From Deltaproteobacteria bacterium (lineage in GTDB: Bacteria; SAR324; XYD2-FULL-50-16), in contig JABHWU010000105.1 in assembly GCA_018657625.1 (NCBI GenBank), forward strand, positions 1-36,857: a stretch of DNA of 36,857 nt, given 5' to 3'. The position numbers were made by a program, and so were the translations under genes. The notes under the pieces were generated by a model. The model saw nothing but the letters and a program-made list of their open reading frames with translations, was not told where the DNA came from and did not search any database. Of this stretch, positions 1 to 36,857 are shown piece after piece (position 1 is the first letter of the stretch; the number at the start of each line of letters is the position of its first letter).

Positions 1-1727
1 ACCAATTCGAAGTTCAACTTGAAATCTGTCCCCGGATAAATTGTCTCGGTGTCGTTCAAATGATCGCATAATAAATGAACAGCACGATCTGACTGCGGGT
101 TGGTCAGCCGATGTAACTTTACAGTCAACGTTTTGTTGTTTTCATCAGGGACAAGATCTATATCCGCATTGTATATTTGCCGCAGTAAAGGACGTGTATC
201 GTCTTTTCTTCCCAAACTCTCCCGTAATACTTGAGCCATTGCAGTTTCTGCTCGGTACGCAATCATCTTGACCGTGTCAAGGAGCTGTTTTCGAGCCGGT
301 GCTATTCGATAAAACTGCTCCTCGTCGGCTAATTCTTCGAATGGGATATGCCTTTTTGTCTGCTTACGTTCTTTTTTTAGCGACTCCAATTCCTTCTGCA
401 TAAAATCAATCTCTTCTCGAAGCTCGCCTTTTTTTTGCTCGTATTGCTCCATTTTTTTGGGAGTCAATTCACTTCCATTCATTTGTAAATCATGGAACTT
501 GGCTTTTTTGCGTCCCAATATGCCGACAAGACTTCTGACTTTTCCATCCAACTGGCGATACATCGGATTAACTACATGTTTGGTCTCGTTAAACCCATAT
601 AGTTTATGGCCTGTTAATGAGTCTATATCAAAGTTTTCCATCATATATTTAAAGAAGTTCTCCTGAGACCATCTGGAAAACATATGGGCGGCGATTTCTG
701 TAAAATCGGCTTGAAAATCAGTGCTCAATACTGAAGTTTGATGACCGCTGCGACATTTTCTGTGAATTTCACGCACCCAGATTTTATCTCCCAGTAGAAA
801 TCCGCGCTCAGCCAGCTCCATTTCAATAATTTCACCATGGGGCATTTTAACCGCATATTTGGCAAACTCCGCTTCCGGCCATTTCTGTTTCGGATACTTC
901 TGGTAGGTCTGGCAAGCTATGCGCGTCTCCCACATCCGTTGGAAAAATTCCGGACTATAACCCTCTCGGTCGAAGATCAAAACAAAACGCGGACAGTATG
1001 GATCGCTTTTTAGTTCCTGTCGGTCCGGTTGCCCAGGAACATCCCGGACTAGATGCGGAACAATTTCATTCTCCAGTATATCCAACAGCCCGGTTGTAAA
1101 GGCGCTGGAAATTGTAAAAAAGGGGCGTCCCTGAGCGTCATTCACCCAGTAATCCGTCATTCCCCTTAAAGTTAATTTCTGCCTGGATACATAGCGCCGG
1201 GGAAGTTTATTTTTCGATCCGTAGTATGTACGAACATGGCCATCCACATAAAGCACCCCAGCTGCATCCGGATTTTGGTCCATCCAATCTTTTGACAGCC
1301 TGCCGCTCCACTGACTGACATTTTTCTCCTCCACAGATAAGAAACTGACTTTTTCTCTGAGGGTGCGAACTTCCGGAATCCGGTCCAATCCCAATATCCT
1401 GCCCCATTCGCCTGGCTCCTGGTATCTGAGCCGTTCGATGTTTTTCACCCTGGCCAGAGCCATAAAACCCAGAAGCAAAAAAACGTTGTACAGACTGTAG
1501 TACCCATCCGGAAGCTTGAAAAACTTATCGGAGTACTTTAAAAGTCCGTTCATCAACAGTGCAGGAAGAGCAAAAAGAACACCACCTCCCCTGACATCTT
1601 GCAGATCTCCGAATATTACTTCGGCATGATCGATCATACCAGTAGCGGCAGCCACTCTTTCTACAGTCCGGGTGCATGCCTGGCCCATCGGGCTATTGCT
1701 GTCTTCTATACTTCTTTCACTTTTGTT
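1..1727 (-). CDS. Transposase DDE catalytic part (orfB), partial
   Basis: This frame is open from the A9 run near 1727 to the window edge, about 575 codons without a stop, and continues outside. The catalytic triad is readable: VLYVDGHVRTYYG (first Asp), FVLIFDREGYS (second Asp) and RWSQENFFKYMMEN (Glu). A charged coiled-coil stretch follows (GELREEIDFMQKELESLKKE), and the partial end is rich in Asn and Asp. An internal ATG at 1688 (MGQACTRTVERV) has no clear ribosome site, so expression as the C-terminal part of a -1 frameshift product is more likely. The product would cut and join the ends of the insertion sequence. It has no disruptions, so the element may be active. Confidence 0.75.
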
Positions 1728-2194
1728 TTTTTTTCCTCAAGTGGTCGTTCAATCAACTTGCCGGACCGAATCGCTTTATAAAATGTATCGGGTTTAATAT
1801 TCAACTCTTTCGCCACTTCAAAGCGATTTTTCCCTTTGTCGAGCAGAGATTGGGCTTTCTCCAACACCTGCAGTGTCAACACACGTGGTTTTTTGATTGT
1901 ATTTTTCTTCTCGAAAAAACCTGGTGGACCCTTTTCCCGGTACAGTTTCACTGCCCGTTTCATGCTAATGGGAGGTATTCCAAACGCTCGAATAATATCC
2001 ACCTGTTTGCAGCTGCCATTGACGATCAGCTGACTCGTGAACATCTTAAAACTCTTGATGTCATCTTCTCCATGGGAGAAAACCGGCAAATTTCCGTGAA
2101 AGTAGTAAACCTGTCCGTCGCGTTTCTCAAAACAAAGTACCGAAGTGATCATCGTCACTCCTTTGGGGAAAACTGGAAGAACCATTTGAGCCAT
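1706..2194 (-). CDS. Transposase N-terminal part with helix-turn-helix (orfA)
   Basis: This 162-residue ORF starts at an ATG at 2194 behind an AAAGGA ribosome-binding site; a longer version from a TTG at 2236 lacks one. Residues about 50-90 look like a winged or homeodomain-like helix-turn-helix (VDIIRAFGIPPISMKRAVKL), and about 110-145 form a second one (FEVAKELNIKPDTFYKAI). It ends at TAG 1706-1708, shortly after the lysine-rich EEKKTKVKEV. Just before that stop is a run of nine A, and a -1 shift there joins it to the DDE domain encoded by 1-1727. It should bind the element's ends and supply the N-terminus of a fused transposase. A sequencing or mutational indel in a formerly single ORF is the alternative. 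Confidence 0.7.
   Translation of the reverse strand: MAQMVLPVFPKGVTMITSVLCFEKRDGQVYYFHGNLPVFSHGEDDIKSFKMFTSQLIVNGSCKQVDIIRAFGIPPISMKRAVKLYREKGPPGFFEKKNTIKKPRVLTLQVLEKAQSLLDKGKNRFEVAKELNIKPDTFYKAIRSGKLIERPLEEKKTKVKEV
1726..1735 (-). promoter_or_regulatory. Slippery A9 site, likely -1 ribosomal frameshift
   Basis: On the minus strand the 0 frame reads GAA AAA AAA ACA, ending in TAG 17 nt further on. Slipping back one base on A-AAA-AAA gives AAC AAA AGT GAA and enters the long DDE frame without any stop. A-AAA-AAA runs are the classical -1 slip sites of IS1- and IS3-type elements. I did not find a strong stimulatory hairpin just downstream. A chance indel in a homopolymer would look the same. 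Confidence 0.55.
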
Positions 2195-2421
2195 GTTATT
2201 CCTTTTAAACCGAGTTAGAACGAATTGATATTGCAAACTTCGGTATCTTTAGCAAATCCGGCCCTTTCTGAAAATGATAGAAAGACAGGTTTTCTCTTTT
2301 CCTTGTAAACCCTTATGTTATCGGATTGTATTTTCCTTTTCTGAAGCTTGCGGCCCATGGTTTCCAAAGGCTAACCTCAGGAGTTCTGAAATTATTCCGC
2401 CTGGGTTGTCTTATATTAACC

Positions 2422-2679
2422 ATGGGTATCATTATCTATGCGTGTGGTGCCTCGGAGCTCGATAGTTACGATCCACTGGAATGCCCATCCAGTGTAAACA
2501 ATAGCATGCCGCCAGAATCAGGGATGTATTATCAGGTTTCCGGATTAAAAGAACAAACTGACTATTATTGGAGAGTAGTGGCCGTTGATGCAACCAATGA
2601 TGTCGAAAAAGGTGGATACAGAAATAGTTCGACCTGGATGTTCACAACTGATCAGGCAGATTCATGCAATAATCTGTAA
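2422..2679 (+). pseudogene. Fibronectin type III scrap of a secreted protein
   Basis: The C-terminal half reads like the last strands of a fibronectin-III domain: YYQVSGL, then TDYYWRVVAVDA, then STWMFTTDQ, the usual T-YYWRVVA-D-----S-W-F-T pattern. The ORF ends in TAA at 2677-2679, 14 bases before the next gene's ATG. The frame is open back to 2326, but no ATG has a ribosome site and the first part (LTMGIIIYACGASELDSYD) does not look like a complete domain or a proper lipobox. I read it as the 3' end of a cell-surface gene whose front was lost, perhaps when the insertion sequence arrived. A short real lipoprotein cannot be excluded. Confidence 0.45.
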
Positions 2680-2693
2680 AATATAAATTGGCG

Positions 2694-5600
2694 ATGAACA
2701 TTTCCTGGCGAGGGCTTTTTGGGGGGTTAGTTTTTGGGTTATACCTGATTCCCGGATTTCTATTCAGTGCGGAATTTTCCCAAAAATCTCTTTCTGTAAA
2801 TATTACCCAAATTGAAACGCAAAACTTCCCCCAGGTCTTGTTATACACTTTGATTGAGGACGCAGATGGTATCCCTATTGAAAACCTGACGGCGAAAGAT
2901 ATTTCCATTTCAGAGTTTTTAAATGGAACCAACCAAGCGATCGAAGCTACCGATATATCTTTAAAAAAATCAGGTAAAGTTCAAAGAGGTGTTTCTATTG
3001 CTTTAATTTATGACTCCAGTGGCAGTATGTGGGGACGATTGCCCAAGATTAAGAAAGCGACTAAAACACTATTTAATGCAATGTCCCAAAATGATCGTGC
3101 TGCCATTATTACCTTTTCCTCAACCGTAAACGTCATTCAACCCTTTGTAGGGAAAACCATTGATACAGATAAAAATGGGATTTTAGATCTTGAAGAATCC
3201 GTCAATGCTTACCAAACCAAGGGAAAAACCGCACTTTATGATGCTTTAGATAAAGGGATAACACTTTTGAGCCAAGAGAGTGGCGTAAAGGCAGTGGTTG
3301 TCTTCGCGGATGGTGAAGATAATAATAGTGCCACTACAAAATATGAACTTATCCAGCGGGCAATTAGGGCGCAAATACCCATTTACACGATTGGATTGGG
3401 TCTCAAACTTAACCCCGCCCCCTTAAAAGAGATTGCCAGGCGTACCAGTGGCTTATATTATTCTGCGCCAAGTATATCAAATATCCAAAATGTCTATCTT
3501 AGTTTTTTTAAATCGGTATCTCGATTATATGAAATCGCTTATCGAACTCCATTGGATCAGTTTGATGGCTCTTCAAGAAAAATTTCATTGGGTATTAAAG
3601 GATATCATCTAAAGCAACAAACTAGTCTTAAAGAATATACCGTCGTCTCAGCCCCTGAAATTTCCAGGCACGCTTCCATGCTCAAATATGATCAACCCGG
3701 TTTCCAACAAACGTTTGCCAAACCGATTGATATCAGAGCGTTGGTAAAAACTGATGCTCCACCAAATCAGTTAAGGGTCACACTTTTTTATCGATCAATT
3801 GCCAGTAAAAAAAGCTTTTCTCAAATCCAAATGCAGCAGCAAGAGAATGTGTTTTACGCGACAATCCCTTCTGCCAATGTAAGCGATCCTGGAATTGAAT
3901 ATTATTTATTGGCATTCGATGGAAAATTAACGGCTACTTCTCCCAAAAAGGGCGCAATTTTCGGACAGACCTATCAAATTGCTGTTGATCCAAATTTTGC
4001 ACCGGTGATTGAACATGTACCATCTAAACTGATCGAACCCAAACGGGGGTTTAAAATTGTTGCCGAAGTTACGGACCAAACCAAATCTGTTGATACTGTC
4101 AAATTGTTTTATAGAAAAGCCGGGATATTCCACTATACATCTCTTGAGATGTTTCTAGAAGTACCTCACCAATATTCCGCTGTCATTCCCCTGGCCGAGA
4201 TTACCACTAAAGGCGTGCAATATTATATTTCGGCCTGGGATGACAGCGGTGTCAGATCTGATTCCGGCAGTGCTGACAAACCATATCTAATCAAAGCAAG
4301 TGCACCGGTGATTTCTATTCCAACCCAAACGCTAAAATTTGATGATCCTGATTATTTTCATGATCCCGGGTACCCGATTCAAATTGATATCCAAATTAAG
4401 AGTGATGTAACAAATGATCTAATTCAGACATATTTACATTATCGCAAACACTCAAAAGCTGATATTGCTTTTACTAGAAAGCTAATGCAATTCGATAAAT
4501 CAATTAAGACATCCTCAGCCTTTATTCCCACTCAAAGTATTGGAAAAGAGGGAATGGATTATTTTGTAACCGCCTTCGATGGGTTAATAAACGTTCGCTA
4601 CCCATCAATGGCTGATTCCAAGAATATCACCAAAACAATAAGGGTTCGAAAAAAGAATATCAAAAATCCATTAATCATTCTAGTTAAAACACGACCTGAA
4701 ATCATTCCTGTTGAAAAATCACCTAAAATCATTCTAGTTAAAACACGACCCAAAATCATTCTAGTTAAAACACGATCCAAAATCATTCCTGTTAAAAAAC
4801 GACCTAAAATCATTCCTGTTAAAAAACGACCTAAAATCATTCCTATTAAAAAACGACCTAGTATTGTTCTCTCGCAAGCGACTCAATTATTAAGTCAGCC
4901 CGGATACAGGCATAACCCTTTGCAAGCGATTAAGATTCAACTAAAAATAGCGGGTGGTTCAAGTTATGAGAAATTAAAGACAAGGCTTTATTATCGTAAT
5001 GTCGGTAACAGTAAAGATTCATTTACTGAAATCCAAATGTATAGCGTTAAAAAATTAGGGATATTTTCAGAGAGCATTCCCAGCAGCAAGTTAACAGGAA
5101 AACGTCTGGAATATTATGTAACCGTCTCTTATCTTTCTTCAAATAAAGCTGAAACACCAACGATTCATGTGATTCAGTTACTGCAAAAAGTTGATCCTGT
5201 TATTGACCATCAATACAAGAAAGCTGCAGTTTTGGGAGAATTAGCTACACTAAACGTTAAAATAAAAGCCCCTGAGCCAAAACAGTTTAAGGTCTTTCTC
5301 AATTATCGACGTCCATATCATAAAGTATTTACTTCAACTCAAATGGAATTCGGTGCAGATAATCAGTATAAAACGATTTTTCCGGTGGCTGAGCTAACAT
5401 CAGCAGGTATGGAATATTTCATCGCTGTATTTGATAGCCAGGGGAAAATTTATTATCATGGCACCAACCATTTTCCGCATAATACTATTGGCATTGAAAT
5501 GGTTTTTATTAAGGGTGATTGTTTTCGAATGGGAGACACGTTCCACTTGGGGACCAAAATGGAAAAACCAACCCATACTGTTTGTGTTGACGATTTTTAC

Positions 5601-6185
5601 CTTGGGAAATATGAAGTTGATCAAAAATTATGGATGCGTTTTGTTAATCGAGAGAACCCTTCTTATCATAAAAATAGTTTAGATTTTCCTGTTGAGAATG
5701 TCAGTTGGAAGGATATTCAGAACTTTATCAAGCAATTAAACCGGGGAAGGGAAAAACAATTTCGATTACCGACAGAGGCAGAATGGGAATATGCTTGTAA
5801 AAGTGGGTCAGAAAACCTTTTTTCTCTTCGTTATAAAAATAGTCATATCAAAGACCTAGGCCATTCCCTGGCAAATTATGACGGAATGGAACATTTGGAT
5901 CAGTGGAATGGCACGGCACCTGTTGGTAGTTTCCCGACCAATTTATTCGGACTCCATGATATGAGTGGCAATGTATGGGAATGGGTTTTGGATACCCATG
6001 AAAAATATACCAAATCAGCTAAAAGGATTGATAACCCTATTTATAATAAACCCGGTGCTGATCGGATCATTCGCGGTGGTGGCTGGTTAGACACGCCGCT
6101 AGAATTAAGATGCTCCAATAGAGAACACGTCCCTGATACCTATAAGAGTCGTTTTATTGGTTTTCGACTTTTTCTCCAAATGTAA
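2694..6185 (+). CDS. Exported VWA protein with YYR beta-sandwich repeats and C-terminal FGE-like domain
   Basis: This is a 1,163-residue protein. A hydrophobic N-terminal signal ends near GFLFSA (residues 1-26). A von Willebrand A domain spans about 100-285, with an intact MIDAS: D107-S-S109-G-S111, a Thr in GKTALYDA, and Asp in FADGED. At least five repeats of about 100 residues follow, each with FYR or YYR, an amphipathic strand, an IP turn and a G-x-EYY-x-A-x-D end. A lysine/proline/isoleucine tract (about 661-723) built from 27-base repeats separates the third and fourth. The last 230 residues are an FGE-sulfatase/PvdO-like fold (RLPTEAEWEYAC, SGNVWEWV, RIIRGGGWLD, GFRLF). The cysteine pair of aerobic formylglycine-generating enzymes is absent, so it is probably structural or ligand-binding. 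A TTG six bases upstream is an alternative start; neither has a clear ribosome site. It is probably a surface adhesion or scaffolding protein. Confidence 0.85.
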   Translation: MNISWRGLFGGLVFGLYLIPGFLFSAEFSQKSLSVNITQIETQNFPQVLLYTLIEDADGIPIENLTAKDISISEFLNGTNQAIEATDISLKKSGKVQRGVSIALIYDSSGSMWGRLPKIKKATKTLFNAMSQNDRAAIITFSSTVNVIQPFVGKTIDTDKNGILDLEESVNAYQTKGKTALYDALDKGITLLSQESGVKAVVVFADGEDNNSATTKYELIQRAIRAQIPIYTIGLGLKLNPAPLKEIARRTSGLYYSAPSISNIQNVYLSFFKSVSRLYEIAYRTPLDQFDGSSRKISLGIKGYHLKQQTSLKEYTVVSAPEISRHASMLKYDQPGFQQTFAKPIDIRALVKTDAPPNQLRVTLFYRSIASKKSFSQIQMQQQENVFYATIPSANVSDPGIEYYLLAFDGKLTATSPKKGAIFGQTYQIAVDPNFAPVIEHVPSKLIEPKRGFKIVAEVTDQTKSVDTVKLFYRKAGIFHYTSLEMFLEVPHQYSAVIPLAEITTKGVQYYISAWDDSGVRSDSGSADKPYLIKASAPVISIPTQTLKFDDPDYFHDPGYPIQIDIQIKSDVTNDLIQTYLHYRKHSKADIAFTRKLMQFDKSIKTSSAFIPTQSIGKEGMDYFVTAFDGLINVRYPSMADSKNITKTIRVRKKNIKNPLIILVKTRPEIIPVEKSPKIILVKTRPKIILVKTRSKIIPVKKRPKIIPVKKRPKIIPIKKRPSIVLSQATQLLSQPGYRHNPLQAIKIQLKIAGGSSYEKLKTRLYYRNVGNSKDSFTEIQMYSVKKLGIFSESIPSSKLTGKRLEYYVTVSYLSSNKAETPTIHVIQLLQKVDPVIDHQYKKAAVLGELATLNVKIKAPEPKQFKVFLNYRRPYHKVFTSTQMEFGADNQYKTIFPVAELTSAGMEYFIAVFDSQGKIYYHGTNHFPHNTIGIEMVFIKGDCFRMGDTFHLGTKMEKPTHTVCVDDFYLGKYEVDQKLWMRFVNRENPSYHKNSLDFPVENVSWKDIQNFIKQLNRGREKQFRLPTEAEWEYACKSGSENLFSLRYKNSHIKDLGHSLANYDGMEHLDQWNGTAPVGSFPTNLFGLHDMSGNVWEWVLDTHEKYTKSAKRIDNPIYNKPGADRIIRGGGWLDTPLELRCSNREHVPDTYKSRFIGFRLFLQM
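4674..4862 (+). repeat. In-frame 27-bp minisatellite, seven units
   Basis: Seven consecutive 27-base units start with ATCATTC and encode nine-residue blocks such as IIPVKKRPK or IILVKTRPK. Units 5 and 6 are identical, and unit 7 differs from them at only a few bases. Units 1, 3 and 4 form a second subtype, and unit 2 is the most divergent. The repeat keeps the reading frame of the VWA protein and forms a basic, extended linker. Unit number could vary by slippage. The near-identity implies recent expansion. Confidence 0.9.
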
Positions 6186-6203
6186 TTCCGATATTTTTAA
6201 CAC

Positions 6204-7481
6204 TCACCATTTCCAATTGAAACTAAAGTACATCTGTTGCGATGCGATATTTGGCGCTACTCGAAATGTAATCGGTTGCGTAGTTGCCGGTTCAGGTTCA
6301 CTATCACGCTTATAGTAAAAAGCGTGATAAAGTTCTAAACTAACAATAGCAACCGTGATTAAATCATACAATCTCACATTTTCCTGGTAACTACTGATTT
6401 TACTTGTGTTACTATCATACCTTTTTTTCAAAGCGATTCGTTTGGCAGCAGTCGTTGCGACTTTGTATTCTTTACTGATATCAGAATTCTCATCGCTGAG
6501 TTCATTAGCTTTGTCGGCCTCAGAACGGGACGAAAAGACTGCAATAGCAGCAGAAAAAATATAGGCAATGTGCCACTTTTCATCGGTGGTTATTTGTGAT
6601 CCACTTTTAAGTTCCTGATCAATTTGTTCTTTTTCCATTACCCCGGTGATGGCTTGAACTTCCACCTTGTCCGAGGTTAGCTTTACAGCCAACGTTTCCA
6701 AGGCACTGTCCAATGTGATAAGTCTGCCATTATGTTTGATTGTCGTAGCGGCATAGATGGATCCATCTTTGCTGTTAATGATCTTTCCGGACAGAATATA
6801 TAAACCGTCGCTCACTTTGCGCATACTAGTTGAGATTACGCGATCCACACCCAGCTGTTCTCCAATTATCAGCGCGCATTGATCACTGGTACAACCTGTT
6901 TTATTTTGAATCTCATCCGGATCAAATTTATCGATCTCAGCACTGGCAACCAAATTGAAAGCTTTTTTTCGGAACAAGGCTGATCGGAATACATCACTAA
7001 ATGCCTTTATTTGGGTTTCGGATAGGTTTTTAGCTTCCAAATCCAATACAGCGACCAGTTTTTTAGAAACTTTTATATCCATGATGAAATCCACTTCTGT
7101 TTGTCCTAGGATTTCATTTTGGTTGTTTCGGTCGAATGCTTTTAGAGTTAAATGAATGGCATTCCCTCTTGGTTCATACATGCCACTGATCATTACTGCG
7201 GCTGCATCCTGATTTGAATCCAGGAAAAGGCGATATCCTGTAAATCGCCGTTGCATTGCAAGATAGATTTCAGTTTCAATTTTTTTTGCAGAGCTATCTT
7301 TTTTTAAAGAAAATTGGTTAAGTACCTGAATATAAATACTTTTTTTATCTGGTAGCTTAATCGCAGACTTTTGGAAATATTCTGCAACTTGATCAGCCGC
7401 TTCATCGAGATTCAATGCAAAACTATTACATGGAAATAAGAACCAAATAAACAATATAAAGAACGAAAAAAATTTTATCAT
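6204..7481 (-). CDS. Exported protein with CsgG/LpoB-like (DUF2380/FlgT-type) domains
   Basis: This 425-residue protein has a signal peptide (MIKFFSFFILFIWFLFPC, cleaved near SFA). Residues about 45-130 and 140-260 each look like the alpha/beta fold of CsgG, TolB-N and LpoB relatives. The second is clear: VAVLDLEAKNLSE at the start, FNLVASAEIDKF in the middle, then GCTSDQCALIIGEQLGVDRV, the usual Cys pair, and GSIYAATTI at the end. A further hydrophobic stretch (IAYIFSAAIAVF) lies near 310. It is convergent with the VWA gene, with 18 bases between them and no visible terminator hairpin. Such proteins are usually periplasmic and outer-membrane associated and control cell-wall or secretion machines; its partner is unknown. 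A link to the neighbouring VWA protein is only inferred from position. Confidence 0.6.
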   Translation of the reverse strand: MIKFFSFFILFIWFLFPCNSFALNLDEAADQVAEYFQKSAIKLPDKKSIYIQVLNQFSLKKDSSAKKIETEIYLAMQRRFTGYRLFLDSNQDAAAVMISGMYEPRGNAIHLTLKAFDRNNQNEILGQTEVDFIMDIKVSKKLVAVLDLEAKNLSETQIKAFSDVFRSALFRKKAFNLVASAEIDKFDPDEIQNKTGCTSDQCALIIGEQLGVDRVISTSMRKVSDGLYILSGKIINSKDGSIYAATTIKHNGRLITLDSALETLAVKLTSDKVEVQAITGVMEKEQIDQELKSGSQITTDEKWHIAYIFSAAIAVFSSRSEADKANELSDENSDISKEYKVATTAAKRIALKKRYDSNTSKISSYQENVRLYDLITVAIVSLELYHAFYYKRDSEPEPATTQPITFRVAPNIASQQMYFSFNWKW

Positions 7482-7600
7482 TATTTTAACTGTTATGGAT
7501 GGATAGTGATTTTTTTAATAAGTAGTGGCGACATTATCCATTATTTTAATAATTTTATCTAGAAGAATAGTTTAAAAACCTCCTTTGCTTCGTGATTTGC

Positions 7601-10345
7601 TTAATGCGCTTCCAGCCAGTTTTCCCCAATTCCTACTTCTGCAATTAAGGGGACTTCCAGGGTTAAAACATTCTCCATCTCCTGTTTCACCAAATCAACA
7701 ATGATGGAGACTTCTTCTTTCGGCGTGTCAAAAACCAATTCATCATGAACCGACAGAATCATTTTGGTATTGAATTTCTCACAGCTAAGTTTTTGATCAA
7801 TGGCAATCATTGCTAATTTAATAATTTCCGCGGCCGAGCCCTGAATGGGAGTGTTGATAGCGGCACCCTCTGCCATCCGACGAAGTAACCCCCTGGAGTT
7901 TATAGCCGGTAAATAGCGTCGACGTCCCATCAATGTTTTTGCAAATCCATTATTTCGAGCCTGGGTTAAGAACTGCTCCTGTAAGCCATGGATGGTTGCA
8001 TATTTTTCGAAATACCGGGCTATGAAATTTTTAGCTTCTGTTCTTGAGCTATTGGTGATTAGGGCCAGACGTTCAGGTCCCATCCGGTAAATCAAACCAA
8101 AATTGACTTCTTTAGCTTTGGAACGCATTTCTCTGGTAACGGCCGTTACTGGAACATCAAAGATGGTAGCAGCTGTAATAGCATGGATATCAAGGTTTTG
8201 GCGATAAGCTTCCATAAAGGTTGGATCTTTAGAATAATGAGCGATTACCCTTAACTCGATTTGACTATAATCCGCAGAAACCAGGACATTGTCAGCGTCT
8301 GCAGGAACAAATGCACCCCTTATTCTACGGCCTTCTTCCGTCCGAATCGGAATATTTTGCAGATTGGGTTTGTCAGATGCCAAACGACCGGTGGCAGCTG
8401 AAGTTTGACGAAAAGATGAATGAATTCGCCCGGTTTTAGTATTGATAAACGTCGGCAATTGATCAACATATGTATTTTTTAGTTTATTCAATTCCCGATA
8501 TTGAAGAATAACTTTTGGTAAGGGATGTTCCAACATTTTTTCCAGGGTTTCCTCGCCTGTTGATAACTTATTACCCAGTTTTATTTTTTTAGGTTTAACT
8601 TTACAGAGTTCATGGACCTTTAGTTTATTGTATAATACATTCTGCAACTCAACGATTGAATTTATGTTGAATCGTTCCCCCGATAGTTCAAAAATGTTTT
8701 CACTGATAGCTTCTAATCTTAAAGTAAATTCATCTGAAATCTTCTTCAGAATATCCACATCGATATTAACACCACCCATCTCCAATATCGCTAGCACTTC
8801 AGCTAAGCGAATTTCTACAAATTGATAAGTATTGATCATCTGCGTCCGGTTCAATTGCTGAAGCAAATGATCATAAAGACGCCACAATTGCCCGGTAGAT
8901 TCGCAGTAGGCTTTGTAAAAATCAGCTTCAGATTCAAGAACCGTTTGTCCGTCATCTGGTTTATTTTTCTTAAAAGGCACAAAGTACTGTTTTTTATAAT
9001 TCAGCTGGCGAAAGGCGATTCCTTCCAGGCTATAATCCCTTTCATCAGATTCTACCAAATGCGCTGCTAACATCACATCCATAATATTACTGCCAGTTTT
9101 AATATCGTCATGCCATAACAATTGAAGCAGGTGTTTCCAGTTATAAACCACTTTAGGAAAAACCGGGGATTCAATAAAAGGTTTTAATTTCTGAAATATT
9201 GCCTGTCTGTGGTCAGAAAACGTAGGATCTTCAAAATTCAGATACCAGGCTTCTGAAGATTTATTCGATAAAACCAGGCCTACTATTTCACTATTTATAA
9301 AGCTTTCTCCTTTTTTAATCACATCAAGTGCCAGGGGTTCTGATGGAACAATAGAATCAACCAATTTATCAAATTCATCCTGGGTCTGGATAGCAATGGA
9401 TTTTTGTTCTAATGTTTTTTGGGTTGTTTCAACAGGAACTTCCGTTTCAACGATTGATTCAAATGATTTAAACGATTTGCTGGAAGGAGATTTAAACTTT
9501 TTCAAGAACGATTTAAATTCCAATTCTTCCAATATTTCAATCAGAGCTTTATTTTCGGATACTTGTGTTTTTTCCAGATTTAAGTCCTGCAGGTCCACCT
9601 CAATTGGAACATTTATATCAATGGTCACCAGTTCCCGGGAAAGCAGCGCTTTCTCTCTGTCATTAATTAGTTTTTCTTTGAGTTTGTTTTTAGGTAATTG
9701 ATCAATGGCTTCGTAAACGGCTGGAATTGATCCGAATTGGGTGATCAGTTTAATAGCAGTTTTTTCACCTACCCCTTTGACACCCGGAATATTATCGGAA
9801 GCATCACCCATCAAACCCAGAATATCAATAACCTGATTCGGTCGGCACGCAAATTTTTCAAATACTTGCTTAATCCCTATTTTTTGATTTTTATGATTGA
9901 ACATCACATTTTTTTCTGTGACCAACTGCATATAGTCTTTATCACTGGTAACCATGACCCCTTCCATATCTTTCTCAGAGCAGATCCGCATCAAAGTGCC
10001 TATGATGTCATCAGCTTCAAAGCCCGGCATGATAATATAAGGTAAGTTTAAGGCTTCAACCAGCCTAGGTAGATAAGACAGTTGTTCAACCAGATCATCC
10101 GGCATTTTTTCCCGATTGGCTTTATATTCCGGAAATTGTTTATGACGGAAAGTAGGTTCTTTGGAATCAGAAACCACTGCCAGATAATCGGGTTTCTCTG
10201 TTTCAATGATTTTTACAATCTGTGAAAAAAAGCCATAAATGCCACTGGTATTTAATCCTTTAGAGTTGATCATCGGATTTCTGATCATGGCGAAATAGTT
10301 GCGGTATAAAATTGCCATTGAATCCAGGGCAAAAAGTTTAGCCAT
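7601..10345 (-). CDS. polA: DNA polymerase I
   Basis: This 914-residue protein has the full three-part layout. Residues 1-290 are the 5'-3' flap nuclease (GFEADDIIGT, TSDKDYMQL, GDASDNIPGVKGVGEKTA). The middle, about 320-520, is a 3'-5' exonuclease fold that has lost most catalytic carboxylates. The C-terminal polymerase has motif A DYSQIELRVIAHYS, motif B RSKAKEVNFGLIY and motif C SVHDELVF. Motif B continues YRMG where most relatives have YGM. The ATG at 10345 follows AAGAGGAAAT. It lies 13 bases behind exonuclease III in the same direction, downstream of yaaA. It fills gaps in repair and removes RNA primers. Loss of proofreading, as in Taq and Bacillus enzymes, is inferred from the residues. 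Confidence 0.97.
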   Translation of the reverse strand: MAKLFALDSMAILYRNYFAMIRNPMINSKGLNTSGIYGFFSQIVKIIETEKPDYLAVVSDSKEPTFRHKQFPEYKANREKMPDDLVEQLSYLPRLVEALNLPYIIMPGFEADDIIGTLMRICSEKDMEGVMVTSDKDYMQLVTEKNVMFNHKNQKIGIKQVFEKFACRPNQVIDILGLMGDASDNIPGVKGVGEKTAIKLITQFGSIPAVYEAIDQLPKNKLKEKLINDREKALLSRELVTIDINVPIEVDLQDLNLEKTQVSENKALIEILEELEFKSFLKKFKSPSSKSFKSFESIVETEVPVETTQKTLEQKSIAIQTQDEFDKLVDSIVPSEPLALDVIKKGESFINSEIVGLVLSNKSSEAWYLNFEDPTFSDHRQAIFQKLKPFIESPVFPKVVYNWKHLLQLLWHDDIKTGSNIMDVMLAAHLVESDERDYSLEGIAFRQLNYKKQYFVPFKKNKPDDGQTVLESEADFYKAYCESTGQLWRLYDHLLQQLNRTQMINTYQFVEIRLAEVLAILEMGGVNIDVDILKKISDEFTLRLEAISENIFELSGERFNINSIVELQNVLYNKLKVHELCKVKPKKIKLGNKLSTGEETLEKMLEHPLPKVILQYRELNKLKNTYVDQLPTFINTKTGRIHSSFRQTSAATGRLASDKPNLQNIPIRTEEGRRIRGAFVPADADNVLVSADYSQIELRVIAHYSKDPTFMEAYRQNLDIHAITAATIFDVPVTAVTREMRSKAKEVNFGLIYRMGPERLALITNSSRTEAKNFIARYFEKYATIHGLQEQFLTQARNNGFAKTLMGRRRYLPAINSRGLLRRMAEGAAINTPIQGSAAEIIKLAMIAIDQKLSCEKFNTKMILSVHDELVFDTPKEEVSIIVDLVKQEMENVLTLEVPLIAEVGIGENWLEAH

Positions 10346-10358
10346 ATTTCCTCTTGTT

Positions 10359-11381
10359 TTAAACTTTTACATTGCAGATCACAGGAGCATGGTCTGAAGG
10401 CTTCGATTGAGAACGATTATTCGTATCGATCATACATGAATCACAACGATTGGCCAGTGCTTTACTCATCCAAATATGATCAATCCGCATACCTTCGTTT
10501 TTCTCAAAACCTCTGGTTCGAAAATCCCACCAACTATACAACTTATCTTCTGTGTGAAAATTTCGATATACATCAGCAAGTCCCCAGTTTTTAAGTTGAT
10601 CAAGAAAGGCATGTTCTTGCGGATGAAAGCTTACTCGATCTTTCATTTCCTCTGGTGAAACAACATCCCGGTCATCCGGAGCAATATTGATATCACCTAA
10701 CAATACCACATTGTCATTGGTGGAAAAGGTACTGAAAACTTCTTTTTGTAAGTTTTCCAGAAACTCTAATTTGTACTGAAATTTAGGAGAATCTGTTGTC
10801 TGCCCTTGAGGAACATATACATTTAAAATATTGATGTCTTCGATTTCTACACTGATTAAACGTTTATTCTCAGCATCAAATCCTGAGAAAAAACCATACT
10901 GAACTTTTTTAATGGGCAATTTGCTTAAAACAGCAACACCATTGTAACTTTTTTGCCCATGATAAACTGAATGATATCCTACCGCTCTCAATTCCTGTTC
11001 AGGGAATTGAAAATCCTCGACCTTGGTTTCCTGTAAACACACGATATCCGGTTGTTGTTCTGCCAGCCAGGAGAGTATTAGTGGCAGGCGTACTCTAATC
11101 GAATTCACATTCCAGGTAGCTATTTTAATGGCCTGAATATTTTCGACTGCTTTCAATTGAATAAAATCGTCAGGTAATAAACATTCACTACTGGAATACA
11201 CAATTGATATTGGAATATTTACAGTATCCCCCCATGTTCTCTCTACTCTCAGCCGATTCCCACGCCACTCATCATACAAAAACTTAACATGGTTTTGGTG
11301 AAAATCTTTACCGACTTGACTGGATAGTTCTGACACCAAAATCCCTTTTTTTAAATCTTCTAAAATTTCAAATTGCTCCAT
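10359..11381 (-). CDS. xthA: Exonuclease III-type AP endonuclease with N-terminal extension
   Basis: Residues about 85-340 are a complete ExoIII/ExoA enzyme. They include IATWNVNSIRVRLP at the core's start, CLQETKV (metal Glu), GVAVLSK, LLGDINIAPDDRDV (Asp and Asn), RIDHIWMS and the final SDHAPV (Asp-His). It cuts DNA at abasic sites and trims damaged 3' ends, making the primer that DNA polymerase I extends. The usual enzyme begins at the IATWN strand; here about 83 extra residues precede it (MEQFEILEDLKKGILVSELS onward). I do not recognise them. The ATG at 11381 has AGGAAGCAGG six bases upstream, so the extension appears to be translated; a TTG at 11402 is a weaker option. It sits between yaaA and polA. 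Confidence 0.9.
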   Translation of the reverse strand: MEQFEILEDLKKGILVSELSSQVGKDFHQNHVKFLYDEWRGNRLRVERTWGDTVNIPISIVYSSSECLLPDDFIQLKAVENIQAIKIATWNVNSIRVRLPLILSWLAEQQPDIVCLQETKVEDFQFPEQELRAVGYHSVYHGQKSYNGVAVLSKLPIKKVQYGFFSGFDAENKRLISVEIEDINILNVYVPQGQTTDSPKFQYKLEFLENLQKEVFSTFSTNDNVVLLGDINIAPDDRDVVSPEEMKDRVSFHPQEHAFLDQLKNWGLADVYRNFHTEDKLYSWWDFRTRGFEKNEGMRIDHIWMSKALANRCDSCMIDTNNRSQSKPSDHAPVICNVKV

Positions 11382-11427
11382 GTTAACCTGCTTCCTGTAC
11401 AAAAATTATTGATAATTATCTATGATA

Positions 11428-12192
11428 TCATCGAATAAAAAACCACTCATGTTCATTAGACATTTTTTTATTAAAACGATAGTTGTCGACGTTGAATTTT
11501 TTGAGTTCTGCTGGATTCGATATCCGGTTTTTAATAATAAAATTTGCCATTAGTCCCCTTGCTCTTTTAGCATAAACATGAATGCTTTTTAATTGATCGC
11601 CACGTTGCTCTTTAAAAACCGGTCTAATCATTGGAAATAGAAAGTTCTTAAGTTCTACTGATTTAAAATATTCATCTGAGGCAAGGTGAATTAAAAAGGG
11701 ATATTTCTGGTCAGCTAAGCTATTTTTTAATTCATCAGCTATTTTACTACCCCAATAAGCATATAAATTTTTACAACGATTTATTTTCAGGGTAGTACCC
11801 ATTTCTAATCGATAAGGCTGCATTAAATCTAACGGTCGCAATAAACCATACAGACCGGATAGGATTCTTAAATGATTCTGAGCGAATTCAAAATCCTTTT
11901 TTTTGAAAGTTACAGAATTAAGGCCAATATAAACTTCCCCCCGAAAAGTTAAAACGGCTGGTTTTGCATTCTTCTCAGTAAAGGGTTGTTTCCAATTCTG
12001 AAAACGATCTTTATTTAAGGATGCTATTTTATGATTAATGGACATTAGATTTTCGATACTTTTAACTGATTTTCTTTTCAGATTATTGATCAGTTTTTGG
12101 GACTCATCCAAAAAGCCGGGTATCGTCGGCTCAAATGTGTATTTTGCTGGTTTTAAATCTAAATTTTTTGCAGGAGATAAAACGACAATCAT
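11428..12192 (-). CDS. yaaA: Peroxide stress protein YaaA (DUF328/UPF0246)
   Basis: This 254-residue protein covers the whole family length. Family hallmarks are visible: the N-terminal MIVVLSPAKNLDL, then VLTFRGEVYIGLN, LRILSGLYGLLRPLDLMQPY, RLEMGTTL and the C-terminal YAKRARGLMANFII. In Escherichia coli, YaaA is induced by OxyR and limits intracellular iron and DNA damage under hydrogen peroxide; later work reports a DNA-binding fold. It is the first gene of a same-strand trio with exonuclease III (46 bases to its ATG) and DNA polymerase I, which makes a role in peroxide damage repair very natural. The ATG at 12192 follows a GAGAG ribosome site. No OxyR- or PerR-type operator could be recognised upstream. 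Confidence 0.93.
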   Translation of the reverse strand: MIVVLSPAKNLDLKPAKYTFEPTIPGFLDESQKLINNLKRKSVKSIENLMSINHKIASLNKDRFQNWKQPFTEKNAKPAVLTFRGEVYIGLNSVTFKKKDFEFAQNHLRILSGLYGLLRPLDLMQPYRLEMGTTLKINRCKNLYAYWGSKIADELKNSLADQKYPFLIHLASDEYFKSVELKNFLFPMIRPVFKEQRGDQLKSIHVYAKRARGLMANFIIKNRISNPAELKKFNVDNYRFNKKMSNEHEWFFIR

Positions 12193-12263
12193 ATTTACTC
12201 TCTATTTTACATTTCGGGTTAATTCACTGCTTATCCAACAGGAATGTCGTTCATTTAATTTTT

Positions 12264-12450
12264 CTATAGTAGTTTTCATATTGATTGCCCCTATCAGTAT
12301 GCTGAGCACTGAATTTGCGATGCTTTGAGCAAAGAACGAAGCATACTAGCGATTTTACCCTTCGACTTCGCTCAGGGTACTGTTAAAAAGATGGGTTCGG
12401 GCAATAGCTTCTTTATAAAACAAGATTCAATCCAATTGAAAACTGCTATA
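12264..12450. repeat. MITE-like repeat with 24-bp inverted ends (copy 1)
   Basis: The left end (12264-12287) begins CTATAGTAGTTTTCA. The right end (12428-12450) read on the other strand begins TATAGCAGTTTTCA and stays alike to GATTG/GGATTG. The 187-base element contains a palindrome at 12357-12378, ACCCT-TCGACTTCGCTC-AGGGT, and no ORF. Related ends or inner segments recur near 31295, 32533 and 34856 in this window. It lies between the yaaA operon and the RND pump operon. Confidence 0.65.
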
Positions 12451-12837
12451 TATTTGTTGTTTTAAATCTTTAACTTTTAATCTAAGGCATTTTTTCCAAC
12501 TAAACAATACCTACCTATATCAACATTATTCAATATAGCCCTCTTAACCTATCAGCACCTGTTGCAAAGAAAGTGTCATAAGCACGTCATTTTTTATTTC
12601 TTCCACTGCATTTTGCTAATATGTAATTAAATCAGATAAGAATGTTTACCTTAACTATTTCATAATATTCAACAGGTTTAAATTCCAGCTAAGGGTCAAG
12701 AATAAACATTATCATCCTCTGTTACATTTGATTACAAACTTTAACGAATGATTCATGCTTTATCAAAACTTTTAAACTAGCTTAGTATTATCTTTTAGCA
12801 GTTAAACTATAAATTAGAATGAAACAGGTTAAATACT
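12451..12837. other. Intergenic region before the efflux operon, no gene seen
   Basis: These 387 AT-rich bases separate the MITE-like repeat from the RND adaptor gene. I see no convincing ORF, RNA gene or hairpin. It should hold the efflux promoter, but no pair of -35 and -10 boxes stands out enough to assign. The adaptor start has only a weak AGG ribosome site. Confidence 0.4.
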
Positions 12838-14484
12838 ATGACTAATAAATATCAATTAAAACATATCATCTTAGGGTTCATACTTGTAAGCTTCTCAGGA
12901 ATGCTCTTTGGGCAAACACAGGGAATCAGTGTCAAAGTAATGGAACTTGTTCCTCAAAAACTGGTAGTCAAAAAAGAGTACATTGGTCATTTGGAACCGC
13001 TGGAACGGGTTACCATAAAGTCTGAAACAGCCGGTACAGTTGAAGCTGTATTTTTTGATGAAGGTAAAGTGGTCAACAAAGGTGAGGTCTTGGTACATAT
13101 CTCCACCGAAAAACTGACACTGGATGTTGACATAGCTAAAGCAAATTATCGCTTGGCGAACACCAATTACCAAACTGAAAAGATGCTTCTTGATAAAAAA
13201 ATGGCAGATAAACGTCTTCAAATTTCAGAATCTCAGGCACTTGAAGACCTAGCCATAGCGGAATCAGACTATCTGGCAGAAAAGCAACTGGTAGATAAGG
13301 ACATTACCTTTAAACGCCTGCAAATGGAAAAGCGAAATGCCAACTCTGCCTTTCAACTGGCTGAACTCAATTACCAAACACAAAAAATGTTGGCTGATCA
13401 GGATATCTCATTGCAAAAAGCCAAACTAAACTTGAACCAGGCCCAGGCCAATTATAATTTAGCCAAATCCAATTGCGATAAAGAAAAAGGATTGTTAGAT
13501 AAACAACTCTCCAGTCAATCTAATTTTGATATTGTTGCCAATACACTGGAAAATAGGCGTATTGCTCTTGTTTTAGCTAATATAGAGCTCGAAAGAGTAA
13601 AAGTCCAAACTGATCAAATTCAATTGGAATCCTTTCTCAACCAACGGGATGCTGCCAAAATAAATTTGGAACTAGTGGAGCTGGACCTGGAAAATTACAC
13701 CGTAAAAAATGATAATTGGAAACTAAAATCCTATAAGACTGTTTGGGAGAATGCTAGATTAAAATTAGCACAAATCCGAATAGATTTAGAAGAATCAGCC
13801 AGTAAGTCTAATCAAGTCAAACTGGAGTCTTTTCGAAATGCCCGTGACGTCAACAAAGTACAACTGGATCTGGCTTTGTTGAATTTGGAAAAATCAAAAA
13901 TTAAAGCACCGTTTACTGGTGTTGTTAAACGTAAATATGCTCAAAATGGTGGATATCTAAAGTTAGGAGAAAACTTATTAGAGATCATGGACATATCCAG
14001 TGTACTGGCCAAAATCAACATCCCTGAAAAGGATATTCAATACCTTAAACGGGGAAAGATAGTAAAAATTACATTAGACGCACTACCGGATCAGATTTTA
14101 AAAGGTAGTATAAAAACCATTGGCTTAGAAGCCGATATAAAAAGCAGAAGTTTTCCGGCAGAAGTCATTGTCGATAATTCAGACAGGAACCTCCTACCAG
14201 GGATGATGACAAGGGCTGAAACCATCGCTCTTTCACTTTCAAAGCAGATTATGATTCCTTCCCATGCTGTTTTGGAAAGGGAATATGGTAAAGTCGTATT
14301 TATCGTGGAAAACGGTAAAGCTGTAGAAAAAAATGTTTCATTGGGAACATCAGTCGAAAATAAAGTCCAGGTACTTTCCGGATTAGACGTTGGTGATCGT
14401 TTAGTTGTATCCAGTCAACAGTTTATTGCCAATAATGATATTATCAACATCATTGCCACCTCTAAACAGCTCGTTCAAAGATAA
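12838..14484 (+). CDS. RND efflux periplasmic adaptor with elongated alpha-hairpin
   Basis: This 548-residue membrane-fusion protein of the HlyD/AcrA type has a signal peptide (residues 1-26, to GMLFG). The split lipoyl domain starts with IGHLEPLERVTIKSETAGTV and FFDEGKVVNKGEVLVHI, and closes with IKAPFTGVVKRKYAQNGG near 360. The barrel (INIPEKDIQYLKRGK) and the membrane-proximal domain (MIPSHAVLEREYGKVVFIVEN) follow. Between the lipoyl halves are about 270 residues of coiled coil with several LxLAxxxYxxxK-like repeats, against roughly 60-130 in AcrA-sized relatives. This makes the whole protein 150-180 residues longer than usual and implies an unusually tall adaptor tunnel. It is followed after 82 bases by the RND pump gene. 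The substrate cannot be read from the sequence. Confidence 0.93.
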   Translation: MTNKYQLKHIILGFILVSFSGMLFGQTQGISVKVMELVPQKLVVKKEYIGHLEPLERVTIKSETAGTVEAVFFDEGKVVNKGEVLVHISTEKLTLDVDIAKANYRLANTNYQTEKMLLDKKMADKRLQISESQALEDLAIAESDYLAEKQLVDKDITFKRLQMEKRNANSAFQLAELNYQTQKMLADQDISLQKAKLNLNQAQANYNLAKSNCDKEKGLLDKQLSSQSNFDIVANTLENRRIALVLANIELERVKVQTDQIQLESFLNQRDAAKINLELVELDLENYTVKNDNWKLKSYKTVWENARLKLAQIRIDLEESASKSNQVKLESFRNARDVNKVQLDLALLNLEKSKIKAPFTGVVKRKYAQNGGYLKLGENLLEIMDISSVLAKINIPEKDIQYLKRGKIVKITLDALPDQILKGSIKTIGLEADIKSRSFPAEVIVDNSDRNLLPGMMTRAETIALSLSKQIMIPSHAVLEREYGKVVFIVENGKAVEKNVSLGTSVENKVQVLSGLDVGDRLVVSSQQFIANNDIINIIATSKQLVQR

Positions 14485-14491
14485 GTTAAAT

Positions 14492-14537
14492 CCACCTATC
14501 CCGATATGTGTTATCCAATCTTAATCGGGATAGGTGG
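14492..14537 (+). promoter_or_regulatory. Perfect 14-bp stem-loop between adaptor and pump genes
   Basis: The arms 14492-14505 (CCACCTATCCCGAT) and 14524-14537 are exact reverse complements, with an 18-nt loop. No U-tract follows (GTCAAAAATAAACG), so it is not a standard intrinsic terminator. It starts 8 bases after the adaptor stop and ends 29 bases before the pump ATG. It could stabilise the upstream mRNA or tune pump expression relative to adaptor. Confidence 0.7.
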
Positions 14538-14566
14538 GTCAAAAATAAACGAAGGAAAATAAGAAA

Positions 14567-17500
14567 ATGAAATTTAAAATTAGCGAATTAGCGGTTAAAA
14601 AACCGACTACTATATTTATGCTCCTATTACTAATCGTAATCGTCGGTTTTACCTCTTATCGAGCTATGCCCAAAGAGTCTTTTCCTGATGTTACCTTTAA
14701 TCATTTATTCATCTCCGTTCCTTATCCCGGTGCATCCTCAAGTGAAGTGGAAGCCCAGATAACCAATAAAGTTGAAGAAGAACTCCAGGATTTAGAAGAC
14801 CTGGAAGGGATCACATCCACTTCAAAAAACGGGTCCACAACCATTGATATTGAATATATACAGGGAACAGATCTGGAAAAATCCAAAGCCGACATCCGTG
14901 ATGCACTGGAGAAAGTTAAAGCTGACTTACCGGATGATGGAAATGAGTGGGTAATATCTGATTTCAGCCCGGCAGACCGACCGATAATGACAATTAACAT
15001 CTCAGGAGAGGTTGGATTATATGAATTAAAAAACAAAGCCGAAGATCTGAAAAATCGACTGAAACGAATACCTAACATTGCTGAAATTGATCGGATAGGA
15101 GGTCTTGAAAAAGAAGTTAAGGTACAGGTCAATCCTAAAAAATTACAATACTACAAAATTGATTTGAATCTTATTTCTGCCACGATATCCAACGGAAATA
15201 AAGATATCCCAGGAGGCAGCATCGATGTGGGTCCAATGGAGTATCAAATTCGGATCCCTGGTGAAGTCAAAACGGTAGAAGAAATCAAAAACATGGTAGT
15301 TTCATATTCTGAAAATGGACCGGTATACATCAAGGATTTGGCAGATGTTGAATTTACATTTAAAGAACTGACCAATCGTTCACGGTTAAACGGGACGGAA
15401 TCTGTTTCCCTGGATGTTAAAAAAGTAGTCGGCGCGGATATGGGGTCCATTTCTGACACGGTAAAAAAAATCCTCCAACAGGAACAAAAAAGGGTGGGTG
15501 ATAAGATCCATTACAATATTTTAGGTGACCAATCAATCGATGTGGCAGACGGGGTAGACGATTTGGAAAACAACATTCTCACCGGTGTGCTGTTTGTTTT
15601 TATCGTATTGATACTGTTTTTAGGTATTAGGAATGCTTCATTTGTAGGAACGGCCATCCCTTTATCCATGTTATTGAGCTTTATCATTCTTTATTTCATG
15701 GATATGACCTTAAACAAAATAGTTTTATTCGCATTAATTGTATCGCTGGGAATGTTGGTTGATAATGCCATTGTGGTTGTTGAAAATATTTTTCGCCATG
15801 TCAATACCGGTAAAAATCGTATTGATGCTACAATTATTGGTGTTAGCGAAGTTGCGGCCCCGGTAATCGCTTCCACACTCACCACTTTGTTAGCTTTTAT
15901 CCCGATTCTGTTTATGCCGAATGTTATTGGAGATGTTTTTAGCTTCCTACCTAAAACTCTACTCGTTACACTCTCCTGTTCCTTAGTCGTTGGTTTAATT
16001 TTTAATCCGGTATTGTGTTCCACCATGATGCCCTTACCGAAAAAAACCATTGAAACCGATGAAGTCAAACTCGTCAATCGGTCTAAATTCCTGAAAAGGT
16101 ACCGTAAAATCCTGGAACTGGCACTCAATCATCCGCTGAAAACCTTATTAATCATCGGCCTTTTTTGGTGGGGAATGGTGTTTTTATATTTTGGTGTCAG
16201 CAATCCATCTGTCAAAGTGGAATTTTTCCCAAAAAGTGAACCTGAATCCGCAAAAATTACCATCGCCACACCAGAGGGAACAACATTGGAAGCAGCTGAT
16301 CAGCTAGTGAAGGAGATCGAAAACAGAATTCAACCCTTTGCAAAACATGCTGATTCCATCGTCAGTAATATTAAAAAAACCGACAGTACCATTACGCTTA
16401 ATTTTCCTTCATGGGAAAAATGGGAAGAATTAAGACCTTTGGAAGTCATTGATGAAATCCAAAAAATTATACCTGAGTTTTCAGGAGCAGAAATCAGAGT
16501 GACAGCAACGGGTGGAGGCCCTCCTTCTGGTAAAGATGTTCAAATCGAACTGCTTGGTAATCAGTTTTCTGACTTAAGGGAGATGTCTGCTAAAATTGAA
16601 AACCTGATAAAAAATACCAAAGGACTTGTAAACCTGGAAAATAGTTTTAATACCAGTCGCGCCGAAATTCAAATTATTGTGGATCGGGAAAAAATTGCTC
16701 AACACGGGTTGAGCGTAAAAGATGTAGCTATGATCGTTAACATGTCATTTCAAGGAATGAATGTCTCTGAATACCGCATCGGAGTTAATGATTATGATAT
16801 TGTATTGAAACTGGACAAGCGTTATCGACAGTCACAAAACGATCTAAGCGCACTGTATATAACAACTCCCTTGGGCTATCAGGTTGCTTTAAGCGAGCTG
16901 GCCAGAATTGAAAAACACCCGGCTATCGGAACGATTAGTCATTTGGACCTGGAAAGAAAAGCGACGATTATGGGTGATGCTTCAAAGCATCGTTCAGGAG
17001 CAGAAGTATTAAAGGAAATTCAGAAAAAACTGGCGCCCCTCACGGATGAAATTGAAAGTAAGGGAATGCGAATTCAGTATGCGGGCGCTAACAAATTGCA
17101 GAATGAAGCCCAGGGATTTTTAGTTCAAAGTTTCTTTGTCGCACTATTCTTGATTTTTATGGTCCTGGTTTCTCAGTTTGATTCCCTGATATTACCTTTT
17201 ATTATATTAGCCTCTGTATTGGCCTCTTTTAGTGGTGTTATGCTAGGGTTTTCCATTCATGATCAACCGTTAAGTATTATGGTGGGAGGCATCGGTGTCA
17301 TTGCGTTGGCTGGAGTCGTTGTTAATAATGCAATCGTATTGATCGATTATATTGGTCAGTTGAGGAAGAAAGGACATGATATGCGGGAAGCGATCATTCT
17401 ATCAGGAATGACCAGGCTGCGACCGGTTTTACTAACAGCTGTTACCACAATGTTGGGGATGCTTCCCATTACAATTGGTATGGAGATTAACTTCTATCAA

Positions 17501-17728
17501 TGGCCATTTGTATTTTTTGGATCAGAGAGCGGAGCCATGTGGAAGCCTTTGAATGTGACAGTATTATACGGAATTGGGGTCGCAACATTTTTGACATTAT
17601 TCATGGTGCCAACTTTGTACTACCTGGCAGAATCAGGAAAAGAGAATGTAAAAAAACTATTTAGAGGTAACAAACAAAAGAAATCCACTTTTACAAGTCG
17701 ATCACTTAGAAAACTCTTCTCCAGATAA
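14567..17728 (+). CDS. RND efflux transporter (AcrB/MdtB superfamily)
   Basis: This 1,053-residue inner-membrane pump has 12 predicted helices and two large periplasmic loops. TM1 (residues 14-32) is followed by the typical FPDVTFNHLFISVPYPGASS and EVEAQITNKVEEEL segments. TM4 carries LGMLVDNAIVVVENIF: the first of the two AcrB proton-relay aspartates (D407) is kept and the second (D408) is Asn. TM10 has GVVVNNAIVLIDYI, lacking the AcrB lysine. These variants are common in non-HAE1 RND groups, so the pump is probably still proton driven. The ATG has GAAGGA upstream. It partners the preceding adaptor; no TolC-type channel is present in the window. The substrate is unknown. Confidence 0.95.
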   Translation: MKFKISELAVKKPTTIFMLLLLIVIVGFTSYRAMPKESFPDVTFNHLFISVPYPGASSSEVEAQITNKVEEELQDLEDLEGITSTSKNGSTTIDIEYIQGTDLEKSKADIRDALEKVKADLPDDGNEWVISDFSPADRPIMTINISGEVGLYELKNKAEDLKNRLKRIPNIAEIDRIGGLEKEVKVQVNPKKLQYYKIDLNLISATISNGNKDIPGGSIDVGPMEYQIRIPGEVKTVEEIKNMVVSYSENGPVYIKDLADVEFTFKELTNRSRLNGTESVSLDVKKVVGADMGSISDTVKKILQQEQKRVGDKIHYNILGDQSIDVADGVDDLENNILTGVLFVFIVLILFLGIRNASFVGTAIPLSMLLSFIILYFMDMTLNKIVLFALIVSLGMLVDNAIVVVENIFRHVNTGKNRIDATIIGVSEVAAPVIASTLTTLLAFIPILFMPNVIGDVFSFLPKTLLVTLSCSLVVGLIFNPVLCSTMMPLPKKTIETDEVKLVNRSKFLKRYRKILELALNHPLKTLLIIGLFWWGMVFLYFGVSNPSVKVEFFPKSEPESAKITIATPEGTTLEAADQLVKEIENRIQPFAKHADSIVSNIKKTDSTITLNFPSWEKWEELRPLEVIDEIQKIIPEFSGAEIRVTATGGGPPSGKDVQIELLGNQFSDLREMSAKIENLIKNTKGLVNLENSFNTSRAEIQIIVDREKIAQHGLSVKDVAMIVNMSFQGMNVSEYRIGVNDYDIVLKLDKRYRQSQNDLSALYITTPLGYQVALSELARIEKHPAIGTISHLDLERKATIMGDASKHRSGAEVLKEIQKKLAPLTDEIESKGMRIQYAGANKLQNEAQGFLVQSFFVALFLIFMVLVSQFDSLILPFIILASVLASFSGVMLGFSIHDQPLSIMVGGIGVIALAGVVVNNAIVLIDYIGQLRKKGHDMREAIILSGMTRLRPVLLTAVTTMLGMLPITIGMEINFYQWPFVFFGSESGAMWKPLNVTVLYGIGVATFLTLFMVPTLYYLAESGKENVKKLFRGNKQKKSTFTSRSLRKLFSR

Positions 17729-17992
17729 AAGATAGCCTATTATGCACTGTCTACAGACTACCAAATACCGGTTTTAAGCAGCGAAAAGGGAACCTGGACT
17801 ATCGCCCCCTTTTTTGATTCCGGTTTATTGGTCCAGCAAATTGATAACAAAACTGTCAACTATCACTCCTATGGAATTGGTAGCTATTTTTTCCTCAAAA
17901 AAATAGCTATTCCTGGCATTGGGCTAGTCATCGGGACCAACACCGAATACCAGGATAGCTTTTTTAAATTCACTATCGGTTTTGATATCTAA
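17729..17992 (+). pseudogene. C-terminal scrap of an outer-membrane beta-barrel protein
   Basis: The frame following the pump's stop codon, the same frame in fact, reads on for 87 codons without a start. It shows alternating beta strands: TWTIAPFFDSGLL, YHSYGIGSYFFL and a final FFKFTIGFDI. This is how BamA/Omp85-type (surface antigen D15) or similar barrels end. It stops at TAA 17990-17992, overlapping the tail of the convergent cytochrome b gene by three bases. With no start or ribosome site it is most likely the remains of a third operon gene after deletion. Readthrough of the pump stop is possible but unlikely. Confidence 0.55.
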
Positions 17993-18627
17993 TTTGCACG
18001 TTCCCACTCTTCAACTTCCGCTTCTTCCAATTCTTCCCAACCGCTGATCATAGCTTTGATATGAGCAAAAAGGGAGTGACCGGTTGTTGTCATATAAACA
18101 TGAATGATAACAAATGAAAGGATCGCAAATGCACCGGCAACGTGCAGAAAAGCCATCACACCCAGAGATAAAAAATCGATCCCCCAATCCGCCCAATTGT
18201 TATAACCCCAGTATAAAAACCCAGTTAGCATTTGTACAGGCAATAGTAGGGCAGCCAATACAAGATAAATGATTCTTTGCAAAGGATTATGCTTGGCATG
18301 TTTTTTCTTTGGAACCGGGTGAGTTTCTCCTTTAAAAATCCCATGGACATAATACCACATAACTTCCAGGATTTTCTTTGTGGTTGGAATATATTGCTTC
18401 CACTCTCCGGTGGTTAATAGCCAGAAAATAAAAAAGAAAAAGGCAATCAACCAGCCTAACCCCACCCAACTATGAATATTCACAGCCTTTCCAAATCCGA
18501 AAAGGTGGTATTCGTTATGGATTTCAAAACCCGTAAGTAATAATATAAATATTAATACCATTTGTACCCAATGCCAAAACCGCTCATAACGGGTATAAAG
18601 ATATGTATTTATCTTTTTTTTCTTCAT
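17989..18627 (-). CDS. Cytochrome b561-type quinol-binding membrane subunit
   Basis: This 212-residue protein has four hydrophobic helices of the PF01292 type (thiosulfate reductase/hydrogenase/formate dehydrogenase cytochrome b). Candidate heme b ligands are H in YERFWHWVQM (helix 1), H in NIHSWVGL (helix 2) and the pair in LHVAGAF and FVIIHVYMTTTGH (helix 4). A strong AGGAGG site lies inside the last codons of the octaheme cytochrome gene, and the two genes are only two bases apart, so translation is coupled. It should pass electrons between the quinone pool and the membrane-anchored octaheme cytochrome. This is unlike Shewanella OTR, which is soluble. The acidic C-terminus (EELEEAEVEEWE) faces an unknown side. 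Confidence 0.9.
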   Translation of the reverse strand: MKKKKINTYLYTRYERFWHWVQMVLIFILLLTGFEIHNEYHLFGFGKAVNIHSWVGLGWLIAFFFFIFWLLTTGEWKQYIPTTKKILEVMWYYVHGIFKGETHPVPKKKHAKHNPLQRIIYLVLAALLLPVQMLTGFLYWGYNNWADWGIDFLSLGVMAFLHVAGAFAILSFVIIHVYMTTTGHSLFAHIKAMISGWEELEEAEVEEWERAN

Positions 18628-18629
18628 TA

Positions 18630-20291
18630 CTAATCCTCCTTTGAATTACTGCGGATTCCAATAACGATACGACCCAATGCATGGAAAATAATTCCCAGAA
18701 AAGATAAAGCAATGACTATCCATCCGATGGTATCCAAAATGGAAAATTGATCCCGTCCGGGCATATAAAAACCTGATAACTTGGCTAAACGACTCCCTTC
18801 ACTCTTGTGGCATTCCTGACAACGCACCACATTTTCTTTAGGCGCAACCATATGGGTGATCGGGAACACATAACTGGTTTCAACAAAATCAAATTCACCT
18901 GAATAGGGAAGTCCTATATAATCCTGCCCAAATTTGATGGCGTTATTCCAATCAAATTTTTTCCAGTAAGCTGATTTATCAGTTTTTCCTTTTGGAAACA
19001 AATGAGGAGCAACCAGAGTTTTGTTCACTTTATCATAGGGCTGTTTTGCGGTGTGAACTTTAAAAGGAAAGATCCTTGAATTAGGATCATTCTGATTACC
19101 GACCGGAGGGTTTATCATCACCGAACCCGTCGGATCAATAGTATCCTTCAGGGTTAAATGAGTGAGTGATCCGTTATACCACAAATATTCAGGTTTAACG
19201 TTTTTCTCCCATGTCATATCTCCTTTTTTAGTATCATAAGCATTTTTTCCAAATTTATCTTTAATAACAAATGGTTTACCCCCTTTTTTCTTACCAGCTG
19301 TAGACCAATCCCACCTAACTTTAGTCGGGTTAACCCTTGCGAATTTTGGAATATGACAAGCTTGACAGGCCACCTTATCAGTATGATCATTCGCTTTTGC
19401 GTTTACTTTATGAGGAACGTCACTATGACAAGATACGCAAGTTATTTTAGGTGTCAAATCATCCTCAATTAATGACTTTCGTTCTTCCGCAGCTGGTGTG
19501 GTATAGACTCTACCGGCGATATTATGAAGTGTGGTAGAATGACATCGCGTACAATCAAAATCTTGTCCGTCAATACCCATATGAACGTCCAGATGTTTAT
19601 CCGGTTTCACCAGGGATGAGTCTAAATCTCCATGCTTAACACCATCACCACCACCTCCGTAAAAATGGCAGGTCCCACAATTTTTACGATTCGGTCGTGA
19701 AACGCTTTGCGCGGTCTTATTCCAATCCGGGGGGTTATATGTTTTTTTATTCCCCTTAAATACAGTGGGTTTCGATACTGGGTTCCCGGCACCGGCAGGA
19801 AATTTTTTATATTTACCTGTTGTTTCATGGCAAACCAAACAATCTACTTTACTTTGATCACTAAAATCGAAATCCTTGCCTTTCCAACCATAACCGGCAT
19901 GACAAGATGTGCAACGAGCCTCGTTGCTTTGGATATTAATTCAGAAGTTGTTTACGGATAAACCACCCTTTCCCAATTGGGCACTTTCTTCAGTATGGGG
20001 GTCTCGCCAGGTCCAGTGAATTGTCTTTTGGAACTGCATAGCTGCTTCCGAATGACAACTCAGGCAAGCCTTTGTTACTTCCGGACCTGTCTTGAAATCC
20101 TGTTTCAATATTTCATGCTTTGAATGGTCTGCGGTAATCCAAAGCTGTTTACCCTTCGTAGCCTGCTTAGCCATTGTTCGACCGGGAGCTGTTTGTCCTA
20201 AAATACTTGTCGGTATAAAACACACCGCCAAAAGACAGCACATCATCGGAACGAAAATAAAGCCGGCACGACGGTATCTTACATGCCTCAT
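18630..20291 (-). CDS. Octaheme cytochrome c, tetrathionate reductase family, with in-frame TGA (putative selenocysteine)
   Basis: The frame gives 553 residues if TGA 19941-19943 is read through. A signal peptide (to about residue 33) precedes eight CXXCH sites: CLSCH, CTSCH, CLVCH, CGTCH, CTRCH, CVSCH, CQACH and CQECH. CGTCHFYGGGGDGVKHGDLD carries the Asp and Lys I associate with the lysine-ligated heme (D150/K153 in Shewanella OTR). A C-terminal helix (IGWIVIALSFLGIIFHALG) anchors it. The TGA at codon 117 follows SVNNF and precedes INIQSNEARCTSCHAGYGW in the same frame. From memory, relatives have NNFC here, the active-site Cys64. A hairpin at 19911-19927 fits a SECIS. I infer a selenoprotein reductase of tetrathionate, nitrite or hydroxylamine; a nonsense pseudogene is the alternative. 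Start 20291 has GGAG five bases upstream; 20294 is also possible. Conventional annotation would split it at 19941. Confidence 0.85.
19911..19943 (-). promoter_or_regulatory. Putative bacterial SECIS element with its UGA
   Basis: UGA (19941-19943) is followed by 13 nt and then GCAACGAGGCTCGTTGC (19927-19911), a perfect hairpin of six G/C-rich pairs with loop AGGCU, or eight pairs closing on one G. Known bacterial SECIS elements place the apical loop 16-37 nt after UGA, with a G in its first two positions. Here the loop starts after 19 nt and contains GG. In Escherichia coli fdhF the loop AGGUCU lies at almost the same distance. The hairpin encodes S-N-E-A-R-C of the mature protein. Confidence 0.7.
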
Positions 20292-20344
20292 CATATCTCC
20301 TTTAATGAAAATTACAATCGCAAGAATAAAAACAATTGCAGATT

Positions 20345-20373
20345 ATTATAGTAGAAGACGAAATAAAAAACAA
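20345..20373 (-). promoter_or_regulatory. Possible sigma-70 promoter of the octaheme operon
   Basis: On the minus strand a perfect TATAAT (20345-20350) has TTGTTT (20368-20373) 17 bases upstream, matching TTGACA in three of six positions. Transcription would start about 45 bases before the cytochrome ATG. The region is so AT-rich that chance matches are common, so this is tentative. Confidence 0.35.
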
Positions 20374-20741
20374 AAAAATAAAATGTTTACTAAACTAGTG
20401 ATCATTTATTTTTGATGCCTTCTCTTTTTATTAGTTACTTTCAATATTGCAAAAATAAAATAATATCAATTAATCACAAGCTCAATATCCATAAATAAAT
20501 CTGCCTTAGCGATAACGAGCAGAAGCTATTTATTCTGAAATATTAGCATCAATTAACGGATACCAATGTCAATAATTAGTAAATCAAAGACTGATAATTG
20601 CTGCAATTTTAAAAAAAATTTCAAATACTGAACTAAAGAGAATCAGGTAAATGCTATGATTAAATATTATAGGGTAACAAATTTATTGATATTGTGGTCA
20701 TTCGATTTTGCCGATATACTTTGATTATATTTTAAATGATT

Positions 20742-20793
20742 ACTTGAGCGTCTAAATTTCTCAGTAACTTATAAAAACTCTCGACGCTCAAGT
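20742..20793. repeat. 11-bp perfect inverted repeat in the 20295-20826 gap
   Basis: ACTTGAGCGTC (20742-20752) and its exact reverse complement (20783-20793) enclose 30 bases. It could be a weak terminator, an operator pair or the trace of a small mobile repeat. The rest of the 530-base gap between the octaheme cytochrome and the DUF2202 gene shows no ORF that looks real. Confidence 0.55.
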
Positions 20794-20826
20794 TGATTAG
20801 ACTTTTTAGGTAGCTGTCATTTCATT

Positions 20827-20861
20827 AAAAAAAAAGTCGGATCCGCTTCGCTTGATCCGAC
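20827..20861 (-). terminator. Rho-independent terminator of the DUF2202 gene
   Basis: Read on the minus strand, GTCGGATC (20861-20854), a 10-base loop and GATCCGAC (20843-20836) form an 8-bp GC-rich stem. Nine T follow directly (20835-20827). It begins 12 bases after the DUF2202 stop codon. This is the clearest intrinsic terminator in the window. Confidence 0.9.
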
Positions 20862-20872
20862 CTCCGATTTTA

Positions 20873-21376
20873 TTAGTATCGACTTAAAGCTCTTTTAAAA
20901 GCCCTTAAATGGTTTTGTGATGCTTTCATCAAACGTTCGAAAACATCTCTGACGTCACCGGGTAACTCCTGTTTTAAAAAAAGCTGGTACATATTGATAT
21001 TATCAATTTCTGCCTGTACACCTGCCTTCAAAGAGTCTTTCACAGACCCGGTTTCAATCAAATGATTGGCAGCTATATCTTGTGGAACAGAAATATTATG
21101 TGTATTAAAAACCGGAATCAACATTTCAATATGTCTTTTTTCTGCTTTTATAATATTAGAAAATGGACGTTTATTCCCAAATTTTTCAATAATATAGCGA
21201 TACTCTGCCTGAGCCAGATATTCATCCTGAATGGCGTAATTTAACATTTTCGTTAAATTCAATGTTGTTTCACTACTGGCCCCTTTTGCCCCAAAATTGG
21301 TTCCAGCGAAAATTGTTAAATTGAAAAATGCTAAAATTAATATGCTATTGGACAATATCTTTATAAAAGTTTTCAT
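20873..21376 (-). CDS. DUF2202 ferritin-like exported protein
   Basis: This 167-residue protein has a signal peptide (residues 1-24, ending NLTIFAG). The mature part is a four-helix bundle with a spaced carboxylate/histidine pattern: DEYLAQAEYRYI in helix 1, IKAEKRHIEML in helix 2, GVQAEIDNINMYQLF in helix 3 and KASQNHLRAFKRAL in helix 4. This matches the erythrin/ferritin-like diiron arrangement (E, ExxH, E, ExxH-like) of the DUF2202 family, though the last motif has Q-N-H rather than E-x-x-H. Members are found in anaerobes and archaea with no settled function; iron binding or peroxide removal in the periplasm is an inference. A strong terminator follows. It is transcribed alone. Confidence 0.85.
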   Translation of the reverse strand: MKTFIKILSNSILILAFFNLTIFAGTNFGAKGASSETTLNLTKMLNYAIQDEYLAQAEYRYIIEKFGNKRPFSNIIKAEKRHIEMLIPVFNTHNISVPQDIAANHLIETGSVKDSLKAGVQAEIDNINMYQLFLKQELPGDVRDVFERLMKASQNHLRAFKRALSRY

Positions 21377-21566
21377 GGGTTTTCTCCTGTTAAAATAATT
21401 TTTTATTTCAATTTACTAAATCGGGTAAAATAAACGAAAAAACAATGCGATAACTCAAATCAGAATACCATACTGAGTTTCAACTCTATCGTTTTTCTGA
21501 TTAAGTTAAATTTAGAATAAAAATTAATTGTGAAGAAAATAAGTAGATAATATGGGAAGTTTGTGT

Positions 21567-21839
21567 TTAACTACAACCCTGGCTCGCACCACAGGTTTGA
21601 CAAACATGGCAGGTGCCTGTTCTCAGAAAAAAAATACTGCCACAATCACTACAAGGGGCATAATCAGTTGTTTCTACCGTTTGTTTTTTATTAATTTGTG
21701 ATTTTGACGACTCTCTTGAAATTTCCCAGTCTGTTATAACATCTTGTCCGCGAGCCTCCCGAAATTTATTGATTCTTGATAATGCTTTTTCAATTTGGGT
21801 ATCCTGATAGTTATTTTTTAAACTCAAAATGGCTTTCAT
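21567..21839 (-). CDS. Small protein with the C-terminal zinc-ribbon tail of class II ribonucleotide reductase
   Basis: The last 30 residues read APCSDCGS, then RTGTC, then CQTCGASQGCS. This is the cysteine-rich tail of B12-dependent (NrdJ-type) ribonucleotide reductases, in which cysteines re-reduce the active site. The first 60 residues (MKAILSLKNNYQDTQIEKAL onward) are charged and helical and are not recognised. No NrdJ catalytic core is found upstream. It may be a free-standing tail protein or, less likely, a leftover exon-like fragment of a longer nrdJ. The ATG at 21839 has only a weak purine stretch before it, which lowers confidence in translation. Confidence 0.6.
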   Translation of the reverse strand: MKAILSLKNNYQDTQIEKALSRINKFREARGQDVITDWEISRESSKSQINKKQTVETTDYAPCSDCGSIFFLRTGTCHVCQTCGASQGCS

Positions 21840-22053
21840 CTCTAATGTGCTGAAAAGGTTATTAATTTAGTGAACATATGTATACTTTATCAGCATAAAA
21901 AAACAGATGTCAATCAAGAAAATAAATCAAAGCTTTGCCAATTGATTTACTTAAGTTTTTTTTCAAGTTAATCACAGCACACTTTATGGAACCAGAGTAA
22001 TAATTGCTTATAACTTCAGAAAGCGGATGCTACATATTGATTGTAGGCGTATA

Positions 22054-22812
22054 TCAATTACCGGAAAACAATTCTACTGATAAAGCGTGCAATGTTGGGC
22101 CGGCATATTCATCAATTAAAACATCACATTGTTGATCATAGGGAGTATCGCTTAAATTAATGATTACCAAAAAAGCGCCATTTTCTTTGGCATAGCCTGG
22201 TAATAAACTGGCGGGTTGGACCAATAATGTAGACCCTATGACCATAAAAAAATCACTATTTCTAGCTAACTCAACCGATTGTTTCATTTCATCTTCCGGC
22301 ATTTGCTGACCAAAAGAAATAGTATCCGGTTTTAAAAATCCGCCACAATCGCATTCAGGTGCCAGATCACCAGTTTCAATCCTTTTTTGTGCCTCGTGAA
22401 TGGAACTGATTTGATGACAACTCATACAACACACTCGCATGGTATTTCCGTGTAATTCAATAACTTTAGATTCCGGGACACCAGCCGCCTGATGCAAACC
22501 ATCAATATTTTGAGTAATAATGGTATCAATCCATCCATGTTCAATTAGCTTCGCAAGAGCAATATGCGCCCGATTTGGTTTAGCCTGGATCAATTCCGGA
22601 TACATTTCAAATTTTCTTTTCCAATATTCAACACGTGCTGATTTGGAACGTATAAACTCATCATAATAAACCGGTTGATATTGATCCCAAATACCACCTT
22701 TACTGCGGTAGTCAGAAATACCACTTTCAGTGGAAATACCGGCTCCGGTAAATACAATATTCTTTCCACCTTTTTGGATATTTTGTACAATCGTCTGGAG
22801 TTTTGCGTTCAT
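22054..22812 (-). CDS. SIR2-family NAD-dependent protein deacylase
   Basis: This 252-residue protein shows a complete sirtuin fold: GAGISTESGISDYRSKGGIW at residues 23-42, TQNIDGLHQAAG and ELHGN (catalytic His) near 105-125, and GSTLLVQPAS and INL in the second Rossmann half. The zinc ribbon is CMSC followed by a C-D-C pair (ECDCGG). It is a single-domain bacterial enzyme of CobB-like size that removes acyl groups from lysines using NAD. The ATG at 22812 follows AGGGGGAC at good distance. It stands alone on this strand. Whether it prefers acetyl or succinyl lysine cannot be judged; the Y-x-x-R pair of desuccinylases is not apparent. Confidence 0.95.
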   Translation of the reverse strand: MNAKLQTIVQNIQKGGKNIVFTGAGISTESGISDYRSKGGIWDQYQPVYYDEFIRSKSARVEYWKRKFEMYPELIQAKPNRAHIALAKLIEHGWIDTIITQNIDGLHQAAGVPESKVIELHGNTMRVCCMSCHQISSIHEAQKRIETGDLAPECDCGGFLKPDTISFGQQMPEDEMKQSVELARNSDFFMVIGSTLLVQPASLLPGYAKENGAFLVIINLSDTPYDQQCDVLIDEYAGPTLHALSVELFSGN

Positions 22813-23089
22813 AATTGTCCCCCTGATGTCAGATAACTGGATTGTTTCAGATTTTTTTATTATCAGCCAATCTTGCCTAAATAATCAACCTGTGAATCAA
22901 ATTTTAATTTTGCTTTTCCTTTTGACGCAAACCACAAAATTACAGAACATATACAGATCAAAAATTCCGGTAAAAATTGATAAATCTTAAGGATAACATG
23001 GCTAAAGTAGCGATGAAAAATGTACTTCCTGTGTTTCAATGTGCCCGATAACCCCAAAAGCTATTAACTGGAATCAGGAGAATAAATAA

Positions 23090-23212
23090 ATTCCACCAGT
23101 TTACAATTATGACCTCTGCATCCGTTGTGATTGTTGTCAGGAATTATGCCCGGACAGTGCTATTGAATTAATAAAACCCTTGATCCGAAAAGTATTTGGC
23201 CTTTTTAGATAA
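23090..23212 (+). pseudogene. Ferredoxin-like tail of a DUF362 protein
   Basis: The frame IPPVYNYDLCIRCDCCQELC continues PDSAIELIKPLI and ends at TAA. The CxxCxxCxxxCP cluster motif with CC in the middle is the usual 4Fe-4S C-terminus of DUF362 proteins. An in-frame stop sits right before ATT 23090, and no start is available. A short ATG ORF at 22999 (MAKVAMKNVLP) resembles the family N-terminus, so the gene may have lost its middle. The remaining bases between the sirtuin and the nuclease gene hold nothing else I can support. Confidence 0.5.
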
Positions 23213-23268
23213 TTTTTTGAATTTCAGTCGTTTATCAACTTTAAATATGACTCGCAGTTTATCAAAAG

Positions 23269-24096
23269 ATGAATAAGGAATTTGACAAAACACTCGGTGT
23301 AGATTTCATCCAATCAGTACCCAAAAAACCTGGTGTTTATATTTTTCGCAATATTGATAATTCCGTAATATATATTGGAAAAGCTAAAGATTTAAGAAAC
23401 CGATTAGCACAGTATAAAAATACAACCAGAAAGAAAAATCATCGAAAAATGCGCACCATCGTCAAAGAAGCAACTAGTATAGAACTTAAAATCTGTCTTT
23501 CTGAAAAAGAAGCATTACTACTGGAAAACCAATTAATTCAAAATTTTAAACCCGAATTTAATGTATCCGGAGCATATTCATTTTTGTATCCCTGTTTAGG
23601 CATCGCAAGGCACTACAAAAAACCAAAATGGATGGGGATATGCTATACAACGAACCCTGAAGCTTTTCAGGATTCTGCTTTCGAGTTATTTGGTACCTTC
23701 CGTTCTAGGGAAATTGTACTGGAAGCTTATCGATCACTAAATACTTTAATTGGTTTTTTTGCTCACAAAGACTTTCAGGAAAAGAATCAATATAGTGAAA
23801 TATCCTATTCAAGTGTTTTTATATACAGACAAGTTGATCCATCATTACAAAAGGATTTGATGAGGCTCTTTCGGGGAGAATCAGAAGGTGGTCTGGAAAC
23901 TCTGATAGATATCTTACTGGAAAACCCAAACGCCAGAAAAGAAGCAGCCGATATTCAGGGCCATCTGAAAAACATCAAACGATTTTATCGCAAAGAAGCT
24001 CAAAAACTTCGTATCATGCAAGATAAATTAAAAATCAAACACTGCTTTATCCCGCAACAAGATCGTGATCCTTTATTTATCCAATGCCAAAATTAA
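23269..24096 (+). CDS. UvrC-like GIY-YIG endonuclease (single domain)
   Basis: Residues 15-100 are the UvrC N-terminal GIY-YIG nuclease: KPGVYIFRNIDNSVIYIGKA, then KDLRNRLAQY with the catalytic Arg, and SEKEALLLENQLIQNFKPEFN with the metal Glu. A later segment, about 195-260, resembles the UvrB-interacting UVR region (LIDILLENPNARKEAADIQG). The UvrC C-terminal RNase H-like nuclease and HhH domains are absent. The 275-residue size is near that of Cho-type proteins. It may make the 3' incision in nucleotide excision repair or act independently. No strong ribosome site precedes the ATG. Confidence 0.82.
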   Translation: MNKEFDKTLGVDFIQSVPKKPGVYIFRNIDNSVIYIGKAKDLRNRLAQYKNTTRKKNHRKMRTIVKEATSIELKICLSEKEALLLENQLIQNFKPEFNVSGAYSFLYPCLGIARHYKKPKWMGICYTTNPEAFQDSAFELFGTFRSREIVLEAYRSLNTLIGFFAHKDFQEKNQYSEISYSSVFIYRQVDPSLQKDLMRLFRGESEGGLETLIDILLENPNARKEAADIQGHLKNIKRFYRKEAQKLRIMQDKLKIKHCFIPQQDRDPLFIQCQN

Positions 24097-24118
24097 AATC
24101 AGATGAGACTATTTATTG

Positions 24119-24235
24119 ATGGAGATTCGGGATAATGGGGTTATTACAGGAGGACCAGCACCCTTTAGCCAAAAAGATGCTATTAAATTTGCTAACAAAC
24201 TCGATCATTTTTTGACAAAACAACAGCGGCAATAA
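24119..24235 (+). CDS. Small 38-residue ORF, doubtful
   Basis: The frame MEIRDNGVITGGPAPFSQKD ends FLTKQQRQ at TAA 24233-24235. It looks protein-like (a GGPAP loop and then an amphipathic helix) but is too short to name. No good ribosome site is present. It may be the C-terminal end of a lost gene. Confidence 0.3.
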   Translation: MEIRDNGVITGGPAPFSQKDAIKFANKLDHFLTKQQRQ

Positions 24236-24250
24236 AAATTTTATTTTCCT

Positions 24251-24300
24251 GGTAACGTTTGACTAACGTTACCTTTACTGGGTAACGGAAAGTAACGGAG
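24251..24300 (+). promoter_or_regulatory. GTAACG-rich inverted repeat cluster upstream of the transporter
   Basis: GGTAACGTT-TGACT-AACGTTACC (24251-24273) is a perfect 9-bp stem with a 5-base loop. Two more direct GTAACG copies follow at 24282-24287 and 24292-24297. The cluster lies 175-225 bases before the transporter ATG. It may be an operator with several half-sites. The rest of the 24236-24474 gap shows no gene. Confidence 0.45.
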
Positions 24301-24474
24301 TCTCCTAAAGCAAAATTTAAATTGTAACATAATCCACTCCCCCTATTGATCATTATTCCCAGACATCTCAAACATGAACTAAAATGGGCATACTCAATGC
24401 AAAAGGCTTCTATCTTAAAAAAGTTTATCAGCAAGCAAAATTTCTTTAGATAATCCCTGCAAAAAAGGATAAAA

Positions 24475-25455
24475 ATGTGGAAATACCTAAGTATTATTAA
24501 CAAAAATCTTGTTGTCGCGATACCCATGATGATGTTTTTTGGGTTTATTTACGGCCTCAACTTTCAGGTGGGGTTTTTAAAAAACCTCATTCTACCATTT
24601 ACCTTTTTTATGGTATTTCCTATGATGGTTACCTTAAAAATCAAAAAAGTCTTTGAAGGCGGTGATACTAAAGCTCAATTACTTACCCAGGGAATCAATT
24701 TTGGAATTATCCCATTTATCGCCTTTGGTCTCGGTAGTTTCTTTTTTGTAGATCGACCGTTTATGGCCTTAGGCTTATTATTGGCCGGGTTGCTGCCAAC
24801 CAGCGGAATGACAATTTCCTGGACTGGGTTTGCCAAGGGTAACGTTGAAGCGGCCATTAAAATGACAGTGATCGGATTAATCATTGGATCCATCGCCACT
24901 CCTTTTTATGTAAAGTTTCTCATGGGTGCCAATCTGGATGTCAATATAATGGCCATCATGAAACAAATTGTCGTGATTGTTCTTCTACCTATGGTTGCTG
25001 GTTTCCTTACCCAACAGTATCTTGTTAAAAAACTGGGTCAAAGCGTTTTTCAAAAAAAATGGGCGCCACGTTTCCCAGGCATGGCAATTATTGGTGTTTT
25101 GGGGATTGTTTTTGTAGCAATCGCCCTAAAAGCAACAGCCATTGCTGACTCACCTCAAATGTTAATGATGATTATAGTACCGCTTTTAATTATTTATGTT
25201 ATTAATTATTTATTAGCTACTATTGTTGGTAAGATTTTTCTACCGGAAAGAGATGCCATTGCATTAGTCTACGGATCTGTGATGCGCAACCTCTCAATAG
25301 CACTTGCTATTTCAATCAACGCCTTTGGCTCTCAGGGATCTAGCGCAGCTTTGGTAATCGCTGTTGCTTACATCATTCAAGTACAATCCGCGGCCTGGTA
25401 TGTGAAATTTACTGATAAACTATTTTTACGAAAAAAAATTCCTGCTACCAATTAG
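24475..25455 (+). CDS. BASS/ACR3-superfamily membrane transporter
   Basis: This 326-residue protein has about ten hydrophobic helices arranged as two inverted halves. PTSGMTISWTGFAKGNVEAA in helix 4 and the second GSVMRNLSIALAISINAFGS in helix 9 are the broken-helix sites typical of the bile acid/sodium symporter and arsenite permease (ACR3) superfamily. ACR3 itself has a cysteine in the fourth helix that I do not see, so arsenite export is not assured. The ATG follows AAAAGGATAAAA. The membrane rhodanese begins 77 bases downstream in the same direction, and the two may be co-transcribed, which hints at sulfur- or oxyanion-related transport. Confidence 0.75.
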   Translation: MWKYLSIINKNLVVAIPMMMFFGFIYGLNFQVGFLKNLILPFTFFMVFPMMVTLKIKKVFEGGDTKAQLLTQGINFGIIPFIAFGLGSFFFVDRPFMALGLLLAGLLPTSGMTISWTGFAKGNVEAAIKMTVIGLIIGSIATPFYVKFLMGANLDVNIMAIMKQIVVIVLLPMVAGFLTQQYLVKKLGQSVFQKKWAPRFPGMAIIGVLGIVFVAIALKATAIADSPQMLMMIIVPLLIIYVINYLLATIVGKIFLPERDAIALVYGSVMRNLSIALAISINAFGSQGSSAALVIAVAYIIQVQSAAWYVKFTDKLFLRKKIPATN

Positions 25456-25532
25456 ATTAATAAAATTTTATAATATAAAAGAACTTCCAATCATAAACTA
25501 AATTTATTTAATAATCTTAACAACATAAAATT

Positions 25533-25991
25533 ATGGATATTTATCAATTGATTCAACAAAACCTCCCTTATATTTTATCATTATTATTAATGCTCTTCAT
25601 GTTTAAAAACCTAATATTAGCTAAGGTCTATAAACTTGAAACAATCTCAACAGAACACGCTTTTCATATTTTTAAGGAAAAAACAATCAATTCCATGTTT
25701 CTGGATGTGAGAACAGATTGGGAATTAAAAAGAGATCCTAAAATTAAAAAATCAAAATTTATCCCCTTATCGGAACTGTCCGGTAGGATTAATGAAATAA
25801 AAAAAGGTGGTGTCGAGAAAAAAATCGTTATTGTATGTCTTAACGGGGGCGGCAGAGCTAAAGCAGCAGGAATTAAATTGAAGAAAGCCGGCTTTTCCGA
25901 TGTAAATGTGATGAAAGGTGGGATTATGAGCTGGCAAAGAGCGGATTATCCTTTATCCATCCCCAAAACCAGAAACACCAGTTTCGGTTGA
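25533..25991 (+). CDS. Membrane-anchored rhodanese-like sulfurtransferase
   Basis: Residues 11-30 form a membrane helix (LPYILSLLLMLFMFKNLIL). A single rhodanese domain follows, about 38-145. FLDVRTDWELKRDPKIKKS holds the CDC25/rhodanese front strand, and VCLNGGGRAKAAG is the active-site loop with the catalytic Cys in C-x-x-G-x-R position. VMKGGIMSWQRADYPL is the usual end. It probably carries sulfane sulfur near the inner membrane; the side of the domain is not certain. It lies behind the transporter gene. TGA is its normal stop, showing that TGA terminates translation in this genome. Two hairpins follow. Confidence 0.9.
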   Translation: MDIYQLIQQNLPYILSLLLMLFMFKNLILAKVYKLETISTEHAFHIFKEKTINSMFLDVRTDWELKRDPKIKKSKFIPLSELSGRINEIKKGGVEKKIVIVCLNGGGRAKAAGIKLKKAGFSDVNVMKGGIMSWQRADYPLSIPKTRNTSFG

Positions 25992-26007
25992 GGGAGTTGT
26001 TAATTTC

Positions 26008-26085
26008 GCGTAGGTCTACGCAAATGTAAATATTTTATCTGTTTGAAAACGCTTACGAACCTGTTAGGCGTGTTTTCAAACAGAT
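26008..26085 (+). terminator. Palindrome and long hairpin after the rhodanese gene
   Basis: GCGTAGGTCTACGC (26008-26021) is a perfect 14-base palindrome. A 14-bp perfect stem follows (ATCTGTTTGAAAAC, 26037-26050, with 26072-26085) and encloses 21 bases. No U-run follows, so it is not a canonical terminator, but its place after the rhodanese stop makes 3'-end formation or mRNA protection plausible. Confidence 0.4.
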
Positions 26086-26123
26086 ATTTCAAGGTACTGG
26101 ATTATAATGATTGCTATATCTAA

Positions 26124-26357
26124 TCACAATCTAAGGCATTTTACTCGGAAAGTTAAATGATGAACAAAACATATCTTTGAGAGGCCATTTCTATTTTTCC
26201 CTTCTTTATTTTTTAATAATGGTATCGGTTTTTGGATATCATTTGATTGATCCATTTCAACAAACTCCTTTTGTGTTTGCTGCCCCTGAGTTGTCACAAA
26301 ATTACCGATAAAAATAGATAAAAATATTAACGCAATAACTATATTTCTTTTTGACAT
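26124..26357 (-). CDS. Small exported protein, unknown
   Basis: From the ATG at 26357 the 77-residue product starts with a good signal sequence (MSKRNIVIALIFLSIFIG, cleavage near TQG). A charged, glutamine-rich middle (QQTQKEFVEMDQSNDIQKP) and a basic tail with one Cys follow. A longer start at 26399 adds 14 residues without a better ribosome site. I recognise no family. It lies alone between convergent or distant genes. It could be a decayed gene: the last residues (KICFVHHLTFRVKCLRL) look less protein-like. Confidence 0.35.
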   Translation of the reverse strand: MSKRNIVIALIFLSIFIGNFVTTQGQQTQKEFVEMDQSNDIQKPIPLLKNKEGKNRNGLSKICFVHHLTFRVKCLRL

Positions 26358-26456
26358 TATTTGGGCGCCACCATCAATAGTATTTCTATTTCTGAACAAA
26401 GCCTCCCCCGTTATAGTTTTATAATATTAAAATGTTACTACCGATAGTCTCTGAAA

Positions 26457-27857
26457 TTATATATTCGCGACAATTTCCGCGACACAGGCCGTCACTTTTT
26501 TAGCATAAGGAATATTAATAAATTCATTCGGGCCATGGATATTGGCATGGGGTCCAAAAGCACCGGTAATAATAAATCTGGCTTTAGGGAATACTTCTTC
26601 CAACATTGTCACAAATCCAATACTACCACCAAGCCCCTGGTATATCGCCGGTTTATTAAAATAGTTTTGAGAAGCAGTATCAATCGCTTTTTTAAACTCC
26701 GGGGCATAAAAAGAAGCATCCCAACCACCTTTAGCGTCTTTGATATCCAACTCAATCTGACACTGATAAGGGGGATTCTCAGTTAAAACCTGAGCAAGGG
26801 TTTGGGCAGCGATGTCTGGATCAAGCGTGGGAGGGAATCGAAATGATAGTTTTAAACCGGAACCTGGACGCATCACATTTCCCGCATCTTTACCATCCGG
26901 AATATTATACTGACCTAAAATAGAAAGGGTGGTTTTCCAGGTATTGTCAATAATCGCATCAACAGTGTTGTCATGGACACCACTTAATCCATCAACCACC
27001 GGAAAACTGCTCATGAGCTGATCACCTATAACATCTACAACCGCTTTAATTTCATCTTTACGATGTTCAGGTAGGGCTACTTGTAGAGCTTCGGGAAGTA
27101 TTTCTCCGCTAACTTCGTTTTCTATTCGGGAAAGTACCTGCCTTAAAATTCGAAATGAGGAAGGGATAATACCACTGGCAGTACCTGAATGACACCCCTC
27201 TTTTAGAACACTGACATTTAAATCGGCAATCATCATCCCTTTCAGAGATGTGGTTAACCAGAGTTGATCATAGTTTCCGGCACCGGAATCCAGGCAAATA
27301 ATTGTATCCGGTTTTCCAAACAAGTCAGGATATGCGTCCAGATAGGGTGGAAAATGCATAGAACCACTTTCTTCCGAAAACTCAATAACGATCTTGATGC
27401 GAGGCAAATCTAAATTTTGTGATCGCATGGATTTAACAATAGCCATTGCCGCAAATATGGAATACCCATCATCAACCGATCCTCGACCATATAATTTTTC
27501 ACCTTCCAACACTGGTTTCCAGGGACCTAGATCTTCACGCCAACCAGTCATTTCCGGTTGTTTATCCAGGTGACCGTACAGCATAACGGTCTTATCAGGA
27601 TTTCCTTCTATGTCAACCACCAGAATCGGTGTTAACCCTTCGAGTTGTTTAACAATAATTTTGTCTTGTTCCCCCAGGTGCGGTTTCAACCACTGAATAA
27701 CCATCTGAAGTGCTTTATCAATGTGACCGGTTAATTCCCAATCCGGATCAAAATTTGGGGACAAACATGGTATCCGAATATATTCCATCAATGTGGGAAT
27801 GATCTCCCGATCCCAAAAATTATTCATAAAATTTTCGTTATTTTTATTTTGAAACAT
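26457..27857 (-). CDS. M20-family metallopeptidase (dipeptidase-like)
   Basis: This 466-residue protein has a complete co-catalytic two-metal site. MLYGHLDKQPEMTGW holds the first His and Asp, YGRGSVDDGYSIFA the bridging Asp, EFSEESGS the Glu pair, CLDSGAG the Asp, and GPHANIHGPNEFI the last His. The lid domain lies between about residues 200 and 340. It belongs to the group that includes carnosine dipeptidase and other M20A/M20F enzymes and probably cleaves small peptides in the cytoplasm. The ATG at 27857 has GGGGAG 7 bases upstream; a longer version from 27911 lacks one. The methyltransferase gene lies upstream on the same strand, 90 bases away. Confidence 0.93.
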   Translation of the reverse strand: MFQNKNNENFMNNFWDREIIPTLMEYIRIPCLSPNFDPDWELTGHIDKALQMVIQWLKPHLGEQDKIIVKQLEGLTPILVVDIEGNPDKTVMLYGHLDKQPEMTGWREDLGPWKPVLEGEKLYGRGSVDDGYSIFAAMAIVKSMRSQNLDLPRIKIVIEFSEESGSMHFPPYLDAYPDLFGKPDTIICLDSGAGNYDQLWLTTSLKGMMIADLNVSVLKEGCHSGTASGIIPSSFRILRQVLSRIENEVSGEILPEALQVALPEHRKDEIKAVVDVIGDQLMSSFPVVDGLSGVHDNTVDAIIDNTWKTTLSILGQYNIPDGKDAGNVMRPGSGLKLSFRFPPTLDPDIAAQTLAQVLTENPPYQCQIELDIKDAKGGWDASFYAPEFKKAIDTASQNYFNKPAIYQGLGGSIGFVTMLEEVFPKARFIITGAFGPHANIHGPNEFINIPYAKKVTACVAEIVANI

Positions 27858-27946
27858 AAAACACTCCCCTACAATTTTAATTATCGATAAACAAGCTATT
27901 GATATTCTCAAATAATAAGTTGTAATAACAAAATCCAGCTTAACTA

Positions 27947-28594
27947 TTAACCATCCATTTTTTTAAGAATAACTTCCCAAAGCTGTTTGGGCGGACCATA
28001 TTTATGTGTTATCATTTCTTCCACATGAACTTTTAACCAGTATGAATTAAAAAAATATTCAATAGATTGTCTATCAAAAAATCGTTTTGACATTCCCCCT
28101 GACATAAAATAGTTAGGTTCTATTTCACTTTCCCCAAAAGCGCCGAAATGAATATCCTTAGTGGAATTTAAACGGACCATTAAAATGCCATTTTTATCAA
28201 GACATCTATGAATATCAGCCAGGACCTGATGAGTCGTGCTCTTATCAAAATAATGGAGTGACAGGCTTGCGGAAATAATTCCGAACTGTTCCCGATTAAA
28301 AGGCAATGGCTTACTAATATCATGCATTATCAATTCGGCATCAGGGGCATTTTCCTTACAAATTTCCAGAGCTTCTTTAGAAAAGTCAACTGCTGTAACC
28401 TCGAATCCCTGTTTATATAAGTATAAACTATCTAACCCACAACCACATCCTAAATCCAGGGCTTGCTTTTTTTTAATATCCAATATGTTTTGTTTCCAGC
28501 GATCCATCCATAAATCCTCTAATAAAACTACACGGCGCTTAGACTTTGGATGAAATCTTTTATTCCATATTTTATGCAGTGGTTGCTTGACCAT
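27947..28594 (-). CDS. SAM-dependent class I methyltransferase
   Basis: This 215-residue protein has the AdoMet-binding motif I, QALDLGCGCGLDSLYLYKQG, near residue 45. FEVTAVDFSKEALEIC is motif II and DAELIMHDIS motif III. FGIISASLSLHYFD and LDKNGILMVRLNS complete the fold. It resembles the Methyltransf_11/25 and TehB-type small-molecule methyltransferases. The substrate cannot be stated. It may share a transcript with the M20 peptidase downstream. Confidence 0.9.
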   Translation of the reverse strand: MVKQPLHKIWNKRFHPKSKRRVVLLEDLWMDRWKQNILDIKKKQALDLGCGCGLDSLYLYKQGFEVTAVDFSKEALEICKENAPDAELIMHDISKPLPFNREQFGIISASLSLHYFDKSTTHQVLADIHRCLDKNGILMVRLNSTKDIHFGAFGESEIEPNYFMSGGMSKRFFDRQSIEYFFNSYWLKVHVEEMITHKYGPPKQLWEVILKKMDG

Positions 28595-28846
28595 TACTGT
28601 TTTTTGTAAATGTTAAGGAGAAAGCAAAGTTCATGATATTGTTAGGCGACCTCACCGATTAAAGCTACCTTTTATTTGTTTCTGATACAACCCCTCTTTG
28701 ACATACAATAATCTAAAAAACCAATATTAGCGATAGATATGCTCTTCTTTTAGCCCCTGGATTGATTATTTGATAAAGTCAATCCTGATTGTCTATTTGT
28801 TAAATCTAACTAAAAAGTTCGCTGGTATTGAAGAAGAACTAACATA

Positions 28847-29083
28847 TCAACAGTATTTCGTACCGATCAGGTTTCGCTCCGCGACATAAGTCATGTGGGT
28901 AGCATCATGAACAACAACATGATACCAGGGTTGATCTTTTGGAGGTTTGGAGCGTGCCATCTTATCATACCATTCTTCTGTACCCTGAAAAAATGGATCA
29001 ACATCAACAATAACTCCCCGATAATCGAACAATACATGTTGAATCAATTGACCGATGGAATATTTGCAAGTGGTTCCATTCAT
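28847..29083 (-). CDS. hspQ: Heat shock protein HspQ (YccV-like)
   Basis: This 78-residue protein follows the family signature throughout: SIGQLIQHVLFDYRGVIVDV at residues 9-28, WYDKMARSKPPKDQPWYHVV in the middle and TYVAERNLI near the end. HspQ binds hemimethylated DNA in vitro and stimulates Lon protease in enterobacteria. This copy lacks the last 15-25 residues of the Escherichia coli protein but keeps the conserved core. No heat-shock promoter could be recognised. The 28595-28846 gap downstream holds no gene I can support. Confidence 0.93.
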   Translation of the reverse strand: MNGTTCKYSIGQLIQHVLFDYRGVIVDVDPFFQGTEEWYDKMARSKPPKDQPWYHVVVHDATHMTYVAERNLIGTKYC

Positions 29084-29288
29084 TTAAGCAACCCCATATT
29101 AAAGTGTAGTACGCCCTCTGGTTGAGTTTGTTTTTATATTATTGTAATAATAGCTGATTTTTTATAAGCGATTTTACTTTATAGGAAGAATACAGAATAT
29201 CCCCTTCTTTGTTTTTGACTTTGAATCGTTAATTTCCTATTATTATCAAAAAATACAAACAAAGAAACTCTAACAGAAGGAAGAAAAT

Positions 29289-29744
29289 ATGAACCCAGAT
29301 AGTAATGTATCTGAATTACTTGAAAAAGTAGCTATATCTAATTTGAATCATCAATTTTCTGATGAAATATTTAATAATACCCTACAACTATTGTCGTTTA
29401 TTGCACTGGCGGATGAGGATCTTTCTAGTGAAGAGTTTAAGATTTTGACAGATCTCAAAGGAAAATTGGGATTTACGGAAGATTCTTTAGATGAACATAG
29501 AGAATCGGATAGAAAACTTGAGATTCTAAAAATGATGGAAAGCATCATTAGTAAGATGAATCAGGGTGGCGCCGGGCAATTTCAATCGACATTTCAACAA
29601 ACAGTTCAAAAATTAAAAAAAATAACAAATACTGACCAAAAAAAGATCATCCTAAAACTGGCGAAGGATATGACACGTGCTGATGGCAAAATTCACCCCA
29701 ATGAAACTAAATTAATTAATATTTTAACGAATTTATGGTCGTGA
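29289..29744 (+). CDS. TerB-like domain protein
   Basis: This 151-residue helical protein has two acidic loops characteristic of the TerB/DjlA-N fold: LLSFIALADEDLSSEEFKIL (residues 33-52) and AKDMTRADGKIHPNETKLIN (about 124-143). Each has the A-D-x-x-x-x-x-E metal-coordinating pattern. A low-complexity charged stretch separates them. The ATG has GAAGGAAG directly upstream. TerB-like proteins accompany tellurite and membrane-stress systems, but no other Ter gene is in the window. It stops at TGA, convergent to the rubrerythrin-VIT1 gene. Confidence 0.75.
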   Translation: MNPDSNVSELLEKVAISNLNHQFSDEIFNNTLQLLSFIALADEDLSSEEFKILTDLKGKLGFTEDSLDEHRESDRKLEILKMMESIISKMNQGGAGQFQSTFQQTVQKLKKITNTDQKKIILKLAKDMTRADGKIHPNETKLINILTNLWS

Positions 29745-29836
29745 CTATTTTCTGTGTCATCTTATTAATAAGAATTCAATTTATTTTAATTGATATAAAA
29801 GCCGCCAAAATCTAATCTTTAACTAAAGTGGAAACC

Positions 29837-31180
29837 CTAAAATGGAATAATACTGCCAATCAGGTAAGATATGGCATAGGCGCAGGCACCGACCACTAAC
29901 ATTTCAAAACCGGATTTGAACCAGTTAACACCGGTAACGAATTTTTTCATGGCACCGCTAAGGAAAAGACCGACAACAGTTACTATAGTCGCAATATAAA
30001 AGATATCCATTGAATCCAGTGATGATTTCAATAAAATCAGATAAGGTAAGACAGGAAAACAGGCCCCAACCACAAATGCAAAGAATATTACAAACGCACT
30101 TTTTAGTCCGCTTTTATGTTCTAGTTCAGTGACTCCCAGTTCATCAATGACCATTTCCCTGGCCCATAAATCTTCGTTTTCTGTGATTTTATCAACCACC
30201 TGTTCTAATAAATTTCCGCTGAAACCTTTGTTTCGATATATTTTACGGACCTCTTCCTTTTCAATTTCAGGAATAAGTTTTATTTCAAGCCGCTCCTGGG
30301 AAATCTCATGATTATAATAGTCATTCTCACTTTTATTACTGATAAATTCCCCCGCAGCCATACTCAGCGCACCTGCGACTGTCGCAGCCAGAAGAGTGAT
30401 CAGAATGATATGAGGGGGTTGACCAGCACCGGCAACACCTGCCAGCAAGGCAAATATGCTGACAACCCCATCATTCATTCCAAATGTGATCTGCCTGATT
30501 ATTTCACCACCTTGTAAATGAAAGTTATCTAAAAAATCATTAGGGTGTTGAATATCTGCTGTCGATTTAACCGGTTCATAGAAAGAAGCGTCATGACCGC
30601 AAATTGGGCAATACGATGCGGGTTGGGTAGATGCTACCTTAAGGTTTCCGCATATCTTACATACATAAATGTTCAACAAATCAATATCTTCGTCTTTTTG
30701 TAAAGCCCTGTGAGCAAGTTTTAGTAATCTTGAATGGATTTTTTCAACCTCCATTGCCCATTTCATAGAAAGCCTGGCCACTGAATTCTGCTGGTTCGAT
30801 GACTCAGATTTTATCAGTTTTCTGAATTCAGGATACATTTTCTTATATTCATATTCTTCACCTGCGATCGATTTTGTAAGATTTTCAAGTGTCGAACCCG
30901 ATTCAAAAGGTGATGAACCCGGTATAAAATCCTCTCTTAGAGCGTTTTGGTGATTATTAATATGAATCCTTTCTGCTTCGGTCAGAGCTTTATACAGCAG
31001 TGATATATTCGGATATCCCTCACTGTCAGCTATTTCAGAGTATTGTTCATACTGTATTGAAGCATTATATTCTCCTGTAATCGCTTCTTTCAGATATTTA
31101 GAAGAAAGTTCATCTGGTTCAACACTCCTCATCAATCCTTTAAGAAGTTCTTGATTTGTTGAATTGTCTGAGTACGTCAT
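29837..31180 (-). CDS. Rubrerythrin - rubredoxin-like - VIT1 (CCC1) iron transporter fusion
   Basis: This 447-residue protein has three parts. Residues 20-165 are a rubrerythrin diiron bundle (EAITGEYNASIQYEQYSE, LTEAERIHINNHQ, IAGEEYEYKKMYPEF, MEVEKIHSRLL). Residues 172-200 are a rubredoxin-like zinc/iron knuckle (VCKICG ... CPICG). Residues 220-447 are a VIT1/CCC1 transporter (GGEIIRQITFGMNDGVVSIF, GALSMAAGEFISNKSENDYY, five hydrophobic helices). It resembles membrane-bound ferritin A (MbfA), a ferritin-like/VIT1 fusion that exports iron, but adds the CxxC knuckle of true rubrerythrins. It likely senses or oxidises Fe(II), or reduces peroxide, and moves iron across the inner membrane. Confidence 0.93.
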   Translation of the reverse strand: MTYSDNSTNQELLKGLMRSVEPDELSSKYLKEAITGEYNASIQYEQYSEIADSEGYPNISLLYKALTEAERIHINNHQNALREDFIPGSSPFESGSTLENLTKSIAGEEYEYKKMYPEFRKLIKSESSNQQNSVARLSMKWAMEVEKIHSRLLKLAHRALQKDEDIDLLNIYVCKICGNLKVASTQPASYCPICGHDASFYEPVKSTADIQHPNDFLDNFHLQGGEIIRQITFGMNDGVVSIFALLAGVAGAGQPPHIILITLLAATVAGALSMAAGEFISNKSENDYYNHEISQERLEIKLIPEIEKEEVRKIYRNKGFSGNLLEQVVDKITENEDLWAREMVIDELGVTELEHKSGLKSAFVIFFAFVVGACFPVLPYLILLKSSLDSMDIFYIATIVTVVGLFLSGAMKKFVTGVNWFKSGFEMLVVGACAYAISYLIGSIIPF

Positions 31181-31294
31181 AACCGAATTATCTCCTAAAA
31201 TTATCTATTATCGTTTTTCTTTTCTAGTGGTAGGGGTCGCATTGTAAAAAACTAACGGCAAAAAAGCAAGAGTGGCCTAAATTTATAACGTATT

Positions 31295-31350
31295 ACCCCT
31301 ATCAATATGCTGAACGAAATCGAAGTATATTATCTATTTTACCCTTCGAC
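31295..31350. repeat. Fragment related to MITE-like copy 1
   Basis: ACCCCTATCAATATGCTGA and ATTTTACCCTTCGAC (31336-31350) match, with small changes, two segments of the element at 12264-12450 in the same order. The intact inverted ends are not visible. The rest of the 31181-31521 gap shows no gene; ORFs there are antisense to the neighbouring gene. Confidence 0.5.
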
Positions 31351-31521
31351 AACAGCCGCTTTATCCAACAAGGTTTAACGTAATTGCTATGCGCTATCGT
31401 TCACAAAATTATATTTGGAATGAATCAAGGTCAGAAAACCGCTTATTGTCAGAAGTGTTCATTAAATAGAAAAAGCTGGGGTGTAAGGCCGTTTATGGAT
31501 GACCGGACACCTTGTTTATCT

Positions 31522-32457
31522 TTAAATCGTCGAAAGAGTATTTGCTTTGTGATCAAAATAGATCAATTTGTTTGGATCATTTTTATACTGATACAAGGTA
31601 TTCATTTTTACAGTTGGGCTTTCCAATTGATTAAGAGGTACAATAAAAAGATATTTTGGTTGATAGGCCCAACCACCTAGCCCGATAACCACGAAAACAG
31701 AGATACTATTACTTTTCTGATAAAGGTGAAAGCTTTCGAATTGTCTTTCATCAGACCATTTTATACCCTCAATATCATCATCGTATTTATTATACCATTT
31801 GTTTTCCACTGCTAATTGATAAGCATATTGTCCAACATCAAATTCAAATTTTAAGTTCGGTCGAATATTGGATTTTGAATATATTGTCCTTGAATTTTCA
31901 TCTCCAAGCCATTCAATAAAACGAAAATATTTATTTGAATTAAACTTATTCAGTATAAATTTATCAAATTCAATACTCTCTTCAACGGAAGTTGCATTAA
32001 ATGGTTGATCATTTTTTTTGTTTATTCGGTACTTTGCCTCTACTCTAAGTGACTGACTTACTGAATGTGCGTTTTTGTTCTCTTTCATCCTGGATAGGAC
32101 CAAAAAGGATATCAAAAAAACTGAACCCAGGATCAATTTAACAATTGTATCTAATTCAATTGAGTAGTTTTGAAATATAAGTTTTTTTGGGGACAATAAG
32201 GTAAAATTTACATATCTGGTTTTTCCCATATAAATAATTTTAGCCCAATCAACTTTTTTACCATAACACATAATAATATTGCCAGGCTTAATTGATCCGA
32301 TTACCTCTCCTTTAAAAGCATTAGATTTGGTCCTGATATCTACCTGATCCTGGTTGTTGTTCTCCATGATATTGATTGGAAAGAATAATACCATCAATAA
32401 GGACAACAGAGATATTATTGCCAGTAATGCTGTTGAAAGGCGAATCGAGCTACTCAT
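31522..32457 (-). CDS. Membrane protein with SH3b and PD-(D/E)XK-like domains
   Basis: This 311-residue protein has a helix at 8-30, then an SH3b-like beta domain at about 38-90 (GEVIGSIKPGNIIMCYGKK, DWAKIIYMGKTRYVNF). A second helix follows at 103-123 and then a soluble C-terminal domain. In the latter, FEFDVGQYAYQLAVENKWY (D207, E218, K220) has the D...ExK layout of a PD-(D/E)XK nuclease core. A WSDERQFESF helix and a hydrophobic strand SVFVVIGLGG follow. I do not recognise a named family. The nuclease assignment is inferred from the motif alone and could be a non-catalytic relative. The SH3b part and helices put it in the membrane. No neighbour explains it. Confidence 0.55.
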   Translation of the reverse strand: MSSSIRLSTALLAIISLLSLLMVLFFPINIMENNNQDQVDIRTKSNAFKGEVIGSIKPGNIIMCYGKKVDWAKIIYMGKTRYVNFTLLSPKKLIFQNYSIELDTIVKLILGSVFLISFLVLSRMKENKNAHSVSQSLRVEAKYRINKKNDQPFNATSVEESIEFDKFILNKFNSNKYFRFIEWLGDENSRTIYSKSNIRPNLKFEFDVGQYAYQLAVENKWYNKYDDDIEGIKWSDERQFESFHLYQKSNSISVFVVIGLGGWAYQPKYLFIVPLNQLESPTVKMNTLYQYKNDPNKLIYFDHKANTLSTI

Positions 32458-32532
32458 AATTATTACTATGTTAAATGATATCTATATTTCCCAAACGTTA
32501 TCAGCCGAAAAAGCTATTCCTTTATCCAAAAG

Positions 32533-32945
32533 AATACTATAGCACTTTGAACACTCAGTCATTCTGAGGGAATCGAAGAATCTCTTGCTAATATTTAGAA
32601 AGTCCCTTCACTAACCAGACTGTGTCACAATAGAGAAACAACGATTTATCTCGAAGCTTGTCATTTCAAACACTGAATTGCAATACTCTGGCCAGAATAA
32701 GGAATCTTTTTTTATCTCAACTAATAAGATTTCTCCTCGCCAGCTCGTCGAAATGACAAACGCAAGGTCATTGCAAACATATCACAGATTTATCTGTGTA
32801 AAACTCGAGACAACAGAGAGGTATACCATTTCGTCTGGTAAACGTAATTGCGACACGCCTTTAACGTTCATGATGACTAAAACAGAAGAAATTCTGCATT
32901 GATAATAATATAAAGTTCAATGCGATTGAAAATGGCTATAGTATT
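32533..32945. repeat. MITE-like repeat, 413 bp, with inverted ends (copy 2)
   Basis: The left end (32533-32552) reads AATACTATAGCACTTTGAAC. The right end (32915-32945), read on the other strand, begins AATACTATAGCCATTTTCAA and ends TTGAAC, so the left arm has lost about 11 inner bases. The interior has REP-like segments: GTCATTCTGAGGGAATCGAA on the left and an inverted GAAATGAC-type arm at 32730-32760. It fills most of the 615-base gap. ORFs inside it do not look real. Confidence 0.6.
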
Positions 32946-33072
32946 AAAAAATATATTTTGGCAAGATATAGATCAAGTAAAAACGGGGAATTACCAATTT
33001 GAATAATAGGAATATATCGATCTCAGGAAGAGAAAAAGCCTCATTTTTAATTAAAAGCTGAAAAGAATGATT

Positions 33073-33219
33073 TTATTTCCAATCCATTGCTATCAATATT
33101 GGGAGGGATAAATAAAATAACGTTCTTGGAATCGTGCTCACTGAAATATCAAATACTAATGAATGTACCGAAATAAGCATGATAGTAGAAATTGTATAGC
33201 TGATTAATAATGTTTTCAT
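33073..33219 (-). CDS. Small membrane protein, unknown
   Basis: From the ATG at 33219 the product is 48 residues (MKTLLISYTISTIMLISVHS at the start, LFYLSLPILIAMDWK at the end) with two hydrophobic helices. A good AGGAAA ribosome site lies six bases upstream, which is the main reason to list it. I recognise no family; chance is possible in such AT-rich DNA. Confidence 0.35.
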   Translation of the reverse strand: MKTLLISYTISTIMLISVHSLVFDISVSTIPRTLFYLSLPILIAMDWK

Positions 33220-33557
33220 TGAATTTCCTGTTTTTCGTGTATTAATTAAAGTAATTAGTAAAAGTTCAAACATATAACAAAATGATATAAAACAAAGTTC
33301 AGGTTATTTATTTACATAGCAGTTCTCTTGATGATGTTTGGTAAAAAATATTACTATTCAATATTTGTAAATACGTGTTTAACATTTTCCATTTTGTATG
33401 CTATCGTTAATAAGCATATATTTCAGATGTATAAATATCTGCCATGATTACAAAACTGACATTAATAACAAAATATTACCTGTGCTTTTGTCACTTTTCG
33501 TAGAAAATGAAAGCGGTATACTTTAATGTTTTAAAAGAAGGCATCCGAAGAAAATTA

Positions 33558-33588
33558 AAAGAAAGGTTGTCATTTAAAACCTTTCTTT
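33558..33588. terminator. Perfect 11-bp hairpin, bidirectional terminator-like
   Basis: AAAGAAAGGTT (33558-33568) pairs exactly with 33578-33588 across a nine-base loop. The T-rich right arm could act as a terminator in either direction. The 33220-33676 gap holds no other gene-like signal apart from the palindrome at 33651. Confidence 0.4.
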
Positions 33589-33650
33589 ATACATCATATT
33601 GATAATTGATGGATCAAACTGATTAAATTATGGCGATAGTTATACAAAGG

Positions 33651-33662
33651 ATCGTTAACGAT
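33651..33662 (+). promoter_or_regulatory. Palindrome overlapping the hemerythrin-PAS leader
   Basis: ATCGTTAACGAT is a perfect 12-bp palindrome directly before the AAAGGGAG ribosome site of the next gene. Its place suits an operator or a translational control element. No factor can be named. Confidence 0.35.
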
Positions 33663-33676
33663 AAAGGGAGATATTA

Positions 33677-34630
33677 ATGTCTGATAAACAATGGGATGAT
33701 ATACTGGTTAGCGAACATGAAATGATCGAACGAGCGATGGATGTTCTAAAAAAAGAATTGAAAAAAGTTCCAAAAAAACCGTTTAATGGATTTCAGTTAA
33801 AACGGACCCTGGACTTTCTGATGGAATTTGGGGATAAAATCCACAACAAAAAAGAAGAAGATTTCTTGTTTCCCTTGATGATTAAGCGGGGAATTCCGGA
33901 AAATGGACCCATTCGGGTAATGTTGGCTGAACATGAAGCAGAACGGGCGCTACTACAAAAAATGACTGAGGAAGTCGATCAAATTGGATCTGCTTTACCG
34001 GAGGACAAAAACAGCTTTAAACAAAAAGGATTGGATTATCTGTCCATAAGGGCCGAACATATTTGGAAAGAAAACGATGTTTTATATAAAATGGGAGCTA
34101 AAGTACTGTCAGACGATGATAGGGCCGGATTGGTTACCGCATTTGAAAAACTGAATCAGGAACACTATGGTAGCGATGCCAATGAAAAATTCCTGAAAAT
34201 GCTAGTAGAAGTTGAAGATGGTGGAGAAGCCCGAAAAAGCCTGGTTCATAATCTCACTTATGAACAAATCCATGCCATCATGGAATCACTCCCTTTTGAG
34301 GTAACTTTTGTCGATGCTGATGATGTTGTCGCTTATTTTAATCGTCTGGATAAAGAAAAAGTTTTTGTCAGAACCCGATCCGTTATCGGCCGAAAAGTGG
34401 AAAAATGTCATCCTGCTAAAAGCGTTCATATGGTGGAGGAGATTGTCAAAGGATTTAAGGATGGTACTATGAAAAATGCTGACTTTTGGATCGATTATAA
34501 AGACGATAAAATTCTGATTCGATATTTCCCGGTTCACAGCGAAAAAGGTGAGTACATGGGAGTACTCGAGGTTACACAGGAAGTAGCCTGGATCCAGAAA
34601 CTGGAAGGTCAAAAACGTTTATTGGATTAA
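33677..34630 (+). CDS. Hemerythrin - PAS protein (DUF438-like)
   Basis: This 317-residue protein has a hemerythrin/HHE bundle at 1-160 (VSEHEMIERAMDVLKK, KIHNKKEEDFLFPLM, MLAEHEAERALLQK, RAEHIWKENDVLYKMG) supplying the His/Glu diiron ligands. After a helical linker, about 200-310 is a PAS domain (IMESLPFEVTFVDADDVVAY, FNRLDKEKVF, GRKVEKCHP, YKDDKILIRYFPVHSEKGEY). It corresponds to the DUF438/PAS_10 architecture found in anaerobes and ends after the PAS domain without a kinase or output domain. It probably binds oxygen or NO at the diiron site and a second ligand in the PAS pocket. The ATG follows AAAGGGAG. It is a single-gene unit. Confidence 0.93.
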   Translation: MSDKQWDDILVSEHEMIERAMDVLKKELKKVPKKPFNGFQLKRTLDFLMEFGDKIHNKKEEDFLFPLMIKRGIPENGPIRVMLAEHEAERALLQKMTEEVDQIGSALPEDKNSFKQKGLDYLSIRAEHIWKENDVLYKMGAKVLSDDDRAGLVTAFEKLNQEHYGSDANEKFLKMLVEVEDGGEARKSLVHNLTYEQIHAIMESLPFEVTFVDADDVVAYFNRLDKEKVFVRTRSVIGRKVEKCHPAKSVHMVEEIVKGFKDGTMKNADFWIDYKDDKILIRYFPVHSEKGEYMGVLEVTQEVAWIQKLEGQKRLLD

Positions 34631-34788
34631 TCGTACAAATTGAGTTTGGTTTATAGCCAGACTCATAACTCAAATATGCTAACAACACTATTTTTATCGA
34701 TGACAAATTATTGATAATCTTCAGCGATTGAAATTCTTGAATCCCTTTGAGTGCATATATTTCAAATGAGAAATCTATTCAATCAATC

Positions 34789-34882
34789 AAGATTTCTCCT
34801 CGTTCCTCGTCGAAATGACATGGGCAAAGAAACTCGTTGTTTCTTCAGGTAATATGTTCAACCCAATTGCAAACTGCTATAG
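34789..34882. repeat. MITE/REP-like fragment (copy 3)
   Basis: The right part, 34856-34882 (starting GTTCAACCCAATTGCAAACT), is the same inverted end seen at 12428-12450 and 32915-32941. The left part (34789-34820) is the GATTTCTCCTCGTTCCTCGT segment also found near 32731. A clear left inverted end was not found. It lies in the 660-base gap before the acetyltransferase; upstream of it I see nothing. Confidence 0.5.
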
Positions 34883-35024
34883 CTTTTTTATTATATCTAA
34901 AAGCGCCTGTTATCTTATGATTTATGCCCATTTATTTATTAGTTAAGTATCCTGTACCTGAGAACTAAAAACAATCCACTCATTTCCCAATGGGATAAAA
35001 AACGCCATAATAAAGGTACCGCTA

Positions 35025-35110
35025 ATTTCATATTTTCTTGAGTGGTTTATGGGAATATGGTAATCAATTAAAAATATAATTAAAAAATCGCAATATCGCA
35101 ACTACGTCCC
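35025..35110 (+). repeat. Left terminal inverted repeat, 86 bp
   Basis: It begins ATTTCATATTTTCTTGAGTG and ends CGCAACTACGTCCC. Position 35025+k pairs with 36411-k throughout. The outermost 25 and innermost 23 bases are identical in the two arms; mismatches cluster in the middle. Confidence 0.9.
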
Positions 35111-35239
35111 TGTACATTTTGTCACACAAATGATAAAACCTTACACAGCGGGATTAGTTTGCGAAAATGCAAAATAATCTTGCTCACAGCCAATTATTTT
35201 GCCATTATCGAACCTAAACGCCAAATAGACGGTTTATTT

Positions 35240-35265
35240 CAACAAGCGAAGACGACTTCGTGTTG
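35240..35265 (+). promoter_or_regulatory. Hairpin in the acetyltransferase leader
   Basis: CAACA-AG-CGAAG-ACGA-CTTCG-TGTTG forms a ten-pair stem with a two-base bulge and a four-base loop. It ends 23 bases before the ATG, just upstream of the AAAAAAGG ribosome site, and could affect translation or mark the cassette's own end. Confidence 0.45.
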
Positions 35266-35288
35266 GATTGCAAAAAAGGTAAAAACAT

Positions 35289-35756
35289 ATGACTGACATA
35301 ACAATCAAATTCAGAAAAGCAAATATTGACGATGTTTCCTCAATTGTTCAGATGCTTGCCGATGATCCTTTGGGGGCGAAACGAGAAAAATTTGAAGTTC
35401 CACTTCCTGCATCCTATATTGATGCTTTCAATTCTGTTAATGAAGACCCAAACAATGAATTAATCATCGCAGAAACCAACGAAAACGATATTGCTGGTTT
35501 CATGCAGGTAACATTCATTCCATACCTTACTTATCAAGGAAAATGGAGAGCTCTTATCGAAGGAGTCAGAGTTAATAAGAAGAATAGAAGTCAAGGAATT
35601 GGTAAACAATTGTTTCAAAGGGCAATTCAAAGAGCAAAAGATAGAAATTGCCATTTACTTCAATTGACAACAGACAAACAAAGACCTGATGCAATCAAGT
35701 TTTATGAATCTCTTGGTTTTACAGCAAGTCATGAAGGTATGAAATTTCATTTTTAA
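35289..35756 (+). CDS. GNAT-family N-acetyltransferase (cassette gene 1)
   Basis: This 155-residue protein has the complete GNAT fold: IKFRKANIDDVSSIVQMLAD at the N-terminus, IAGFMQVTFIPYLTYQGKWR as the core sheet, and GVRVNKKNRSQGIGKQLFQR as the acetyl-CoA pyrophosphate loop (R/Q-x-x-G-x-G/A). LLQLTTDKQRPDAIKFYESL and GFTASHEGM form the C-terminal end. It transfers an acetyl group from acetyl-CoA to an unknown amine. It lies inside the inverted-repeat element as the first of two passenger genes. The ribosome site AAAAAAGG lies about ten bases before the ATG. Acetyltransferases are frequent cassette cargo. Confidence 0.95.
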   Translation: MTDITIKFRKANIDDVSSIVQMLADDPLGAKREKFEVPLPASYIDAFNSVNEDPNNELIIAETNENDIAGFMQVTFIPYLTYQGKWRALIEGVRVNKKNRSQGIGKQLFQRAIQRAKDRNCHLLQLTTDKQRPDAIKFYESLGFTASHEGMKFHF

Positions 35757-35957
35757 AAATGAAATTGTTTTGATACATACAAAATTACAGTTGCTTATAA
35801 TTTGATGATTGTTCAGAATCCTACAAATGCATTCAGTTGACCGCAACCGACCGCGGTGAAGTAAAGAGATTTTGGCACTTTCATCTTAAATTCAGCATCG
35901 GTGCAGCGGCAACTGGTGCAGCCTTTATGCAAAAAAATAGGAAAAGTGGGAAATAAA

Positions 35958-36275
35958 ATGTCAAAATTACTTATCGCGTTACTAATTGGTATTATTGCCG
36001 GAGCAATTGATGTTGCACCAATGATAATTCAAAAACTTGACAAATACGCAAACATATCTGCTTTCTTCCATTGGGTAGCTCTTGGAATAATCATATCGTA
36101 CGTACAAATGCCAATACCAGCTTATCTAAAAGGAATCGCGGTCTCCTTGTTGGCTGTGTTGCCAATTCTGGTAATTGTCTCAAAAGAAGACAAAAAAGCC
36201 ATAATTCCTATCTTGCTAATGTCTGTAATTCTTGGAGCGGGTGTTGGTATCACCACATCGAAATTTGCAAACTGA
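35958..36275 (+). CDS. Four-helix membrane protein of unknown function (cassette gene 2)
   Basis: This 105-residue protein starts at the ATG at 35958 behind GTGGGAAA; a longer version from 35901 lacks a ribosome site. Four hydrophobic helices are evident: LLIALLIGIIAGAIDVAPMI (with Asp in the first helix), FHWVALGIIISYV, GIAVSLLAVLPILVIV and ILLMSVILGAGVGI. The IIQKLDKYANISAFFHW loop is highly ordered, and I recall closely similar small proteins in unrelated genomes, which suggests horizontal spread. Function is unknown. It ends at TGA. A further 200-base stretch separates it from the acetyltransferase. Confidence 0.85.
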   Translation: MSKLLIALLIGIIAGAIDVAPMIIQKLDKYANISAFFHWVALGIIISYVQMPIPAYLKGIAVSLLAVLPILVIVSKEDKKAIIPILLMSVILGAGVGITTSKFAN

Positions 36276-36325
36276 GAGGTATAACGAGCGGCTGCAGTGG
36301 GACGGCCCCGCACATTTTGTATACT

Positions 36326-36411
36326 GGGACGTAGTTGCGATATTGCGATTCTCCAACTTTATTTTAAATTGATTACCGTATTCCATTAAACCACTCAAGA
36401 AAATATGAAAT
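36326..36411 (-). repeat. Right terminal inverted repeat, 86 bp
   Basis: Read on the minus strand it begins ATTTCATATTTTCTTGAGTG and ends CGCAACTACGTCCC, pairing base for base with the left arm. Outside it, at 36412, the match stops. No clear target duplication flanks the two arms. Confidence 0.9.
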
Positions 36412-36514
36412 GAATGATTTACTAGTCATTTAGAATCAGATAAATTATCTGAACATGAGATCGCCTAAACAGATCAAAATTCATTATCAAATTTTACTTT
36501 GACGAAACTTAGTA

Positions 36515-36692
36515 ATGGAAAAAGCCAGAATACTTATTGTCGAAGATGAAGCTATTATCGAAATGGAAATTGAAAGAAATTTGCATAACTTGAAATACGA
36601 AGTTGATTATTATTGATTCGGGTGAGAAGGTAATAGAAATGGCAGAAATAGATAATCCTTTACAAGCCTTAGTAACTTTTGGACAAACATAA
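36515..36692 (+). pseudogene. Frameshifted N-terminus of a response-regulator receiver domain
   Basis: MEKARILIVEDEAIIEMEIE is the classic first strand and helix of a receiver domain with its acidic pair. The frame stops at TGA 36614-36616. In the +1 frame the sequence resumes as IIDSGEKVIEMAEIDNP, the next part of the same domain, and then degenerates to a stop at 36690-36692. The phosphorylated Asp and the output domain are missing. The remaining bases to the window end hold no gene I can support. Confidence 0.75.
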
Positions 36693-36857
36693 AAAAAGGT
36701 TTGAACTATTAAATTTGATATGTCACATCAAAAAAATAGTTTTTTAGTCTTGCTCACCTGATGCCATGCGTTTGAGAACAACAAATAACAATAGAAAAAC
36801 CAATTTCTGAAAACTGACAAATTATAGTTAAATTGTAAAACTTGGGTAGAAATTAAA

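What the first reader, a model, noticed from the sequence alone, without database searches (positions are those of the whole stretch)
18630..20291. Octaheme tetrathionate-reductase-type cytochrome with one in-frame TGA: likely selenoprotein
The frame is otherwise perfect over 553 codons. All eight CXXCH sites, the Asp/Lys motif of the lysine-ligated heme, the signal peptide and the C-terminal anchor are intact, and codons on both sides of the TGA (codon 117, between SVNNF and INIQSNEARC) are typical of the family. I recall a cysteine (Cys64 of Shewanella OTR) near the active-site heme at this place. Sec replacing a redox-active Cys is the hallmark of selenoproteins. I know of no Sec-containing multiheme cytochrome. 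TGA is a stop elsewhere in the window, so general recoding is excluded.
Basis: partly seen in the sequence, partly recalled or inferred. Interest (0 to 1): 0.95.

Follow-up and report, generated by a model that had tools for sequence, protein, structure and literature searches.

The report
Eight-heme cytochrome gene encoding selenocysteine
This gene for a bacterial eight-heme cytochrome has an in-frame UGA codon exactly where its relatives encode a conserved cysteine, followed by a conserved predicted RNA hairpin, so the protein is predicted to contain selenocysteine, likely beside its active-site heme; the family already stands in a 2026 catalogue of selenoproteins.

Summary
On the minus strand (20294-18630) an octaheme tetrathionate-reductase-family cytochrome gene (TIGR04315, 624 bits) has one in-frame TGA, codon 118, aligned with Cys64 of Shewanella OTR (1SP3). 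The genome has tRNA-Sec, SelA, SelB and a SelD that itself has an in-frame TGA. The same TGA stands in 13 genomes of another order and in a 13-heme form with an Hmc-type operon; 42 homologous protein predictions begin exactly at the next residue. A predicted 7-bp hairpin follows, within the published bacterial SECIS model. Its five core codons are identical in 14 of 14 TGA genes, the most synonymously conserved spot of the gene, but not in Cys relatives. The tree forces at least 4 Sec/Cys changes; one Cys gene keeps an intact hairpin, probably a fossil. Sequencing error or pseudogene is very unlikely. Added here: the column, the SECIS, repeated Sec/Cys exchange, the long form and likely transfer into this genome. 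Sec in the protein and its catalytic role are inferred.

The parts
18630..20294 (-). octaheme tetrathionate-reductase-family cytochrome gene, predicted selenoprotein (554 codons + TAG)
   Evidence: TIGR04315 624 bits over cut-off 375; 1SP3 E 7e-127
19941..19943 (-). in-frame TGA, codon 118, predicted selenocysteine; column of Cys64 in 1SP3
19911..19927 (-). predicted bacterial SECIS hairpin: 7-bp stem, GGC loop, 20 nt between UGA and loop
   Evidence: identical in 14 of 14 TGA genes and in L105
19899..19913 (-). second CXXCH site (residues 128-132, presumed active-site heme 2)
   Evidence: motif list; role of this heme recalled from 1SP3
19635..19637 (-). Lys220 in GGGGDGVKHGD, equivalent of Lys153 of 1SP3 (heme ligand there; role recalled)
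   Evidence: invariant column K220
17989..18627 (-). cytochrome b561-family membrane partner, 2 nt downstream
   Evidence: PF01292; a b561 gene follows the OTR gene in all 13 further short-form TGA loci fetched
18636..18743 (-). C-terminal helix (residues 518-553), presumed membrane anchor
   Evidence: pLDDT 83-93 over residues 521-550; anchor role inferred
20297..20303 (-). likely ribosome-binding site AAAGGAG before ATGATG
   Evidence: sequence shown

Best explanation
The gene encodes an octaheme tetrathionate-reductase-family cytochrome whose single in-frame UGA is predicted to be read as selenocysteine, directed by the predicted hairpin just downstream, and the selenocysteine likely works as the reactive selenolate beside the active-site heme. 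Step 1 (inferred): SelB carrying Sec-tRNA binds the hairpin 20 nt after the UGA and inserts Sec. Step 2 (inferred): the protein is exported, eight hemes are attached, and the C-terminal helix holds it next to its cytochrome b561 partner, which would pass electrons from the quinol pool. Step 3 (inferred, least certain): the selenolate would attack a bond of the substrate, such as the S-S bond of tetrathionate or another oxyanion of S or N, and the selenenyl adduct would be reduced by electrons from the heme chain. Cys relatives would do the same more slowly. The gene was probably acquired by this lineage from the other order in which the TGA form is found.
For: Sec machinery complete: tRNA-Sec 64 bits, anticodon TCA; SelB 373 bits with the wing_3 domain; SelA 512 bits; SelD 368 bits, itself with one in-frame TGA, in TCG-U-AAK. 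Column = Cys64 of 1SP3. TGA in 13 genomes of 389 searched, 216 of which have the gene at E<=1e-100; the match list was cut, so a lower bound. Three of these lie on contigs of 4-5 Mb. 42 of 60 truncated homologues begin exactly at the next residue; DNA not seen, overlap with the genomes above possible. Codons 124-128 identical in 14 of 14 TGA genes; window 122-128 ranks first of 505 for synonymous identity (0.96; gene mean 0.47; same window in 23 Cys genes 0.48). Hairpin meets the published model in 14 of 14 TGA genes and 1 of 23 close Cys genes. The observed code is one of 2 among 1152 synonymous codings of SNEARC that reach that stability. Exact 18-nt element in 4 of 395 genomes, each time 12 nt after a TGA of this family. 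tRNA-Sec in 14 of 15 genomes with a TGA form.
Against: No protein evidence. The 53-nt stretch is not unusually stable against shuffles (z -0.20, 69 of 200 as stable); the isolated hairpin just reaches the model's -7.5 kcal/mol; and in 10 of the 14 TGA genes some other position has a stronger hairpin of this type, so the case rests on conservation, not energy. The stem never varies, so there is no covariation. PF09106 (SelB-wing_2) was not found at E<=0.001. One TGA-form genome, G433, shows no tRNA-Sec, and one TGA gene (L074) is also frameshifted. The genome is a 79.8% complete draft with two PolA genes, so a mixed bin cannot be fully excluded. 23 of 29 tested genomes with only Cys forms (one of them Ala) seen have tRNA-Sec, so Cys serves even where Sec is available. 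The role at the heme is inferred; the predicted model was poor there (mean pLDDT about 51 around residue 118 and 29-46 over residues 201-310).
Confidence: 0.62

Rival explanations
1. Sec is inserted but is not the catalytic nucleophile: it tunes or protects the active-site heme, serves as an occasional heme ligand, or makes synthesis of the enzyme depend on selenium supply.
For: Cys in most relatives and Ala in one (L019); repeated Sec/Cys exchange; 23 of 29 tested genomes without a TGA form seen have tRNA-Sec.
Against: It is the only non-heme Cys/Sec column of the presumed mature protein and nearly invariant; many bacterial selenoproteins are held to derive from homologues whose catalytic Cys was replaced (PMC13188914 section 10).
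Confidence: 0.34
2. The TGA is a sequencing or assembly error, or a fresh nonsense mutation of a Cys codon in a decaying gene.
For: Draft genome; no reads available; one relative with the TGA also carries a frameshift (L074).
Against: Same TGA in 15 genes of 15 genomes, three on multi-megabase contigs; 12 of the 13 relatives show no other stop; the downstream synonymous codons are frozen only in TGA genes.
Confidence: 0.02
3. The UGA really terminates: a one-heme 117-residue fragment is made and translation restarts just downstream, giving two proteins.
For: In 7 of 14 TGA genes the next codon is ATG or GTG, and the protein collection holds such truncated predictions.
Against: In the window the next codon is ATT, in five others ATC and in one GTC; the downstream part would lack the signal peptide and so would probably not receive hemes (inference); the hairpin conservation would be unexplained.
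Confidence: 0.01

Closest known systems
Tetrathionate reductase family octaheme c-type cytochrome listed as selenoprotein (TIGR04315, WP_331457571.1, 'GenBank annotated') in PMC13188914
   Same: Same protein family, one Sec
   Different: That is one table row with no motif, and the only place where 'octaheme' occurs in the main text; here the column, SECIS, Cys/Sec distribution and operons are worked out, in another genome
Octaheme tetrathionate reductase of Shewanella oneidensis, PDB 1SP3
   Same: Homologous over residues 60-503, Asp/Lys motif, Cys64 column
   Different: Cys instead of predicted Sec; the aligned chain has no counterpart of the C-terminal helix; the physiological substrate of neither was tested here
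ExtKL multiheme cytochrome of Geobacter (NF040886)
   Same: Candidate Sec-containing multiheme c-type cytochrome (PMC1914089 and PMC5877670, passages)
   Different: Five heme sites, another family
Bacterial SECIS elements of formate dehydrogenase and other genes
   Same: Stem-loop after UGA, G in the first two loop positions, spacing 16-37 nt (model in PMC13188914 section 5)
   Different: Here a short perfect 7-bp stem, frozen in sequence across the TGA genes and overlapping the heme-2 motif

Membership tests
Bacterial selenoprotein gene | in-frame UGA with conserved coding frame on both sides | tested here: met
Bacterial selenoprotein gene | selA, selB, selC, selD in the genome | tested here: met
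   on other contigs of the draft
Bacterial selenoprotein gene | SECIS-type hairpin within the published constraints | tested here: met
   just at the energy limit; no covariation because the stem is invariant
Bacterial selenoprotein gene | Cys homologues at the UGA column | tested here: met
   31 Cys, 1 Ala of 32 non-TGA genes used; 110 of 110 listed proteins covering it
Bacterial selenoprotein gene | Se in the protein | not testable with these tools
   needs mass spectrometry or 75Se
Octaheme tetrathionate reductase family (TIGR04315) | HMM score over curated cut-off | tested here: met
   624.3 against 375
Octaheme tetrathionate reductase family (TIGR04315) | eight CXXCH sites and the Lys of the active-site heme | tested here: met
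   GGGGDGVKHGD; K220 invariant; ligand role recalled
Octaheme tetrathionate reductase family (TIGR04315) | reduction of tetrathionate, nitrite or hydroxylamine | not testable with these tools
   no assay possible
Selenoprotein OTR as listed in PMC13188914 | same Sec position as WP_331457571.1 | not tested
   that sequence was not retrieved; the table gives no motif

The most novel reading that the evidence does not exclude
Octaheme reductases run on a heme-selenolate centre: the enzyme switches repeatedly between Cys and Sec in evolution, and an 18-nt RNA element written over the heme-2 motif shapes not only the codons but the amino acid (Ala in place of the Pro of most Cys relatives), leaving fossil SECIS elements where Sec reverted to Cys.
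Probability: 0.45. Interest if true: 0.72.

Novelty: new member of a known kind. Interest (0 to 1): 0.52.

Why it matters
Gene callers cut these enzymes after the UGA: 42 homologous predictions in the protein collection begin at the next residue, so the real enzyme is easily missed. A selenolate beside a multiheme reductase centre would be an unusual catalytic pair in sulfur or nitrogen respiration. The family offers natural Sec/Cys pairs, including two side by side in one genome (L076) and one Cys gene with an intact SECIS hairpin (L044). [quoted passage not shown] this family would make the exchange directly testable.

Tried and rejected
Sequencing error, pseudogene and general TGA recoding were rejected. 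RNA folding energy alone was uninformative (z -0.20). PF09106 gave no hit, but the full SelB model and wing_3 did. Of 52 genomes of the window's own phylum, only its own showed a TGA in this gene. The structure model was too poor around the hemes, so no fold search was made. No paper with Shewanella, tetrathionate and Cys64 was found; the spelling 'octahaem tetrathionate reductase' gave none.

Rows dropped before counts: L075-L081 (wider copies of L039-L043, L045, L046) and L052 (copy of L027) as duplicates, and with L076 the second, Cys-type OTR of G154; and L023 (24% identical, Thr at the column). Genes under 55% identity were left out of the 'close Cys' set of 23. Of the 216 genomes with a match, only those with fetched loci were read at the codon.

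Full report
Observation. The gene lies on the minus strand from ATG 20294 to TAG 18632-18630, with a single in-frame TGA at 19943-19941, codon 118. It matches TIGR04315 over the whole model (624 bits, cut-off 375), and the only solved relative found by sequence is 1SP3, the Shewanella octaheme tetrathionate reductase (organism recalled). Counting along that alignment, the TGA column is Cys64 (NNF-C). TGA ends 6 of 23 genes counted in the window.

Machinery. The window's genome (draft, 3.63 Mb, 142 contigs, 79.8% complete, 3.2% contaminated) has tRNA-Sec (64 bits, over cut-off; ARAGORN tca), SelB (373 bits, with SelB-wing_3 and the SelB barrel), SelA (512 bits) and SelD (368 bits). SelD has its own in-frame TGA in TCG-U-AAK, a known Sec site (recalled). 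PF09106 alone was not found at E<=0.001.

Relatives. In 389 genomes of the order of G098 (the genome of L027, titled 'Deltaproteobacteria bacterium'), 216 have a match at E<=1e-100 and 13 show a TGA inside in the rows listed; the list was cut, so 13 is a lower bound. All 13 have it in the same column. Three lie on contigs of 4-5 Mb. The 32 non-TGA genes used have Cys in 31 cases and Ala in one (L019). Of 170 distinct homologous proteins seen (best 120 listed in each, out of more than 7000 hits each; the window's own truncated product is one of the 170), all 110 that cover the column have Cys; 60 begin after it, 42 of them exactly at the next residue and 5 two residues further. Their DNA was not seen and some may be the same genes as above, but truncated calls after a UGA are the obvious reading.

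SECIS. Thirteen nt after the TGA starts a perfect 7-bp stem with a GGC loop, 20 nt between UGA and loop. The published model asks for a 3-9 nt loop, a 4-16 bp upper stem, G in the first two loop positions, 16-37 nt spacing and -7.5 kcal/mol or less (PMC13188914 section 5, read in full). It is met, at the energy limit for the isolated hairpin, by 14 of 14 TGA genes and by 1 of 23 close Cys genes. Codons 124-128 (AAC GAG GCT CGT TGC) are identical in 14 of 14 TGA genes; the seven-codon window 122-128 has synonymous identity 0.96, first of 505 windows, against 0.47 for the gene and 0.48 for the same window in 23 Cys genes. All 14 TGA genes have Ala at residue 126; of the 23 close Cys genes 19 have Pro and 4 Ala. 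Of 1152 codings of SNEARC only two reach -7.4 kcal/mol, and the observed one is of these two, with a GG loop; but one coding of the Pro version reaches the same energy with a GCC loop, so stability alone does not demand Ala. The model's preference for a second G or U in the loop would. The exact 18-nt element was found in 4 of 395 genomes of the phylum of G098, every time 12 nt after a TGA of this family; the reversed control showed 0 in the rows listed. Three of those four were already among the 13. Against: the energy is not unusual against shuffles, in 10 of 14 TGA genes some other place has a stronger hairpin of this type, and the stem is invariant, so covariation cannot be shown.

Second architecture. 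The fourth hit, in G098, is a 702-codon cytochrome gene with 13 CXXCH sites whose OTR part groups with Cys-type genes in long open frames of the window's own family (100/99), behind HmcB/HybA-like and HmcC/HybB-like genes. It carries the same TGA and element. It is the fifteenth TGA gene.

Evolution. On a tree of 46 genes with the trait columns masked, Sec/Cys needs 7 changes, at least 4 forced by well-supported branches; with the long form 8, at least 6 (which warns of long branches). L044 has TGT with an intact SECIS hairpin, and no tRNA-Sec was found in its genome (stricter filters; incompleteness is possible); L047 has the element one base away from intact. These look like Sec-to-Cys changes, which the review calls rare (section 10); direction was not tested. 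tRNA-Sec was found in 14 of 15 TGA-form genomes and in 23 of 29 tested genomes without a TGA form seen.

Origin of this copy. The window's gene is up to 75% identical to TGA genes of the other order but at most 54% to genes of its own family and nests among the former (98/98), so transfer is likely. PolA on the same contig is 68% identical to that of one same-family genome, 51-57% to three same-class genomes and 37-41% to eight genomes of the other order; named PolA hits include SAR324 bacteria at 54-57%, but also a partial 'Desulfobacterales bacterium' entry at 66%. Six further same-family genomes have only a PolA at 36-38%, and this genome has a second such PolA, so a mixed bin is not fully excluded. 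Base composition fits the 20 stretches taken from the rest of the genome (window GC 0.370, tetranucleotide correlation 0.993; one stretch had no readable letters).

Operon. A cytochrome b561-family gene starts 2 nt after the cytochrome gene, and one follows it in all 13 further short-form TGA loci fetched and in L027. G154 has a Cys OTR-b561 pair directly before a Sec OTR-b561 pair.

Function. Sec insertion is inferred from all this; I put it at about 0.96. That the residue stands beside the active-site heme rests on its place ten residues before the second CXXCH and on recall of the 1SP3 work; the predicted model was too poor to test it. Nucleophilic catalysis on S-S or oxyanion substrates is my preferred but untested reading. 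On checking, the review passage that I had used for the catalytic role (section 8) did not say that Sec usually replaces redox-active Cys; section 10 says it of many selenoproteins. I therefore set the combined statement (Sec and catalysis) at 0.62 and let the non-catalytic reading keep 0.34.

Literature. Searches of an open-access library (listings; 20 of 40 papers listed) gave one mention of a Sec OTR: a table row in PMC13188914 (abstract, passages and sections 5, 8 and 10 seen). ExtKL was a Sec cytochrome candidate in PMC1914089 (passages) and is discussed in PMC5877670 (passages). The main texts of PMC2398784 and PMC5029168 do not hold the words cytochrome or heme (term searches). Subscription papers and preprints were not searched. 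The finding is real, but a member of a known kind.

Noticed in passing
L106 (G098:C42), 3949-8176: Hmc/Hyb-type operon whose cytochrome has 13 CXXCH sites and a TGA with the same SECIS element: a second, longer Sec OTR architecture.
   Followed up: partly
L076 (G154:C72), 4013-9202: Tandem Cys-OTR-b561 and Sec-OTR-b561 pairs in one genome.
   Followed up: partly
L044 (G359:C622): Cys (TGT) gene with an intact SECIS hairpin and no tRNA-Sec found in its genome: likely fossil SECIS.
   Followed up: partly
window 7601-10345: DNA polymerase I close to one same-family genome and to same-class genomes; the genome has a second, 36% identical PolA on C120, so duplication or a mixed bin.
   Followed up: partly
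window 29837-31180: Protein with both rubrerythrin and VIT1 domains.
   Followed up: no
window 20873-21376: Rubrerythrin/DUF2202-like protein upstream of the cytochrome gene; no tblastn match in the 14 related loci.
   Followed up: no
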